Virus record (IMG/VR): IMGVR_UViG_3300029266_000670
Location: 1-64,000 of that record
Source of the DNA: a virus
Strand: one strand, 5' to 3'
Length of the DNA stretch: 64,000 bases
Notes under the pieces: generated by a model
The model's database searches: none
What the model saw: the letters and a program-made list of their open reading frames with translations, nothing else
Told to the model about the DNA's origin: nothing
Part shown: positions 1 through 64,000 of the stretch, piece after piece
Layout: every line of letters starts with the position of its first letter
Position numbering within the stretch: the first letter of the stretch is position 1
Made by a program: the position numbers and the translations under genes

Positions 1-515
1 ACTTCATGTGGGTCAATATCAAGATTCCGAGATACACGAATGATGCTACCCATAACAGATTCATCATCAAATCCGATAGGCAGAAGTCTACGAGTTTTTG
101 GATCTTCTGCAACATAGTCTCTTGCCCTTTTTTCCGTAACACTGAGCATTCCGTTAGGAATCCAACGCATTATACCACCTGCTTCGATTGCTTGCAACTG
201 ATAAGAGTGTCTTTTTTCCACAGCACGATCTGCCATGAAGATGACTGCCTTCTTATCATACTTAGTACATAGATGTGCCAGTGATATCTGGGCGTAACCA
301 GTTGCTGGTGAACTGCCATACACCCACTCTTTGATCTCAGGCTGCGAACGAATCAAGTAGTCGGCGAACCTCATCTTCGATCCACCACCAATGAGATCGT
401 CACGGACGATGAGGAACCCCTCATGCTCTTCCAAGACGGGAGGAGGGAGAGGATCAGTCCAATCACCAAGTAGCGTGAGGTAGTCTTCTGCTGTTGTCTC
501 GAAAAGTTTAGACAT
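1..515 (-). CDS. PLP-dependent enzyme-like protein (ACC deaminase/cysteine desulfhydrase type), 3' end outside window
   Basis: The reading frame is open for 171 codons from an ATG at 513-515 to the window edge; the C-terminus lies outside. The ATG overlaps the stop of gene 46 (ATGA), so the two are translationally coupled. The protein looks like a fold-type II PLP enzyme of the ACC deaminase/D-cysteine desulfhydrase group. Residues 35-54 hold a VRDD...GGGSKMRFADYLI stretch in which Lys47 matches the PLP-binding lysine context (REDxxxGGNKxRKLEyLl). A Ser-rich phosphate-loop-like SSPATGYAQ follows near 68-76, then a PIGFDDESVMG stretch near 146 resembling the family's IPxGGSNxLG. This is recognition by eye; substrate and activity are unknown. 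It could be a metabolic enzyme or a repurposed fold. I am moderately sure of the fold and not of the reaction. Confidence 0.55.
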   Translation of the reverse strand, partial: MSKLFETTAEDYLTLLGDWTDPLPPPVLEEHEGFLIVRDDLIGGGSKMRFADYLIRSQPEIKEWVYGSSPATGYAQISLAHLCTKYDKKAVIFMADRAVEKRHSYQLQAIEAGGIMRWIPNGMLSVTEKRARDYVAEDPKTRRLLPIGFDDESVMGSIIRVSRNLDIDPHE

Positions 516-2227
516 CACTTTATCCTACTGAAATTATTCTTCTTTTCAAACATAAGGTGATTCTGGAACTTGTCTGTCATTGTATCAGACTTATGACTAA
601 TTACAAATATATTAGCACGATCTCCGAAACTTGTAAGAAGTTTTAAGAATTCTTCTGTTCCCACACCATCCAGACTAGAATCAAATACTTCATCTAGAAT
701 AAGGAGATTACAGTTAACACTGTTCTTTAATCTAGCCACTTCTCTCCATGCAAGAAGCAAAGACAAATCTATTCTCAGTCGTTCACCCTCACTAAAACTA
801 TGATAGGTGAACTCATCTCGGTGTCTACTCTTTATCGTCTCGTTGAAGGTTTCATCTAAATTGAACTGACAGAAAAAATCCATATCACTTAAATACTTGT
901 TTATTAGTTTGTTCATGATTGGCAGATAATGCTTTATAATTTTAGATTTTATGCCGCTGTCTTTCAGAATAGTAAAAGCAATATTGTAGTAGTGTTGATC
1001 TTCCACCATATCTTTTCTACTGTCCACATATCCTTTACCCTCAATGATTAACTGATTCAACTCATCCTTAGTTTCAGTAACTTCTTCTACTTCAATTAAA
1101 TTAGATTCCATGTTTTTTTGTAGTTTCTGAATATATTGAAGAGATGCACTAATCTTACTCTGCCTTAAAGAGATATACTTCTCTTTATCCTTTACATTCT
1201 CCAGTACTATATTAATAGAAGATAATTTAGATTCCAATGTTCTAATGCTATCTCGTATAGTTTCAATAGAATCAATCACGGATTTTTTATCTTTATCACT
1301 TTCATTAATCATCAAGTCCTTATGGTGCTTTTCAATGTGCTGTTTACACGAAGGACATGAATCATTTTCCTCATAAAACTTTGATGTCGTTTCTATAGAC
1401 TTGATCTTAGACTTAAAACTTTTCTCCTCAGACTCTAATTGAATGAGACTATCAGATACTGCTTTGTCGTCGGTTATACTAGACATCAAATTTTTAACTT
1501 CACTCTGTAAAGTATCCACCTCTTCTTGGTGTTTTTTAATTTCGCCCTTTGCTTCTTGGATATCTTCATTATATTGATCTACAGAATCACTAGATTTTTT
1601 CTCAAGAGTTTTAATTAACTTATGTTTCTCTTGTGCTTTGTTTTTAGTGAGTGTCAATTTATATTCAATATATTTTATTGATTCTTTGGTTATCTGTAGT
1701 TTAGACTTTACTAAAGTGTTCATTACAGAAAACACATCTATGTCTAATAGATTTTCAACAACCGATCTACGATCCGCCGCACTCAATTGCATGAACGGAA
1801 CATAGTTAGATGAACCGAGTATAACAACCTGACAGAAAGACTTATACGTCATCTTCAGGATCTGATCCTCTAAAATTTTCTGATAGTCTTTTGCCTTTGC
1901 ATCCTGATCTAACAAGGATCCATCACGGTATATTTCAAACTTTTTTGGCTTCAATCCACGAACAACTTTATATTCAACCAATCCAACTGTAAATTCTATT
2001 TCAACCATACAGTCTTTCTCGTTGATAGAATTCACTAACTGCGGTATGTTGATACCACGAAACGATTTACCAAACAAAGCAAAAGTCAAAGCATCAAGCA
2101 TCGTAGACTTTCCCGCACCATTTTCCCCCGAAACCAAAGTGTTTCGATGTCGAGTTAAATCTAATGTAGTTTGGTAATTGCCCGTAGAGAGAAAATTTTT
2201 CCAAGTTAATTTTTTAAAAATAATCAC
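515..2227 (-). CDS. 46: gp46, recombination endonuclease ATPase subunit (Rad50/SbcC-like)
   Basis: This is the SMC-like ATPase of the gp46/gp47 complex, which resects DNA ends for recombination-dependent replication and host DNA degradation. The 570 aa are close to T4 gp46 (560). A Walker A GENGAGKS sits at residues 34-41. Long coiled-coil arms flank a zinc-hook CPSC motif about half way along. The ABC signature FSEGERLR and Walker B LLILDEVFD lie near the C-terminus. The start overlaps the end of gene 47 by a few bases and the stop overlaps the start of the next gene (ATGA), so 47-46-PLP-like gene form a coupled operon. Family assignment is secure. Confidence 0.97.
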   Translation of the reverse strand: MIIFKKLTWKNFLSTGNYQTTLDLTRHRNTLVSGENGAGKSTMLDALTFALFGKSFRGINIPQLVNSINEKDCMVEIEFTVGLVEYKVVRGLKPKKFEIYRDGSLLDQDAKAKDYQKILEDQILKMTYKSFCQVVILGSSNYVPFMQLSAADRRSVVENLLDIDVFSVMNTLVKSKLQITKESIKYIEYKLTLTKNKAQEKHKLIKTLEKKSSDSVDQYNEDIQEAKGEIKKHQEEVDTLQSEVKNLMSSITDDKAVSDSLIQLESEEKSFKSKIKSIETTSKFYEENDSCPSCKQHIEKHHKDLMINESDKDKKSVIDSIETIRDSIRTLESKLSSINIVLENVKDKEKYISLRQSKISASLQYIQKLQKNMESNLIEVEEVTETKDELNQLIIEGKGYVDSRKDMVEDQHYYNIAFTILKDSGIKSKIIKHYLPIMNKLINKYLSDMDFFCQFNLDETFNETIKSRHRDEFTYHSFSEGERLRIDLSLLLAWREVARLKNSVNCNLLILDEVFDSSLDGVGTEEFLKLLTSFGDRANIFVISHKSDTMTDKFQNHLMFEKKNNFSRIK

Positions 2228-3270
2228 AGGGATAAACTCTCCATATAAAGATCCTTTATCATAGTTTTCATTTTATCTTTATCTGCAACTTCTTCCATTC
2301 CGTCAATTTCACTATTGATAAGGGACACAGTGTCCTGTGCAAGATCAACGATTTCTTCTTTAGTCCAGTTATTATCTTCAATATCTTCTACGATTGTAAG
2401 TTTAGAAACTCCTGCATCGTACAATTTATCCATATAACGATCAAAACTATAAGCATGTTTCTTACATTCGACAAACACCTTAACGTACGAATCTTTCAAA
2501 TGGTTATAATCATCCGACTCCACATCGATTGGACCATCTGAATCGTTATAGTTCATAGTGTGAAACATCTTAAATGGATTTTCTATAAACTCAACTTCTC
2601 GGGTTTCTGTATCTAAAATATGAAACCCTTTAGACTCATCGAGATCTGCGAAAGTAATTTGATACTGGGTTCCTAAGTATGATATATTACCCTTTTCTTG
2701 TTTGCAATGAAAATGACCAGACAGAACCTTTTCATAACGCTGAAACAATGAAGGACTCATTCCACCTTGAAATCCAACACCCCTCATAACTTCATAGCCA
2801 TCTAGTTCTAGATGCCCTACTAGAATGGGAGCCGATGCTGTTTTTATAAACTCCACAGATTGATCATAATTACTTTTATTTACCCAAGGAAGTAAAGCAA
2901 TATCTAAACCCCCAAAGTTAACAACAGCAGGTTCTTCATATAATATCAAGTCATCAGAAAATAACTCTCTGATAGAGTTAACCATGTTCGTGTTTCTATA
3001 GTAAACATCATGATTACCAATAATACAATGAATAGAAATTCCAAGTTCTTTGACTCGATCAATAAACTTAGTTCTTACTTGATTCAACACGCTAAAATTA
3101 ACAAACTTGCGACGGTCCATAAGATCGCCTGCATGAATAATAGTTGTTATTTTATTTTTATCTAAGTACGGAAAAAGAATCTCATCAAAAAATTTCATGA
3201 AGTGATCAAGAAATAATTGAGAGTCTCCCCTAGCACCAAAATGCGTATCATTCAGAAGGCATATCTTCAT
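2224..3270 (-). CDS. 47: gp47, recombination endonuclease nuclease subunit (Mre11/SbcD-like)
   Basis: This is the metallophosphoesterase partner of gp46. At 348 aa it matches T4 gp47 (339). The phosphoesterase motifs are in order: NDTHFG near residue 7, GDLMDRR near 48, GNHD near 85, GHLELDG near 150 and GHFH near 186, supplying the two-metal site. The start at 3270 lies inside the 3' end of gene 55 (about 23 bp overlap), and the ribosome would initiate from an A/G-rich stretch coding the lysine-rich tail of gp55. Acting with gp46 it makes free 3' ends for UvsX/UvsY-type recombination. Confidence 0.97.
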   Translation of the reverse strand: MKICLLNDTHFGARGDSQLFLDHFMKFFDEILFPYLDKNKITTIIHAGDLMDRRKFVNFSVLNQVRTKFIDRVKELGISIHCIIGNHDVYYRNTNMVNSIRELFSDDLILYEEPAVVNFGGLDIALLPWVNKSNYDQSVEFIKTASAPILVGHLELDGYEVMRGVGFQGGMSPSLFQRYEKVLSGHFHCKQEKGNISYLGTQYQITFADLDESKGFHILDTETREVEFIENPFKMFHTMNYNDSDGPIDVESDDYNHLKDSYVKVFVECKKHAYSFDRYMDKLYDAGVSKLTIVEDIEDNNWTKEEIVDLAQDTVSLINSEIDGMEEVADKDKMKTMIKDLYMESLSL

Positions 3271-3799
3271 TTTTCTTCTTCTTCTTCTTAGCAGGAGTAA
3301 ACTTTTCTATGTCTGATGTACTAACTTCAAAATAATCAGCGTAGGCATTCTTGGAATCCTTCTTGGAATCCTTTTCAAAGTAGTTCTCCTTGAACCAACC
3401 CATAAAACTTCCATCGTCTGCCTGTTCCATTAGTTTATACTTAATGTAGTTCTGCTTTTTCTCCTTCTCTATTCTACGCAAGAACGCATAGTAAATCATT
3501 TGCGTAAAATATGAAAATGGATTAGTAGATTTTTCTGGATTGAAATTGTGTGCATACATTAGACAATTTTCAATACCATCTGCTATCATCTCGTCTCGGA
3601 AATGATAGTTTATAAAATTTGGTTTTCTTGATAGGTGTTCTGATATCTTAACAAAACACTCACCTATATATTCACCTATTGGTGGTCTGGGATCATCTAT
3701 ACTCGCCGCTTCAATAACTTTTAGTTTCCATTCGCACATAGCTTTGAAAAACTCTTTGTTATCGACGTAATGTTCAACTACTTTTTTTGTTTTCTTCAT
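3248..3799 (-). CDS. 55: gp55, late-transcription sigma factor
   Basis: This is the phage sigma factor that redirects host RNA polymerase to late promoters (TATAAATA-type boxes, seen in this window). At 183 aa it is nearly the T4 length (185). The central part (about residues 65-125) is a sigma-70 region-2-like helical block with NPFSYFTQMIYYAFLRRI, the most conserved gp55 segment. The C-terminus is a run of lysines. There is no Shine-Dalgarno sequence before the ATG at 3799. Instead a sigma70-like -10 hexamer ends 6 nt before it, so the mRNA may be leaderless. Its partner co-activator gp33 is at 56896-57114. Confidence 0.95.
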   Translation of the reverse strand: MKKTKKVVEHYVDNKEFFKAMCEWKLKVIEAASIDDPRPPIGEYIGECFVKISEHLSRKPNFINYHFRDEMIADGIENCLMYAHNFNPEKSTNPFSYFTQMIYYAFLRRIEKEKKQNYIKYKLMEQADDGSFMGWFKENYFEKDSKKDSKNAYADYFEVSTSDIEKFTPAKKKKKKNEDMPSE

Positions 3800-3805
3800 A
3801 GTGTA

Positions 3806-3833
3806 ATTATATCATTCATTTTTCAATTGTAAA
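3806..3833 (-). promoter_or_regulatory. Sigma70-like promoter of gene 55, predicted leaderless
   Basis: On the minus strand there is a -35 TTTACA (3828-3833), a 16-bp spacer and a perfect -10 TATAAT (3806-3811). Six bases separate the -10 from the ATG at 3799, so the expected +1 falls on the A of the start codon. The upstream gap 3834-3914 shows no other gene or clear terminator. Confidence 0.7.
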
Positions 3834-3914
3834 GTAATTTATTTTTTTCTTTAGATTTTGCTTGTTAATCCTTGACATCAATGTTACAATTTCTGTGTTC
3901 CGGTTCGAAAGGTA

Positions 3915-4520
3915 CTATAAATAATCTCTAAGATCCGGAGACCAATCGTTCCAAGTATTTCCAAAATCTTCTTCTTTCCCGGAACGATGATCAGATTCTG
4001 ATTCTAATTCTTCATGCAGACCGTCTGTATTATCAATTAGTTCATCCTCATCAATTTCTTCCATATCAAACAATTCATCTTCTAGATATCCGTCCTCAAT
4101 CAGTCTTTTGAAGATATCTTGGTTGATAGCAAATGACATAAAAATAGAAGTCGGATCTATTGGTTTCTTATCTGGATCATTTGAATCTTGAGGTTTTAGA
4201 AGATCTTCTAATGCCTTTAGATCATTTTCCGTTATTTCTGGTTTACTAACTTCTGCCTCATACAATCGGTTTGCTTGTGCATCGGGAGTTAAAAATAAAG
4301 CAATCCAATCTTCTGGAATTGCTACCTTGGTTTTATCCGAATATTCTAACCAGTTCTGTAGGGTTAAAATCTCTCTTCTTATGTTGTTGAATGGATCTGA
4401 TATAGAATTGATCCTCATAAGCATAGGATTCTCTAGCATTAGTTTGTTTGATTTTTTACCAACTATTTTGGTAATGATAGTTTCACCACTTCTAAGTTTT
4501 ATTATCTTACATGGGTACAT
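3915..4520 (-). CDS. Sm-like (LSm fold) conserved phage protein
   Basis: A longer frame is open, but I place the start at the ATG 4518-4520 because a strong Shine-Dalgarno (GGAGGT) lies just upstream and this avoids overlap with uvsW, whose stop is at 4531. That gives 201 aa. The N-terminus (CKIIKLRSGETIITKI...LMLENPM) has the pattern of a bent five-strand Sm-like domain, as in Hfq/LSm RNA-binding proteins. The middle and C-terminal parts are very acidic and end in a conserved-looking WNDWSPDLRDYL. A protein of this kind between uvsW and 55 is usual in marine T4-like phages. RNA binding is an inference from the fold; the function is unknown. Confidence 0.7.
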   Translation of the reverse strand: MYPCKIIKLRSGETIITKIVGKKSNKLMLENPMLMRINSISDPFNNIRREILTLQNWLEYSDKTKVAIPEDWIALFLTPDAQANRLYEAEVSKPEITENDLKALEDLLKPQDSNDPDKKPIDPTSIFMSFAINQDIFKRLIEDGYLEDELFDMEEIDEDELIDNTDGLHEELESESDHRSGKEEDFGNTWNDWSPDLRDYL

Positions 4521-4530
4521 ACCTACCTCC

Positions 4531-6027
4531 TCAAATTCGTATAGACTTCGGTGAAAAATGAAAACCTTCTGATTTATATATCTTAATTCTTTCAAGGAAA
4601 TGTCGAAGTGTGTGGTTTCTGTACTTTCCGAAAGATAGATCATCACCTATATCATACAATCGGGCACATTCTTTAAATTCCGATTTCCTTAACTGCCTTC
4701 CGATAGATTGTAGGACACGAACCCGAGACTTGGATGGTGATGCGAATATAATATTATGTAGTCTCTTTATGGATACACCTGTAGAAAACGTACCATACGA
4801 AGCAATTATTATAGTATCGTCGGTTTCTTCTGCTATATGTCTTACTTCTTCTCTAATTTCAACATCGGTTTCTCCGTAGATGAAGAAAATCTTTTTATCT
4901 GGATTAGCCTTTTTGATTAGTTCGTGAAGAAGTTTTCCGTGCTTCTCTACAAACTGAAATAGTATTAACGTATTTCCTGATAGTGATGTTCCTAAATTCT
5001 TTATAAACTCGTTTCTTTTTTTATTTCCTATAATCCAATTCATTTCGTCTTGATACTTTGCCTTCTTTATCTCGTTCTTTGTGTTGTCATCGTAAGACAA
5101 TAAGATTGAATCTATCTTTAACTTGGACAAGAGATCTTTATCGATCAGATCTTTAGTTGAGGTCACATTATACACCGAACCGAACAGACCTTCAATAACT
5201 AGTTTATGAGTTAGAGTTCCGTCGAGTGTTCCCGTCGTTCCTATTCTATAGGGACAGTCTTGTAGTTTAGTCATAATCTTAGTTAAAGACTTTGCTTTGA
5301 ACAAATGGCACTCATCTCCGAATACTACATTGAATTTGTCAAAGTATTCCAGAGGTAATTTGTATATACTTTGCCATGTTGATATTACTACTTGTTGATC
5401 GCATATCTTATCTTGACCTCCATATATTTTATGACAATTCTCACGGACATCCCATTCATCTTTTTGAGAATAGTCTTTGAAGTCATTGTACATCTGAGTT
5501 ACCAGAGATGTTGTGGGGACTATGATCAATATCTTACGATCATCTTCTATTAAGTTTTGGTAGTAGCGAACTAGCGAATAGATGATCAGGGACTTCCCAG
5601 ATCCCGTAGGAGACAACAGAAGACATCTATTTGTACTTATAGCATGTTGGATAGCATCTAATTGATGTTCGTGGATTTTAATCTTTTTTCCACCTGCGTA
5701 CACTTTAAGACCTTCATCTACCCAAGTACGCAAGTCTTCAGTTTTAACTTTATTAGGTTTTAATATAACATTACTATCTGTATCTACGCTATACTTTCTA
5801 TCTTTTGCAAACTTCAGCACATACGGAAGTAAACCAGCGTAAATCTCTTGACTGAATATGTTGTATAATTTTATACGTCCGTCCCACTTCTTCTTTTGGA
5901 AAGCAGGCATATACTCATGACCTGGAACTTTGAACGTAAAATAGTCCGAGAGTTCTTTGGCTAAACCTCGTTCGCAATCAACCTTCAAATTCACCGAGTT
6001 ATCTTTACTAATAAACAAATCGCTCAT
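4531..6027 (-). CDS. uvsW: UvsW, RNA-DNA and branched-DNA helicase
   Basis: This superfamily-2 helicase unwinds R-loops and branch-migrates recombination intermediates, in T4 switching replication from origin-driven to recombination-driven. Motif I SPTGSGKS, a DECH motif II, motif III GTTGTL and motif VI QSIGRQLRKSE are visible. The N-terminal domain (VDCERGLAKELSDYF...KKKWDGRIKLYN) matches the T4 UvsW N-terminus, which aligns best with the ATG at 6025-6027 (498 aa; T4 503). An upstream ATG at 6120 with a fair AAGG would add 31 residues and overlap the previous gene by 67 bp, so the start is not certain. It is followed 10 bp later by the Sm-like gene. Confidence 0.93.
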   Translation of the reverse strand: MSDLFISKDNSVNLKVDCERGLAKELSDYFTFKVPGHEYMPAFQKKKWDGRIKLYNIFSQEIYAGLLPYVLKFAKDRKYSVDTDSNVILKPNKVKTEDLRTWVDEGLKVYAGGKKIKIHEHQLDAIQHAISTNRCLLLSPTGSGKSLIIYSLVRYYQNLIEDDRKILIIVPTTSLVTQMYNDFKDYSQKDEWDVRENCHKIYGGQDKICDQQVVISTWQSIYKLPLEYFDKFNVVFGDECHLFKAKSLTKIMTKLQDCPYRIGTTGTLDGTLTHKLVIEGLFGSVYNVTSTKDLIDKDLLSKLKIDSILLSYDDNTKNEIKKAKYQDEMNWIIGNKKRNEFIKNLGTSLSGNTLILFQFVEKHGKLLHELIKKANPDKKIFFIYGETDVEIREEVRHIAEETDDTIIIASYGTFSTGVSIKRLHNIIFASPSKSRVRVLQSIGRQLRKSEFKECARLYDIGDDLSFGKYRNHTLRHFLERIKIYKSEGFHFSPKSIRI

Positions 6028-6053
6028 ACACTTATGTATCAGAGATTTGACCC

Positions 6054-6515
6054 TTATGGATTGAAGGACTCTCCTAGCACCATAAGGTTTAATGGCTTCT
6101 TCGACACTTTTCCAGACCATTCTATAACCTTCACATTGTTTGAACTTAAAAAATCCAATGAAATTTTATCAGGTTCGTTTATCATATCTGTAAACTCTTT
6201 ATGATAAATCACAGTTTCGATACCACATTCTCGTATCATGATTGTGTCTAGTTTTGATGGGGGTAGTGGGGTGTATAAATCCAAACCATAACATGATATT
6301 CCACGCAATGCTGACTTGAATATAATGCTTTGTATGGACGAGAAAGAATACCATTCATTCTCATAAACATTGGTTGATGCCAGTAGAATACCAGATTCTC
6401 TGCTTACAAGTATTGATGATACTTGGGTATTGCATCTAGAGTGTGCTGCTGCATGTATATAGGCATGTTTAAGGTATGCAGCGTGTATAAGATCTTTGCT
6501 ATACACCACTGACAA
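6054..6515 (-). CDS. Degenerate cytidine/dCMP deaminase-fold protein lacking zinc ligands
   Basis: The layout is that of a dCMP/cytidine deaminase: an N-terminal helix with SRCNTQVSSILVSRESG (like the TCxRRQVGAVIV strand), then a helix, then LDLYTPLPPSKL...IRECGIETVIY (like LYVTxxPCxxCAxxIIxxGIxxVVY). At the HAE site it reads SIQ, and the PCxxC site reads PPSKL, so the zinc-binding His and both Cys and the catalytic Glu are missing. It should be catalytically dead. No ATG is available: I favour TTG at 6513-6515 with GGAG five bases upstream; GTG at 6534-6536 or 6507-6509 are alternatives. It overlaps the end of uvsY and precedes uvsW, so it may have a structural or regulatory role there; that is inference. 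Confidence 0.65.
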   Translation of the reverse strand: MSVVYSKDLIHAAYLKHAYIHAAAHSRCNTQVSSILVSRESGILLASTNVYENEWYSFSSIQSIIFKSALRGISCYGLDLYTPLPPSKLDTIMIRECGIETVIYHKEFTDMINEPDKISLDFLSSNNVKVIEWSGKVSKKPLNLMVLGESFNP

Positions 6516-6933
6516 ATTTTCTCCAATCGATAGCACTTCGGATATTCCATTGTCGATTGTTTACAATTTTAACTACGGACTCTAGGTAGTTTACTTTTTC
6601 TTTTGTGAATGATACTTTCATTCTGAGTATTGACAGATCAGTATCTGCTTCTAGATACTTGTCTATATCTACCTTTAGAATGTTAAGTTGAAATGGCTCC
6701 CAATTATACTTCTTGAGAGTACCCTCGTCGATCTTACCTGTGTAGTATTCCCATTTAATTTTGTATAACTTCTTATACTCTTCTTCTATCTTGACGAAGA
6801 TAAGCCTCTCATCATGGTAGAGGTTTAGGTATTTGTTATGCAGTTGTGGGGTTTTTACAGATTCGATATCGAGTTCGGTGTCGTCGATGATCATATCTTC
6901 TTCGACCATTGATTTTAGTTCGTGTAGATTCAT
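6499..6933 (-). CDS. uvsY: UvsY, recombination mediator
   Basis: UvsY loads the UvsX recombinase onto gp32-coated single-stranded DNA. The 144 aa match T4 UvsY in size (137) and pattern: the N-terminal ELKSMVEEDMIIDDTEL, the LHNKYLNLYHDERL helix and a conserved YYTGK motif near residue 63. It lies just upstream of the deaminase-like gene and uvsW, the usual T4-like clustering. The ATG at 6931-6933 has no Shine-Dalgarno sequence; a sigma70-like promoter ends 6 nt before it, so translation is probably from a leaderless transcript. Confidence 0.9.
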   Translation of the reverse strand: MNLHELKSMVEEDMIIDDTELDIESVKTPQLHNKYLNLYHDERLIFVKIEEEYKKLYKIKWEYYTGKIDEGTLKKYNWEPFQLNILKVDIDKYLEADTDLSILRMKVSFTKEKVNYLESVVKIVNNRQWNIRSAIDWRKFVSGV

Positions 6934-6939
6934 ACCAAT

Positions 6940-6968
6940 AGTCTACATCATAAATGAGCCTTTGTCAA
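6940..6968 (-). promoter_or_regulatory. Sigma70-like promoter of uvsY, predicted leaderless
   Basis: A perfect -35 TTGACA (6963-6968) overlaps the 3' end of the upstream tail gene. A 17-bp spacer and a -10 TAGACT (6940-6945, 4 of 6 matches) follow. The ATG at 6933 comes after exactly 6 nt, the same geometry as at gene 55 and at 63039. Confidence 0.6.
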
Positions 6969-7507
6969 GCATCAATTCTTTCAATTGAGTATGTTGTAAA
7001 TCCAAATGTAGTTGTTGCAATTATTGGTTCTGGATCAGATACTGCACTATTGAAATCAATTCCAGAAAGTGATTTAGGAAAACAATCTCGGAAGTTGGCG
7101 ACTAACTTCCCTTTCATTGCACTATTGGTTATTACTAAAGTGGCATCAGATAGGTGCTGATCTTGAGTTTCAAATTCAGCAAAATCTTCGGCATTAGAAG
7201 TTGATCTCATCCAGTTGTAAATTTCTAACCAGTTCTTCATGGTTTCATCTACCACGAAGGATAGTGATAGATCTTCAAATCTAAAAACGCCTGGAAGGTT
7301 TATTGGAGAAAACATAGTATTTTGCTCAACGTTTCCTACCGACACCGATGGTATGTTTGCCGATTGACAAAAATACGTTACAGTAGGTATTCTTTGCATC
7401 GTGAATTTGAATTCGGTGATTAAGAGAGGATTTGTATTCTCTGGTTGTCTATCAAGACGACTCTCTTTCATCTGATTCAAACCACTGATATTAATATTAT
7501 TGGCCAT
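6965..7507 (-). CDS. Tail-tube-fold protein beside gp23 (position of gp3 in marine T4-like phages)
   Basis: The 180-aa protein has the pattern of the gp19/gp54 tail-tube superfamily: FKFTMQRIPTVTYFCQSANIPS near the N-terminus, then FRFEDLSLSFVVDETMKNWLEIYNWMR and a C-terminal strand. It is distinct from the main tube protein at 13005-13613. In marine T4-like genomes the gene between 23 and uvsY is usually called gp3, the tail completion protein, so it may be the tail terminator or a minor tube ring; I cannot see a direct match to T4 gp3. It has its own perfect late promoter 17 nt upstream and is insulated from gene 23 by a terminator. Confidence 0.75.
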   Translation of the reverse strand: MANNINISGLNQMKESRLDRQPENTNPLLITEFKFTMQRIPTVTYFCQSANIPSVSVGNVEQNTMFSPINLPGVFRFEDLSLSFVVDETMKNWLEIYNWMRSTSNAEDFAEFETQDQHLSDATLVITNSAMKGKLVANFRDCFPKSLSGIDFNSAVSDPEPIIATTTFGFTTYSIERIDA

Positions 7508-7524
7508 ATTAGTTCTCCATTAAG

Positions 7525-7532
7525 TATTTATA
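7525..7532 (-). promoter_or_regulatory. Late promoter box TATAAATA
   Basis: A perfect T4-type late box on the minus strand, 17 nt before the ATG at 7507. It starts immediately downstream of the gene 23 terminator U-tract, so termination and re-initiation are packed into about 45 bp. Confidence 0.85.
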
Positions 7533-7539
7533 ATAAAAA

Positions 7540-7566
7540 GGGGTGGGGTCATTAAGACCCCACCCC
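7540..7566 (-). terminator. Intrinsic terminator of gene 23
   Basis: Perfect 11-bp GC-rich stem (7540-7550 pairs with 7556-7566), 5-nt loop, followed on the minus strand by TTTTTATTA. It lies 28 bp after the gene 23 stop codon. Confidence 0.92.
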
Positions 7567-7594
7567 AATTTCAACTAGGTTTATAGTACTGTTA

Positions 7595-9097
7595 TCAGGA
7601 GTTACCGTGTAGGTTGTCTACTCGGAAGATTCTGTAGTACTGGTTCTGACGGTTGTTAGAAGCAGAGGTTGGGTCTGAGACTCCCGTGTTAGTGGTAACG
7701 AATGGATTGTTTACCAGTCCGTATCGAGTCTTGAAACCGATCTTGGGCTGGAAGTTATCCTCACCGACTGCACGAACCATCTGGAGTGGAACGTATGGGC
7801 AGTAGAAGAGTCCAGCATCATATGCACTGGTTCCCTTATATCCTACACAAACGAAGTTCCTACCAGCGTCGGTAGCAGCGGTATGAGCAACACCAGGTCC
7901 AGCGTAAGGATCAATGTAAACCTTGATCTTACCGTTGAGAACACCTGCGAAGGTGTTACCAGTGTCGTCAATATTCAGGCTCTGGTTCAGAGCAGGCGAG
8001 ATATTGAGGAATCCACCCATTGCGAGGGCTGAAGCAACATCGGACGAGACGATGATAAAGTTACCCTTACCACGACGAGTGTCCTTAGCGATCTGGTTGC
8101 ATTCACGCTCAATCTGGAACATGAGTCCACGGAAGCGTTCGGCACTCCAACGTCCATCAGAGTCGGCATTCAGGTCGTATACACCACCGATACCTCGTCC
8201 GAAGGTGTTAGTTGCACCAGTGATGCTAGACTTGATTGCATCAGCAGCAGTACCACCCGAAACACCGACACCGTGGTCACCACCAGCACTGGGGTCATTA
8301 GATGTAGTACCAGGCGCTCTAGAAGCGAGATCAATCTGCTGGGCTCCGAGTTTAGCACTCTTGTAGATAGTACGCATGACTTCGCGGTTGATCTCAGCAA
8401 GAATTTCACTTGAGAGAATGTTAGCGAGTTCGCTTTCGGCATCAAGTCCGTGAACGGCCTTGAGGTCCTGAGCGAGTTCAGTGGTGTACTCTGCCTTGAG
8501 GGCTCTACTCTTTGCTTCAACAGCGGTACGCTCGATGGAGAATGCCATCTGTGGGAAAGCAGCTCCACTTAATGCTTCAGCACCAGATCTACTGTAAGGA
8601 TCAAGTCCTTCGAGTGGATCAACTGTGCTACCTTCGGAGTTACTGCCAACTACGTCTCCGATGTTGGAGAATGCAGTGGTTACACCACCAGAAGCGTTGA
8701 TAGCCTCGTTGAACAGGGCTTCAGCCTTGCTCTGATCGTCATACTTAGCACGCATAGCAAAGATGAGTCCAGTGGGTCCAGTCATTGGCTGAACACCACA
8801 TACATCGTATGCCATAAGGTTGGGCATTGCACGACGAACAAGAGAGATAAGAATTGGATCATATCCCTGCATGTTTGCGTTACCGTTTGCAGCAGCGAGA
8901 CCTAGTCCACCATTTACGGCGTTGTTTGGGGTTTCGTTGAGCATGTTCGACTCACGGAGAGCCTTTTCTTGGTTTTCAAGAAGAACAGAAGTTACTGTTC
9001 TCTTATAGTTATCATCGATAGCGGGCATGTCGGGATGGTTAATCACGGGTGCCCATTTTTCGTTTAGCATGTCTGCTGAACCTAAGTTAGAGTCCAT
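7595..9097 (-). CDS. 23: gp23, major capsid protein
   Basis: This forms the hexameric lattice of the prolate T4-like head. The 500 aa compare with 521 in T4. The N-terminus (LNEKWAPVINHPDMPAI, then the VLLENQEKALRE block) and the GPTGLIFAMRAKY motif are diagnostic. A likely gp21 cleavage site (Leu-x-Glu) is LNE at residues 53-55, removing an N-terminal scaffold-binding arm; another LNE at 11-13 is less likely. The gene has its own CATAAATA late box 33 nt upstream, a good Shine-Dalgarno and a strong terminator, which suits the most abundant virion protein. A separate gp24 vertex gene is not seen in this window. Confidence 0.97.
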   Translation of the reverse strand: MDSNLGSADMLNEKWAPVINHPDMPAIDDNYKRTVTSVLLENQEKALRESNMLNETPNNAVNGGLGLAAANGNANMQGYDPILISLVRRAMPNLMAYDVCGVQPMTGPTGLIFAMRAKYDDQSKAEALFNEAINASGGVTTAFSNIGDVVGSNSEGSTVDPLEGLDPYSRSGAEALSGAAFPQMAFSIERTAVEAKSRALKAEYTTELAQDLKAVHGLDAESELANILSSEILAEINREVMRTIYKSAKLGAQQIDLASRAPGTTSNDPSAGGDHGVGVSGGTAADAIKSSITGATNTFGRGIGGVYDLNADSDGRWSAERFRGLMFQIERECNQIAKDTRRGKGNFIIVSSDVASALAMGGFLNISPALNQSLNIDDTGNTFAGVLNGKIKVYIDPYAGPGVAHTAATDAGRNFVCVGYKGTSAYDAGLFYCPYVPLQMVRAVGEDNFQPKIGFKTRYGLVNNPFVTTNTGVSDPTSASNNRQNQYYRIFRVDNLHGNS

Positions 9098-9130
9098 TTG
9101 AATTCTCCTAATTGAATTAATTTCTTTTTA

Positions 9131-9138
9131 TATTTATG
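9131..9138 (-). promoter_or_regulatory. Late promoter box CATAAATA of gene 23
   Basis: One mismatch from TATAAATA. It lies 33 nt upstream of the gene 23 start, the same distance as the perfect box upstream of gene 22. Confidence 0.7.
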
Positions 9139-9151
9139 CTTATACAAGTTT

Positions 9152-10078
9152 TCAAAACTTGTGTGGCGATTTGAGGGCCTGTGTGTAACGTTCCATCAGA
9201 GGACTGATATCAGCACTATGGTGGACACTTGTGTCTGGGGTTGTATTATCTTCTTCATATAGAGTAGGTGAAGTGTTATCCGTGTATGATTCTTTCAGAA
9301 CATTTAATTTTTCTCTGAATTGATCTACACTTTCAAACTCAATACCTTCTGCTAGAGTTCGAAGTCTATCGACTTCGGTTTCTAATAGACCTTCAGTTTC
9401 TTCTTCAAAAACTAAAGAACATTCTGTGATGGTGTTCTCTTTACCGAGTTCGATGTTACTGTTAACGGCTTCGTCTAATTTAGAACGAAGTTCTTCGACT
9501 TCAGTTGATAATCCATCAACAAGATCATACTGCTCTTCTGGAACATCAATGAATGAAGATTCAAATAGGTCCTTAAGACCATGAATAAATCCTTCTGCGA
9601 CTTCGGTGCGAATACCAGATTCAACAGCGACTTCGTTATCAGTCATCCATTCTTCAACGACGTATCCAAGATAGTCGTCTAGTCTTTCGGTAATTTCTTG
9701 TTGTAAAGTTTCTACCGATTCTGCCAAAGCAACTTCGTACTCTTCGAGGAGTTCGGCTTCAACTTGATCTGCTCTTTCGTTGATTGCGGCTTCAAAAATT
9801 GTTTGAGCCTTATCTCTGAAATCTTCGGTGAGTTCTTCACCGGAGAAAAGAGCAGTTAAGTGTTCTGCTGTTGCTTTAGCGGTATCAAGTTTAGCACTGG
9901 CTTTAGATGGTTTCATCTTAGGCTCTGGTTGCTTCTTTGTTCCCTTATCAGTGTCGATTTTGGGCTTCTTACCTTCTGTGTCTTGTTCATCATCGAGGTC
10001 GAGAATAGTCTCAGCCTCTACTAAATTCTCTTCTGAGAGAAGTTGTTTAGCTACTTCTATAGGATCTGTGTAGTCCAT
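9152..10078 (-). CDS. 22: gp22, prohead core scaffold
   Basis: The major internal scaffold of the prohead, digested by gp21 after assembly. The 308 aa (T4 269) are strongly acidic, with long predicted helices and coiled coil (about residues 85-270) and a charged low-complexity segment at 30-65. The C-terminus ends in a basic-polar ERYTQALKSPHKF, like gp22 tails that bind the shell. Gene order 21-22-23 matches T4. It has a perfect late box 33 nt upstream. Confidence 0.9.
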   Translation of the reverse strand: MDYTDPIEVAKQLLSEENLVEAETILDLDDEQDTEGKKPKIDTDKGTKKQPEPKMKPSKASAKLDTAKATAEHLTALFSGEELTEDFRDKAQTIFEAAINERADQVEAELLEEYEVALAESVETLQQEITERLDDYLGYVVEEWMTDNEVAVESGIRTEVAEGFIHGLKDLFESSFIDVPEEQYDLVDGLSTEVEELRSKLDEAVNSNIELGKENTITECSLVFEEETEGLLETEVDRLRTLAEGIEFESVDQFREKLNVLKESYTDNTSPTLYEEDNTTPDTSVHHSADISPLMERYTQALKSPHKF

Positions 10079-10111
10079 CGTAGACTCCTTTTATTTGCAA
10101 AGTTCCGATTT

Positions 10112-10119
10112 TATTTATA
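10112..10119 (-). promoter_or_regulatory. Late promoter box TATAAATA of gene 22
   Basis: A perfect T4-type late box on the minus strand, in the short gap between genes 21 and 22, 33 nt before the gene 22 ATG. Confidence 0.85.
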
Positions 10120-10121
10120 AA

Positions 10122-10772
10122 TTATAGGTTTTTAACAAAGTTCTCGAACACTCGAAGTTTCATTTCTTCGAGTTCTTTTCTGTTAGATTGCGTAATTGCT
10201 TTTTTGTAGTTTTCAATTTGATGTTCGCGGAAAATTCCACCCTCGTAAACCCACTCTTTCCCTTCCATGATGCCGTCAACGAATGCATCAGGAGCGGATG
10301 GATCAGCGACAATATCAACAGCGGAAAGCATGAAGTCCTTCTGAACTTCATTAATCCCGTTCTTATCCTGCTTGAGTGAACCCATTCCACGGGACGAAAC
10401 ACCAAGTTTGGCACCACCTTCAATTAAATTCTGAACGATCTTCCCGTAGGGAGTTTCCAGAATCTTAGCCTTACCAGTTACATTATTGCCTTCAATCTGA
10501 AGATCAGTAATGATATGAGATGCTCTTTCGAGGTTGAGAGTTGGTCCCTCGGGATGTCCAAGTTCCCCTAATGCTCTCTGCTTCTTAACATAAGTCTCGT
10601 TATAACGATTGGTTTCGTCCATCAGAGTTTTTCTAGGATATCGTCTACCATTACGATTTGCTTTTTCTGCTTGCATAAAGATACCCTCAATAGAGAAGTT
10701 CTTTTTACCAGAAGACTTATCTTCTTCGCAGATCAAATTTACATCTTCGTTTACTTCCGTAATGAGTAACAT
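10122..10772 (-). CDS. 21: gp21, prohead maturation protease
   Basis: This serine protease cleaves gp23, gp22 and the core proteins during head maturation. It has 216 aa (T4 212). A catalytic-type His sits in GELGHPEG (about residue 73) and a Ser in LGVSSRGMG (about residues 126-127), the herpes-type/U9 protease pattern. The frame extends one codon further to a TTG, but the ATG at 10770-10772 is preferred: it overlaps the previous stop (TGATG) and has a GGAGG-type Shine-Dalgarno. Confidence 0.94.
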   Translation of the reverse strand: MLLITEVNEDVNLICEEDKSSGKKNFSIEGIFMQAEKANRNGRRYPRKTLMDETNRYNETYVKKQRALGELGHPEGPTLNLERASHIITDLQIEGNNVTGKAKILETPYGKIVQNLIEGGAKLGVSSRGMGSLKQDKNGINEVQKDFMLSAVDIVADPSAPDAFVDGIMEGKEWVYEGGIFREHQIENYKKAITQSNRKELEEMKLRVFENFVKNL

Positions 10773-11296
10773 CAATAACCCCCTCCGCGAGAAGAATTAA
10801 TTTTACCTTTCTTAAGAGGTGCGCCTTCTTTTTTCATCTTGCTAGCGATTGTTTTTCTTCGGTTCTTGAGGTAACCGTCCGAGGAATTTACCTTACCATC
10901 GTTGTTAACATCGTCGTCTTCTCCACCAACTGCATCTAATGCTTCTTTCATTAGATCGCCGTGGTTTTTTACAGCGTATGCTTCTGCTTCTTTCTTATTA
11001 TCGAAAGTCTCTATCTTCTTACCATCACTGTCATAGACACAGAACTTGTTAGGGCCCTCTTTCTTGACATGTGACTTGGGATCCATCGTGTGATCATCAT
11101 CACCGTATGCTTCCTCGAAGTCTTCAATGTCTTCATCAGGATCGCAACTTTCACAAACATTATGGGACGAATCAATTACTGATTGCTTCTTTGCTTCAAT
11201 TGCCTCATGAAGACGAATATTTAATTCTTCTTTAAATAGTTCGGCAAAATTGGTAAAGTTACCATCTAATGCCTCTTCAACTATCTGTTTGTTCAT
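10772..11296 (-). CDS. Prohead core protein (gp68 position) with an EF-hand-like loop
   Basis: This 174-aa acidic, Lys-rich protein lies between portal gene 20 and protease gene 21, where T4 has core genes 67 and 68. The N-terminal 40 residues are helical ([21 protein letters not shown]), as in core proteins. Near residues 125-145 there is a [13 protein letters not shown] loop with the Dx[DN]xDGxVxxxD spacing of a dockerin/EF-hand calcium site. There is also a CESC pair near residue 48 and a basic C-terminal tail. It starts with a good GGAG and overlaps the preceding small gene by 20 bp. Core protein by position; the calcium site is inference. Confidence 0.6.
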
Positions 11297-11471
11297 TTTG
11301 TTCTCCTTCGTTATTTGATTGGTTTAATATAGAAGAAGACACTGAGACTTCTTTGTCTCTTAATCTTTCAGCCACCTTGTTGGAAATTGCTTTAGAAAAA
11401 GCATCCTCAAAATCAACCACACTAGACTTTACTACTGCTTTAAACATATCAGAATAATCTTCATTTGACAT
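11277..11471 (-). CDS. Small prohead core protein (gp67 position)
   Basis: A 64-aa acidic protein directly after the portal gene, in the place of T4 gene 67 (80 aa). The N-terminal half is a single amphipathic helix ([21 protein letters not shown]) and the C-terminal half is polar and acidic. The ATG at 11469-11471 has an AAGGAG Shine-Dalgarno and overlaps the end of gene 20 by 11 bp; a TTG one codon earlier is ignored. Assignment rests on synteny, size and charge. Confidence 0.6.
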
Positions 11472-12990
11472 CAAAGTCTCCTTCTTCTTCGGGTGGGTTT
11501 TCTTCTCTTTCTGTATCTATCTGTTTGTTCATTTCGTCGATATCTTCATCTGTCATACGAAGAACTTTCTTATAGACATATTCTCTAGAGAAGTATTGAC
11601 CTATGTATTCTCCTACTTCTCTCATCATTTCAAACTGTTCACGCATTATTTCAGTTTCTTTAAGTTCGTTGAAGTAATTATCTTTGTTAAAATCGAACAT
11701 AATATCCTGATATACATCATCGAATTCTTCTTTACTCATAACACCCTTAACTACCAATTGGGTTTTGAGTATATTCAAGAACAACTCAGAAAATTTGTTC
11801 CTAATTCTTTCGATAAACTTGAAAAATTTAACTTCATCTCTTGAGATCTCCGCCGCTCTACCCATGTTGAAACCAGTATCGGGTTCTAGTCTAGAGACGG
11901 GAACGTTCAATGCACGATATAATCTCTTTTTAAAGTATTCTACATCTTCCATCTCGCCTAGATTCTGTCCACCATCGAGAGTAGTGATTTCGGTTCCCCT
12001 ACCACCTTCTCTTCGTGGCATCCAGTAATCTTCGAGCATGGACATATGCTTTCTATCATCTCTCATTTCACCTGTAGACGCATCGTATACAAGTTTATTT
12101 CGATATCTGTTCATGATATCGCGGAGATATTGTTCTGCTTTGTTTTTGGGTAAGTTACCTACGTCAACGTAGAATACTCTTCTTTCGGGCGCTCTGGAGA
12201 TTCTGTATATGATTACAGCATCTTCGATCATCCTGAGTTGATTAAGTGGCTTAACTGCTTTATGAAGATATCCGAATACCCGTCTTTTCGTGGTATCGTA
12301 TAACCCCGAGTTTATGTAACAGATAGAATCGGGAGCAATCTTTAATCCCGTATCGAACGATTCTGCACCAGCAGTATTAATTGCACTCGTATGAGCCTTT
12401 TCGTTGTACACATAAAATTCATCATAGTCACTGTATAAATTGTAGGGTTGTGTCAAAGAGTCCCGCATGGGCTTCTTTTTTACTTCTCTGACTTTTCTAA
12501 TTTTAGTTGGATCGATTGGTCGTAATTCTACGATACCCTTCTTGGGGCTCGTAGGATCTAAAATCATATGGTAATATAGTCTAGATTCTATATACCATTT
12601 TCTTAGGATCTCATGTCCTTTAGCCTTAAACTTTAATAGTTTTAGTACGTTATCAAACTCTTCTATAACCCTTTTCTTGATTGATGGTGTTAGAGAAGTA
12701 TTGTCTAGGTTCAAAGAAACGGCTTGCTTAGTGTCATCGTAGACTAGAGAGTCGTTACAGATATCATCGATGGCCATTTCCACTTCGGGATGTAGTGCCA
12801 TATCTCTGTACTTAAATATTAAGTCAATGTCATTTTTAACGTATAAATCAAAATCAAGATAAGTGCCATAAAAGCCCCCACCTTGAACTACAGACGCACC
12901 ATCATCTTGCTCTGGGGGAGCAAATGATTCTATTTTAGTTTCGATGGGATCTTTTTTCCCCAGACTATAACCAAAAATATTCAAAGGCAT
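11461..12990 (-). CDS. 20: gp20, portal vertex protein
   Basis: This dodecameric portal initiates head assembly and is the DNA entry and exit channel. It has 509 aa (T4 524). Conserved segments include the N-terminal FDLYVKNDIDLIFKYRDMA region, YHMILDP, the AVIIYRISRAPERRVFYVDVGNLP block and ALNVPVSRLEPDTGFNMGRA. The C-terminus is acidic ([16 protein letters not shown]). The start has an AGGAAG Shine-Dalgarno. The gene follows 19 and precedes the core genes, as in T4. Confidence 0.97.
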   Translation of the reverse strand: MPLNIFGYSLGKKDPIETKIESFAPPEQDDGASVVQGGGFYGTYLDFDLYVKNDIDLIFKYRDMALHPEVEMAIDDICNDSLVYDDTKQAVSLNLDNTSLTPSIKKRVIEEFDNVLKLLKFKAKGHEILRKWYIESRLYYHMILDPTSPKKGIVELRPIDPTKIRKVREVKKKPMRDSLTQPYNLYSDYDEFYVYNEKAHTSAINTAGAESFDTGLKIAPDSICYINSGLYDTTKRRVFGYLHKAVKPLNQLRMIEDAVIIYRISRAPERRVFYVDVGNLPKNKAEQYLRDIMNRYRNKLVYDASTGEMRDDRKHMSMLEDYWMPRREGGRGTEITTLDGGQNLGEMEDVEYFKKRLYRALNVPVSRLEPDTGFNMGRAAEISRDEVKFFKFIERIRNKFSELFLNILKTQLVVKGVMSKEEFDDVYQDIMFDFNKDNYFNELKETEIMREQFEMMREVGEYIGQYFSREYVYKKVLRMTDEDIDEMNKQIDTEREENPPEEEGDFDVK

Positions 12991-13004
12991 AAATCACTTC
13001 CTAA

Positions 13005-13613
13005 TCATAATGAGTTTTCTGGATCCGTATTCTGAGTAGATTTTGTTACGGGAGTTTTATCCGATGCACTACCCTGTCCAGAACTTGTTAACCAATATTG
13101 ATACTGCATTGTTACAGTAAATTCGCCAAGAGTATCTGCACTATCATTTGATAGTTCGACAGCACTGATGTCTGTTGGGAATGCTCCTACTATTGAGTAG
13201 GTTTTAATGGCGTTCCCTTGTCTATTTAGGGAAGAAATCTTCCACTCACAGAAAACATCAGTATTAAAGGCTGATCCCGAACTGGTGTAGAATCCACCAG
13301 ATACGTCAGGAACATTATCCTCGTTACCGTTAATTAATTGCTGCCATGCTTCAAACTTATTCCTAAGTTCATAATCGCCATCCATAACAACGCTTACATT
13401 CCAAGTGTCGAACGTTCTATCCCCGGGGATTTTAATGTTTCTACCCCGATATGGGATACTGATAACACCTAGGGTTGATGGCGGAAGACTTGCTGCTTTG
13501 ATTAGAAATCTTGTCTTGTTGCTAGTATTGGCACCAATCTTACCCTCAACAATGAAGAGGTTAGTTCTTACACCACCCTGTGTTAAGGCTGATTGGAAAT
13601 TTTTAATGTTCAT
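13005..13613 (-). CDS. 19: gp19, tail tube protein
   Basis: This builds the inner tube beneath the contractile sheath. It has 202 aa (T4 163). Recognisable tube motifs are FLIKAASLPPSTLG near residue 35, RNIKIPGDRTFDTWNVSVVMDGDYELRNKFEAW, and a C-terminal FTVTMQYQYW strand. It sits between sheath gene 18 and portal gene 20, the T4 order. The C-terminal ~25 residues (Ser/Thr-rich) extend beyond the T4 protein and may be surface exposed. Paralogues in this window are 6965-7507 and 52595-53299. Confidence 0.93.
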   Translation of the reverse strand: MNIKNFQSALTQGGVRTNLFIVEGKIGANTSNKTRFLIKAASLPPSTLGVISIPYRGRNIKIPGDRTFDTWNVSVVMDGDYELRNKFEAWQQLINGNEDNVPDVSGGFYTSSGSAFNTDVFCEWKISSLNRQGNAIKTYSIVGAFPTDISAVELSNDSADTLGEFTVTMQYQYWLTSSGQGSASDKTPVTKSTQNTDPENSL

Positions 13614-13637
13614 CTAAAATTCTCCTGTTAGAATTGA

Positions 13638-13655
13638 AACCCCCCGAAGGGGGTT
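13638..13655 (-). terminator. UUCG-loop intrinsic terminator after gene 18
   Basis: On the minus strand it reads AACCCCC-TTCG-GGGGGTT, a 7-bp stem capped by a UUCG tetraloop, 8 bp after the gene 18 stop. The following T-tract is short, so it may attenuate rather than fully stop transcription into gene 19, which has no late box of its own here. Confidence 0.75.
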
Positions 13656-13662
13656 ATCTTGA

Positions 13663-15606
13663 TTATCCGCCGACCTCTTCGAAGGAAACGCCACTTGCGG
13701 TAGCGATGAAGTTGAGTTGAATGAAGTTAATTGAACGGTTTGGCTTGATAAAGATATCAGCAACAAACTCGTTTCTGTCGATTACGCTGCCAGGGTTGTT
13801 ACTTTCATTACAGACTACCTTGAAGTCGGTAACTCCACGTCTTGCTTGAACATCCCGAAGGAATGGAACAACAAGATTTCTAAACTGCGATCTGGTAAAC
13901 TCATCATTGAACTCGAAGAGTTGGAACTTAGCAGCAGTTGCAATTGCTTTCTCTAGAATAATGAACAGTCTACGAACATTGATTCTATCAAAGGCACTTG
14001 GCTTACTCTGCAAGGTCTTGTCCCCGAACAGTATGGTTCCTTCGCCTGGGAAGGACACTACAGGATTGATGTTCTTCTTGTAAAGTTCATCTCTGTGTGA
14101 CTGTCTTGGGTTGAATGCAAGTTTAACGACACCGCGAATTTGTCCGCGATTGAAACCTGCGGGTGAGAACCATGCTTCATTTTCTGCTTCAGTTCTTGCA
14201 AGAAGTCCTGCAATATCTCCATTGAGTGGAACGTATCTGTAAACGCCGTTGAAGGTGTCGTACATGTACTTCCAACCACTGTCGAGTACTGCATATGAAG
14301 AACTCTTGTTTAGTGAAGTGTTTCTGTATGCCAAAGCATTTTGTGTAGCAGTCGCTGCATCTTTGTTCTGATAGTCAGTAACTGGACCTGGTGAAACAAA
14401 CGCTACGCAGTCTTTTCTTGCATCGCATAGGTCTATGATAAGACTAGAGATTGTCGAGTCTGCTGGACCACCAAGAATAAGAGAAACATCTACAGTTTCT
14501 GCATCTTCAAACTTAGAATAGCCTGAAGTATATACTGCTGCTACACCATCTGATTTAGTTTGAACTCCTCCACCGAGGGTTAAACCATATGCATTTGCAC
14601 TAGTTAATGTAGCACTTGTTGCGATGTTGTTAAAGGCGTTATTTGATTTAGCGGCAGTAGTGACGAAACTGTCGTTCTCTACCCAAATATATGAACTTTG
14701 TTCATTGATAACATCCTTGAAGTGATTACTTTCGCCACTAAACTTTTTACCGTCAGTTGCTTTAGATAGTCCCTCGAAGGTTTCTAGAACACTTCCTGCA
14801 ACGCCAGTCCACGCTCCGCTATAGTCAACGACTGCAATATTTACTAAGTCGTTAGATCCACCTGCTTTGGATACATCGTCGGTGGTAGCATCGAATGAAG
14901 AGAATACATTCCTGTACCTAGACTCAAGAGTTGCTCCCTTGATGGTATCGATTCCAACTGCTGTATTGATAACTGGACTAATGGTAGCAAGTGTTGAACC
15001 TGTAACTATTGCTTGTACTGTAACCTTTTGTCCCGTAGGAAGATTGATTACATCTCCCTTTTCAAGATTCAAGGCTCCCCCACCAATTCCTCCAGAAGTC
15101 CCTGAGATACTAATGGAACTGGTTCCGACTGGAATTGTAATACCGAGAGTTGCCGCGGTTCCTAAAGTGACACCTAAACGACCACTTACTGCTGCGGAAC
15201 CATCGAAACCATATACAGCAAGAGCATTTCCTAATACGCCAGGGTACTTTCCGAAGAAATTACCAGTTCTAGTTCCTGTCTCAAAATCGGTTTCGTTCTT
15301 GATTAAGACTGCTTCGCTTGCAACATCTGCTGAATTCTTCGCAGTAGTTCCTACAGATCTTACGACTTGGAGATTGTTTCCATATCCTAAGAAGTTTGCA
15401 GCAGTGAAAAAGTATTCGTATGTATCGCTATCGGGGCCGCCAAATTTGCTTTTTAATGCATTTACTGAATCAACAAGTGTAATTTCCTCCACGGGTCCCC
15501 ACTGAAATACTCCTGCAAAACCTGCTGAAGTAGTGGCAACCGCTGGGACAATTGTTGTCAGGTCGATTTCAGTGACGTTAACGCCTGGACTGACTTGAAA
15601 TCCCAT
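13663..15606 (-). CDS. 18: gp18, contractile tail sheath protein
   Basis: The sheath subunit whose contraction drives the tube through the host envelope. It has 647 aa (T4 659). The N-terminus (QVSPGVNVTEIDLTTIVPAVATTSAGFAG) and C-terminus (INVRRLFIILEKAIATAAK...FEFND...RNLVVPFLRDVQARRGVTDFKVVCNE) are classic sheath core motifs. The middle, about residues 120-400, is the variable protruding domain and is rich in small residues. A weak GATAAATA box lies 59 nt upstream and a UUCG hairpin follows the gene. Confidence 0.97.
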   Translation of the reverse strand: MGFQVSPGVNVTEIDLTTIVPAVATTSAGFAGVFQWGPVEEITLVDSVNALKSKFGGPDSDTYEYFFTAANFLGYGNNLQVVRSVGTTAKNSADVASEAVLIKNETDFETGTRTGNFFGKYPGVLGNALAVYGFDGSAAVSGRLGVTLGTAATLGITIPVGTSSISISGTSGGIGGGALNLEKGDVINLPTGQKVTVQAIVTGSTLATISPVINTAVGIDTIKGATLESRYRNVFSSFDATTDDVSKAGGSNDLVNIAVVDYSGAWTGVAGSVLETFEGLSKATDGKKFSGESNHFKDVINEQSSYIWVENDSFVTTAAKSNNAFNNIATSATLTSANAYGLTLGGGVQTKSDGVAAVYTSGYSKFEDAETVDVSLILGGPADSTISSLIIDLCDARKDCVAFVSPGPVTDYQNKDAATATQNALAYRNTSLNKSSSYAVLDSGWKYMYDTFNGVYRYVPLNGDIAGLLARTEAENEAWFSPAGFNRGQIRGVVKLAFNPRQSHRDELYKKNINPVVSFPGEGTILFGDKTLQSKPSAFDRINVRRLFIILEKAIATAAKFQLFEFNDEFTRSQFRNLVVPFLRDVQARRGVTDFKVVCNESNNPGSVIDRNEFVADIFIKPNRSINFIQLNFIATASGVSFEEVGG

Positions 15607-15665
15607 ATTAATCTCCTTTGATAAGACCGTCTGTCTGTTATTTCATCATTTAAACGGATCAAAGT

Positions 15666-15673
15666 TATTTATC
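15666..15673 (-). promoter_or_regulatory. Possible late promoter box GATAAATA of gene 18
   Basis: One mismatch from the late consensus, in the 80-bp gap between genes 17 and 18, 59 nt upstream of the gene 18 start. The orientation fits. Confidence 0.45.
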
Positions 15674-15686
15674 ATTTCGCATAAGT

Positions 15687-17784
<2,098 letters not shown>

Positions 17785-17788
<4 letters not shown>

Positions 17789-18615
17789 ACTGTATTGCCA
17801 AGTATGTCTATACCTGGTCCTCCTGTAATTCCTGCGGTATATCCGCGAACAAATAGTTTCGTATCAGCAGAGTATCCTGTTGCGAGACTAGAATCACCAC
17901 CGCACGGTCCTGTTACTCCTACGTCTACTCTTGACAATGCACCAGTTGCTCCTGTAATTCCACCTGTGCTTGTGAAGTCCGAATTGAAGAATGTAGTAAT
18001 AGTCTGAGTAATGATTTTCGATTCTTTGATTGGTCCATAAACGTAAGATTTAGCAATAAAGTTTAAATCGAATGTTATAAGTCTTCCCGTTTCCAAATCC
18101 CCGTCATATTCGGTGCTTTGTGATACACTCGATAAAACAATCGGAACATCTACTGATGTAGCCATAGTGTTATTATTTAACGTCACTATAAATTCTGGTG
18201 TGAAGTATGGGAGGATCTGTTCTATTATCTGAAGTCCATCATCCATATGACGAACGAATACAGATAAAGAAAACTCAAAGTTGTATGGAACCTCTGCAAA
18301 GTTTCTTTTTACTGTTGCTCCATCTGATACCCTTTTTGATAGTGTGTTTCTTTTTCTTGTACTATCATAGTTAAAGCCAGTCATCTCAAATCCGAGTCTA
18401 GGAGCAGTTACTCTAATTTTTACCCCATCATCAATTGAACTTGGCTGTCTCAACCTGACTAGAAACTTTTCTTTGTTACCATAACCGATGGGAACACGAA
18501 TAATTTCCTTGACACTATCATCAGAATTATATCTCTTGATGTCTATCTCGTTGAATAGTGTACCGAATGCCACCACTAATTTTCTTACGGAGTTGTGATA
18601 AAAATGTCCGAACAT
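17785..18615 (-). CDS. 15: gp15, tail sheath terminator/stabiliser
   Basis: This hexameric ring caps the distal tail and joins tail to neck. It has 276 aa (T4 272). The N-terminus (MFGHFYHNSVRKLVVAFGTLFNEIDIKR) and the VPYNFEFSLSVFVRHMDDGLQIIEQILPYFTPEF block are diagnostic for gp15. The C-terminal ~50 residues are Gly/Thr-rich (TGATGALS, GITGGPG), resembling the collagen-like GxT repeats common in this phage's surface proteins. Order 13-14-15-16-17 is as in T4. Confidence 0.93.
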
Positions 18616-19538
18616 CAGTAGTTACCCTCCGAGAATGGATCCGTATCAGTGAAGTCGATTATAGTACCTTCGTCTACCGTTAGATCGATGATGGGACTAT
18701 CATTATACTGGTCGTCAGTTACAATCAGATCAGAATTAGCGGTTGAAGCCAGTGCATATTGTGCCAATGATTTTTCACCCTTGACATTTGTTCCTGCCGA
18801 AAATGCGGATATGTTGCTCACCAGATCGTCTGCATTAGGATCTACTCTGCCTTTGATCTGATCAATACGGAGAACGGTGCTTGTAGGATTCCAATCCACA
18901 ACAACACCAGTCGCGGTTGCAAGAGCAAGAGACTCACCTTGATATACGGTTTCACCATCAAAGTAGTTTACGACAGAACCAACTACAGATCCCAGATTTA
19001 GGTCTACTGCAAGAGTCTTTCTGTCGTCATCAAAACTATCGAGTTCGCTGAATCCGCTATCGATGTCCTCGTTACTATAAACGAATAGGTCACACGATAG
19101 TTTATATGTGTATAATTTTCCTAGTTGGTAGAATGGATTTTCATGCTCTACGAACTTAATTTCAAATAGTCCTTTGGAGAGTGGGAAGAAAATTAAATCA
19201 CCCTCTCTAGGTCTTACTATGGTTTCTTCGTGTGAGAATGATTGTTCAAACCTTTTCTTCGATACAACCAATTCTACAGAATCCCGAATTTCCAATCCAA
19301 ATTTACTTATGAAATCACCATCACCACCAAAGCCATCAATTGAATTGATGTACATTTCTATCTCTACGCCATTTTCAAATTTAGAGATAGTATCCTCGCT
19401 GAACAACTGATCTTCGTTGACTAGTGTTCGTGGGATATAGATCATATCTCTGCCGTGAATTTTGATGGTTTCTATAGTCAGATCATTAAGAAGATCATTC
19501 TCTGTACTTACATCTTTGAAGTAACTGTTTTTTGCCAT
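18615..19538 (-). CDS. 14: gp14, neck protein
   Basis: A neck component that with gp13 seals the filled head and provides the tail attachment site. It has 307 aa (T4 256). Diagnostic segments are the N-terminal KNSYFKDVSTENDLLNDL, IKIHGRDMIYIPRTLVNEDQLFSED, and FFPLSKGLFEIKFVEHENPFYQLGKLYTYKLSCDLFVY. A C-terminal extension of about 50 residues is acidic and variable. The start overlaps by one base with gene 15 signals and lies 7 bp after gene 13. Confidence 0.94.
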   Translation of the reverse strand: MAKNSYFKDVSTENDLLNDLTIETIKIHGRDMIYIPRTLVNEDQLFSEDTISKFENGVEIEMYINSIDGFGGDGDFISKFGLEIRDSVELVVSKKRFEQSFSHEETIVRPREGDLIFFPLSKGLFEIKFVEHENPFYQLGKLYTYKLSCDLFVYSNEDIDSGFSELDSFDDDRKTLAVDLNLGSVVGSVVNYFDGETVYQGESLALATATGVVVDWNPTSTVLRIDQIKGRVDPNADDLVSNISAFSAGTNVKGEKSLAQYALASTANSDLIVTDDQYNDSPIIDLTVDEGTIIDFTDTDPFSEGNY

Positions 19539-19545
19539 TGGAGGA

Positions 19546-20319
19546 TCATCCCGTCATAAAGTCTATTGGAAGTTCATAACGGAGAGACATTTCTTCTTCT
19601 ATCTTATCTAAATTCTGTTTTGCATCATCCATTATTTGTCTACCATTAAACTGCACGCCGCCTGGTAGTTGAATACCATCATACTTGGAGAGATTGGCTC
19701 CCCATTGGTAACGGAAAAGTTCTGTTGTATATCGCTTTAGAAATTTATCTTTGTAAATTTCTGTGTAGATTTCTGGATCTACTGCGGAATAGCATTCAAA
19801 TACTAAAAAACTTCCAACCTCGACATCTTCTTTCCAGTTCATATCGACATAAAGTTTATTAGTCGTTCTGGTGAACCGAATCATTTTCTCTGGATCTAGT
19901 AACTGCTGAAGAAGAGACAAGTGATTTTTTGTTATGACGTAATTGTGCATATTTCCCATGCCTGTTCTAGTACCATAGAAGTCATTTAAAGACATCTGAT
20001 ACCGAACATCAAACATGTTCACTGTGCTTTCCGAGAATTGGAATAACTTAATAACACTAACGATACTGGAATCTATCCCGTCTGTTGAAATATATCCACC
20101 GTTGAGATCAGATGCTGCTCTATCCATATCTTCTTGTGTTATTTGATACTTGTAGTATCGTCTTTCAACACCGTCATAATGGTACTCGGTATAAAGTTCT
20201 AATGCCTCATCAATCCGATCCTCAAGTTGGGAATCGTCTACATTGATTTCTATGACAGGTGAACCTAATTTTCTGAGGCAATATTGTTTTAATTCTTCTC
20301 TTGTGCTAGGTTGTGGCAT
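19546..20319 (-). CDS. 13: gp13, neck protein
   Basis: The head-completion neck protein that binds the portal after packaging. It has 257 aa (T4 309). The N-terminus (TREELKQYCLRKLGSPVIEINVDDSQLEDRIDEALELYTEYHYDG) is the characteristic gp13 helical bundle, and the C-terminal YTTELFRYQWGANLSKYDGIQLPGGV block is conserved. It is the first gene of the 13-17 cluster, with an AAAGGAG Shine-Dalgarno and a possible CATACATA box 17 nt upstream. Confidence 0.94.
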   Translation of the reverse strand: MPQPSTREELKQYCLRKLGSPVIEINVDDSQLEDRIDEALELYTEYHYDGVERRYYKYQITQEDMDRAASDLNGGYISTDGIDSSIVSVIKLFQFSESTVNMFDVRYQMSLNDFYGTRTGMGNMHNYVITKNHLSLLQQLLDPEKMIRFTRTTNKLYVDMNWKEDVEVGSFLVFECYSAVDPEIYTEIYKDKFLKRYTTELFRYQWGANLSKYDGIQLPGGVQFNGRQIMDDAKQNLDKIEEEMSLRYELPIDFMTG

Positions 20320-20336
20320 TAGAATCTCCTTTACTA

Positions 20337-20344
20337 TATGTATG
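20337..20344 (-). promoter_or_regulatory. Possible variant late box CATACATA of gene 13
   Basis: The spacing to the ATG (17 nt) is the same as that of the perfect TATAAATA box at 7525. It differs from the CATAAATA boxes at one position (A to C). Confidence 0.4.
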
Positions 20345-20346
20345 AA

Positions 20347-20616
20347 TCATAAAGATATTTCTTCCTTATTCATATAATCTTTTAAGTAAACAAGATCACT
20401 TACCCTAGTAATGTAATCATCACCATCTACCCAAGGAATCTTTCGTGGTAATATAGCTTTATTTTTGGTGATGTAATGCTTTTTGTTTTGAATGTAAACT
20501 CTTCTCCACCCATCTAGTAATTTGTAATCGGGTTTCAGTGCGAGAAAGAGATCCAAAGAAAAAACTTTTCCGTTTATGTTTACTGAAGTTTCGTCTTGAA
20601 CAAACTTTAAACTCAA
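20347..20616 (-). CDS. Small unknown protein with TTG start
   Basis: An 89-aa protein I do not recognise. No ATG is available near the N-terminus. The frame begins with TTG at 20614-20616, which overlaps the stop of the upstream LamG-type gene (TTGA), implying coupled re-initiation. It is basic and aromatic (WRRVYIQNKKHYITKNK), with no membrane segment. Being between neck gene 13 and adhesin genes, it may be a minor virion or assembly protein, but nothing in the sequence proves it. Confidence 0.6.
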   Translation of the reverse strand: MSLKFVQDETSVNINGKVFSLDLFLALKPDYKLLDGWRRVYIQNKKHYITKNKAILPRKIPWVDGDDYITRVSDLVYLKDYMNKEEISL

Positions 20617-22847
20617 GGGCCACTACCAAACGAATATACAGTTCCGCTACCCTTGGTTTGTAAATTGTAGCCCTGTAGTGAATTTGTTGTGGCTATTGTT
20701 TTTCCGCTTGTTGAAAGTGCCTGGAAAGTTGTTGCAGATTTAATCTCACTAACATTCGATTCTTGTGTAGTTCTCTTTGTGTTTCTGTAAACTAATACAT
20801 CGGTGAGAAGTGATGATATTTCTTTTCCGAAAATCCCGAAGTTGCCCCCGTCTGAATTTACTAGGTAGAATATATCTCCGCTTACACCAGAGCAAGCCCC
20901 CACCAATTCGTTCAATTCTTGAATCCTACCCAGATTTGAGGTCGTAGCATACAGAGATAATGAATCTTGAGATCCTGTAGTACTTCCGTTTGGACCTGTT
21001 CCTCCTGTTCCGAATGATGCTCCACCAAAAGCAAAGAGACTGGAGAACTCTCCACTGGCTAAACTTGTTCCAGCCATTGGTACACCTATAACATCTCGGA
21101 TTAACGAAAGTTCTTCTGCCGCCACTAGACTGTTTATATGTCCTGTCAGTGTTACACCTTGAGCAGTTAATCCAATTTCAATTCCAACTAATGGTCTAAT
21201 TGCATGACTGTTTCCTGTTATTCCAGCAGTGGCATCTACGGTCAAACCTTGATTATATCCGTGAACGTATGCTCCAGAAACAGCATAACCTGTATTGGAT
21301 CCAGTGAATCCAAAGTCAGATATGTACATGACTCGTCTATCTTCGTCGTATGTTTCTACTTTGGATTCGGCAACATTCAACCCATCCTCGGTGAATATTG
21401 TACAATTATTAACACCATCCATGTTGAACAGTAGTTTAGTATTCTGTTCTCCTGTAGAGCCGAACGTAGGTAAAGCGAAAGTTGTACCAACGGCTAAAGT
21501 TGCACCTGCACTAGTGGTTCCTGCTATATCATATATGTCTTTAGCAAGCATCAAAGTTGAGCCTGCTTCAGTTGACTTTGCAAATCTTAGATGAATTTGA
21601 TCCATATATCCATGAAAGGGTGAAGTTCCGTCATCGTCCGCTCCAATAACAAACGGGGAACTATCTTCCGTAAATATTTCTTCTGTAGATCCTAGAGAAG
21701 ATACCGCTTTTAAAATACCATTGACATATATTCTACCTTCAACATCTCCGACTTCGACTTGAACGTGATTCCACGTTCTGAGGTTTAACACACCTAAGTT
21801 TCCCGTTGATAGGGTATTATTATAATCAGATCCTGCATCGTTAGTAGAATAATCAAACACGAAAGAAGTTGGACTTGTTTCGTATCTTAATCTAAACACA
21901 CCACCCGAAGTTGTAGTTTTTCCAGCCTTACCTAAAAGGATAGCATCTGCGCTGGGGTTTCCTCTAAATCTAATCCAACTATCCATCTTAAAGTAATATT
22001 TGGAAGAACTATCAAAAGTAAATCCTCTATTGTTGTTCACCGACAGGAAAGGTCCTACTGTACCATTTCCCCCGTCAAAGAATGCGGATGAGTTTCCAAA
22101 GACGACCTGATCAGTCGAATGGATAACATCATCTGAATTATTTACTTCATAAAAACTTTGTTCTACACTTTCACCATACTTGTATATTCCGCAACCATCA
22201 TGATCTGAACTTACACCATAAACTGATCCATCAACTTCTTGAAGTCGTATTGCTCTTAAGTTGGGGTTGATAGTTCCACCTGACGCACCCACCCATCCGT
22301 AATCGCCAGCCGATGCTCCTACTAGTTTAGTTGCGAATATTGAAGAATATGAACTGGAACCTGTAAATTTGTATATACCGTCTATTCGAGTATTATTTGA
22401 ACCTAGAATTTGAAAATTGTCGCCTAATTCTAATTTGAGGTTTGATATCCAAGACTGACCAGATGAGAATTCTAGTTCATCTCCAGACCCTATTATTCTT
22501 CCACTAATACCTTCATCGCCAATAGTGAGATACTGTCCTCCAAATATTAACTTACCCAGTGCAGCGTGCGTGCTGAAAAGTCTTTGTGGTATATCATAAC
22601 TAATTGGTCCTGCAATTTTTATATTGTTGGTTTTATCTGTATCGAAACTTTCGTTTCTGGGTTCTGTTGACTTATATAAAGACTTATTTTCATCTGGTGT
22701 TGATGAAAGATAGCGTCCCTTGGGAACTATAGCTATATTTTCGTTATTCCCTAGAGCAATTTCTCTATTAGTTTCAGTATCAGAAATTATATTCTTCAAC
22801 TCACCGGTTTCGGTGTCGTATATTACAATTTTACTTTCATCTGGCAT
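20613..22847 (-). CDS. Virion adhesin-like protein with LamG/concanavalin-like domain
   Basis: The 744-aa protein has a clear LamG-like jelly roll around residues 215-440: SAFFDGGNG, then YYFKMDSWIRFRG, FRLRYETSPTSFVFDYS, TWNHVQVEVGDVEGRIYVNGIL, and PFHGYMDQIHLR. The start of a second such unit (TKLLFNMDGVNN) follows near residue 485. LamG folds bind glycans or proteins, so it is probably exposed on the virion. The N-terminal region (IVIYDTETGELKNI...) is likely the attachment part. The start overlaps the previous stop (TAATG). It is co-transcribed with the beta-helix gene. The assigned virion location is inference. Confidence 0.65.
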   Translation of the reverse strand: MPDESKIVIYDTETGELKNIISDTETNREIALGNNENIAIVPKGRYLSSTPDENKSLYKSTEPRNESFDTDKTNNIKIAGPISYDIPQRLFSTHAALGKLIFGGQYLTIGDEGISGRIIGSGDELEFSSGQSWISNLKLELGDNFQILGSNNTRIDGIYKFTGSSSYSSIFATKLVGASAGDYGWVGASGGTINPNLRAIRLQEVDGSVYGVSSDHDGCGIYKYGESVEQSFYEVNNSDDVIHSTDQVVFGNSSAFFDGGNGTVGPFLSVNNNRGFTFDSSSKYYFKMDSWIRFRGNPSADAILLGKAGKTTTSGGVFRLRYETSPTSFVFDYSTNDAGSDYNNTLSTGNLGVLNLRTWNHVQVEVGDVEGRIYVNGILKAVSSLGSTEEIFTEDSSPFVIGADDDGTSPFHGYMDQIHLRFAKSTEAGSTLMLAKDIYDIAGTTSAGATLAVGTTFALPTFGSTGEQNTKLLFNMDGVNNCTIFTEDGLNVAESKVETYDEDRRVMYISDFGFTGSNTGYAVSGAYVHGYNQGLTVDATAGITGNSHAIRPLVGIEIGLTAQGVTLTGHINSLVAAEELSLIRDVIGVPMAGTSLASGEFSSLFAFGGASFGTGGTGPNGSTTGSQDSLSLYATTSNLGRIQELNELVGACSGVSGDIFYLVNSDGGNFGIFGKEISSLLTDVLVYRNTKRTTQESNVSEIKSATTFQALSTSGKTIATTNSLQGYNLQTKGSGTVYSFGSGP

Positions 22848-24775
22848 TATAGTTCGACTCCGTTAAACTCGATAAACCCATTTGATAATGCTACCTTATT
22901 AGTTGTTCTTGCACCTAAAGTGCTACCTGAAAGTCTAGCAAGAGAATTGTATGTGCAATTAATTGCATCTCCTCCCATTCCTGATGCTCCAGATATAGTT
23001 AGGTTAAATCCAACTGTGCTACATCCATAAATTGTTTCTATACCATTTTGAGCATAACTGTTTAATTCTACATTCAAAAGATTTGCTGATGAATTCATTA
23101 CTACTGTGAATGCACTTCCTGATATTCCAGTGATGGTGTCTAAGCCTGATCCTTCAAAATGAACATCAGCGTTTCTGGCAAAAGAAGAATCACTGATATA
23201 TTCGCCATGTGCATCGTTGAACGAATGTACATATGGTCCTACAACAGCGTCAGAAGATTCTGAAACACTTATTGATCTGTTTACATTATCTTTGGTGTCT
23301 GAAGAAGTCACATTCATTGAAGAATTTTTATCTGCTAAGAAACCATATCCATTTCTGAATGAAAGGGAAGACGCACATTCTAGGTTGGAGTTTAACTTAC
23401 AACCAAATCCAATTCCTGCTTCATCATTTGATGTAAAGTTGTTTGCAGAATTTTGAAAGTTATAAGCCGATATGCAGCGGTTTATAATAAGGTTACTATT
23501 TCTCGTCGCTATGAATCCGTCTTTACCATTCCCGACAGAAACACATGCAGTGTATTCTCCGTTGGATTGATTATTAACAACAAACCCATCATCCCAACAA
23601 CCAGTGGATACAAAACCATGAAGTTCTGCCTGTGAGTTATCAGATACTAATACCCCAGTTCCACAATAGGAAACGCTGTGGAATAAATTAGTTCCCTTTA
23701 CATGTTGACGCAGTAGTGATCGGTTTTTTACTTCAATACCAACCTCAAAGTTTTTAATAGAAAGACCTTGTCTTAATGTTAAAATTGAACCTTCTTCTAC
23801 AACTACGGCAGAACTTGTGGATTTTGAAGCAGAATCGATCAGTGGGTCGAACGTTTCAATTGCAATATCTTCTAGAGTTAAAGCGGAATTTGTGATTCTT
23901 AATCCATTACTATCACCCGCTGCTATAATTTTAGTGGGAATAAGTCTTGTCGGTACTGTGTCGCTACCTTCTCCCGAAACAGCAGATCCGTTAGGATCTG
24001 CGGCTCCGTGATTTCTTCCTGAGTTTAAATTATAAGCGCCACTATAAATGTTTCTGTTTCTAATTCTATTTTCTAGAGTGGGGTTTGTACCGAAATCTAA
24101 TAGTGTAGTTTTTACTACATGAGATCCGAAAACAAACATTCTCTCCATGAGATCATGAGTTTCTGAAAATCTCTGCACAGCAGTAGAACTTGCAGTAACC
24201 CCATCGCCACTATTTCCAAGAGAGGAGTTATTGTAGAAAAATTGTATTTCACCATTGCTGTTGTGTGGGGTTATGATTACATGCTTACCTACCGTGGAAT
24301 TATCGAAAGTTAAACCATTTGCGGTTGATCCATACAGAACCTTCATGTCAAATCTAGCACCATCATCGGGCCCAGATGAACCATCTCCTTCTAGTGGGTA
24401 GAATAGTTCTCTGTAGTTTAAACCATTCACTCTTCCGCTATAGGAAGAGGTATCTTCATACCCCACAATCGCTGTGATTGCACTTGAGACACCGTTGGCA
24501 CCCTTTAAAATTATTCTATGTCCTTGGGGGTGGGTTACTTTAATTTCTTCTACAATTCTGTGTATACCCTCACTTAGACTTATAGTGACGGTAGCAGAAT
24601 CTAAAATTATATAATCTTGCAGGAAAGTAAATGCCTTTGCTATGGTTGCAAAAGCAGTATTAGAGGTAAGTCCATTGTTTGTATCAATTCCCGACTGTGA
24701 GACATACAGAGTCAGTGATGATCTAATCACCTTAACCGAATCTGAAAGTCTTTTTACTTGTATTGAACCTGCCAT
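22847..24775 (-). CDS. Right-handed beta-helix tail-spike-like protein
   Basis: The 642-aa protein has the pattern of a pectate-lyase-type parallel beta-helix: an N-terminal capping segment LTLYVSQSGIDTNNGLTSNTAFATIAKAFTFL (the common 'sG.D.N.G.s..pf.Ti..A' opening), then many short imperfect turns rich in Asn, Ser and Gly with V/I at regular intervals (about residues 260-620). Such folds form phage tail spikes, with or without glycan-cleaving activity. No catalytic residues can be assigned by eye. A CATACATA-type box lies 31 nt upstream. Confidence 0.7.
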   Translation of the reverse strand: MAGSIQVKRLSDSVKVIRSSLTLYVSQSGIDTNNGLTSNTAFATIAKAFTFLQDYIILDSATVTISLSEGIHRIVEEIKVTHPQGHRIILKGANGVSSAITAIVGYEDTSSYSGRVNGLNYRELFYPLEGDGSSGPDDGARFDMKVLYGSTANGLTFDNSTVGKHVIITPHNSNGEIQFFYNNSSLGNSGDGVTASSTAVQRFSETHDLMERMFVFGSHVVKTTLLDFGTNPTLENRIRNRNIYSGAYNLNSGRNHGAADPNGSAVSGEGSDTVPTRLIPTKIIAAGDSNGLRITNSALTLEDIAIETFDPLIDSASKSTSSAVVVEEGSILTLRQGLSIKNFEVGIEVKNRSLLRQHVKGTNLFHSVSYCGTGVLVSDNSQAELHGFVSTGCWDDGFVVNNQSNGEYTACVSVGNGKDGFIATRNSNLIINRCISAYNFQNSANNFTSNDEAGIGFGCKLNSNLECASSLSFRNGYGFLADKNSSMNVTSSDTKDNVNRSISVSESSDAVVGPYVHSFNDAHGEYISDSSFARNADVHFEGSGLDTITGISGSAFTVVMNSSANLLNVELNSYAQNGIETIYGCSTVGFNLTISGASGMGGDAINCTYNSLARLSGSTLGARTTNKVALSNGFIEFNGVEL

Positions 24776-24806
24776 TTATTTTCCTTGAAAGAATATTACT
24801 CTAGTC

Positions 24807-24814
24807 TATGTATG
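24807..24814 (-). promoter_or_regulatory. Possible variant late box CATACATA
   Basis: Lies in the gap before the beta-helix gene, 31 nt from its ATG, close to the 33-nt spacing of the gene 22 and 23 late boxes. Confidence 0.4.
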
Positions 24815-24823
24815 GAACTATTA

Positions 24824-26182
24824 TCAGGGGAGGTCGACTTCTTCGTTATCGTCTGGACAATCACAGTCACCATTTGCTAATGTTTCACATCCAAGATCCT
24901 CGCAACTTTCACCACCGGATGGTCCACCACCGCCGCCAGGAGATCCCCCATCACCGCCGCCTGGATTTGTCTCGGATGAAATACTTTCTAGTTGCATCGC
25001 ATACAAGTTCAATAATCGATTTAAAATATTACCATCATTATCTTTAGAGAACGATGTTACTTTGACGATTCTTCTATCTGTAGTTTGTTCTGCTATAGTC
25101 TGAACATCAAACAATTCGTCTAGAGTGTCTTGTCCCGATACTGAAGGAGAAACTATTACGATAGGCTTTCCTGCATTAGTCTGTGCAAACGATCCAAATT
25201 TTAAACAATCATTACCAGTTCCGCCTGTTGACGGATCTATTGCATTCAGGTTTACAAAATGTGCAGTACCATGTCCTGCTCCCGCTAGGGTAACTCCTTG
25301 ATATACTTCTGCTACAGCGTTTTCTATGGTGTCAGCCCAGTGGGTGATTTGTCCAGATGCGATTGCACGGATGTTTGCTCCACCGACAGAACTAGAGAAA
25401 CTAGAACTACCTTGAATATTTTCAAACTCTGACATGTTAACGCCTTTTTCGAGTTGAACATTCGCTAGATCAAATGTCTCTCCTCCCCAACTGATCCCCG
25501 CTGGTAGGTTTTTAGATCTAGCCGCAGTTAATCCCGCCTGTAGATAAAAACTAAGTTCTAGATAATTTGGTCCACTGTTACCAATTTCTTTCCCTGTAAT
25601 AGAAGGGATTTCAAACCTAATCTCTTCTCTGTTCCAATTGGTTGAAAGTGTTACTTCCTGTCCTCTTACATAGAAAGGATATGAAGCAGTTGCACCTTGA
25701 TTGAATTCGTCGTATTGTGCTGCACCACCAGATCCACCAAAGACTTGCTTGAATCCTACTGCAATTTTTTGTCCAACAACGGAACCTCTCGCCCAGAAAG
25801 AAAGAACTGCTGAGTTAGACTGTAGTGTTTTTACCCGTGGAATTCTTTGCATCAAACTGATTGAATGTTCTGCACTAGTACCATCTGATATTTCACCGTT
25901 GTACATTTGTAGATAAAAGTTATTATTACCAGCAACTTCGACTTGGCCAACAGGGTGAAAATCTTTATCCACTCTTAGTACGTCCGCTGTGGTTCCATCT
26001 CTATCGGTAACATACCTCACACTCCAACTGTCAGTAGTTCTAATTATTTTGTTTTTACTATGTGAAGTTGTTATTGTGAATGCAGAACCTATAGGCCAAT
26101 TAGCGAACGCAGCATTCGATAATAAATTACGAAGTGCGTCTTTACCCGTGGTTCCCTTGATGTTAATTGCTGATGATGCCAT
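24824..26182 (-). CDS. Tail-fibre-associated jelly-roll protein with Gly-rich, Cys-rich C-terminus
   Basis: The 452-aa protein has a carbohydrate-binding-module-like beta sandwich at about residues 20-260 (LLSNAAFANWPIGSAF..., SNSAVLSFWARGSVVGQKIAVGF, FDLANVQLEKGVNMSEFE). The same module recurs near the C-terminus of the long fibre at 28429-32265 (LVINGDFDLWQRAVG..., VTISFWAKGTVAGTALVSL, IAQVQVEEGSRATEFE). The last ~55 residues are a Gly/Pro-rich linker ending in a compact SCEDLGCETLANGDCDCP knot with four cysteines. It lies beside collar-type fibre genes, so it is probably a fibre tip or receptor-binding subunit. Function is inferred from fold and context. Confidence 0.6.
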   Translation of the reverse strand: MASSAINIKGTTGKDALRNLLSNAAFANWPIGSAFTITTSHSKNKIIRTTDSWSVRYVTDRDGTTADVLRVDKDFHPVGQVEVAGNNNFYLQMYNGEISDGTSAEHSISLMQRIPRVKTLQSNSAVLSFWARGSVVGQKIAVGFKQVFGGSGGAAQYDEFNQGATASYPFYVRGQEVTLSTNWNREEIRFEIPSITGKEIGNSGPNYLELSFYLQAGLTAARSKNLPAGISWGGETFDLANVQLEKGVNMSEFENIQGSSSFSSSVGGANIRAIASGQITHWADTIENAVAEVYQGVTLAGAGHGTAHFVNLNAIDPSTGGTGNDCLKFGSFAQTNAGKPIVIVSPSVSGQDTLDELFDVQTIAEQTTDRRIVKVTSFSKDNDGNILNRLLNLYAMQLESISSETNPGGGDGGSPGGGGGPSGGESCEDLGCETLANGDCDCPDDNEEVDLP

Positions 26183-26194
26183 TAATAAGTATTC

Positions 26195-28402
26195 CTATTC
26201 CTGTTTAAAAACTGTGACAGACTGAACGTCGAACCCTGATGGAATATTGACACTAGATCCCTCCACCATTGGCCAACTGTGACTGAAAGAGAGCTGGCGA
26301 TTCAAAGTTTCTTGGTATATCGCACATACAAAGTTCGTACTGGAGTTGGGTGGATAATACATCGCTTGGAGTACATCCGAGCCGGCTCGTCCGCCGGAAG
26401 TCACAACCACCATGATTGGTTTACCTGATTGGTAATACCATCTTCTATTTTCTGTCGCTTGAATCTTTGACCCCCCGCTAGCCGAATTGTAGAAGAATGA
26501 TGCCGTACTCTTGGCGTCCACACAACTCTGTCCATATTTACCCACAGTTGGAGAGGCCCCAATCGCATCTCGTACCGCCTTCTCTGAAACGAGGTGGTTG
26601 TCACTAGTGTCCGTTACTCGTACTGAGTCTCTGAAGAATGTAACTCTATTGGAAGCGGGATTTGCAAATTTAAAACCACCAGATCCAATTGCTAAATCCA
26701 CACCAGACGCTGAATCATTTACGATTGGTTGTGCGCCAGTTCCAATTCCTACTCCATCCTTCTTAACCTCAAAGGTTGGAGTCGAATCCGAACTTAGATG
26801 GTATACCGCAAAGTTATCGTTATAAATACCGTCAAGTTTTACTTGCACACCGTCTGTAGAATCAACACCACTTCCGATACTAATTCTTGGTTTATTGGTT
26901 CCATCCACCTGAACTTGTAGAGCATTTTTTTCAGATGCAGTCTCTGGGAATCCGCCTTTATATAACAGAACAGGTCTAAACTTGTCTGCTGCATTTAGGT
27001 TACTATCGTATACTAAAATTTCACCAGCAGTCATGCCAGTTGCATCGACATCGGTAAGATCAACCAGAGGGATTTGTGCAGTCAGATTATCAAGGAATGC
27101 GGCTTGAGATCTTGGGGTATTTTTGATGATCCAGTTCATACCAACATATGGCTGAAGATTGTCTGCTTCTATAGCATCAGTTGGTTCTGTGCCAGACCAA
27201 TCACCTGCACCCGCAGAAACTTGAAGAGGGATTAAATCATACGCACCACCGATTTGACCTCTGATGAAGTCTCTATCTGCTGGGATGACAGTTCCTTTTC
27301 CATTTGTAGTTTCACCAAGAACAACTTTACCTCGAAGATCAGGAACTCGTACATGAGTAACTTCTGTTGTATATGTTATGTCTGTAGAGTCAGTGTCGGA
27401 AATCCTATCCTGAGATCCGTGAGCAACTCCTGTGGGATCTGTTTGTCCAACAGTTATAGGAGTTCCAGAACCAAAGGACTTTAAGTTTGTTGACGGCGTG
27501 GTTGGATCATTACCAGAACCATTTAGATAAATGCTAACATTAGTATTTTCGTAATCAATTTCGGTTTGATCTGAGTATGTACCTTGGGGAACAAATCCTC
27601 CGTTGTAGGTATCAATATCAAGGTAATCCATATCGGCAACATAATAATTAGAACCTACTTCTACTATTACTCCACTATATCTGTAATTTTCGCCGTGGTA
27701 AACATATTGACCTACCTGTGGTGTTACTCTCGTAACAGTGTTTGATCCATCAAATGCACTACCTCCCCAGTTCTGACTGAGAGTTACCTTGAGATAGAAT
27801 CCATAAGATCTACCAAGTCGTGTATATAGTTCTGGATATGTTGATATAGGCAATCCATTTCCGTCACATAAACTCCATGTATTTGGAATATCTGTAACTG
27901 CACCAGCGAATGGTTGAATTGTTCCTACGGGTTGTACTGTGTCTAATGATACGGTGGAAGAACCTCCGATTATCGTACCGACATAGTTAGTGACTATTGC
28001 CTTATCGTCACTTGTTTTGACTACAACTGGTTTAATTACTTGTCCAGCCGAACTTGGAGGAGTTGGGGTAAGAAGTCCTGCGGTTGTACCCGAAAGAAAG
28101 AATACATCATTATCTCCAATTGCGAAGTCTGATCCAAATGCATCAGATGCAACTTCTCCCGCGTAGGTTAAAACGAATGTACTGGGACCTGAAATTTCAG
28201 AGATAACACCAACTACTTCAGATTCTTCTGCACTGGTTGCAATCGCAGCCATGTACTTATCGCCTGTAATTCCTGTAGCAGAAGCATTATTATAACGAAT
28301 AGCCATACCAGCAGTAAAGCCGTGAGCAGTTTGCGAAATGGTATTCTGGACAGATTTACCGTCTGCTGCTCCACCTGTAAGTTTGATATGACTATATGCC
28401 AA
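26195..28402 (-). CDS. Tail fibre protein with collar domain (TTG start)
   Basis: The 735-aa protein starts at TTG 28400-28402, with AAGGAG seven bases upstream; no nearby in-frame ATG exists. Residues ~25-150 form a repeated fibre module (HGFTAGMAIRYNN...VVGVISEI...DVFFLSG...KAIVTNYVG) that also occurs twice in the next fibre gene. A phage tail-collar domain follows: IQPFAGAVTDIPNTWSLCDG...YPELYTRLG...VPDLRGKVVLGE. The C-terminal third is a head domain of unknown fold, with a SDNHLVSEKAVRDAIG segment near residue 600 typical of fibre shafts. It is probably a short-fibre-like or distal receptor-binding fibre. Confidence 0.75.
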   Translation of the reverse strand: MAYSHIKLTGGAADGKSVQNTISQTAHGFTAGMAIRYNNASATGITGDKYMAAIATSAEESEVVGVISEISGPSTFVLTYAGEVASDAFGSDFAIGDNDVFFLSGTTAGLLTPTPPSSAGQVIKPVVVKTSDDKAIVTNYVGTIIGGSSTVSLDTVQPVGTIQPFAGAVTDIPNTWSLCDGNGLPISTYPELYTRLGRSYGFYLKVTLSQNWGGSAFDGSNTVTRVTPQVGQYVYHGENYRYSGVIVEVGSNYYVADMDYLDIDTYNGGFVPQGTYSDQTEIDYENTNVSIYLNGSGNDPTTPSTNLKSFGSGTPITVGQTDPTGVAHGSQDRISDTDSTDITYTTEVTHVRVPDLRGKVVLGETTNGKGTVIPADRDFIRGQIGGAYDLIPLQVSAGAGDWSGTEPTDAIEADNLQPYVGMNWIIKNTPRSQAAFLDNLTAQIPLVDLTDVDATGMTAGEILVYDSNLNAADKFRPVLLYKGGFPETASEKNALQVQVDGTNKPRISIGSGVDSTDGVQVKLDGIYNDNFAVYHLSSDSTPTFEVKKDGVGIGTGAQPIVNDSASGVDLAIGSGGFKFANPASNRVTFFRDSVRVTDTSDNHLVSEKAVRDAIGASPTVGKYGQSCVDAKSTASFFYNSASGGSKIQATENRRWYYQSGKPIMVVVTSGGRAGSDVLQAMYYPPNSSTNFVCAIYQETLNRQLSFSHSWPMVEGSSVNIPSGFDVQSVTVFKQE

Positions 28403-28420
28403 TGGGAATCTCCTTTAAAG

Positions 28421-28428
28421 TATGTATG
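28421..28428 (-). promoter_or_regulatory. Possible variant late box CATACATA
   Basis: Lies 18 nt upstream of the TTG start of the collar-domain fibre gene, in a 26-bp gap that otherwise holds only the Shine-Dalgarno. Confidence 0.4.
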
Positions 28429-31400
28429 TCAAAGTTCAGCATCTGCTGTGTAATTACAGTGAGCGGTCACATAAAAATGAGCATTCCCATCATCTTCAAT
28501 TGTTATCGAGTGAATACCTCGTTGCGATGACAATTTCGACGTAACTGCTATATCCGTTGCCGTTCCGCTGCTCAAGTCCCCATTCGAAAAAGTGGTACTA
28601 AACTGAGTCAAGCGTATAGTATTTTCGGTTCCTGCTAAACCGTATATGGAACATCCCGGGAATGTACGCATATGTACAGGGAAATCGATATCAACACTGG
28701 CAGTGTTATTTATGGATAACTCGGTGAAGGAAACTTTAGAGGGGAAGTCGCTCGTTGTCGGAGCAAGATGTGGAGCAAGCGATTTGTTGTAGTATCTTTG
28801 GGCCAGTGCCAACTCTGTACCAGAATCAATAATTTCAAACTCTGTTGCTCGGGAACCTTCTTCTACCTGAACCTGAGCGATACTCAGAGTTCCTGTGTAT
28901 TTAATATCAGTTCCTGCCGAATCTGTTCCAAGTTGTCCTGCTTTAGCATATGTGGCAATTGCAACACCCATATATGAATCTGGGAATCCATTAGAATCCA
29001 AACCTTCAGATGAAACCGAGTTCGGAAGATCTCTAACACGGGTAGTTACCGTATATCGTTTCCATTGATCTTGTGCAACAGCAATAGTGTTTACCTGTTG
29101 ATAATCTGTAGCAAGACCAGATCCATATGATCTTTCGAGACTGACTAGTGCTGTTCCTGCAACAGTTCCTTTAGCCCAGAATGAAATTGTTACGTTCTTA
29201 GCAGCGAGTGTTCTTGCGTCTTCAATTTTCTGAATTAGGTAAGAGTATCCGTTTGCATCGGGACTTCCTGCATTATCATAACCCTGTATATCCATATAAT
29301 ATTGTGGATAATGGGGAACTGCATTTTGACTAAACGAGAATGCTTCTCTTTTAATACTACGAACACCAGTTGTTAGGTTTTCTTTTCTTTGCCATCTGTC
29401 TGCACTATATAAATCACCTGCTGTGGTTAATGCACTTGCAGTTCCAACTGCTCTCTGCCATAGATCAAAGTCTCCGTTAATTACCAAATTCTTTCGTGAT
29501 GTGTACGACTGACGGGGACGAGTGAGGGAGTTATCTGCTACTTGATTCACACCTATAATTGTAATACCGATGGAGTCGGCCTGATTATTCGCAAAACCCG
29601 TAGGATTGGTGTGTAGCCAGATATTTGATCTAAATGTTATTTGAGTCTGACCCGTAGCAATTGGAAGCGTAAAGGAAGAACCAGAACCTTGCTGAATATT
29701 CTGCTGATTGTTTGGGTGTTGATTGTTGTTGAAGTTGACTAGTCTGTATGTGCCTGTATTTTCGTCAAAGTATTCTAGATAATGTAAAAAGTAATCATCG
29801 TCGAAAGTGGTCATAACTTCAAATGAACGGGCCAGTGCAGGTTTATATCCATTCCCCTGCATAGCAGCAATGTCTATTGTCCATACACTTTCTGCTGCGT
29901 TAGACCGCCCTACAGAATATACCTCTGTTTCAGAGTTATAGAAGTATTCGTTCATAGACGCAACGAAGACGGTGTGTACTCGGTATGGATCTCCGAATCC
30001 GCCCCCAAGACCACCGTTAACATTCTCTCCGAGACGAATCCACCCGAGTGGATCATATGTACTATCTGGATTCTGGGCAAGAAGTTCACCACCACCGATG
30101 TCGTAGTTGGTTATGCTGATGTATTCAGTATCCCCACCCAAGATCTGAGTACCATCGGGTAGACTTCCGAGTCCTCTTGCACGAATGATGTACGCAAGAG
30201 TGAAGTATGGTGGGAGGTTTTCGTGTGCTGCACCACCACCCTGTGGTTTAACACTCGCTGATGTGGTAAATTCATACCCACCGCCGTCCACCCCTATGAA
30301 AGTTTCTCTACCGGCGTTGGGGTTTCCTCGATCTCCCGTCCAATAATAATCTTTGAGTTCAGGATTCGCATGGTTGAAATCGTCGTTATCGGGCTGTCTC
30401 TGGTTTTCCTCAGTCTGGGGGTGATTGTGAGAGGGCATCTCGTCAATGGTTAGTTGGTGAGTCTTAGATCCACCAACTCCGGAGATGCTTAATTCGTCAA
30501 AATCATTGTCATCTGGATTGTAACCAACAACGAATCTACCACGGAGATCTGGGACTTGGAATGAACTTTGAGTTCCACCATATTTACTACCGATGGCTTG
30601 CCAAAGATCTTCGTAATCACTATTAGTTCCATCTAGTACCGTACCGTCGCAAAGGACAAACCCATCGGGGATTGCACTTATTTCTCCCGACCATGCCATG
30701 ATTGCTCCAACTGGAACATCGGAGATGAAGTCTTCTACTTCACCTCCTTCTTGTATACCACGCCAGTTGGTTATGATCCCACCAGAAATTCCGTCCGAGA
30801 CAAATACTGGTTTGTTCACTCCACCCAAACCAACAGCGAATGCTGGGTCTGCGCCCGAGATTATGTTAGCACTAACAGCGGGATCGACTGTAGTTGGATT
30901 GAGATAGAAAACCTCGCCTGCATTTGTATCGGTTGGAACATTACCACCCGCAATTTCAAATTTACCAGACATAACAACACTGACAGCGGCTGTTATTCCC
31001 CCGATTCCTATGTTGTCAATAATACCTACAACATCTGAACCTTCGGGTGTCGTATCACATCTCTTAATTTTTCCTGCTTCTGTTGATCCGTCATTTATTG
31101 ATCCAATTCTAACTGCATCACCCCAAGTCAACCCGTGACCTTCTTGTAGTACAATTATTCTATTGGACTTCAAAGAAGCCGCTGCATCTTGAATTATATT
31201 AACTTCTCCGCCAATATAATTCTTAACAATTGCTCTATCACTACCGAGAGCAATCAAAACGGTTTTTTGGATTTGGTTTGTACTCTCTGGCTTTGATGCG
31301 GTAACTTGACCAGAAGTTGTCGATAGGAAGTATGCATTGCCTGGACTGAGTGTTGATGACTCATCCGTTATATCCGAAAAGTTTCCTATAATTTCTCCTG

Positions 31401-32265
31401 CTAGGGTGATCTCAAATTTGTTATCATCATAATATCGAGAGACAACACCAACAACTTCGGCTTCTGCTCGGGAAACTGCGGTTGCTTTTGCATAGTCGCC
31501 ATCCGACTTCATGTATACAGGCATACCGAAACTAAATCCGTGGCTTGATTGATCAACAGTAATCTTGTTTGCACCATTGACAATACTGACGTACCCATCG
31601 TCATTGATGTACATTGCATCAGCAGTATGTCCTGTGCCTATTTCTGAATTGAATGCTTGTATTACTGAGTTACTTCCAGTAAGTCCGCCTGTAGTTCCCG
31701 CTGTAAATCCGAAGATTAGTCCCTTGGTTGCGTTCCCCCCAGATGCTCCTGTTGCGATTCTAACCTCGTCTAAGAGGGATTTTCCAGAAGCAAGAGCAAT
31801 GTTCTGGTTAGAATTCCATGCCGCGTTTGGGTACTTCCAGAGGAACTCTTTGTCTCCACTTGCACCGTTTACTATGATACCACCACCCGCACTGTTGCCC
31901 GAGTTGTTCATGATGAACTCATCGTTGGCTGAGAAACCAGTTCCAGTGTGTCCAAGTATTAGGTTAAAATCATCGACGGTGAACTCTGTTGAGTTGATGG
32001 TAGTGGTTGAACCATTGACCGTAATGTTCCCATTGAAAGTGATATCCTTTTCAATGGTTGAACCGATCTCAATGTGCAATAAACCAGCAGTGTTGTAACC
32101 AGCAGAGATACCGTCACCAGCAGAACCACCAGAAGTGGCAACATCATAAATCATCAGACGATTTAATTTGTCAATGATGGAGTTGTTAGTTACAGTGAAC
32201 CATTCGTGGAATGTATCACTTAAAACTAAGTCAGGAATATCGTGTGTGTTTAATTCAACGCCCAT
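28429..32265 (-). CDS. Long tail fibre protein with collar domain
   Basis: The 1278-aa protein opens with ELNTHDIPDLVLSDTFHEWFTVTN, a baseplate-anchoring N-terminus common in marine T4-like fibres, followed by shaft repeats (DEFIMNNSGNSAGGGIIVNG). Two copies of a ~110-residue module (HGFSFGMPVYMKSDGDYA...VVGVVS...AYFLSTTSGQVT...RAIVKNYIGG, then HGLTWGDAVRIGS...) occupy about residues 240-500. A tail-collar domain (VPVGAIMAWSGEISAIPDGFVLCDG...FQVPDLRGRFVVGY) follows near 525-600. A jelly-roll binding module lies at about 955-1155 and a distinct C-terminal head at 1160-1278. It most likely determines host recognition. It overlaps the small gene at 32255 by 11 bp. Confidence 0.82.
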   Translation of the reverse strand: MGVELNTHDIPDLVLSDTFHEWFTVTNNSIIDKLNRLMIYDVATSGGSAGDGISAGYNTAGLLHIEIGSTIEKDITFNGNITVNGSTTTINSTEFTVDDFNLILGHTGTGFSANDEFIMNNSGNSAGGGIIVNGASGDKEFLWKYPNAAWNSNQNIALASGKSLLDEVRIATGASGGNATKGLIFGFTAGTTGGLTGSNSVIQAFNSEIGTGHTADAMYINDDGYVSIVNGANKITVDQSSHGFSFGMPVYMKSDGDYAKATAVSRAEAEVVGVVSRYYDDNKFEITLAGEIIGNFSDITDESSTLSPGNAYFLSTTSGQVTASKPESTNQIQKTVLIALGSDRAIVKNYIGGEVNIIQDAAASLKSNRIIVLQEGHGLTWGDAVRIGSINDGSTEAGKIKRCDTTPEGSDVVGIIDNIGIGGITAAVSVVMSGKFEIAGGNVPTDTNAGEVFYLNPTTVDPAVSANIISGADPAFAVGLGGVNKPVFVSDGISGGIITNWRGIQEGGEVEDFISDVPVGAIMAWSGEISAIPDGFVLCDGTVLDGTNSDYEDLWQAIGSKYGGTQSSFQVPDLRGRFVVGYNPDDNDFDELSISGVGGSKTHQLTIDEMPSHNHPQTEENQRQPDNDDFNHANPELKDYYWTGDRGNPNAGRETFIGVDGGGYEFTTSASVKPQGGGAAHENLPPYFTLAYIIRARGLGSLPDGTQILGGDTEYISITNYDIGGGELLAQNPDSTYDPLGWIRLGENVNGGLGGGFGDPYRVHTVFVASMNEYFYNSETEVYSVGRSNAAESVWTIDIAAMQGNGYKPALARSFEVMTTFDDDYFLHYLEYFDENTGTYRLVNFNNNQHPNNQQNIQQGSGSSFTLPIATGQTQITFRSNIWLHTNPTGFANNQADSIGITIIGVNQVADNSLTRPRQSYTSRKNLVINGDFDLWQRAVGTASALTTAGDLYSADRWQRKENLTTGVRSIKREAFSFSQNAVPHYPQYYMDIQGYDNAGSPDANGYSYLIQKIEDARTLAAKNVTISFWAKGTVAGTALVSLERSYGSGLATDYQQVNTIAVAQDQWKRYTVTTRVRDLPNSVSSEGLDSNGFPDSYMGVAIATYAKAGQLGTDSAGTDIKYTGTLSIAQVQVEEGSRATEFEIIDSGTELALAQRYYNKSLAPHLAPTTSDFPSKVSFTELSINNTASVDIDFPVHMRTFPGCSIYGLAGTENTIRLTQFSTTFSNGDLSSGTATDIAVTSKLSSQRGIHSITIEDDGNAHFYVTAHCNYTADAEL

Positions 32266-32440
32266 TGACTAATCTCTCTAGTAAAGTTTTCATGGAAGAT
32301 ATATCATTCTTCATGGTATGTATCTCATTTTCCATTCTTAATATTTTGTTTATTTTGTGAGTTTCATTATTTTCGTTATACAATAATGCATTTGTTCTTG
32401 TGTCTCTTAATAAATCAGATCGTCCTTCTACGGACATCAT
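32255..32440 (-). CDS. Small coiled-coil protein between baseplate and fibre genes
   Basis: A 61-aa protein with a heptad-like C-terminal helix (INKILRMENEIHTMKNDISSMKTLLERLV). Its two-Met start overlaps the stop of the DUF4815-like gene, and it overlaps the long-fibre gene by 11 bp. It could be a trimeric connector or fibre-assembly chaperone because of its place and helix; this is inference and I do not recognise the family. Confidence 0.6.
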   Translation of the reverse strand: MMSVEGRSDLLRDTRTNALLYNENNETHKINKILRMENEIHTMKNDISSMKTLLERLVNGR

Positions 32441-35400
32441 GATGTATGCTCCAGAGCAACTGCTTTGATAGATTTGACCACTGGTACTCTAGAACTGTTG
32501 CTGCTATATAGACAAACTTTAACAGAAAACGAATCGTAAGGAATTCCTATTGATGGTAGATTAAACGATTCTGTTATAATATTATTTTCAGATTCGGAGA
32601 AAGTCTCGGTATTTTTTCTCACCAGTTGGATATATCGTTGATCATCAAACGATCCGCTCAATCTACTATCTGCCTTTACAAATACTTGTATCTGAGAACC
32701 CTCGGGTTTAATATAATCAACCGAAACATCGAAATCATTCGCTCTATTGTTTTTATTTAGTACAATTCTCTTTGTTATGTACCTAACGTCCGAACCAGAA
32801 TCAGTTCCGTATGGGTTTGTTTCATCGGATACTTCTGCGTTATTATCAATTTCATTATTAATTACATTTTCGATGTGAATTACATTAGTATTTAAGGTAT
32901 CAACGACTGGAGAAACTTTATTAGTTCCGTTGGTCATTAGTAGTTTAAATGTTCCAGCGGCAGAAGATATTGAATTTGGTATAGTTTTGATATTAGTATT
33001 CTCTTCTATTCCTGCACCACCCAGTATAGAGGATTCGGTTATAGATTTACCAGTTCCTGTTGGAAGTAATATATTAGAGTTGAATCTTATCAAATTACTA
33101 GAATGCAGGGAATCTGAATTGATTGCTGTGAATGTTAATTCATTAGTAGTCGTTGTGTTGAAGTTACACCGAGTTAATGTGAATTTTACATCCTTAGTAA
33201 CGTCGGGTTGGGCTACATTTGTGTTTTGAGGTCTGTATAGATTTCCACCATATACTGGTTTCTGAATTCTATTGATTGATTCGGTGGAACTAGAAAGTTC
33301 ATCCAAACCAATTGTGGCAGTGTATAAATTATAATCTCTACTGTTGGTAACAAAACATATGGCATATTCACCAGGCTCTAAGAATATGGGCGAACGGAAG
33401 TTTACCCGTGTTGAGGTTTCTGGATAAACAGAGTTTATATTGATATCTTCTGGGTATAATACTTTTTCTGAGAAAGGAATTATTGCAGATGGATGTGGAT
33501 TTCCATTCTTAGTGGGTCGTATCTGAATTGTTATTGGTAGCGTACTGTCCTTGGATGAGAAGTACAGGTATAGAGACTGTAGGAAGATTCCGCGAGAATT
33601 CTCAGATTCGTCAACAAAGAATGTTTGAGAAAGAGGATCGACCCACTGGTAAAACACACTAGTTTTTAAGGATTCTTTTCTACTGTTTACATCCGTGGGT
33701 ATGGCAGAACTGTTGACTGTTTGCTTTCTTCTGATTATAGGTCTAACCGAAGACACGCCCTGAGATCTAGTTTCGTATAATCCCTGAGAATGAATCACAA
33801 CTTCTGCTATTGTGTTTGCAGATGAAATTGTATTCGTATCATTATCAATAAACCGAAGTGTTCGTTTTCCAGTTAGGAAAGACTTTGTAGGAATAGTTAA
33901 AGTCAACCCAGAAATTTTACCGGTATCATCAGAAACTAAAGTATTCGAAACTCCTGTAGCATCTGTAATATAGGAAATGACATTGGTATTGTCCATAAAC
34001 GCAAACATTGTCGTATTTGGTTTAAGATTATGAACTGTTACCGAATATGATTTGGATCTCATGTAAGGAACTACAGTAACGTCTACAGTTTTTCCTTTCA
34101 AAGTTCTTGTGATATGATCTGGGAATGATTTAAGATCTGGAACTAGTTCTTGTGCCTTTTGCTCAATGCTCTTTGTACTTCTTTCAATCACTAATTCTCG
34201 TTCAAACAAAGATCGAATAGTATTTAACTTTTCATTTACTCTTGGAATTGACAGAAGAGATTCAGTTTTTTCGTCACCAAGTTTTCGTAGGGATCCAACA
34301 CCAGACCAGATACTTTCCCAATCATTCCATTGAGATCCGAATCCGACTTTAGTATCATCGAACGAAGTCGCCAACCAAGCGTCATTTTCTCCCATAGTAT
34401 TTGATCGTACAAAAGGTCTTTCTGTTTGATCAAACCATGTATCAATTGGATTATCGATATCGATAGTTCCTACCCAGTTTGTTAACTGATATGGGTTTAC
34501 CGATATCGTTTCGCTTGCTTTATTTTGTTCTGCTAGAGTTAAACCATCACTCGCATAGTCGATAGTAGCAATACCATCGCCACTTATAGTAATTCCACTT
34601 ACTGCTGTAGTAAAGTCATAATTGTAGGAATTAAAGGATGGTCTTAATTCTTTGTTCTGAAAATCTATTGAACATTTATAGTCGTCATTTGAAACGTCAG
34701 ATATTGAATGTCCATTAAAATCATCAACGAGGATGGCTCTTTTTTCTGCTTCTCCTACACCATTGGATCTGTTCTCAAAATATTGAGAATCGACTTTAGA
34801 TTCTACGCTGGAAAGGGAACTTAAGATTTCTATTTTTTCTAATCTTCTGTTTACATCTCCAATATCTTCCATCGTAAATCTCTTATTAGAAAGAGCCTCT
34901 ACATTAACATCATTTGGATTATGTGTGTATGCAGGGTATGTCAATTTGTAAATTGGAAGTGTATTATCTTTATCTTGTGGTGCTTGTGGAGAAAGACTTG
35001 GTGAGCCATGGACAACTTCGAATGTCGAAGTTTCATCATTGAAGTTTCTCTTCAGAACTAATTTATCAATTCTAGGAAGATAGTATTCATGTGATACTGA
35101 TATGACATCACTAGATCTAGATCCAGAAGTCTGAGATTCGTTAAGTATGGGTTCTACTTTTAATACTGGACAGACCCCCAATGATGCAGGAGTCGTCTGG
35201 TTTACATCATCAGAACGATCATAATTTCTTATAAATCTAAAATCAACACAAGAAGTAAGTGATACGGTTCTACCCGTGGACTTGCTGGTAAAAAGAGGGA
35301 TATCTTCGTACTCAAAATTTTCTGCTACTCCAACTGGATATGAATCTACAGTTAAAAATCCATAAGGGGAGTTACTGTTAGTATGACTAAAATAGTCATA

Positions 35401-37587
35401 ATTTACTATCAATGAAAAACTAAAAGATCCATTCGATTTATAATTATCTTCTTTTGATTTCAAGAAGTATAATCTTCCAAATTCATACACATGATCCCTC
35501 TGTCCGTTATCAAACAGAAAATCATTTATTACACTTACACCCGCACTATTTGTTATTGAATTGATACGAAGAACATCTGCGTGGTTTAATGTGATATAAC
35601 TTCTGCCACCTTCGGTTCCTATATCTGCTGACGTAATACTTAAATCTACTGCTGTATTTAAAGTTTTCCTACGAATTGCCTCTGTATAATTTGAATCGTT
35701 TTCAGGCATACTAAATTCTACTGTAGCAACTAATGTATGATCTAAATTTCCCCAAGATGGGTCTCCATCGCTTCCATCTCCATCATTCCCAAAATTAATA
35801 TTAAGAGAATTCAATGACTTAGATATATTGTAAGAACCGGGACTAACTAGAACGTTAGATATCGAAGCAGTTTCCTCTTCGCCTTCAATTTGAGTTCTGT
35901 ATACTTGATAATACAACATTTTTTCATCAGTTGAAAGATCACCATCATCTCCAACAAAGTTAAAATATTTTGAATCTAAAACAGAATCTAGATCCACTAC
36001 TGATACTATTTTGCTCTGTCCATTCTCTATTAACGATAGGGAAATTTTCTTTTTAGTTCTGACTTCAAGATCTTTAATAGTCTTTACTGTTGTACCCTCA
36101 TTAACGGGAAATACTAGACTACTAGCCTCATCTCTACCATAAACTGAAGTAACTGATCCATGTGCTATCCTATTTTGTATCGATAAGCCTGTACCTAATA
36201 TTAAAGTATTACCAACAGCACTATCCAATTCCAGATTATTATTGTCCGTGAATACTATATCAGAAAGGTAAAAATTAAACTTAAGATATTCTGTGCCAGT
36301 TAAAGACTGTAGACTACTGTTTTGAAATCCTATTATATTTGCAGTTCCAATTAATCGAGTTAAGTTCGAAACAGAATCTTTTGATGCTGCTCGATATAAA
36401 TTCACTGACATGGGAGATTCTATGCCCAAATTATTGTCTCGTATACCTTGCACAAAACTGGGAGCGAGGCTTAGGTATAGATTTCCACTGAACCTATTTC
36501 CTAATTGTGTAGTCTGTATTTTTCTTAGGGTATTGGAGTTCGTTGTTCTAGCCTTTTCAACATCAATGTATTCAGTCGATTGATTTTCAAACTCGTACCC
36601 TTGAATATATCCTTTACCAGAACCAACGGCAAGAGAAATCTTATCAGATGATCCGCCTGTATGTTCTATTGTCTCTATTTCAAACGGATCAACAATGTAT
36701 GATCCAGATTCATCATATGTTCTTCTGGCTAATGTAGTTTCTAGTTCCGAATAATCGGTTCTTAATGTTTGGTTTGTTATAGATCCTTCGCTATTCATAG
36801 TAGCAAGAGGAACAAAACTATCCCTTTCCGTTGATTCGTAGAACTTAAGATTTAAACTCAGTTTATAACGATCTGCGCCTGGAGCATTGTGGTTGTAAGT
36901 TCCTCTTGCGGGATCTGTTAACGTCAAGTCTTCGTTTGATCCAACGTAATCTGGTGTAACATCAAACCCAAATACACCTGTGGGATAACCCCACGAATCA
37001 GAATTAAATTCCCGTATCGTAGTATTTGCAGCACCAGAGAAGCCTGAAGTATATTGAATTCCAGTTTTTACAAAGTAACCATCAACATAAAATACACCGT
37101 CATTCACAGAGAATAATTTAGCATTACCTGTAGAAACGACTATACCAGTTTCTAACGTGGCATTAGAAGAAGTTACAGTGACTCCTTCCAAGATGTTACC
37201 ATAATCACCCTTAACAACTTGAACAAAAAGAACCATCGACTTGGGGGTAGTTGTAGTGTCTTCATCTTCTGCATGAATAACTTTAGCCGTAACAGTGTCG
37301 TAAGTGACATCGTGTCCTATGAACGAAGACACATCTGATGTGGTGGTTATTCTAATAAAGTTTACGGTTTGGACTGCACTCTCCGCACCATAAACTTTAG
37401 AACCATCTTTGAAAATATGATTACCGAATCTCTCTACTTGATTCTGTAGAATAGACTGTAACTGTGTTAATTCTCTAGCCTGAACTGAATATCCAGGTCT
37501 AAAAAGAATTTTTTGATAATTCTTGGTTTCGTCGAAATCATCATAGTAGGGTTCTATGTTGAAAAGTTTGCTATTATAAGATGGCAT
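32437..37587 (-). CDS. Very large DUF4815-type baseplate/fibre-adaptor protein (gp10 position)
   Basis: The longest gene here, 1716 aa. The N-terminus (MPSYNSKLFNIEPYYDDFDETKNYQKILFRPGYSVQARELTQLQSILQNQVERFG) is typical of the DUF4815 family of large virion proteins in marine T4-like phages. The middle consists of beta-rich repeats. A segment at about residues 1390-1490 (FFVDESENSRGIFLQSLYLYFSSKD...PITIQIRP..NG.P...I) looks like a fibre/wedge attachment region. It comes after gp8 in the wedge operon, the position of T4 gp9/gp10. A role at the wedge periphery connecting fibres is inference from position and size. Confidence 0.7.
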   Translation of the reverse strand: MPSYNSKLFNIEPYYDDFDETKNYQKILFRPGYSVQARELTQLQSILQNQVERFGNHIFKDGSKVYGAESAVQTVNFIRITTTSDVSSFIGHDVTYDTVTAKVIHAEDEDTTTTPKSMVLFVQVVKGDYGNILEGVTVTSSNATLETGIVVSTGNAKLFSVNDGVFYVDGYFVKTGIQYTSGFSGAANTTIREFNSDSWGYPTGVFGFDVTPDYVGSNEDLTLTDPARGTYNHNAPGADRYKLSLNLKFYESTERDSFVPLATMNSEGSITNQTLRTDYSELETTLARRTYDESGSYIVDPFEIETIEHTGGSSDKISLAVGSGKGYIQGYEFENQSTEYIDVEKARTTNSNTLRKIQTTQLGNRFSGNLYLSLAPSFVQGIRDNNLGIESPMSVNLYRAASKDSVSNLTRLIGTANIIGFQNSSLQSLTGTEYLKFNFYLSDIVFTDNNNLELDSAVGNTLILGTGLSIQNRIAHGSVTSVYGRDEASSLVFPVNEGTTVKTIKDLEVRTKKKISLSLIENGQSKIVSVVDLDSVLDSKYFNFVGDDGDLSTDEKMLYYQVYRTQIEGEEETASISNVLVSPGSYNISKSLNSLNINFGNDGDGSDGDPSWGNLDHTLVATVEFSMPENDSNYTEAIRRKTLNTAVDLSITSADIGTEGGRSYITLNHADVLRINSITNSAGVSVINDFLFDNGQRDHVYEFGRLYFLKSKEDNYKSNGSFSFSLIVNYDYFSHTNSNSPYGFLTVDSYPVGVAENFEYEDIPLFTSKSTGRTVSLTSCVDFRFIRNYDRSDDVNQTTPASLGVCPVLKVEPILNESQTSGSRSSDVISVSHEYYLPRIDKLVLKRNFNDETSTFEVVHGSPSLSPQAPQDKDNTLPIYKLTYPAYTHNPNDVNVEALSNKRFTMEDIGDVNRRLEKIEILSSLSSVESKVDSQYFENRSNGVGEAEKRAILVDDFNGHSISDVSNDDYKCSIDFQNKELRPSFNSYNYDFTTAVSGITISGDGIATIDYASDGLTLAEQNKASETISVNPYQLTNWVGTIDIDNPIDTWFDQTERPFVRSNTMGENDAWLATSFDDTKVGFGSQWNDWESIWSGVGSLRKLGDEKTESLLSIPRVNEKLNTIRSLFERELVIERSTKSIEQKAQELVPDLKSFPDHITRTLKGKTVDVTVVPYMRSKSYSVTVHNLKPNTTMFAFMDNTNVISYITDATGVSNTLVSDDTGKISGLTLTIPTKSFLTGKRTLRFIDNDTNTISSANTIAEVVIHSQGLYETRSQGVSSVRPIIRRKQTVNSSAIPTDVNSRKESLKTSVFYQWVDPLSQTFFVDESENSRGIFLQSLYLYFSSKDSTLPITIQIRPTKNGNPHPSAIIPFSEKVLYPEDININSVYPETSTRVNFRSPIFLEPGEYAICFVTNSRDYNLYTATIGLDELSSSTESINRIQKPVYGGNLYRPQNTNVAQPDVTKDVKFTLTRCNFNTTTTNELTFTAINSDSLHSSNLIRFNSNILLPTGTGKSITESSILGGAGIEENTNIKTIPNSISSAAGTFKLLMTNGTNKVSPVVDTLNTNVIHIENVINNEIDNNAEVSDETNPYGTDSGSDVRYITKRIVLNKNNRANDFDVSVDYIKPEGSQIQVFVKADSRLSGSFDDQRYIQLVRKNTETFSESENNIITESFNLPSIGIPYDSFSVKVCLYSSNSSRVPVVKSIKAVALEHTS

Positions 37588-37602
37588 CTAGATGTTGCTC
37601 CT

Positions 37603-39867
37603 TTAGAAACCAATTCGGATTCTGAATTCTTCTCTTTGTCCTTGTTGCCTAGTAATAGGCCTTACATTCTGTATGTATAACACTTCTCCTGAACCTTTGA
37701 CCAAATCTGGTTCAGTTACATTATCGATAACAAAACTACCACCACCCGCTTCTAATGTCCCACCAGAAGTAAATCCACCGAGGGTATTAGTTAAAATTAG
37801 TGATCCAGTGGTTCCAGTTATTGTCCATGACGCTACGTTTGCAGAGGACAATATCCTGTTAGTTTCTTGCGTCACTCCTTCGTCTAATGAAAAACTACTT
37901 GCTGTCAGTGTTCCTGATATTGCCACTTCAGTAGTCATTTTATAAATTGGTGTAATCGAGGATGTTGTTCCTGATAAGTATGCATTTTCACCCGAGATTA
38001 TTCTTGAAATTTCGGATGTTGCGGTAGATCCTTCAAGAAAGAACTTACGGAATGTGCCTGCACCGAGATCAAAAGTTCCCAGTTTCTCTCCACCCTCTTC
38101 TTCTAGGTTTGTGTAGTTACCACCAGATCCACCGATGACAGATATATCTTGATTTTCAATGGGTCTAGAAGAAGATGCCGAAAACGCAATTGCTCCTCCG
38201 TCACCTGTTGCAGATAGTCGTATTGTCAATTCTCTTGAAGATGGATCCCAACCTTTAACTACACCTTCTGCTGTAATACCGAGTACCGAGTTATATTGAG
38301 ATACCGATTCGAAGTTAGTGAAACTTCCTGAAACTCCAGAATGATCACCTGATGCTCCAGTATTTCCAAAGGTTATTCTTATGATTTCTTCTTGTGTTGT
38401 TGGTAGAATAAAATCTTTTGATGGATTGGAAATAATTAGTGTTCCCGCCTTACCATCAGTATCAGCATCCCAAAAAGAAACATCTGCTACTGCCTTACTA
38501 TCAAAACCATAAACTTGATTTCCCACTGGGAACGTGTTGCTTAAAAATCTTTCATCCAAATTTACTGGTTTTTTAATTCGTAAAGATGCTTTTCTGCTTA
38601 TCTCAGATCCTGCAATTCTATTTGAATTATCGTTTAAAATTGGATCTTTGATTATACCAAACTGTCTAAAATCATTTACGTTTATAATTTCTGGTTGACC
38701 TTCGATGTTATCATTTAAAAATCGTAACATCAAACTAGAAACATCAAATTCTTTAATCGGATTTGATCCATGTCCACCTTGTGGTGCTATTGGTATGGTA
38801 GCAGTTGGAATAACTCCCGAAATTCCTGTTGTGGGAAATGTTACATATGCGAAAGTATAGTTTTTTCCTGAATTTAAAACTGTAACAGAATCTGGATTGT
38901 ATGATCCATTTACATCCATAACCGCAGAAGCAGAGACTCCATCTCCGTGTATTAGAATTTCAGGAAGAATTTTAAATTTAGTCGGAGACTTTTCTGCCTG
39001 ATCTTCCCCATAGACGGGAACACCAAATGGACGTTCTAACGTCAGAACATTGTTAGTCTGATCTGTAATTCTGCGAACAAGACCGACTTCGGGACCATAC
39101 CCAGAAGTCAAGTATAGAACATAACTGTTATAGTAATTTGAACTATTGGTAAAATCTGTGCTTACCGTGTCATCTAAAGTGAAAGTACCCGAAGTGCTAC
39201 CATGAGATGACACCGAAGTATATGGTTGAATAGATGATCTTAGATATTTGGCAGAAGAAGTATCTAGATCTATCTGATATAACCCACCATCGATCGCCTT
39301 TCTTTGAACTTCATATTGAAGTTGACCCGCACTATCCTCTGTTTTTTGGGCTAAATTTACAGGGATATATTCGGCAGTTAAAAAGTCTTTTTGATCTTCT
39401 TTTAACTTGTAAAGGAATTTCCATTTATAACCGTCTGCTGTTTTAAATATATTTGTACTTGTAGACGTAGGTTTAGATGTAGAAGCCGTTCCTTTATTAT
39501 TACTTATACACTTATATACAAATGTTTCATCTACTATGACATAATATTTTACGTCACCTGTGGATGAATTTAGAGATGTCTTATCGCTATATTGAGTATA
39601 AATTGTTCCAGTTGTCCAGTTGTGCCGTGGAACTACAAACATAGCGTTGGTAGAATCTAACCGTATAGCAAAAAGAGAATGTCTAGAAGCTTCATTTGCT
39701 TCTGCTACTGAACCTACAATAACAGGAGGAGTAGTCTCAACAGACCAAGGTAAACATCTGCCAAAAAAAGCAAAGTAGTTCCCATCAGCAATGGGATCTA
39801 ATTCCTTTTTCAGACTATTTGCAAAAATTGTCTTAAATTTGTTCTGCAATGCATCTGTCAGTGCCAT
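37603..39867 (-). CDS. 8: gp8, baseplate wedge protein (enlarged)
   Basis: The N-terminal third matches T4 gp8 motifs: YFAFFGRCLPW (T4 ITFGRSEPW), FVVPRHNWTTG (T4 IPRRDWG), VYKCISNN and DGYKWKFLYKLKEDQKDFLTAEYIPV (T4 GDGYVWEYLFEI). The C-terminus GEVLYIQNVRPITRQQGQREEFRIRIGF parallels T4 GEMIYMENRPPI...EEINILF. At 754 aa it is more than twice T4 gp8 (334), with roughly 400 residues of beta-rich sequence inserted in the middle (about 200-720). T4 gp8 is a dimeric wedge subunit near gp7 and gp10, and gene order here agrees. Confidence 0.8.
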   Translation of the reverse strand: MALTDALQNKFKTIFANSLKKELDPIADGNYFAFFGRCLPWSVETTPPVIVGSVAEANEASRHSLFAIRLDSTNAMFVVPRHNWTTGTIYTQYSDKTSLNSSTGDVKYYVIVDETFVYKCISNNKGTASTSKPTSTSTNIFKTADGYKWKFLYKLKEDQKDFLTAEYIPVNLAQKTEDSAGQLQYEVQRKAIDGGLYQIDLDTSSAKYLRSSIQPYTSVSSHGSTSGTFTLDDTVSTDFTNSSNYYNSYVLYLTSGYGPEVGLVRRITDQTNNVLTLERPFGVPVYGEDQAEKSPTKFKILPEILIHGDGVSASAVMDVNGSYNPDSVTVLNSGKNYTFAYVTFPTTGISGVIPTATIPIAPQGGHGSNPIKEFDVSSLMLRFLNDNIEGQPEIINVNDFRQFGIIKDPILNDNSNRIAGSEISRKASLRIKKPVNLDERFLSNTFPVGNQVYGFDSKAVADVSFWDADTDGKAGTLIISNPSKDFILPTTQEEIIRITFGNTGASGDHSGVSGSFTNFESVSQYNSVLGITAEGVVKGWDPSSRELTIRLSATGDGGAIAFSASSSRPIENQDISVIGGSGGNYTNLEEEGGEKLGTFDLGAGTFRKFFLEGSTATSEISRIISGENAYLSGTTSSITPIYKMTTEVAISGTLTASSFSLDEGVTQETNRILSSANVASWTITGTTGSLILTNTLGGFTSGGTLEAGGGSFVIDNVTEPDLVKGSGEVLYIQNVRPITRQQGQREEFRIRIGF

Positions 39868-39882
39868 TTGTATTTACCTCGA

Positions 39883-41724
39883 TTAATCGTTGTTACTTTC
39901 GTTTGTGGTGCCGTATGGTATACTATAATATTGATCGTGAACTCCACCACCGGCAGTAGATCCAAGGAAAGGAAATTGTGGAGATGTCCATGTAGAGTAT
40001 GTAGGGTTGGAATGAAAATGATCACCGATCTCAACGTGGAAAAATTGACGGTGTTTTATATTCCCGAACGAAGATCCAGAGATAATTCCAAAAGAACCTC
40101 TTGTGTTTGGGTGGTGGAATATAGGAAAGAATGCTAACGACAATCCCTGTGCTGCCGAGAATCCCTCGGGAGTTCCTCCCGCGTTTCCCGTTCCACCGAG
40201 AGGTCCAGATAGTCCTGTTCCAGTAACATGAGCAGTGATACCAAATTCTGGAACATGTCCTAGTGTATTACCGTAACCTTGAGGTCCAGATCCGTCAAGA
40301 AGAGTGGCACCGTTCGCACCAACACCAGTAAAACCTGGCGCAAATCCATTTGGATACAAGTCATTGTTTAAAGAATCGGCATCCAGTGAAATATTGTTTC
40401 TTAAATCTTGAGTGGTTCCAAAAGTATATGGAGTGTAGTTTCCAATTCTGGAGAGTTCCTGGCTTTGAAGTTCGCTATGGAAGGGATTATCTGATTTCAT
40501 ATCATCAGTAAGTAGAACATCACCGAAAAATTTAAATCCCGCAGGGTGTAATAGTGATTTGAGGGAATCTCTATATTTTGACAAGGACATTTCTGTCTTC
40601 AAAACATAAGAAAATCTTTGATAATAATCACTATCATGTATCTTCTTTCTAGAACTTGGCTTTCCTCCGTCATCGTAATAATACCCATCATAAACTGCAA
40701 TTGCACCAACGGTTGCAGTTCCTTTTGCGTTACCATCACCAGATTGACTTTCAATTACAAATTGAGAGTCTTCTGAATAGTTCACTCCGTGATTTAGAAT
40801 AGTTATTTCTTTAATTCTTCCTTGATCATCTATTCTATTAACTTTACCAGAAGCACCAACACCAGATCCCGCATTCAGTACAACTACAATATCTCCTATG
40901 CTGTAGTTAATTCCGAGACTGGACATTGTGTATGTGGTGTAAACACCAAATGCGATCTCATCTAAATATGAACCATCTGTTAAATATGAACGAACTGTTT
41001 GACCTGCTACAAATTCTCCTTGGATATCTCCTAAAAATAACTCTGTTACTTGATGTGGGTATTCGTCATATTGAATAACCTCAATTACAGTTGCAAATCC
41101 AATTGTCTGAGTTTTGTCTTGGTTTAGTTGAAGTACCTGCTGACCCTTCATTGAGTAATTAGAACTACCATTCGTAGAAGTAACACGGATCGATTTTTTA
41201 TCTATCCAATTTCCACCAGAAGTTTCTAATATATCAGTTCTGGGGTAATATAGTTCTACTATGCTACTATAAAAAGCATTGAAGAAAAACTCAAATCCTT
41301 TTTCTGTTCCCTTGACTGCATAGAAATCCTTCACTCGCTTTAGAATGTTTTTTCTATTTACTATGTTTCCAGAAACGTCAGTTCCAAACTCTGTAGGAAA
41401 GTTTTTCATAAACTTAAATTCAATAGAAGATACGAATTCGTCTATTGTTGTCTCAATATCATAATAGTCATTTAATAATAAAGTTCTCTCTGTCGCATTA
41501 CCTTCCTGTTCCATCCATTCATAATATGCCTCTAAGAATAAGATAAAATTAGGATGATCAGAATTCGTAAAATCTGGAACTTGAGATTCTATTAGAGGAG
41601 ATATACCCTCCATTAATCTTTTTGTTCTTGGAGTCAAAGCAGTTAAGTCGCCGTTATCAAACGAATAATTAACAGCCGCATCGCCAGTTAATCCTAGTGA
41701 TCTTAGTAGTAGTGTTAGACTCAT
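39883..41724 (-). CDS. Baseplate wedge protein in the gp7 position
   Basis: A 613-aa protein between gp6 and gp8, where T4 has gp7. The N-terminus (TPRTKRLMEGISPLIESQVPDF...NFILFLEAYYEWMEQEGN) and the VKDFYAVKGTEKGFEFFFNAFY segment near residue 140 are conserved in marine T4-like wedge operons. A beta-rich stretch around 190-330 and a KYRDSLKSLLHPAGFKFFGDV motif near 395 follow, and then a Gly-rich tail with GxT-like repeats (GTGLSGPLGGTGNAGG). It is much shorter than T4 gp7 (1032 aa). Assignment as wedge is from position and pattern. Confidence 0.65.
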   Translation of the reverse strand: MSLTLLLRSLGLTGDAAVNYSFDNGDLTALTPRTKRLMEGISPLIESQVPDFTNSDHPNFILFLEAYYEWMEQEGNATERTLLLNDYYDIETTIDEFVSSIEFKFMKNFPTEFGTDVSGNIVNRKNILKRVKDFYAVKGTEKGFEFFFNAFYSSIVELYYPRTDILETSGGNWIDKKSIRVTSTNGSSNYSMKGQQVLQLNQDKTQTIGFATVIEVIQYDEYPHQVTELFLGDIQGEFVAGQTVRSYLTDGSYLDEIAFGVYTTYTMSSLGINYSIGDIVVVLNAGSGVGASGKVNRIDDQGRIKEITILNHGVNYSEDSQFVIESQSGDGNAKGTATVGAIAVYDGYYYDDGGKPSSRKKIHDSDYYQRFSYVLKTEMSLSKYRDSLKSLLHPAGFKFFGDVLLTDDMKSDNPFHSELQSQELSRIGNYTPYTFGTTQDLRNNISLDADSLNNDLYPNGFAPGFTGVGANGATLLDGSGPQGYGNTLGHVPEFGITAHVTGTGLSGPLGGTGNAGGTPEGFSAAQGLSLAFFPIFHHPNTRGSFGIISGSSFGNIKHRQFFHVEIGDHFHSNPTYSTWTSPQFPFLGSTAGGGVHDQYYSIPYGTTNESNND

Positions 41725-41731
41725 TGTTTAT

Positions 41732-43744
41732 TCAATACCCAGAACCAGAAGATGACGAGGAGGAAGATGACGAGGAAGATGACGAGGAAGAAGATGACGA
41801 TGAGGAAGATGACGATGAGGGTGAGGATGACGCGGACGAAGAAGAGGAAGATGATCCAGAAGTTGGATTATTTATTCCGACGTTTTTAACTTGTATTCGA
41901 TTTACATCTTCTATGAATACTAAAATTCCTTCGGAAGTTGTATTGTCGAAGTTTAATATAACGTTCTCTGGTGTGTATATGACATCTTCTCTTGGGGTGA
42001 CTGTAAATCTTATAGTCCCATTAATAGATGCACTGAGTGGAATAAACCTGTCCAAAGTAATAGTTCCCGATGCATAATCAATAGATCCAATTTTATCGTA
42101 TACGCTTTGTCTAACGTTATCAATTGTTTCATATATTCTCAGATTTCCATGCATATCGGAATCGATGGCTGCTAAAAATATAGAACCATCTTCCCTTTTA
42201 TAAGCAAACTCTGTAGACTCTATACTAGAGTGATCCGATCCTTTACCATCTAAAGCACCATGTGCCGTGTTTAGAATTGGATTGTTGAATCTGATTGTGT
42301 AAGATCTATTCCTGTTTAAATCTGGAACTAATCGCTTTTCAAGTTTTACGTCAACATCGGCATACTGTAGAGAATCATCCAGAGATCTACAAAGATGTTC
42401 TAGTTGATTTATATAAAGATTTTTTCCGAATTTAGAAATTTCTGTATTTGCGTATAGATTAATGTATGCGGTTATAATTGCTCTTAATTGTTCACTAGTT
42501 TTATTTGTGACAGTAGAATCAAATCCAGATCTGGCATTAAACTTAAGGTAGATGTAATCGGGATCTATTATTTCTGGTATAACACCAACAACATTTTTAG
42601 GCTTAAGTATATCTGTCTTTATAGTTTCCTTTTCATCATTTGTAAGCACGGTTGATGTCTTTGGTTTTATTGCTATAAAAACTTTTCCGTATTGGGGAGG
42701 ATTTGAATCTTCTCCTCCATAAATCTTAACATCGTCTGCGTTTCCATATTCGTTCAGAATAAGTGAAGAATAGTCATCAACCGTGACTGCTCGATTTTGA
42801 GTTTGATAAAATCTAGGAGCATTAAGTTTGATACTTTCTATAGTTTCTTGGTTGGAGCCAGATGATGCACTAGTTATTACGCTAACTGTACTGTTTGCTG
42901 CTGAGATGTTGAATGTTCTATTCGTCAAAGAATCAGTTTTACCCATACCATTGGCAACAGGCCCTGAAGTATCCATCCATTGTATAGTTACAACATTTCC
43001 ATCTTCGAGTTTCTGTCCAACTATACCGTCACCAAAAACTACTTCATATTCTCCCGTAGAATTCAGTTCAACAAAATATGATTTACTTGTCTTTGTGACT
43101 GAAGTTATATCAGTTATCTTACTCCATGTATCACCTCTACCGGTAGAATCTTGAGTTGAATTTAATACATTAACCGTTATTCGATTAGTATCAACAATGC
43201 TCGATGGAATCGCATACTTTGTTTTTGTTATGGAAGAGTGTATATACGAAGTAGATTTAAATGCACCCTCGTATATTGAGAATGTTTCTGATGTATACGG
43301 AGCCGTTCCGCTTGTGTCTATTATTACTGGAGATGTATTATAGAAATTGTATGAAGTTGTAGCACCGTTTTGATTCGTGTATGATCCTGTGAATGCAGTT
43401 TTTGCCGCTAAGACAGTAGAAGACGCAGACGCTGCGGATAAAGTAAGTTGAACTGTAGCCTGTGCTGATCTTCGTGAATGCGGAGTGTAAGCAATTTGTT
43501 TGGCGTGGGATGCAACAGAATTTCTTGTTGAAGCACTATCGATGAACATTTCGTTAGCAACCATGTTTGTATAGTATGCTTGATAGTGTGTATTATAAGC
43601 AAGGACATCAAGAAGAATAGAAAGACCAGAACCTTCGAAGTCATAGTCCTTGAATGTGTCCTGTGATTCTAGGAAAGTCTTGAAGTTTGTTTTGATGTCT
43701 TCAAAATCTAATTCTGTAATATTTTTAGTTGCATTTGTTGCCAT
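41732..43744 (-). CDS. 6: gp6, baseplate wedge protein with poly-serine tail
   Basis: gp6 forms the inner ring that ties wedges together around the hub (gpJ-like fold). It has 670 aa (T4 660). The N-terminus (ITELDFEDIKTNFKTFLESQDTFKDYDFEGSGLSILLDVLAYNTHYQAYYTNM) is the diagnostic gp6 opening, and the AVTVDDYSSLILNEYG segment near residue 325 is conserved. The last ~45 residues are almost pure serine, absent from T4, and extend beyond the normal fold. It is followed by the gp7-position gene and preceded by gp25, as expected for the wedge module. Confidence 0.93.
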   Translation of the reverse strand: MATNATKNITELDFEDIKTNFKTFLESQDTFKDYDFEGSGLSILLDVLAYNTHYQAYYTNMVANEMFIDSASTRNSVASHAKQIAYTPHSRRSAQATVQLTLSAASASSTVLAAKTAFTGSYTNQNGATTSYNFYNTSPVIIDTSGTAPYTSETFSIYEGAFKSTSYIHSSITKTKYAIPSSIVDTNRITVNVLNSTQDSTGRGDTWSKITDITSVTKTSKSYFVELNSTGEYEVVFGDGIVGQKLEDGNVVTIQWMDTSGPVANGMGKTDSLTNRTFNISAANSTVSVITSASSGSNQETIESIKLNAPRFYQTQNRAVTVDDYSSLILNEYGNADDVKIYGGEDSNPPQYGKVFIAIKPKTSTVLTNDEKETIKTDILKPKNVVGVIPEIIDPDYIYLKFNARSGFDSTVTNKTSEQLRAIITAYINLYANTEISKFGKNLYINQLEHLCRSLDDSLQYADVDVKLEKRLVPDLNRNRSYTIRFNNPILNTAHGALDGKGSDHSSIESTEFAYKREDGSIFLAAIDSDMHGNLRIYETIDNVRQSVYDKIGSIDYASGTITLDRFIPLSASINGTIRFTVTPREDVIYTPENVILNFDNTTSEGILVFIEDVNRIQVKNVGINNPTSGSSSSSSSASSSPSSSSSSSSSSSSSSSSSSSSSSSSGSGY
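41741..41862 (-). repeat. Imperfect tandem repeat encoding the poly-Ser tail of gp6
   Basis: Tandem imperfect units close to GAAGATGACGAG (plus strand), read on the minus strand mostly as TCN serine codons with a few AGC-neutral changes to Ala, Pro and Gly. The plus strand is a purine-biased low-complexity tract that creates a spurious Asp/Glu-rich frame. Confidence 0.85.
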
Positions 43745-44124
43745 TATCGAGTCCTCTCAAGGACGAAAGTTACTTGTGCTGTTTGGTTAATATTTTTTGG
43801 TCTAAACAATATAGCGACATCATAAGAATTTTTTTCTGGATTAGAAGTAACCAAAACATTAATCACTTCAACTCTAGGTTCAAAATTTTTAATAGCAAGT
43901 TCTATGGCATTCTTTATTCTCACTGCTGTTATTGGAGAATTCAATTCAAACAAATACCTTCTAACTCCAGCATCCATCTCTGGTTTGAAAGGTCTATCAT
44001 ATTTGGATGTTAATACTATATTCCGTACTGATCTCTTCAATGCTTCCATATCAGTTAACATAGCAACATCGTTACTCATCGGATGTTTTATAAAGTCTAG
44101 GTTTAAATCTGTATATCTTGCCAT
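43744..44124 (-). CDS. 25: gp25, baseplate wedge protein (lysozyme-like fold family)
   Basis: The conserved small wedge protein that starts sheath polymerisation, shared by all contractile systems (VipA-linked TssE relatives). It has 126 aa (T4 132). It keeps the EPR motif (NFEPRVEVINVLV, about residue 83) and the KYDRPFKPEMDAGVRRYLFEL segment. No Shine-Dalgarno precedes the ATG; a TATACATA box ends 5 nt before it, so a leaderless late transcript is possible. The stop overlaps gene 6. Confidence 0.94.
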   Translation of the reverse strand: MARYTDLNLDFIKHPMSNDVAMLTDMEALKRSVRNIVLTSKYDRPFKPEMDAGVRRYLFELNSPITAVRIKNAIELAIKNFEPRVEVINVLVTSNPEKNSYDVAILFRPKNINQTAQVTFVLERTR

Positions 44125-44129
44125 TGTAG

Positions 44130-44137
44130 TATGTATA
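44130..44137 (-). promoter_or_regulatory. Possible variant late box TATACATA directly before gene 25
   Basis: One mismatch from TATAAATA. With T4 spacing (box at -13 to -6) the +1 would fall on the A of the gene 25 ATG. Between the box and ATG there are only five bases and no ribosome site. Confidence 0.35.
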
Positions 44138-44150
44138 CCTGTTAAATGAG

Positions 44151-45671
44151 TTAGATGATTTCATTTTCTTGTATTTGCAATGCATCTCTAATCATAGATC
44201 TATTAGGACCTAAAGAATTATAATCTCTATCTACCAATCCTTGATAATCTGCATATTCATATGCTTCTTCTAGTTGCTCACGACTGAAGTTATCTGCCAA
44301 CCATTCCCGACGAGATCCTTCTATACCTTGTCTAACTGCCTGTCTGTAAAGTATGACAACAGTATTCGACTCGTACCGAGTTTCCTCTGCTTGAGTTTGC
44401 GGGGGTGGTGGGGGTGGTGGGGGTATTATTGAAGGAGTTTCATCTTCTATTCCTCCAGTGGTTTCAAAGATAGTGGTGTTGTTGGGGGTCACTTCTTCAG
44501 TTGTACTATCTTGATCTTCACCTTCTTCGTCACTAGATTCTTCTTGAAGATTTGCAAAGAACGTATCAACGTCCCTACCAAATTCCTCAACATTTTCTGC
44601 CAGATCAGAAGCAGCTTGTTCTGCCATTTCAACTAATGCCTCACCAGATGCTACCAGTTCTTCGGCAGTTTTCTGAATACCCTCTACAAGTTCCTTACCT
44701 GCTTTCGCTGCGTTGTCTATCAATTGCTCCACCTGTTGCTCTATGGACTCTACGATCCCCTCTACGCTCTCCTTGATCGCATTTCCTATATCCTCTGGAT
44801 CTGGGATCGCTGAAGTGATGTCATCAAGAGACGGTAGTGATGGTAGTTGTAGGCTAGGCAGTAATGAGTCTAAGTCTGGAGAGGCTATTAAATCAGTAAA
44901 TACTTTTCCAATCAAGCATGGATCCGCCAACACTCCTGATAAGGCGGTATTTGCTAAGGCATATTTATCAAGAAAGGCTAAAGCACCAGAAATGAAAGCA
45001 TCTTCCGCAGTTGTGATATTTACAATACTTTGCTGAATTGTAGAAAGACTGCCTGTAATTTGCTGCATTTTATTTACAAATTCTGCTGCTGGTATATTGC
45101 CAGGATACCCCGTTCCAACTTCAGCCAGAAGATTGTTGATTGTTTCTAAAACACCATCAGACTGTTGTATTGCATCGACACCAAATTCTTTTTTCAGACT
45201 ATTAAACCCATGTGAAAAATTGTCTTTGAGAATTTCTTCGGGGTTGGTTACAAGAGTTGCCAGTGCTGAATTATAAGCAGAACCAATTCCAAGAATTCTG
45301 CCAAGATCAGGCTCTCCATCCTGAAATCCACTAACAACTCCACTCATTCGATTAGTACGTTGCTCAAAATCTACAAGATTCGTTTCAAAATTTGATAGTT
45401 GAGTGACTAATCCATTAATGAACGATTCTGAATAACCACCCGTCGCCGTCCCATCAGGATTTGTTCCTGCTATGGGTAGTGATCCAATATTACCGATTGC
45501 ATCACCAATTGCACCTTTTACTCCAGCGGCAAGTTGCTGAATAGGATTGATGAGTGCATCACCACGCAGAAACGTTTGAATAAAGTCCAGTTGTTCTGGC
45601 TCTAAAACTTTCTGTAGGATAGCACAGTTGTTTAGTGGGAAGTCGCCATTTCCAATTTGACTAATTGACAT
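44151..45671 (-). CDS. Unknown helical virion or assembly protein between PAAR and gp25
   Basis: A 506-aa protein I do not recognise. Residues ~1-260 are helical and Ala/Leu-rich. Residues ~285-375 are a long amphipathic helix with acidic faces (IKESVEGIVESIEQQVEQLIDNAAKAGKELVEG...), which could be coiled coil or membrane-active. An acidic Ser/Thr linker and a run of eight prolines follow, then a C-terminal RYESNTVVILYRQAV...FSREQLEEAYEYADYQGLVD domain. It is coupled to the PAAR gene by overlap. Its place in the hub operon suggests a hub or injected component, but this is inference. Confidence 0.6.
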   Translation of the reverse strand: MSISQIGNGDFPLNNCAILQKVLEPEQLDFIQTFLRGDALINPIQQLAAGVKGAIGDAIGNIGSLPIAGTNPDGTATGGYSESFINGLVTQLSNFETNLVDFEQRTNRMSGVVSGFQDGEPDLGRILGIGSAYNSALATLVTNPEEILKDNFSHGFNSLKKEFGVDAIQQSDGVLETINNLLAEVGTGYPGNIPAAEFVNKMQQITGSLSTIQQSIVNITTAEDAFISGALAFLDKYALANTALSGVLADPCLIGKVFTDLIASPDLDSLLPSLQLPSLPSLDDITSAIPDPEDIGNAIKESVEGIVESIEQQVEQLIDNAAKAGKELVEGIQKTAEELVASGEALVEMAEQAASDLAENVEEFGRDVDTFFANLQEESSDEEGEDQDSTTEEVTPNNTTIFETTGGIEDETPSIIPPPPPPPPQTQAEETRYESNTVVILYRQAVRQGIEGSRREWLADNFSREQLEEAYEYADYQGLVDRDYNSLGPNRSMIRDALQIQENEII

Positions 45672-45952
45672 TATGCTACACTCACATTAGGGGACGCAGT
45701 TACTATCTTATGACCACACTGTGCTGGATCATTTAATCTAAGAATACCTTTTCCTCCAGCACGAACAGTTGGAGATCCTATTTGAAGCGGAGATTGACAA
45801 ATCGTGGTGTCTCCATGTTGATGACATGCTACTACCGAACCCTCTACCGCAACATCTATACCATTGACTTTAACTTTGGTTACTGGTCCATATTCAATTG
45901 GAGCATAAGCATCTGTTATATCAACGAATAGTTTTGCTGCTGATTTTCCCAT
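45671..45952 (-). CDS. PAAR-domain spike tip protein (gp5.4-like)
   Basis: A 93-aa PAAR protein that sharpens the tip of the central spike. It shows the typical G.PT..G...I. repeats (VEGSVVACHQHGD, SPLQIGSPTVRAGGKGILRLNDPAQCGHKI) with His and Cys residues (CHQH, CQ, CGH) placed to bind a metal at the cone apex. It overlaps by one base with both neighbours and sits two genes downstream of the gp5-type spike, consistent with assembly on its C-terminal helix. Confidence 0.9.
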   Translation of the reverse strand: MGKSAAKLFVDITDAYAPIEYGPVTKVKVNGIDVAVEGSVVACHQHGDTTICQSPLQIGSPTVRAGGKGILRLNDPAQCGHKIVTASPNVSVA

Positions 45953-46761
45953 CAGAAAGAACCTCCGTCAATTGTAGTTTCAGTTTCGTCTTCTGATATA
46001 GTTTTAAAATATTCTACATTGATTGGAAGTTTACCAAAGCCTTCTCGTATTACTTCATAAATTTTATCGTTATATGTGACAATCTCACCAACTGAATATA
46101 TTCTAAAGTTACCAGCACTATCTCTTAGTTCGAATTTTTGAGATGGTGATTCTTCAACTTCTATAGGTTCGGTTGAAACGGTTTCGGGTTCAAGTGTTTT
46201 TATTATATCTACAATCTCTGAAAACTTTTCTAAAAGACTATCAGTTGCCGATGTTAAAGATTGGGTATCTGTGGGCTGATCAACTTCTCTGTGAAATTGT
46301 GTAACTCCCATCACCAATCCATTAGGCATATAATATGTGACGCCTTTTAAAATATGAATATGATATCCAACAGTCGTCTCGTTAGGTCTAATAGACTTTG
46401 GGGACGGACTTGCTTCTACTGCTTCATTTCGGGTTAGATATAAAGGAAAATAACCATCTACTCTTATGGGACTAGAACCTGTTTCTTGTACGGGTGGAAC
46501 TGAAGATACTCTCGATCTTGAAGTTGGAGGAGATGGTTTATCAATTCCTTGAGTCGAGTCAAAAGGAGTTATGGGGGGTTCTGACGAAGTGCTGGCGGAT
46601 TCTGGTGGAGTTGGTGGTGGAGTTGGTGGCGGAGTTGGTGGAGTTGGTGGAGTTGGTGGAGTTGGTGGCGGAGTTGGTGGAGTTGGTGGCGTGTAACTAC
46701 TCGAACTACGTTGAGTGCTACTGGGTAAATTGCCTTGATTGTTATATCCGTATCCGCTCAT
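45952..46761 (-). CDS. Proline-rich virion protein with TPP repeats
   Basis: The 269-aa protein has an N-terminal Ser-rich leader, then residues ~24-54 as Pro-Pro-Thr repeats, then a polar linker. A compact domain near 95-160 (IRVDGYFPLYLTRNEAVEA...VGYHIHILKGVTYYMPNGLVMGVTQFH) follows the 'YPLY...GxxHxHxxxGxTYYMPNG' pattern often seen in marine phage virion proteins. The C-terminal part ends with RIYSVGEIVTYNDKIYEVI, a short beta domain as in chitin-binding-like modules. Located between spike and PAAR tip genes, it is likely a hub or spike accessory; function unknown. Confidence 0.6.
   Translation of the reverse strand: MSGYGYNNQGNLPSSTQRSSSSYTPPTPPTPPPTPPTPPTPPTPPPTPPPTPPESASTSSEPPITPFDSTQGIDKPSPPTSRSRVSSVPPVQETGSSPIRVDGYFPLYLTRNEAVEASPSPKSIRPNETTVGYHIHILKGVTYYMPNGLVMGVTQFHREVDQPTDTQSLTSATDSLLEKFSEIVDIIKTLEPETVSTEPIEVEESPSQKFELRDSAGNFRIYSVGEIVTYNDKIYEVIREGFGKLPINVEYFKTISEDETETTIDGGSF
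46603..46691 (-). repeat. Tandem 9/12-bp repeat encoding Pro-Pro-Thr
   Basis: Plus strand GGAGTTGGT and GGCGGAGTTGGT units in tandem, read on the minus strand as (ACC)(CCN)(CCN) codons. Copy number is likely to vary by slippage. Confidence 0.85.
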
Positions 46762-46770
46762 TTATTTCCC

Positions 46771-47730
46771 TTAGTTTAAGTCTATATTTCCATTTTGCAT
46801 TATAATTTTTCCGCCGTCACCCTGAAGAACTTTGACCTCATCTACACCACCCACGCTCATTACTTTTCCTGATGCAAAATCAATTTCTTCACTGGCGTTG
46901 ACTTGAAACTTCTTACAGTTGACGACAAAATCATCTTCTGTGTTGAAGTTGACTATATCACTTTTTACAGTAAAATTCTTTGCTTTAATATTACAGTTTC
47001 CACCTGTCGTTATATTTAGAGACCCCCCTACTAACATATTTTCGTCTAATAGTTTTATGGTATAACCATGACCTGTTGACTTGATTACTAAAGTTCCATC
47101 TGGGTGAAACTCAACGAAAGAACCTGAATTGTGATACACATGAATTCTCTCTGCACTTGGTGAATCATCTATCTCTATCACATGTCCACTGTTGGATTCG
47201 TATACAGTATTCTGTGGATATACTGGATTAGCAGGAGATGGTGGTTCTTTCCAAGAAACCTCGGGTAGAGCAGTTTCTACATTCTCTTGTGGTTGTTTCT
47301 TGGAACCAGGCGAACCTTCTTGTGGGGAACTATATGCAAGTAGGTTGGTGTCTGCTATTTGATCATATAAATTATTTTTTACCAAATCATATGGATCATT
47401 AAACCCCTCTGCTGGTTTATTGGGTTGTGTGTTTTGGCCAGGAACCGTCCCCATTATAATAGGAGACTGTGCTTCAGTTCCATCCGCAAAGAATCCAAAT
47501 ACATGTGTGCCTGGCAAATATCCAGGCACCGTACAACCCTTACCTTGTGTGCTTGCACTGGTGACTGGAAATATAGATGTAGCCCAAGGAAGTTGAGCAG
47601 TAGGAAGTACGCTCAGATCTGGTTCGTGATAACCAACAACTCGAACTCGGGCTCTTCCCATAAGTTCTGGGTCATTGTGATCTTCCACCACTCCGAACCA
47701 CCAAACGAATTCTCCGTTCATATTAATCAT
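46771..47730 (-). CDS. 5: gp5-like central spike protein without lysozyme domain
   Basis: The 319-aa protein has an N-terminal OB-fold (FVWWFGVVEDHNDPELMGRARVRVVGYHEPD, then LPWATSIFPVTSAS and GTHVFGFFADGTEAQSPIIMGTVPG), a Pro-rich linker, and a C-terminal triple-stranded beta-helix with VgrG-like octad repeats (GHVIEIDDSPSAERIHVYHNSGSFVEFHPDG...). T4 gp5 (575 aa) carries a lysozyme between these parts; here that region holds only linker. The start ATG at 47730 overlaps the stop of the small upstream gene; a second ATG three codons in is possible. It trimerises on gp27 to form the cell-puncturing spike. Confidence 0.88.
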   Translation of the reverse strand: MINMNGEFVWWFGVVEDHNDPELMGRARVRVVGYHEPDLSVLPTAQLPWATSIFPVTSASTQGKGCTVPGYLPGTHVFGFFADGTEAQSPIIMGTVPGQNTQPNKPAEGFNDPYDLVKNNLYDQIADTNLLAYSSPQEGSPGSKKQPQENVETALPEVSWKEPPSPANPVYPQNTVYESNSGHVIEIDDSPSAERIHVYHNSGSFVEFHPDGTLVIKSTGHGYTIKLLDENMLVGGSLNITTGGNCNIKAKNFTVKSDIVNFNTEDDFVVNCKKFQVNASEEIDFASGKVMSVGGVDEVKVLQGDGGKIIMQNGNIDLN

Positions 47731-47869
47731 TAGGTTCTGCCCATTTTTCTGCCCAGAATTTCCATGCGTCTAGTTCTTCTTTAGTATGATCTCTACTTTT
47801 GAGATTCTTTAGTCGTTCTTCGTAGCCCTTGTATTCCTGATATTCTTTAAACTTCATGTTGTCACTCAT
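47723..47869 (-). CDS. 48-aa unknown protein between hub and spike genes
   Basis: The start ATG (47867-47869) overlaps the stop of the gp27-like gene (ATGA) and has GGAG seven bases upstream. The stop overlaps the start of the gp5-like gene. The protein is charged and helical (KFKEYQEYKGYEERLKNLK...WKFWAEKWAEPND). Tight coupling on both sides argues that it is translated and may be a chaperone or small subunit of the hub-spike complex. I do not recognise the family. Confidence 0.65.
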   Translation of the reverse strand: MSDNMKFKEYQEYKGYEERLKNLKSRDHTKEELDAWKFWAEKWAEPND

Positions 47870-49146
47870 AATAATTCTCCTTGTTGATTTTGTTTAGACT
47901 CAAAACGTGACTGATCTGGAATTTGAATTGCACTAGAATCTGTGCAAGCCTCTATCACCATAGTATATCCATCGAATTTACTTATGGTATGTTTTACTGA
48001 TGTAACTATGTACATTCCACTACGGTATTTATCTTTATTATTTACACCTACATTACTAGAAAATCTTTGTTTGTTGAAGTTCATTTTAATTTTATCTCCA
48101 ACATTCAATGAACTGTTTCCCGAAACTAAAAACTTAATTCTTCTATTCAAGAGTGAATTCAATTGGGACATTCGTGTTATTATACCATCTGAGGGAAATA
48201 TACCAGAATATAAATGGTAGTTTGAAAATGTGGGGGATGATAAAGATGAAACTTCTGTTTTTGAATTCAATTCGTATTCATTTAGATTGACTACTTTATT
48301 GAATGTATCTTCGTAACTATGCTTTACTGTATTGATAGATTTAGTTTTCACATCGTACTGAGTAACAAATCCACTATACACTCCGTTTGAGATTTCATCA
48401 AGGACATTTTCTTTACCCACAAATGTCAAATCCTGTATACGAAATCTAGAAGAAAATAAATCAGTTCCCGTTGTTTGATCTCCTACATCAAGTTCAAACG
48501 AGTAATACGAATCTGGTCTTAATTCCTGTACAAACAGATCTGAAAGAGAGACAAAACTAAATCCTGTAAAATCTTCAAAGAACATAAAGTTACATTGGTT
48601 ATTAGAAGTTTTTGCCTTTTTACTTAGGAAATTTAAATGAGTAAACGGACTTGCGAAAGGAAGGACTACTGTGTATTCTGATTCAGATTGTGCCGTGTTT
48701 AGTGGACTGGACTCTGGGAAATTTTGACTCCATATGGCTCCAGCTATATCAGATAGAGTTCCTGTATATGATCTCGAAGTTTTGATCTTTGCATTGCTTA
48801 ATACTTCGGGAGAAACGAATTTAAATTTGTAATAAGTAGTAGATCCAGATTCCTTCAAAATTACATCTTCTCTAGAGTATAAGTTCATCTTCATACTAAC
48901 TGTTCTACAGCCTGGAGTATAGAATTCTAGATCTAGCATTTCATTATTTTTAAGGGGAAGAGTATTGAACAAGTCTAAACCATCAGATACCATAAGTTCG
49001 CACGACATGGGCGTTCCGAAAATATCCTGAAATATACTAAATTCATTATACACATCCATCAACGATATAATATCACCCGAATCTAAGATTAGATTCAATG
49101 ATACCAATTCATAGTCGTTGGATCTTTGGTATTTGGTTCTTTGCAT
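47866..49146 (-). CDS. 27: gp27-like baseplate hub protein
   Basis: A 426-aa protein (T4 gp27 391) in front of the spike gene. The layout fits the hub fold of gp27/gpD/VgrG gp27 domain: an N-terminal beta barrel (NEFSIFQDIFGTPMSCELMVSDGLDLFNTLPL), a middle domain with HLNFLSKKA..., and a second barrel near the C-terminus (KFLVSGNSSLNVGDKIKMNFNK...YRSGMYIVTSVKHTI). It would form the trimeric platform joining tube to spike. Identification is from pattern and position, not close identity. Confidence 0.75.
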   Translation of the reverse strand: MQRTKYQRSNDYELVSLNLILDSGDIISLMDVYNEFSIFQDIFGTPMSCELMVSDGLDLFNTLPLKNNEMLDLEFYTPGCRTVSMKMNLYSREDVILKESGSTTYYKFKFVSPEVLSNAKIKTSRSYTGTLSDIAGAIWSQNFPESSPLNTAQSESEYTVVLPFASPFTHLNFLSKKAKTSNNQCNFMFFEDFTGFSFVSLSDLFVQELRPDSYYSFELDVGDQTTGTDLFSSRFRIQDLTFVGKENVLDEISNGVYSGFVTQYDVKTKSINTVKHSYEDTFNKVVNLNEYELNSKTEVSSLSSPTFSNYHLYSGIFPSDGIITRMSQLNSLLNRRIKFLVSGNSSLNVGDKIKMNFNKQRFSSNVGVNNKDKYRSGMYIVTSVKHTISKFDGYTMVIEACTDSSAIQIPDQSRFESKQNQQGELL

Positions 49147-49147
49147 A

Positions 49148-50035
49148 TTATGCCTGTATTAATTCTTCAAATGCAGTGACTACGGTGCTTAGATAATCGG
49201 GATGGATTAACTTTATACTTCTCTTTGTCTCGTTTATCGCTAAATCATTCTCGAAGTTTGTTACGACGTGATTTAGATTTCTCGATCCACTTATTCCCAA
49301 ATAAGCACCTAATCTAGTTTCCCAAAATGCAGGAGATGATGTCACATAGGATCCAGTAGTGCCTGTCAATCCTATTGGTGTGCCATCAGTTGCGGCTAAT
49401 GGATTTAAACGATCTCCAGTCGCAGTCTCGAAATGGTGAAGTCCGTTGTATACATCTTCTGCATATTTAACTCTGGCTATTAAATTTTCAGAACCTCGGA
49501 CCGCTCCTACTAAGGATCCTGTAGTAAAGTATGTGTGTTCTCCACCGTCTACTCTAATTCTGTTTAGTGAAGGTTCATCCGAAACGACTCTTGCTCTGAC
49601 TGCGTAGTTTTGCTTGGTAATTCCATACGAATCTTTAACGTCTGTGGTTGAGTAGATTGTTTCATCTGAAGAGAAAGTAACACCTAAAACTTCTGCGGTA
49701 TTTCCGTAACTCGTTAGGTAAAGATAACGTCCGTAGTTTTTACGTTTAGAATAGTTTTCAACAGAAACCGTATCCAACGCAATATCATAATAAGGATTTA
49801 AAGCCTCATTTACAAGGAGAACCACCCAAAAGTAATCCACAGTATCATATAAGCGATGTGATATGTTTTCTGCTGTATCCCCGTCCTTCGTATCATAGTC
49901 GATGTAAAATGTATTTTCGAGTTTACCTACGCTACGAATTTCAACTCGACGAAGAATATCCGTAACTAGTTTTCGTTTAGTCTTTGTGCCGAATCTGTCT
50001 AAATATGATATTACTGGAAATTTATCAAAGTACAT
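49148..50035 (-). CDS. 53: gp53, baseplate wedge protein
   Basis: The N-terminal third (FDKFPVISYLD, TDILRRVEIRS, FYIDYDTKDGDTAENISHRLYDTVDYFWVVLLVNEALNPYYD) matches T4 gp53 and shows its LysM-like fold. The 295 aa exceed T4 (196), with extra beta sequence in the middle. The ATG at 50033-50035 overlaps the gene 48 stop (TGATG); a TTG one codon earlier is ignored. gp53 locks neighbouring wedges around the hub. Confidence 0.9.
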   Translation of the reverse strand: MYFDKFPVISYLDRFGTKTKRKLVTDILRRVEIRSVGKLENTFYIDYDTKDGDTAENISHRLYDTVDYFWVVLLVNEALNPYYDIALDTVSVENYSKRKNYGRYLYLTSYGNTAEVLGVTFSSDETIYSTTDVKDSYGITKQNYAVRARVVSDEPSLNRIRVDGGEHTYFTTGSLVGAVRGSENLIARVKYAEDVYNGLHHFETATGDRLNPLAATDGTPIGLTGTTGSYVTSSPAFWETRLGAYLGISGSRNLNHVVTNFENDLAINETKRSIKLIHPDYLSTVVTAFEELIQA

Positions 50036-51360
50036 CAATAACCCTCTTCGATATCTTCTCTTGTGAGAGGTCTGAGTTCTTGGAATGACATAGTAAGTGA
50101 AGTTCTGACTGGACTACCGTCTGGGAAAGTTGACATAACTGCGTTGGGGGTATAGTCCACATTAACTGCGGTCAATGCACATCTTCCTATCTTGTTAAGA
50201 AAAAGATTTTCTGCCGTGACATCATTATTGAATACTTTATAGTACCTGATCTCGAATTCTGCTGGTACGTTTAGCATTGCGCCGGTTCCGTGTAGTGATG
50301 GGTGTGCGTACTTTCTAAACTCTCTTATGATTTGATTTGTCGTTTGTGCTTCGCCTTTATTTCTGGGTGCAAAACTAAAAGTAAAATCAAAAGTTCTAAC
50401 CTGAACGCCGTTAAATAACATCTCCTGTCGAGGATTTATTGCTAAACCAGATACTGCTTGCATAGCCTGTTCTGCATTTAAATTTGTACCTATAATATTA
50501 GTAAGAGAATCGAAGAAAGAAGCAATACCCCGTCTACCTAAAGCAGCCAGATCTCCAAACTGACCTCGCTGAAGTGTTCCGCTAAGGGCTCTTGCTAAAG
50601 AGAAATCTACTCCATTGTAACTCAAAGATCCGTTATTTACAATTTTATTTGGAATGTATAGTGCAATGGTTGTATCTACCTTAGATGTAGCAGGACTTAT
50701 TCTTACTCTGCTGTTATTGATACTAGTAGTCCGATCCCCAATATTCAAACCAAGATTTCTTGCATTCTCTATTGTGTTATTTGATCGATCCTCTGAAAAT
50801 TGATTTATCTCGGTCTGAGATGATTCATAGAAAGATTTCTTGAATTTGTCTTTAGCCTCATTATAATTTTTCTGTGCTGCATTATACTTGTCTATTGTCG
50901 CCTGATCTGAAATGATAGACTGCCAGGTTTCATCTGCTTCAATGATACCAAGTGCGGCTAATGCTTCACTACCTAAATCTGCTATAGTTGCTCCCGTATT
51001 TAATGAAAAATTCAATGCATTGAAGAGTCCACCTGTATTTTCTATCCCCATTAAATCTGAAATATACACGGCTAATTTATTAACCTCTGCCGCAGAGTCA
51101 CCATCGAGTTCTTGTTGAACATCTTGGACTGCGTTAGTCGCTGCTACGATCTCTGCATTTGTTTTCTCGAACATGGTGAACATAACAAATTGATTATATT
51201 CATCACCACCGAGATTGTCGGGATATTGCAAATCAACTTGACCCTTATTGGGACCAGAAACTACATTATGTCTATGATAATCAAAAATACCAGAAGGTTC
51301 ATTGTTGAGCCTGTGGAAAACATCACGGGATGATCTAGATGTATTGCCTGCTGATGGCAT
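50035..51360 (-). CDS. 48: gp48, baseplate tail-tube cap protein
   Basis: The 441-aa protein (T4 gp48 364) carries the conserved C-terminal tube-like half: NPRQEMLFNGVQVRTFDFTFSFAPRNKGEA...IIREFRKYAHPS...PAEFEIRYY, then LNKIGRCALTAVNVDYTPNAVMSTFPDG and PLTREDIEEGY. The N-terminal part contains a helical insertion (about residues 80-200). It forms the ring between the hub and the first tube or gp54 ring. It has an AGGAG Shine-Dalgarno and is transcribed divergently from gene 4 across only 26 bp. Confidence 0.88.
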   Translation of the reverse strand: MPSAGNTSRSSRDVFHRLNNEPSGIFDYHRHNVVSGPNKGQVDLQYPDNLGGDEYNQFVMFTMFEKTNAEIVAATNAVQDVQQELDGDSAAEVNKLAVYISDLMGIENTGGLFNALNFSLNTGATIADLGSEALAALGIIEADETWQSIISDQATIDKYNAAQKNYNEAKDKFKKSFYESSQTEINQFSEDRSNNTIENARNLGLNIGDRTTSINNSRVRISPATSKVDTTIALYIPNKIVNNGSLSYNGVDFSLARALSGTLQRGQFGDLAALGRRGIASFFDSLTNIIGTNLNAEQAMQAVSGLAINPRQEMLFNGVQVRTFDFTFSFAPRNKGEAQTTNQIIREFRKYAHPSLHGTGAMLNVPAEFEIRYYKVFNNDVTAENLFLNKIGRCALTAVNVDYTPNAVMSTFPDGSPVRTSLTMSFQELRPLTREDIEEGY

Positions 51361-51374
51361 TTAAAACTCCTAAA

Positions 51375-51382
51375 GATACATA
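51375..51382 (+). promoter_or_regulatory. Possible variant late box GATACATA before gene 4
   Basis: A NATACATA-type box on the plus strand, ending 4 nt before the gene 4 ATG, with no Shine-Dalgarno between. It is the only candidate promoter in the 26-bp divergent gap and fits less well than the others. Confidence 0.25.
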
Positions 51383-51386
51383 GAGT

Positions 51387-51821
51387 ATGAGTTATAAGGG
51401 AAGGTATAAATCTAAAAATCCCTCCAAGTATATAGGCGATCCTACTAAGATTATTTATCGTAGTTTGTGGGAAAGACGCTTTATGTTGTACTGTGATGAT
51501 AACGAAAATGTACTATCTTGGGGATCTGAAGAGGTAGTTGTACCTTATAAGTCTCCCGTAGATGGTAAGATGCACCGATACTATGTAGACTTCATTGTAA
51601 AGGTAAAAACCAAAGATGGGAACACTTCTATGAAACTGATTGAAGTCAAACCAAAGAAACAATGTTTACCTCCGAAGAGACAATCAAGAAAAACCAGACG
51701 GTATATCAATGAGGTAAAAACATGGGGGGTCAATTCTGCAAAATGGGAGGCAGCAACTGAATATGCCGAAAGTCGTGGGTGGGTTTTTCAAATTCTAACA
51801 GAGAAAGAATTACAACCATAA
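51387..51821 (+). CDS. 4: gp4, head completion protein (TnsA-like nuclease fold)
   Basis: The 144-aa protein matches T4 gp4 (about 150 aa) through its length: GRYKSKNPSKYIGDPTKIIYRSLWERRFMLYCD, then SEEVVVPYKSPVDGKMHRYYVDF and KLIEVKPKKQCLPPK. The E...D...ExK pattern is that of a restriction-like/TnsA nuclease active site. gp4 is needed to complete heads before tail joining. It heads the plus-strand tail block and its stop overlaps the next start (TAATG). Confidence 0.95.
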   Translation: MSYKGRYKSKNPSKYIGDPTKIIYRSLWERRFMLYCDDNENVLSWGSEEVVVPYKSPVDGKMHRYYVDFIVKVKTKDGNTSMKLIEVKPKKQCLPPKRQSRKTRRYINEVKTWGVNSAKWEAATEYAESRGWVFQILTEKELQP

Positions 51822-52594
51822 TGGCAGATCAACTTATAAAAGAACAGGCTATAGAAATAGGCAATGCTACCCGAACTGTGATATACCAGAGAAATGTTTT
51901 TATAAAAAGAAACCTAAGAAAGCAGTTACTCGAAACTCTATCTTTGGGGTTTGCTTTTAAAGCAATATTTCAAAAGTTCTACCCATCCGAAAAGGAGTCA
52001 ACAGTAGAACCAAAAAAAGCAAGTGAACTCGAAACTTTTGATGATCTTATAAACTTCTTTACCAAGACTATAGAACTTGGATTCGGAGGAGAAGAGGCTA
52101 CTCCAAACGAAGTTACCGAATATCTACTGACTTCGGATGAAGCAATAAGTCCATATGACATTTCAGATGGTGGTATGTTCATGTTCAAGTACGACCCTAC
52201 TACAAAAAATGATCTAAAATATTATGACGCAATCCCACTCATAATCATGATAGGAAGAACTAGCGATGGATTCATAGGGTTGAATCTACACTACCTCCCT
52301 GAAAAATATAGAATAGCCTTACTGAAAAAGTTATTTTCTAGTGTTGATTTTTCTAAAGTAGACGCAGAGAGTGATGTTCAATCCAGATTAAACGTAATAT
52401 CTGCCTATAAACTTATAAAACCGACATACAAACGTTATAAATATGATGGTGTCTCTTCTAGGTTGGTAAGAATACCAATAGAAAATTGGTTGATAGCAGC
52501 TCTACTACCAATTTCTAAATTTGAAGGTAAGTCAAGAAAAGAAGTTTGGGATGACTCCAGAAAAATAATATTCGAAGAAGAAAGAAAAATATAA
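51821..52594 (+). CDS. Conserved virion-associated protein (gp2-like by position)
   Basis: The 257-aa protein starts at the ATG overlapping the gene 4 stop; an upstream frame extension lies inside gene 4 and is ignored. It carries MFMFKYDPTTKNDLKYYDAIPLIIMIGRTSDGFIGLNLHYLPEKYRIALLKKL near the middle, a stretch conserved in marine T4-like phages. In T4, gene 2 (DNA end protector, 274 aa) is next to gene 4, so a gp2-like role is possible, but I cannot confirm it by motif. Confidence 0.5.
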   Translation: MADQLIKEQAIEIGNATRTVIYQRNVFIKRNLRKQLLETLSLGFAFKAIFQKFYPSEKESTVEPKKASELETFDDLINFFTKTIELGFGGEEATPNEVTEYLLTSDEAISPYDISDGGMFMFKYDPTTKNDLKYYDAIPLIIMIGRTSDGFIGLNLHYLPEKYRIALLKKLFSSVDFSKVDAESDVQSRLNVISAYKLIKPTYKRYKYDGVSSRLVRIPIENWLIAALLPISKFEGKSRKEVWDDSRKIIFEEERKI

Positions 52595-53299
52595 ATGCCT
52601 GCACCTAGTATAAACCAAGCAATTACACTGGCTTCTAGGCTATACAAGCCTACGAAGTTTAGACTTCATATTCCCAAACTACCAAATGTCATTGCAAACA
52701 AATCTACCTTGTTTGGAACTGCTTCACAAATCGATACAGAATTACAGTTCGCAACAGAAAGTATATTTTTCCCCTCCAGAAATATATCAAGCGAACCATA
52801 CAAGACAGCAGGGCCTGTTGATGAGATCCCATACGAGTCAACATACAGCGGAGATCTTGATATAGCAATGCGAGTTTCTGCTGATTTTAAAGAAAGAATG
52901 TTCTTTGAAACTTGGATGGACAGCACAGTAAACAGAGTAACACAAGAATTTTACTACCCCGATCAATATCGATGTAATGTTTTCATATCAGCATTAGTTG
53001 ATAATGATAAAGAGATGTTTAGAATTAGATTAAGTGAAGTTTGGCCCAAGTCAATCGGTAGAGTCTCTGTTGGTCAGGGTCTTACAGACACCATTGCAGT
53101 TATGCAAGTACAACTATCGTTCAGACGTTACTTCGTAGAGTTACCAGTAACAGGAGATCCACAATTCCCAAGAGAATCTCTCCCGCCAGGAAAACAAGAA
53201 TGGATAGATACGCATCAAAGATCAGCAGATGAATGGTGGCTAAACCAAGTTGCCCCAATCACAGTAGATGAAGACGGAACAGAATGGTTTGAAGCCTAA
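52595..53299 (+). CDS. 54: Tail-tube-fold protein, probably gp54 (tube initiator)
   Basis: The 234-aa protein begins SINQAITLASRLYKPTKFRLHIPKLPN and has the tube superfamily pattern (STYSGDLDIAMRVSADFKERMFFETWMDSTV; YRCNVFISAL; IRLSEVWPKSIGRVSVGQG). A proline-rich C-terminal tail follows (TGDPQFPRESLPPGKQEW). It sits in a plus-strand hub operon with gp26 and the tape measure. Among T4 proteins, gp54, which nucleates the tube on gp48, fits best; T4 gp54 is longer (320 aa). A minor tube paralogue is the alternative. Confidence 0.6.
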   Translation: MPAPSINQAITLASRLYKPTKFRLHIPKLPNVIANKSTLFGTASQIDTELQFATESIFFPSRNISSEPYKTAGPVDEIPYESTYSGDLDIAMRVSADFKERMFFETWMDSTVNRVTQEFYYPDQYRCNVFISALVDNDKEMFRIRLSEVWPKSIGRVSVGQGLTDTIAVMQVQLSFRRYFVELPVTGDPQFPRESLPPGKQEWIDTHQRSADEWWLNQVAPITVDEDGTEWFEA

Positions 53300-53317
53300 T
53301 ATTAACATGGAGAAATT

Positions 53318-54019
53318 ATGAGTTTACCAAAAATTGAAATACCGACGTATAGCGTAAAACTGTCTGGTATAAACAAGACAATCAAATATCGAGCATACAC
53401 AGTAAAAGAAGAAAAAGTATTATTGATGGCTGTTCAGTCAAGAGAACATAAAGAAGTAATGGAGACAATATTACGATCATGTCAGTCATGCATTTTTGAC
53501 GATATTATTGTTAAAGATTTACCTATTACTGATCTGGAAAAATTAATGGTTTCCATTAGATCAAAGTCGGTAGGAGAAACCACAAAAACTGCACTGAGTT
53601 GTCCGTATTGCGAAGAGAAAACCGATATAGAGATAAATCTAGAAAACATGAAAGAAATTAGTGACATAACGATAGAGAGTGTGGTTCGACTCAACGAGGA
53701 CTATGGTTTACAATTAAAACCACCAACCATGTCTTCCATAAACGATAACCTAATATCAGAACAAGATCTGTTGACTAATTCTATCGTTTCAGCAATAGAG
53801 TCTGTATTTGATAAAGAAAACGTATATGTTTTCTCTGATTATACAGACGACGAAAAGAACAAATTTGTAGATGACTTGAGTATTGAAGATGCTAAAAAAA
53901 TAGCTGAAGGATATATAGGTAAATTACCAAAAAATGTCATCGACATAAATTATAAATGCCCTCATTGTAATAAACAAATAAAAAGAGAACTGGACAATCT
54001 AGTCGATTTTTTTACCTGA
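53318..54019 (+). CDS. 26: gp26, baseplate hub assembly protein (tail assembly chaperone type)
   Basis: The 233-aa protein (T4 gp26 208) begins LPKIEIPTYSVKLSGINKTIKYRAYTVKEEKVLLMA, the conserved T4 baseplate gp26 family opening. Two CxxC pairs, CPYCEEK near residue 94 and CPHCNK near 213, look like a zinc-binding pair. GGAG lies before the ATG. The gene ends at a run of seven T in slippery phase followed by a stem-loop, so part of the ribosomes should enter the -1 frame and make a 289-aa product. This arrangement just before the tape measure parallels the gpG/gpGT chaperones of other tailed phages. Confidence 0.85.
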   Translation: MSLPKIEIPTYSVKLSGINKTIKYRAYTVKEEKVLLMAVQSREHKEVMETILRSCQSCIFDDIIVKDLPITDLEKLMVSIRSKSVGETTKTALSCPYCEEKTDIEINLENMKEISDITIESVVRLNEDYGLQLKPPTMSSINDNLISEQDLLTNSIVSAIESVFDKENVYVFSDYTDDEKNKFVDDLSIEDAKKIAEGYIGKLPKNVIDINYKCPHCNKQIKRELDNLVDFFT

Positions 54020-54050
54020 TTAATAGTCATACCAGTCTTTATGACTATTA
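54007..54050 (+). promoter_or_regulatory. Programmed -1 ribosomal frameshift signal in gene 26
   Basis: Slippery heptamer T TTT TTT at 54007-54013 in the correct codon phase (GAT TTT TTT ACC TGA), a 7-nt spacer, then a perfect 11-bp stem (54021-54031 with 54040-54050) and 8-nt loop. Gene 26 stops at 54017-54019; the -1 frame is open for 57 codons from 54013. Confidence 0.82.
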
Positions 54051-54186
54051 TAAAACGAATCACGAACTGATGTACTGGCACAAATATTCGTTATCAGAAT
54101 TAGATTCATTATATCCTTGGGAAAAGAAACTTTATATTGATATGATTTTAAGTGAAATTACAAAAGAAAAAGAAAATAAATCTTAA
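54013..54186 (+). CDS. -1 frame extension of gp26 (gp51-like C-terminal domain)
   Basis: Fifty-seven codons and a stop, reached by -1 frameshift from gene 26. It reads on through SLYDYYKTNHELMYWH and KYSLSELDSLYPWEKKLYIDML-type sequence (here ...LYIDMILSEITKEKENKS). The 'YxxxELxxMxPWExxxYxxxL' pattern is known from the distal, frameshift-expressed part of tail assembly chaperones that bind the tape measure, and from small gp51-labelled proteins in marine T4-like phages. An internal ATG at codon 20 has no ribosome site. Its stop overlaps the tape-measure start (TAATG). Confidence 0.75.
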   Translation, partial: YLINSHTSLYDYYKTNHELMYWHKYSLSELDSLYPWEKKLYIDMILSEITKEKENKS

Positions 54187-55853
54187 TGCCAACATTACTA
54201 GAATCAATAATCTCTGCACAAAGTTCTTCATCTAAATCTTCTACCCAAGGTTTAAATGATGACACCCGTGATGTAATTTTAGCAGACACCAATAAATTTG
54301 AAGTGTCGAGAGAAATTAAAAAATCAGTAATAAACATATACAACCCCAAGACCGTTATTCTAGGATCAGATGATGTGGACAAAACCACACGATCAGAGAG
54401 ACGAGAAGAAGATTTAGAGAGAAGAAGAAAGGGAATAGTCGGTAGTCTTGGTGGTGGTGCAGTTGGTGGTGCAGTTGGTTTGGGTGGTGCTAACAATCCT
54501 ACTACCAGTCCTGACGGTGATCCTGACGGTAGTACTGATTCTTTTCTTCCTGGCATTATTAAAAGAAATCCAATTACTAGTGCCCTAGGCGCCCTCGCCG
54601 TTGGCAAAGGCGCCCTCGCCGTTGGCCGTGGCAGTGGAATTTTAGCCAGAATACTAAGCCCATTTAGAGCATTTTTACCAATGGGAGTTGGATTAAAACC
54701 GTACATAGATGGAACTAAAAGTTTTACACAGTTAATGGCAGCAACAGGAAAATCACTTACAAGTTTTGTCAGTAGACTACCAAATATGGTTCGAGAAGCT
54801 AAACTTGCAAGAGAGTTATCTCTTGGTGTTGGAAGAATATCAACACAAACGACAGGTTCATTAGGTGCTAACGCATTCAGATCTATCAATCCTATACAGA
54901 GAATGATGAATCAGGTCAGAGGTGTAGGTGCAGCAACATCACAGTTTGGAACATCTTTTGCAAACTCTGCTCGAACCATGAACGTAGCCAAAAACGTAAA
55001 GACAGGATCACGGGCATTGATGAGGGGAACAGCCAGAATGCTCTTCAAATCTCCTTGGGGACTTCCATTCTTAGTGGCATCTGAAGGAGTATTCGCGGGC
55101 CTTGACATGGCAGACGAAACAAATCGTCACAGTCAAGATACGATGAATGCCCTTGGATATAAAGAAGGAAGTCCAGAGTTTAAGATGAAACAAAGAAACA
55201 ACCTGATGGAATTATTCAATGGTATGTCGGGAAATCAATACCACAAACAGATGGCAGATTTTTATGAAAATGAAGCATCGGGTGTATTTGAAGAAGTGAA
55301 TAAAGGAAGGGTATCAGGAGGAGAGTCTGCAATCACAGAACAAGAGTTTATAGGGGGAATGATGACTTCTACTTTTGAAAATCCAGTAAGTGGTATGAGA
55401 AAAATAAGTGCCTCATCCTTCTCAGAACTTGCAGGAAAACATAGAGAGTTAATTGGGCAAGAGCATGTCGGTGGTGGTGATAGTTTAATACCTGCTAAAG
55501 AATATAGAATAGGTTCGCTGACCAGTGATTTAGTTGATTTACCAGAAGAGATGGTAAACCCATCAATGGATATGGGACCTGTGACTTCTACTCCTTCTAT
55601 GTCCAGAACTATGTCGAATTCAGAGTTTGAATCATATGAAATGCAACCAGGCGATCGTGCGACCACCAATCGAGAAAGTCCTGGTCAGGTAACTATAATC
55701 AATCAACAATCTCCCCAAACAAATCAAGAAGCGTCTCTACCAACTAGAGAGTTAGAAACTAGACCTTCTAGCACTGAAGAATTACGAAGATCTTCATACG
55801 ATCAACAACCCGCGGGTTCTATTCCTGGCCGCAGCGGTAGGAATGCAAGTTAA
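54186..55853 (+). CDS. 29: Tape-measure/hub protein (gp29-like)
   Basis: The 555-aa protein (T4 gp29 590) lies right after the gp26 frameshift cassette, the standard tape-measure position. It has an N-terminal charged region, Gly/Ala-rich hydrophobic stretches (VGSLGGGAVGGAVGLGG near residue 82; ALGALAVG near 135; WGLPFLVASEGVFAGLDMAD near 297) that could insert in the host membrane, and a polar Ser/Thr/Pro-rich C-terminal third. If it sets tail length at about 1.5 angstrom per residue, the tail would be near T4 size. Sequence match to T4 gp29 is weak, so the name rests on context. Confidence 0.75.
   Translation: MPTLLESIISAQSSSSKSSTQGLNDDTRDVILADTNKFEVSREIKKSVINIYNPKTVILGSDDVDKTTRSERREEDLERRRKGIVGSLGGGAVGGAVGLGGANNPTTSPDGDPDGSTDSFLPGIIKRNPITSALGALAVGKGALAVGRGSGILARILSPFRAFLPMGVGLKPYIDGTKSFTQLMAATGKSLTSFVSRLPNMVREAKLARELSLGVGRISTQTTGSLGANAFRSINPIQRMMNQVRGVGAATSQFGTSFANSARTMNVAKNVKTGSRALMRGTARMLFKSPWGLPFLVASEGVFAGLDMADETNRHSQDTMNALGYKEGSPEFKMKQRNNLMELFNGMSGNQYHKQMADFYENEASGVFEEVNKGRVSGGESAITEQEFIGGMMTSTFENPVSGMRKISASSFSELAGKHRELIGQEHVGGGDSLIPAKEYRIGSLTSDLVDLPEEMVNPSMDMGPVTSTPSMSRTMSNSEFESYEMQPGDRATTNRESPGQVTIINQQSPQTNQEASLPTRELETRPSSTEELRRSSYDQQPAGSIPGRSGRNAS
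54588..54626 (+). repeat. GC-rich 18-bp direct repeat inside the tape-measure gene
   Basis: Two identical 18-bp copies (54588-54605 and 54609-54626) encode ALAVG-K/R-G twice. They are much richer in G+C than the surrounding AT-rich gene, suggesting recent tandem duplication. Confidence 0.85.
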
Positions 55854-55859
55854 AAAAAA

Positions 55860-55884
55860 GGAGAGTGGGATAAACCCACTCTCC
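55860..55884 (-). terminator. Terminator of gene 32, possibly bidirectional
   Basis: Perfect 10-bp stem (55860-55869 with 55875-55884), 5-nt loop. On the minus strand it is followed by eight T, so it is a strong intrinsic terminator for gene 32. On the plus strand, after the tape-measure stop, the tract is only CT-rich and should be weaker. Confidence 0.93.
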
Positions 55885-55910
55885 TCTCGCTCTAACGCTT
55901 TAAAAAGATT

Positions 55911-56795
55911 TCAATCTTCGTTTGCAAGTTGATTGAAGTAGGACATTGCGTCCGTACCCTCGTCAACCTTCGGCTTGAAGTCCTCTTCCTTTTCTGAAGC
56001 GTTACTGTGTGAAACACTCTCCACATTGTCAGACTCCGCAGTAGTTTCCCCACCACGTTCATCACCTTGAAGAACCGCGTCGAGACGAGCCTTGAGTTCG
56101 TCATACGACTTGAAGTTCGACTCACTTACAAATTCATCCAACTTGTATTGAGTCTTCCACAGACTTTCCAACTTGTCATCATCTCCATGAAAGAGAGGTG
56201 ATACAGATTCAAATTCTGACTTGTCATAATTGACAAATCCAGAAACCTTACGCACCTTCAACTTGAAGTTTGCACCCTTCCAGTAATCGAAGGGGTTGGT
56301 TGCCTCTTCGTCCTGAAACTCTGGATTCATTGACTCCTGAATCTTGTCGAAGATCTTCTTACCATACTTATAGAGGAAAACCTTGCCCTCGTTCTGAGGG
56401 TTTGCAGGATCACTCACCACAAGAATGTTAGAGATATAACTGAGACGACGCTTACGCTGACGAGCGATATCCTTATCACTCTCAATTCCACTGTTCCAAA
56501 GTCTACTGTTCATCTCAGAGACTGGATCCTTCTGACCAAGAGTAGTCAGTGAATTCTCGATAAACCAGCCACCTGGTCCCTTGAATCCATGATTGTACAA
56601 CTTAACCCACGGAATGTCTTCTCCGTCTGCGGCTGGAAGAAGACGAATAACAGCGAAACCGTTACCAGCCTTATCCAGTTCAGGACGCCAAAAGCGGTCA
56701 TCCTTGTAGTTGTTTGTCTTGTCCATGTTCTCCATTTTCTTCTGGAGACTTTCTAGACTTGAATTGGACTTGTTCTTAAAATCTGAAAAACTCAT
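55911..56795 (-). CDS. 32: gp32, single-stranded DNA-binding protein (zinc-less)
   Basis: gp32 coats ssDNA in replication and recombination. The OB core matches T4: FAVIRLLPAADGEDIPWVKLYNHGFKG...WFIENS, SNILVVSDPANPQNEGKVFLYKYGKKIFDKI, and FKLKVRKVSGFVNYDKSEF. T4's zinc ligands (the Cys-x-Cys cluster after the NHGF) are absent: the loop reads QKDPVSEMNSRLW. The C-terminus is acidic, for partner binding. I choose the second ATG (56793-56795, 294 aa) because AAGGA lies seven bases upstream; the ATG at 56801 is too close. The leader holds two hairpins that could serve autoregulation. Confidence 0.96.
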   Translation of the reverse strand: MSFSDFKNKSNSSLESLQKKMENMDKTNNYKDDRFWRPELDKAGNGFAVIRLLPAADGEDIPWVKLYNHGFKGPGGWFIENSLTTLGQKDPVSEMNSRLWNSGIESDKDIARQRKRRLSYISNILVVSDPANPQNEGKVFLYKYGKKIFDKIQESMNPEFQDEEATNPFDYWKGANFKLKVRKVSGFVNYDKSEFESVSPLFHGDDDKLESLWKTQYKLDEFVSESNFKSYDELKARLDAVLQGDERGGETTAESDNVESVSHSNASEKEEDFKPKVDEGTDAMSYFNQLANED

Positions 56796-56809
56796 ATGCA
56801 TTTCCTTTC

Positions 56810-56856
56810 CCGAGGGACTACCTCGGACTAATGATACTGTTGGGAACTCCCCAACA
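56810..56856 (-). promoter_or_regulatory. Two leader hairpins upstream of gene 32
   Basis: On the minus strand, hairpin one (56838-56856) has a 7-bp stem TGTTGGG/CCCAACA with a 5-nt loop; hairpin two (56810-56826) has a 6-bp stem CCGAGG/CCTCGG with a 5-nt loop, ending a few bases before the Shine-Dalgarno. T4 gp32 represses its own mRNA through a leader pseudoknot, so these are candidate translational operator elements. Confidence 0.65.
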
Positions 56857-56864
56857 CTTGGTAT

Positions 56865-56892
56865 ATTATAACACGATAACGTACCGTGTCAA
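56865..56892 (-). promoter_or_regulatory. Consensus sigma70 promoter of gene 32
   Basis: Perfect TTGACA (56887-56892), 16-bp spacer, perfect TATAAT (56865-56870). It gives a leader of roughly 60 nt that contains both hairpins. Confidence 0.88.
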
Positions 56893-56895
56893 ATA

Positions 56896-57114
56896 TTAAA
56901 TTGGTAATTTTGGTGTAGAAGGTAGCATATTAAGGATTTCTCCTTCTGCCTGTATCTTCTCGATTATTGGTTTTGATAAATACTTAGCCGCAGCGGCTGG
57001 TTCAATTTCATTTTCTTCACATATTCCTATAATGGCATCTATGTAAGAACCACCATGCAGTTTAACGTATTCTTGGAGATCCGTGGTAAACAGTCTCTCG
57101 ATTTTTTCAAACAT
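56896..57114 (-). CDS. 33: gp33, late-transcription co-activator
   Basis: The 72-aa protein has the gp33 core of marine T4-like phages: SYIDAIIGICEENEIEPAAAAKYLSKPIIEKIQAE followed by a C-terminal LNMLPSTPKLPI, the sliding-clamp-binding-type tail. gp33 bridges RNA polymerase and the gp45 clamp to activate gp55-dependent late promoters. It is shorter than T4 gp33 (112). It lies just upstream of gene 32 with its own promoter and an AGGAG Shine-Dalgarno. Confidence 0.82.
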   Translation of the reverse strand: MFEKIERLFTTDLQEYVKLHGGSYIDAIIGICEENEIEPAAAAKYLSKPIIEKIQAEGEILNMLPSTPKLPI

Positions 57115-57135
57115 TATAAATCTCCTCTGGGGATT

Positions 57136-57164
57136 ATTATATCAAATTTACCATCACACTACAA
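57136..57164 (-). promoter_or_regulatory. Sigma70-like promoter of gene 33
   Basis: TTGTAG (57159-57164), 17-bp spacer, perfect TATAAT (57136-57141), 21 nt before the ATG at 57114. The -35 abuts a 12-bp palindrome AGTATATATACT (57164-57175) in the divergent gap towards the plus-strand gene at 57211. Confidence 0.65.
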
Positions 57165-57210
57165 GTATATATACTAAGAATATAGGAACACATCCTAACG
57201 GAGAGAATAC

Positions 57211-59481
57211 ATGGCTGTTGACGATAGCGTACTCATAATTGAAGGATCGACTGCGGAAAGAATTGCTACAGACTTTGTTACTGCTGGCAGCACATCCGCA
57301 CACTATCAGTACATGAAGGTTGCATGGGGAGCAGACGGAACCGCAACTCCCGTTAGTGCTGCTACAGGAACTCACCTTCCTGTTCAATTATACATTGGCG
57401 GCAGTGCGATAACATCTACTAGTAATGCACTTGATGTAAATCTAAAAACTTCTTCCATTAGCGTAACTACTGATCTTGGAGTCAGAGGACTCACTGCGGA
57501 GTATACCGCCGGCGGTGGAACCTATAGTGGCGACATTGTAGGTGTTACTGGTGAAGTAACGATCACTGATACTGTAACCGTCAAGGGAAGTGGTAAGTCT
57601 GCCGATGTATTATATGTCTCTGGATACGGAGGAATGACTGCTGTTGAAGTTTCTGCAATTGACTTTGACATTAGAGGGTTGACGGCCACCTACACCGCAG
57701 GTGGCGGAACCTATAGTGGTGATATTGTAGGTGTTACTGGTGAAGTAAGTGCCAATATTGTAGCCAGTGGTGTCACTCTTGGAATAACTTTTGACACTGC
57801 AACCACATTCCCAATTACCACTGGTACTTTGGGTGTAACATGGGACGCTGGAACACAATTAGATGCCAACATAACGAACACTGATTTGGATATTCGTGGA
57901 CTGTCTATGGGTGTTCACGGTAGCACAGCGATGCACGTTGCTGCAAGCACCGACACAGTTATAGTTCAAGGTGTAACAAACGCCTATCCAGTAGCGGTTC
58001 ACTTAACGGGTATATCAGGAGACGGAAATCAATATCCAGTAGGAATTTCTGGAGATGAACTTAAAGTTTCATTCGCTAACGGAACCGTTAGTGCTACCAT
58101 AACCGACACAGATATAAACCTTGCTACTGTTGCAAATGGTGTAACTATCGGTATAACTTTCGATGACGGAACTATATTCCCCATATCCACTGGTGCCACA
58201 TTAGGAATTACATGGGATGCAACTTCAGAGATAGACGCCAATATAACCAACGCATCTATTGCTGTTACCTCCACGGATCTAGATATTCGAGCGTTGAACT
58301 CCGCCGATAAAATTACCGCTATGGGATTCAGTGGTCCAGCAGGACTATCTGCAATGCCTGCAATTTTATATGGTGGTGTTGCTACATCACATCCAAGACC
58401 GTTAGGTGTGACCATAGGTAAAGAACAGGTAAGTGGTATAACAACTGAACTTCTCCATGTTCGTGTCGAGGGTTCTGGTATCACCAATGTAACTGCTCTA
58501 CAAGTTCAAGGAAGAAATGATGGACTTACCCTGTTCCCAGTCTCCATCATAGGAACCACGGGCAAAGGCGGACATGAACTAGGTGTAACATGGGATCAGT
58601 CAGGAATCCAAACCGTCGTAGGAGCAGGAGTAACCGCACACAACTCTCCGTATGTAAATAGTCTCCTAGTCGGAGTATCTGCTCCAAATTCAATAGGAAA
58701 CGAAGCGATTGTACCAGTTGGAATCTCTGGTGGCGCTCTTAATGTTAACTTAGTCAACACTGACGCAGTATCATTCAGTGCTACAGTTGATGCCAACACC
58801 ACGGTTGCAAATGCAGCAAACGCAGCAATTCCAGTTCATGGTGCAACTACAGATGCTACGGCAATATATGTGTCGGGTACTGCTGGATCGACAAGTGCGT
58901 GGCCCATCATGGTTCAGGGTTACACCACCGGAAATGGACTTGATGCCCCAATCGGCGTAACCTTTGAGTTCAAGCACGAACTAGAAGGACTCTCTGGTGG
59001 AATCACTGCTCTGCACAATGCACTTGCAGGTGTTAGTCTTGCAATAACGTTGCAGGATGCGACGTTCACTGCAACTAACACCGAATTAGGAACTCTAAAT
59101 AGCAACATAACCACCACCAACAGCAGTCTCGATTCAATGGTATCGGCTTATGTTAACGGTGTAGTTCCAGCAACCGTTCCAGTTTCTGTTTCGGCTCCAT
59201 CCAGCGTACTAACTTATCGAGTTGTTGTTACTGAGGAGATGCAACTGGCTCATGGTACTGGTACAGCAAACACAACAGCGTTTAATTCGGGAATTAGAAT
59301 TAAACTACATCAAGATGCATCTGGTCCCGTGTATGTGGGTGGTACAGATGTAACTGTGTCAAGCGGTTACATGTTAAATCCCGGAGAAGATTTGTTCATA
59401 GAACAACAGTTCACTGATACAATAGGACTTATATGCGAAACTGGTCTAGTCAACATGAATGTTTATGTAATAGGATATTGA
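57211..59481 (+). CDS. Large repetitive beta-rich protein, probable virion structural protein
   Basis: A 756-aa protein with GGAGAG before the ATG. The opening (MAVDDSVLIIEGSTAERIATDFV...HYQYMKVAWGADGTATPVSA) resembles the N-terminus of phage virion proteins that carry many short beta repeats. Units such as DLDIRGL, GVTLGITFD, TLGITWDA and IVGVTGEV recur through residues ~85-390, and a 63-aa duplicated block (about 95-160) is nearly identical at DNA level. It is low in Cys and charged residues and rich in Thr, Gly and Val. A role as neck, whisker or decoration fibre is inference. It forms a two-gene plus-strand unit with the following gene. Confidence 0.65.
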   Translation: MAVDDSVLIIEGSTAERIATDFVTAGSTSAHYQYMKVAWGADGTATPVSAATGTHLPVQLYIGGSAITSTSNALDVNLKTSSISVTTDLGVRGLTAEYTAGGGTYSGDIVGVTGEVTITDTVTVKGSGKSADVLYVSGYGGMTAVEVSAIDFDIRGLTATYTAGGGTYSGDIVGVTGEVSANIVASGVTLGITFDTATTFPITTGTLGVTWDAGTQLDANITNTDLDIRGLSMGVHGSTAMHVAASTDTVIVQGVTNAYPVAVHLTGISGDGNQYPVGISGDELKVSFANGTVSATITDTDINLATVANGVTIGITFDDGTIFPISTGATLGITWDATSEIDANITNASIAVTSTDLDIRALNSADKITAMGFSGPAGLSAMPAILYGGVATSHPRPLGVTIGKEQVSGITTELLHVRVEGSGITNVTALQVQGRNDGLTLFPVSIIGTTGKGGHELGVTWDQSGIQTVVGAGVTAHNSPYVNSLLVGVSAPNSIGNEAIVPVGISGGALNVNLVNTDAVSFSATVDANTTVANAANAAIPVHGATTDATAIYVSGTAGSTSAWPIMVQGYTTGNGLDAPIGVTFEFKHELEGLSGGITALHNALAGVSLAITLQDATFTATNTELGTLNSNITTTNSSLDSMVSAYVNGVVPATVPVSVSAPSSVLTYRVVVTEEMQLAHGTGTANTTAFNSGIRIKLHQDASGPVYVGGTDVTVSSGYMLNPGEDLFIEQQFTDTIGLICETGLVNMNVYVIGY

Positions 59482-59484
59482 TAT

Positions 59485-61974
59485 ATGCCCCTGATTGATA
59501 AAGTTTATGATTCGGAAAACTACGGTGAATGGTATCCGTGGGGAACTGCCACAAGTCGAAATTATAGTAACACATATCCAACAGCGATTAAGTTGTTACA
59601 CTCTACTTCGGCCCAAGTGAACTTGGGGTTTAATATTGAATTAGGGACAAAGGTAAACACACAGTTACCACCGTCATCTATTGAAGCCTCTATAAAAACT
59701 TGGCCTGATGATTTAACGTCAAATGTGACGACATATAGTGACACAACCACTATATTCAGGTATAAAGTTAATGATAACAGTATTCAAATTGAAATCATGA
59801 AACCACCGGTAAATACGGATGATCAAGCCAAATTCGAATTGTATAAAGATTCTCTTCAAAGATTATTCGAAAGAAATATAACTGATTATTTAGATTTCGG
59901 TACTATCCTAGATGAAAGTAGTATAAACCAAGATGTCAGCAACTCTAGATATTTTGTCGAAACTTCATTCGTAGACGTAGACGACCCAGGTCCACTTACA
60001 ATTATCGATGATTCTGATAAGTACAGTATAACAGTAAGTAATTTTCGATTAATACTAAGTACCGATGTCCCTTTCACGACTAACAACACGTTTGTCGAAG
60101 GCGGTACTATACAATGGTTACCATTCGAACACCAAATTACCGAAGATGAAATAGAATCAGATTGGTTAGTATCATCTACTGCTACTGGTAAATTTGCCGA
60201 AGAAGGTCAATATATAAAACTCCAGAAGCCGGGTTCACAACCTGCCGGATCAAATGCAGACAGAATTTTTCAAGTTGGTAGATACGTCGAATTAACTAAC
60301 CCAGATGAATCTATATCAGGACATACTGAGGTTATAAGTGTAGATGGCACTCCTCTCTCCGAAGACGTAACTCCAATAAACTACGATATTAAAAACGTAT
60401 CCATGCGTCCGAAATTAAGAATTAGATATAGAATACCAGCACCGGACAATACATCTAATGTAACCGATCCGGATCGAGATGCTACCAATAAAATATTTAA
60501 ATTCAGTACTGACACATCCAATAGTACTTTTGGGTATCATCATTTTTCGAACAACGGAGTTCAACCACTCAACCAATGGATTGGCGATTTAGAAAACGAT
60601 CCAAAGAATTATTTTTTCGGAGATGACAACGGAAACTCTATCCTCGCTGGGTTGGGTGGGATAAGGCAACCTAACTGGGGACAGTGGCACACAGGGATAA
60701 TGGATGGTCCTAAAGCAACAGGTTTTAATGCTATCGAATTGAGTACCACTTTTGTTACAGTAGAAGGCCCAGATAAAGAAAAGAGAGTAACTCCGTGGAG
60801 AAAAGCATATAGATTCCTGAATAGATTTAAATTCAACGGAGCATCAATATCATTATTCCACCAAGCCGGCAACGGATTTCCAGATGCAGAAGGTAAAGCA
60901 TTCTTTAATATGAAATATGATATTGTGTCTGGTCCGATTTCTCAAGGTCAACGGGGAATTGAATATCCATTATCATGCGTCCATAGACCCCCATGCTTAT
61001 ATGCAGCAGATCTCAGTGAGGAAAACGATCTCGGAAGTAATCACATAACATTAGGTCACAGCATAACAGACTCTAGTCTGGAGTCTGGTAACTGGTGGGA
61101 GGCAGACAATCGTGACTATGATGGAAATGGAGTAACCGATCCCAGTTGGAATAGAGTCTCCGCAAAATATTACATAGAACCTGATGGGTATGGGTGGCAA
61201 TTAAAAGAGCAAAATAATCCAGATTCAATAACCTTTACCCTGAATCTATCCGACGCAGGATCAAGATCAGGTTTAGGTGATTATGATTTTACGGGTTCAG
61301 TTTCGTGTACAGACATCGTAATACCAGCATACTCGGGAGAAACCCTATACCGTGAATTTACAGACAACGACCAAGGTTTTATGGTAAACAACTATGTAAA
61401 TTCGGGAAGTCCAGTTGATGCTATATTCTTTGATATCAGTCAGACTGATGAAATTTTAAGAATGAGTGGGTCGGGTGGATCCATCCCTGGTCCTTCGATG
61501 GAAAGATGGAAAGATACATTCGATGGTATCGGAGTAAGAAATAAAACAAAAAATGAATTTAAGAACTTCCCCTCATCTTCTTTCATGAAGCGTATCTCTA
61601 AAGATTCTAATGGTGCCGATCTAGATACTAAAGAGAATTTCGTAGTAGCAGTGTACACCAATGAATCTACCAGTTGGTTAAACAATTGGGAAACTAACGA
61701 CGAAATAGAAGTAAAATTCAATTCTAAAACGGTGATAGCGGACTGGAGTAATCCTAGTCTAAATTTAGACACCGCGACGTATGTGCCTATAAGTTATAGA
61801 GATTTAGATGTTGAGTATATGGATGATATCCGAGATGAATTTACTTCATCGGCAGGAAGCATCAACGACTTCACTATAACTTCTGATGGGGAAGTAGACG
61901 GAAATATCACCATCGTAATAGACGGTGATATTCCAAGTAATATTAAATTACGCTACGAAGAAAGACCAGACTAG
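59485..61974 (+). CDS. Large unknown protein, probable virion structural protein
   Basis: An 829-aa protein starting 3 bp after the previous stop. I do not recognise it. It is acidic, rich in Asp, Asn, Ser and Thr, and predicted mostly beta. Notable segments are MPLIDKVYDSENYGEWYPWG at the N-terminus, YHHFSNNGVQPLNQWIGDLENDP near 350, and WRKAYRFLNRFKFNGASISLFHQAGNGFPDAEGKAFFNMKYDI near 440. The C-terminus ends in a small beta domain (FTITSDGEVDGNITIVIDGDI). There is no signal peptide or membrane segment. Co-transcription with the repetitive upstream gene suggests they form one structure. Confidence 0.6.
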   Translation: MPLIDKVYDSENYGEWYPWGTATSRNYSNTYPTAIKLLHSTSAQVNLGFNIELGTKVNTQLPPSSIEASIKTWPDDLTSNVTTYSDTTTIFRYKVNDNSIQIEIMKPPVNTDDQAKFELYKDSLQRLFERNITDYLDFGTILDESSINQDVSNSRYFVETSFVDVDDPGPLTIIDDSDKYSITVSNFRLILSTDVPFTTNNTFVEGGTIQWLPFEHQITEDEIESDWLVSSTATGKFAEEGQYIKLQKPGSQPAGSNADRIFQVGRYVELTNPDESISGHTEVISVDGTPLSEDVTPINYDIKNVSMRPKLRIRYRIPAPDNTSNVTDPDRDATNKIFKFSTDTSNSTFGYHHFSNNGVQPLNQWIGDLENDPKNYFFGDDNGNSILAGLGGIRQPNWGQWHTGIMDGPKATGFNAIELSTTFVTVEGPDKEKRVTPWRKAYRFLNRFKFNGASISLFHQAGNGFPDAEGKAFFNMKYDIVSGPISQGQRGIEYPLSCVHRPPCLYAADLSEENDLGSNHITLGHSITDSSLESGNWWEADNRDYDGNGVTDPSWNRVSAKYYIEPDGYGWQLKEQNNPDSITFTLNLSDAGSRSGLGDYDFTGSVSCTDIVIPAYSGETLYREFTDNDQGFMVNNYVNSGSPVDAIFFDISQTDEILRMSGSGGSIPGPSMERWKDTFDGIGVRNKTKNEFKNFPSSSFMKRISKDSNGADLDTKENFVVAVYTNESTSWLNNWETNDEIEVKFNSKTVIADWSNPSLNLDTATYVPISYRDLDVEYMDDIRDEFTSSAGSINDFTITSDGEVDGNITIVIDGDIPSNIKLRYEERPD

Positions 61975-61994
61975 TCGAATCTTTCCAACTGAAT

Positions 61995-62123
61995 TCACTT
62001 ATTCCAAGGAAAGAACTTTCGTACCCAATACCAAATCTTTCTACCGCATAATGCGCCTAGACCGAAGATTACCAGAGTATAAAAAGTAGTCCCAAGAATA
62101 TCGGTTAAATCTAAATTTTCCAT
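61995..62123 (-). CDS. 42-aa single-membrane-span protein
   Basis: The ATG at 62121-62123 has AAGGA seven bases upstream. The product has an acidic N-terminus (MENLDLTD), one hydrophobic span (ILGTTFYTLVIFGLGALCG) and a basic aromatic tail (RKIWYWVRKFFPWNK), the features of a small N-out membrane protein. The stop lies 20 bp from the convergent end of the gene at 59485. A perfect 14-bp palindrome CATGAAATTTCATG (62137-62150) precedes the ribosome site. It could be a lysis or envelope-modifying peptide; this is inference. Confidence 0.65.
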   Translation of the reverse strand: MENLDLTDILGTTFYTLVIFGLGALCGRKIWYWVRKFFPWNK

Positions 62124-62174
62124 GTACATTTCCTTTCATGAAATTTCATGTCATCTAATATGTATATAAAAAAA

Positions 62175-62260
62175 CCTCGACTCAAATTTTCCTCAAGGTG
62201 GGGCGCAGAGAGAAGGCTGGGAATGCTATCAAAAACACTGCCTGCCAATTTGAGTCGAGG
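62175..62260 (-). ncRNA. Nested-hairpin structured RNA/terminator element
   Basis: Perfect 14-bp outer stem (62175-62188 with 62247-62260) encloses a 58-nt interior. On the minus strand the interior forms a second stem (GGCAGGCAGTG with CATTCCCAGCC, two mismatches and one G-U pair) and the outer stem is followed by seven T. The G-U pair and the T-run favour minus-strand transcription. It lies between the two-span membrane gene and the 42-aa gene. The rest of the 61975-62307 region holds only these elements and the 42-aa gene. Confidence 0.6.
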
Positions 62261-62307
62261 TGATTTTTAGTCTTGCAGGTTTCGCTTGTAGGGGAACACC
62301 ATATGTA

Positions 62308-62562
62308 TCACTTCTCTTCTTCGAATCTTCCTCGAAGAATTCTAGTATCCATACGATCACGGTACTGCTTCGGATTCTCCCACAGACGAACATTGCCCAT
62401 GAGATCCACCTTGCACTTCCAGATCATACCACACATTACGAAGAAAGCAAACGACATTCCGTATTCAATCGGAATAAATCCTGCGATCATTAGAATACCA
62501 AGAAAGGCATTCAGTGTAGTCATCATCAAAAGCATAGTCATTGCGTACTGCTGTTCAAACAT
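62308..62562 (-). CDS. 84-aa protein with two membrane spans
   Basis: I start it at the ATG 62560-62562, which overlaps the stop of the upstream gene and has GGAG ten bases before; a longer frame is open but lies inside that gene. Two hydrophobic spans (YAMTMLLMMTTLNAFLGILMIAGF and YGMSFAFFVMCGMIW) are separated by a short acidic turn (IPIEYG) and followed by a charged tail (RDRMDTRILRGRFEEEK). Size and hairpin topology recall class II holins, but no sequence family is recognised. Confidence 0.65.
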   Translation of the reverse strand: MFEQQYAMTMLLMMTTLNAFLGILMIAGFIPIEYGMSFAFFVMCGMIWKCKVDLMGNVRLWENPKQYRDRMDTRILRGRFEEEK

Positions 62563-62761
62563 TAAGTTTCTCCACCTTAAGGGCATCTTCTCTTTTTGCA
62601 AGAAGATCGAGCCAGTGTTGCTTTTCATTATCACATTGTCTAATTCGAATCTCTGCTATATCTCTAAGGTGACTCGAAGTTAGATCATAACAAGAATGCT
62701 GTCTTACAAATATGAGTTCTTTACCATCCCAAGTTACTTCGGACATCCATTCTGTATTCAT
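62555..62761 (-). CDS. 68-aa unknown soluble protein
   Basis: The start overlaps the preceding stop (ATGA) and the end overlaps the membrane gene, so it is one of three coupled small genes. The N-terminal half is beta-like (WMSEVTWDGKELIFVRQHSCYDL) and the C-terminal half is a charged helix (HLRDIAEIRIRQCDNEKQHWLDLLAKREDALKVEK). Function is not known. Confidence 0.6.
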   Translation of the reverse strand: MNTEWMSEVTWDGKELIFVRQHSCYDLTSSHLRDIAEIRIRQCDNEKQHWLDLLAKREDALKVEKLNV

Positions 62762-63039
62762 TTGTGGTTCTTCCTAAACTGATTATTGTTATCATTTGCG
62801 TCCGCCGCGGCATCTTGTGCATACCACTCGGCGTAAATAATTCCTGCTTCATCTAGGCGAGTTGCCCCTTCAGGAGAGAAGGTTGCTAACTTCTCAACTT
62901 CTTCTTGTCCTTCTTTTGAGATCCACGCATCAAATTCGTAAGTAAATCGAGCAAGATCATTCTTACCCATAATCTTACCAGTGATAAAGCAGATGTCTTC
63001 TTTGAAGTCTATCCAATTTAGATTTTTATTTTTTTCCAT
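62758..63039 (-). CDS. 93-aa unknown acidic protein, first gene of the small-gene operon
   Basis: The frame extends upstream to 63123, but the promoter -10 hexamer lies at 63046-63051, so the longer start would be upstream of transcription. The ATG at 63037-63039 sits exactly 6 nt after TATAAT and would be the first base of a leaderless mRNA; the ATG at 63045 abuts the -10. The protein (MEKNKNLNWIDFKEDICFITGKIMGKNDLARFTYEFDAWI...) is acidic and soluble, ending with an Asp/Asn-rich tail. No family recognised. Confidence 0.65.
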   Translation of the reverse strand: MEKNKNLNWIDFKEDICFITGKIMGKNDLARFTYEFDAWISKEGQEEVEKLATFSPEGATRLDEAGIIYAEWYAQDAAADANDNNNQFRKNHK

Positions 63040-63045
63040 GCTCAT

Positions 63046-63074
63046 ATTATATAAACCTTCAAGAGAACTGTCAA
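63046..63074 (-). promoter_or_regulatory. Consensus sigma70 promoter, predicted leaderless
   Basis: Perfect TTGACA (63069-63074), 17-bp spacer and perfect TATAAT (63046-63051). The ATG at 63039 follows after 6 nt, matching the uvsY and 55 promoters. The -35 overlaps the 3' end of the upstream gene. Confidence 0.85.
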
Positions 63075-63310
63075 TTAGTAAATAACGTTTTTGTACTTGC
63101 TGTGTTTGTAACAATTTTAACATCAGGAATGCCGAATATTGTCACACTTCTAGTTTCTGTTTTTGGTTGTTTAATTTTTAAGCCAGTCTGGGTAAAATTG
63201 GCATTATGTAAACCTTCGATGTAGATTTTTACTTTATTGGTAGTGCTAGACGAAAGTTTAGTTTTCATCTGTGTATTATCCGTATCATGTATTACGATTT
63301 TATTTTTCAT
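63071..63310 (-). CDS. 79-aa unknown protein
   Basis: The start overlaps the stop of the preceding gene (TAATG). The product is basic and beta-rich with many Thr, Lys and Ile (MKNKIVIHDTDNTQMKTKLSSSTTNKVKIYIEG...). Its 3' end contains the -35 of the next promoter. It is probably co-transcribed late with the virion-like gene upstream. Function unknown. Confidence 0.6.
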   Translation of the reverse strand: MKNKIVIHDTDNTQMKTKLSSSTTNKVKIYIEGLHNANFTQTGLKIKQPKTETRSVTIFGIPDVKIVTNTASTKTLFTN

Positions 63311-63762
63311 TACCGTGTTACATCCGAAGAAACATTAAATCGCCCTTCGACAATTCTAGAAACAGTTCCATCGGTTGCAGTTAATTCTAGATCATAGAAA
63401 TGTCTACCCTTTGGTGCATTCTTCATTGTAGTGTGGTCTGCAAGAACGAATATACCACCAGTTATTCCTGCGGTGGTTCCAGTAGAACCAGCGTTGAGGT
63501 AAATACCACCAGATCCAGAAGTTCCATCGTATGTCGCACCAACCACATATTCACCCGTCGATCCGCCACCAGTCAGTCCTCTTTCGTAGGTGTTACCCGA
63601 AAAATGAAGTAGAATTCCTGATGCATCGATATGTCTACGGACTTGCAGATCGGCAGTATAACCACTAAGATCAATCCCAACTGATCCTAATGTTTGATAC
63701 TCTACAAATAGTTTAAAAGATGATCCACGATCCACATTAATATCATGCTTTGCTGATGTCAT
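63310..63762 (-). CDS. Conserved virion-like protein (BppU-type N-terminal beta sandwich)
   Basis: A 150-aa protein with the pattern found in many marine phage virion proteins: HDINVDRGSSFKLFVEYQTLGSVGIDLSGYTADLQVRRHID at the start and GRHFYDLELTATDGTVSRIVEGRFNVSSDVTR at the end. That pair of motifs frames an Ig/BppU-N-like beta sandwich. A Gly/Thr-rich insertion (residues ~58-105) sits between. It has a CATAAATA late box 18 nt upstream and a GGGAG Shine-Dalgarno, which agrees with a structural role. Confidence 0.7.
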   Translation of the reverse strand: MTSAKHDINVDRGSSFKLFVEYQTLGSVGIDLSGYTADLQVRRHIDASGILLHFSGNTYERGLTGGGSTGEYVVGATYDGTSGSGGIYLNAGSTGTTAGITGGIFVLADHTTMKNAPKGRHFYDLELTATDGTVSRIVEGRFNVSSDVTR

Positions 63763-63780
63763 AGTGATCTCCCTTTATTC

Positions 63781-63788
63781 TATTTATG
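63781..63788 (-). promoter_or_regulatory. Late promoter box CATAAATA
   Basis: The same variant as at gene 23, 18 nt upstream of the virion-like gene and just downstream of the tRNA. Confidence 0.65.
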
Positions 63789-63795
63789 TATCTAA

Positions 63796-63880
63796 TACGG
63801 CTGGTGGGACTCGAACCCACATGAGGGAAACCCTCGACAGATTTTAAGTCTGTTGCGTCTGCCAATTCCGCCACAGCCGC
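63796..63880 (-). tRNA. tRNA-Leu (UAA anticodon)
   Basis: The 85-nt minus-strand sequence folds as a class II tRNA: acceptor GCGGCTG with CAGCCGT (one G-U end pair), anticodon arm ACAGA-CTTAAAA-TCTGT with anticodon TAA, a long variable arm closed by GAGGG/CCCTC, and T arm GTGGG-TTCGAGT-CCCAC. The 3' CCA is not encoded and must be added. TTA is a frequent Leu codon in these AT-rich genes. Confidence 0.95.
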
Positions 63881-63886
63881 TTTAGT

Positions 63887-64000
63887 TTATCGAACCTTCT
63901 TACCGTTACCTCTACGAGAAGTTTTCGCAGGAGCGTTACCCTTAGTCACCTTTGAATTTCGGGGAGATCCTGCCTTCATCATGTTATTAACGTGCTTAGA
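63887..64000 (-). CDS. C-terminal end of a basic protein, 5' part outside window
   Basis: A frame open from the window edge to a TAA at 63887-63889, just upstream of the tRNA on the same strand. The visible 37 residues are Lys/Arg/Gly/Ser-rich (AGSPRNSKVTKGNAPAKTSRRG, ending NGKKVR). Two ATGs at 63979 and 63982 lack a Shine-Dalgarno, so this is more likely the tail of a longer gene. No function can be given. Confidence 0.45.
   Translation of the reverse strand, partial: SKHVNNMMKAGSPRNSKVTKGNAPAKTSRRGNGKKVR

Follow-up and report, generated by a model that had tools for sequence, protein, structure and literature searches.

The window analyzed here is a stretch of 64,000 bases from the 68,805-base IMG/VR record IMGVR_UViG_3300029266_000670. 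It shows the T4-like gene order terminase-sheath-tube-portal-capsid-gp3-like-uvsY-uvsW-gp55-gp47-gp46, which matches that of Pelagibacter phage HTVC008M, and part of the gene assignments was based on this synteny. The terminase is approximately 60% identical to cyanophage terminases. A sigma-70-like promoter precedes each of uvsY, gene 55, and ORF 63039 (Table 1). The distance d is given as the number of nucleotides between the -10 hexamer (or the late element TATAAATA) and the start codon, and a promoter set against the ATG is called flush.

Table 1. Promoter elements and genes in the window (d, nucleotides from the -10 hexamer to the start codon).
Feature	Position	Strand	Remarks
-35 TTGACA, uvsY promoter	6963..6968	-	TTGA invariant in 13 aligned relatives
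Alternative -10 TATGAT, uvsY	6947..6952	-	d = 13, weaker, not conserved in relatives
-10 TAGACT, uvsY promoter	6940..6945	-	TATAAT in relative L084, TAAACT in relative L004
Spacer ATTGGT, -10 to ATG of uvsY	6934..6939	-	six bases; predicted untranscribed
uvsY, 144 aa, predicted leaderless	6499..6933	-	phrog_231, E = 1.2e-41
Late promoter TATAAATA	7525..7532	-	17 nt before ATG 7507, with GGAG
-35-like TTTACA, gp55 promoter	3828..3833	-	TTTACA-N16-TATAAT
-10 TATAAT (extended TGA-TATAAT), gp55 promoter	3806..3811	-	6 nt from ATG
Gene 55, late sigma factor, 183 aa, predicted leaderless	3248..3799	-	phrog_234, E = 1.1e-55
-35 TTGACA, ORF 63039	63069..63074	-	N17 to -10
-10 TATAAT, ORF 63039	63046..63051	-	6 nt from ATG 63039
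ORF 63039 product, 93 aa, no assigned family	62758..63039	-	homologs start near same ATG

The uvsY promoter reads TTGACA-N17-TAGACT-ATTGGT-ATG on the minus strand (6931–6968), with the ATG at 6933–6931 and no Shine–Dalgarno (SD) sequence in the six bases before it. Since the -10 hexamer occupies positions -12 to -7, the A at 6933 would be +1, which predicts a leaderless mRNA. The TGA at 6967–6965 within the -35 element also terminates the upstream gp3-like/tail-tube-fold gene, and the promoter therefore fills the whole 31-bp gap between the two genes. The upstream gene lies on the same strand and has a late promoter of its own (TATAAATA at 7532); accompanied by GGAG, this promoter is an example of the usual SD-led arrangement, next to the flush uvsY in one genome. 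As a -10, TAGACT is weak, and TTGATG-N17-TATGAT (d = 13), which overlaps this promoter, scored 8.0 vs 8.5 for the d = 6 reading. The close relatives L004 and L084 favor d = 6, and L084 has a perfect version, TTGACA-N17-TATAAT-ATTGTT-ATG.

The MotA box of T4 middle promoters lies 11–13 bp upstream of the -10. A MotA-like TGCTTGA was found upstream of uvsY at 6971–6965, but 19 bp separate it from the -10 and neither L004 nor L084 has it, and a T4 middle promoter was thus rejected for this gene. According to a study of cyanomyoviruses, motA is lacking in these phages (PMC2984593). The T4 late promoter TATAAATA is absent upstream of uvsY, gp55, and ORF 63039, and exact matches to it occur elsewhere in the record.

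The gp55 promoter has the layout TTTACA-N16-TATAAT-TACACT-ATG, with the ATG at 3799 and no SD in the six-base spacer. Among 44 distinct upstream regions of gp55 relatives, 24 were flush (12 at d = 6, 9 at d = 7, and 3 at d = 9), including that of every close relative; the others that have a promoter mostly carry an SD-led leader. The two subgroups at d = 7 or 9 imply one to three leader bases. ORF 63039 has the layout TTGACA-N17-TATAAT-ATGAGC-ATG, again with no SD in the spacer, and a second ATG, in frame with the ORF, directly abuts the TATAAT. Its flush layout is not conserved, as the homologs are SD-led or have no promoter.

The earlier note had described a 6-nt spacing without a ribosome site at uvsY, the same spacing at gp55 and ORF 63039, and an agreement among the three unlikely by chance. 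The geometries, read directly from the sequence, are exactly as claimed, and the spacing does exceed chance. Of 28 sigma-70-like sites with T ≥ 8 in the 68.8-kb record, three have an ATG at d = 6 (ORF ≥ 30 aa), compared to approximately 0.2 such ATGs per other offset. Called gene starts at the same threshold numbered three at d = 6 and at most one at every other offset. When the genome scan was compared with shuffled sequence for ORFs of at least 90 aa, three cases were observed and none in 100 Markov shuffles. The evidence from this record alone is modest, and the comparative data are much stronger.

Upstream regions were inspected for approximately 80 uvsY homologs, and the TTGAC/TATAAT promoter was kept in most of them. 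In an alignment of 13 upstream regions, the TTGA (-35), TA-A-T (-10), and ATG columns were invariant. The distances were bimodal over distinct upstream regions, at 6–8 (22 cases) or at least 16 (about 30), and those of 9–15 were unoccupied. Flush upstream regions (d = 6–8) had no SD once the promoter letters were discounted, and all members of the other group had an SD-like motif. In the sister phages L005–L015, approximately 11 extra bases, including GGAGG, lie between the -10 and the ATG of uvsY; the leaderless form and the short SD-bearing leader may interconvert by gain or loss of approximately 11 nt. On a tree of 59 UvsY proteins, the leaderless label needs eight changes, and the starred branches force six. 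In the distance classes above, L031 and L076 (d = 8) were reassigned to the leaderless group, and L069 and L072 to the upstream regions lacking a promoter. The uvsY of the window groups with L004 and L084, both leaderless.

The enrichment at d = 6 was also observed across whole genomes of marine T4-like phages. The exact pattern occurred 21 times in the records of 24 relatives, and the reversed control never occurred. Ten contigs of relatives together with HTVC008M gave d = 6 27 times vs approximately 4.4 per other offset. With five more cultured phages added, 16 other marine T4-like records gave an ATG at d = 6 in 32 cases vs 7.6 (P = 4e-11), although many survey counts contain homologous promoters, so that the rows are not fully independent and the P values are optimistic. 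When start codons at d = 6 were compared in these 16 records (ORF ≥ 40), TTG, CTG, ATA, and ATT showed no excess and GTG a slight one (6 vs 1.8). The enrichment is thus almost exclusive to ATG. The flush sigma-70 genes included uvsY, gp55, gp47-like SbcD, RNase H, endonuclease V, phrog_624, and phrog_11903, and the set varies between phages. The annotated start coincided exactly with the flush start for HTVC008M endonuclease V and for three checked P-SSM4 genes, including PTOX. No excess at d = 6 was found in T4, Syn9, S-PM2, or S-SCSM2R, and phage Melnitz showed its peak at d = 7, not 6. Phage-encoded ribosomal protein S21 was considered as a partner in leaderless translation and was rejected, as HTVC008M and Melnitz were the only two of 18 records that had it, which gives no correlation.

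Transcription initiators typically follow the pattern Y(-1)R(+1). A pyrimidine was found at -1 in 58 of 74 flush starts (78%) vs 948 of 1,988 other starts (48%; P = 1.6e-7, an optimistic value because the rows are not fully independent). This bias is expected if the A of the ATG is the transcription start.

The T4-type late promoter TATAAATA had its own peak at d = 5, with 15 non-redundant cases and five more at d = 4, followed by a second hump at 15–20; control words gave no peak at d = 5. An ATG at d = 5 was found 12 times vs 2.3 (P = 5e-6), with little or no excess for other codons. In the open-complex structure of gp55, the contacted adenines are at -12, -9, and -8 (PMC7892883). TATAAATA would therefore span -13 to -6, so that d = 5 places +1 at the A of the ATG. 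The two promoter classes differ in their -10-to-start distance, and thus both peak where the ATG would be the transcription start. T4 showed neither the d = 6 (sigma-70) nor the d = 5 (late) peak. HTVC008M has five late promoters of the form TATAAATA-N5-ATG (L201 6280, 7562, 31132, 49760, and 18916), which precede genes for a 2OG-Fe oxygenase, CsgF, baseplate proteins, and a DNA end protector, and all five flush starts are the annotated CDS starts.

It is therefore highly probable, in our judgment, that the promoters of uvsY, gp55, and ORF 63039 are host sigma-70-type promoters that start transcription at the A of the start codon and yield leaderless mRNAs, and that marine T4-like phages have this arrangement as a recurring alternative, at early and late promoters, that interconverts with the SD leader. 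Leaderless mRNAs are very likely the products of flush promoters in general, as predicted from their geometry. They probably constitute a standing second initiation mode in marine T4-like phages, in both the sigma-70 early and the gp55 late programme, with core genes such as uvsY toggling via an approximately 11-bp change. The placement of these promoters relative to the start codons is a computed result. As for the exact 5′ end and the mode of initiation, we infer that host RNA polymerase with sigma-70, or with gp55 for late genes, would start at the A of the AUG, and that ribosomes would initiate on the 5′-terminal AUG and not through an SD. Any regulatory benefit is a matter of speculation: late RNA reading through uvsY without an SD may tie UvsY synthesis to the gene's own promoter.

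The reason for the existence of this layout is a further question. We give an even chance to a near-neutral by-product of genome compaction, compatible with the leaderless explanation, in which leader loss is tolerated as the hosts translate 5′-AUG mRNAs. The short intergenic gaps, the -35 element overlapping the upstream stop codon, and the repeated switching point in this direction, whereas the long conservation of the layout within clades, such as the close gp55 relatives, and the gap where short SD-less leaders would fall suggest selection for two workable forms. It is unlikely that most UvsY is made from longer read-through transcripts, with initiation at an SD-less start codon and a flush promoter that is real but of little weight. 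The position of uvsY close behind a late-promoter gene is consistent with this, but if read-through sufficed, divergent relatives would not be expected to conserve the hexamers and their exact spacing, nor leadered relatives to retain an SD positioned for a short leader.

The earlier note had further proposed a dedicated class of leaderless early or middle mRNAs. Its leaderless part is well supported, but the dedicated class does not hold, as the layout extends to late genes and its members change: flush starts also occur at gp55-type late promoters, uvsY flips at least six times, and the flush genes differ by phage. A regulon of this kind, with mRNAs translated selectively during a single infection stage, is accordingly quite improbable; the sigma-70 flush genes listed above, phrog_11903 apart, would fit it, but non-structural genes would be expected to carry sigma-70 promoters in any case, and late structural genes are flush too. 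Coincidence of three equal spacings in AT-rich DNA has next to no probability and is refuted by the comparative counts, for although the record holds only three sites, one with a weak -10, the shuffles and the reversed pattern gave none and two promoter classes peak at their specific +1.

The leaderless mRNA known from phage lambda is that of cI. The predicted mRNAs resemble it as phage transcripts that would begin at the A of the AUG, but lambda, whose leaderless mRNA is cited in PMC3160421, offers a single gene in a temperate phage, and many genes of T4-like phages with evolutionary switching are concerned here. In bacteria, leaderless genes of the TANNNT type are an established phenomenon, and the motif precedes the start by approximately 12 bp (Zheng et al. 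2011, PMC3160421). The promoters described here likewise have the first T of the -10 12 nt before the ATG, a sigma-70 consensus, and no SD; however, the bacterial cases come from cellular genomes (Actinobacteria, Deinococcus-Thermus, and others), and those here from T4-like phages and also from a phage-specific late promoter. The related cyanomyoviruses S-PM2 and Syn9 have the same promoter classes, early sigma-70 and late NATAAATA, but the excerpted text of that account does not discuss the distance to the start codon or leaderless output (PMC2984593). In T4, a promoter-bearing region, the uvsY promoter/origin oriF, also lies right upstream of uvsY, but it has no flush promoter, unlike the window. 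One paper describes transcripts of phages as often leaderless (PMC5312081). Although such mRNAs are familiar in themselves, no report was found in the open-licence literature searched of this layout recurring in T4-like marine phages, least of all at gp55-dependent late promoters. If confirmed, the leaderless and SD-led uvsY forms would provide natural paired variants for testing when leaderless initiation is favored, and the finding would bear on gene expression by phages of small-genome ocean bacteria and help to annotate start codons and promoters more accurately in abundant marine phages.

Several further promoter arrangements were observed. Melnitz (MZ577097; L344–L351) has approximately eight near-identical early promoters with a TTTGTT-N4-6-AACA dyad within the 17-bp spacer (e.g., record 6198, 32277, 33499, 38992, 66590, 73149, and 136591), and the dyad suggests an operator or a promoter family specific to this phage. 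Outside the window, on the minus strand at record position 65348 (L002 ~13349), a strong TTGACA-N16-TATAAT-N6 is followed by ATG ACA AGT GAA TAA, a flush mini-ORF of four codons. A phrog_624-like protein (resemblance by eye) encoded on the minus strand at record 67046–67630 (L002 15047–15631) is not flush, and the phrog_624-like protein is flush-promoted in G002 and G009.
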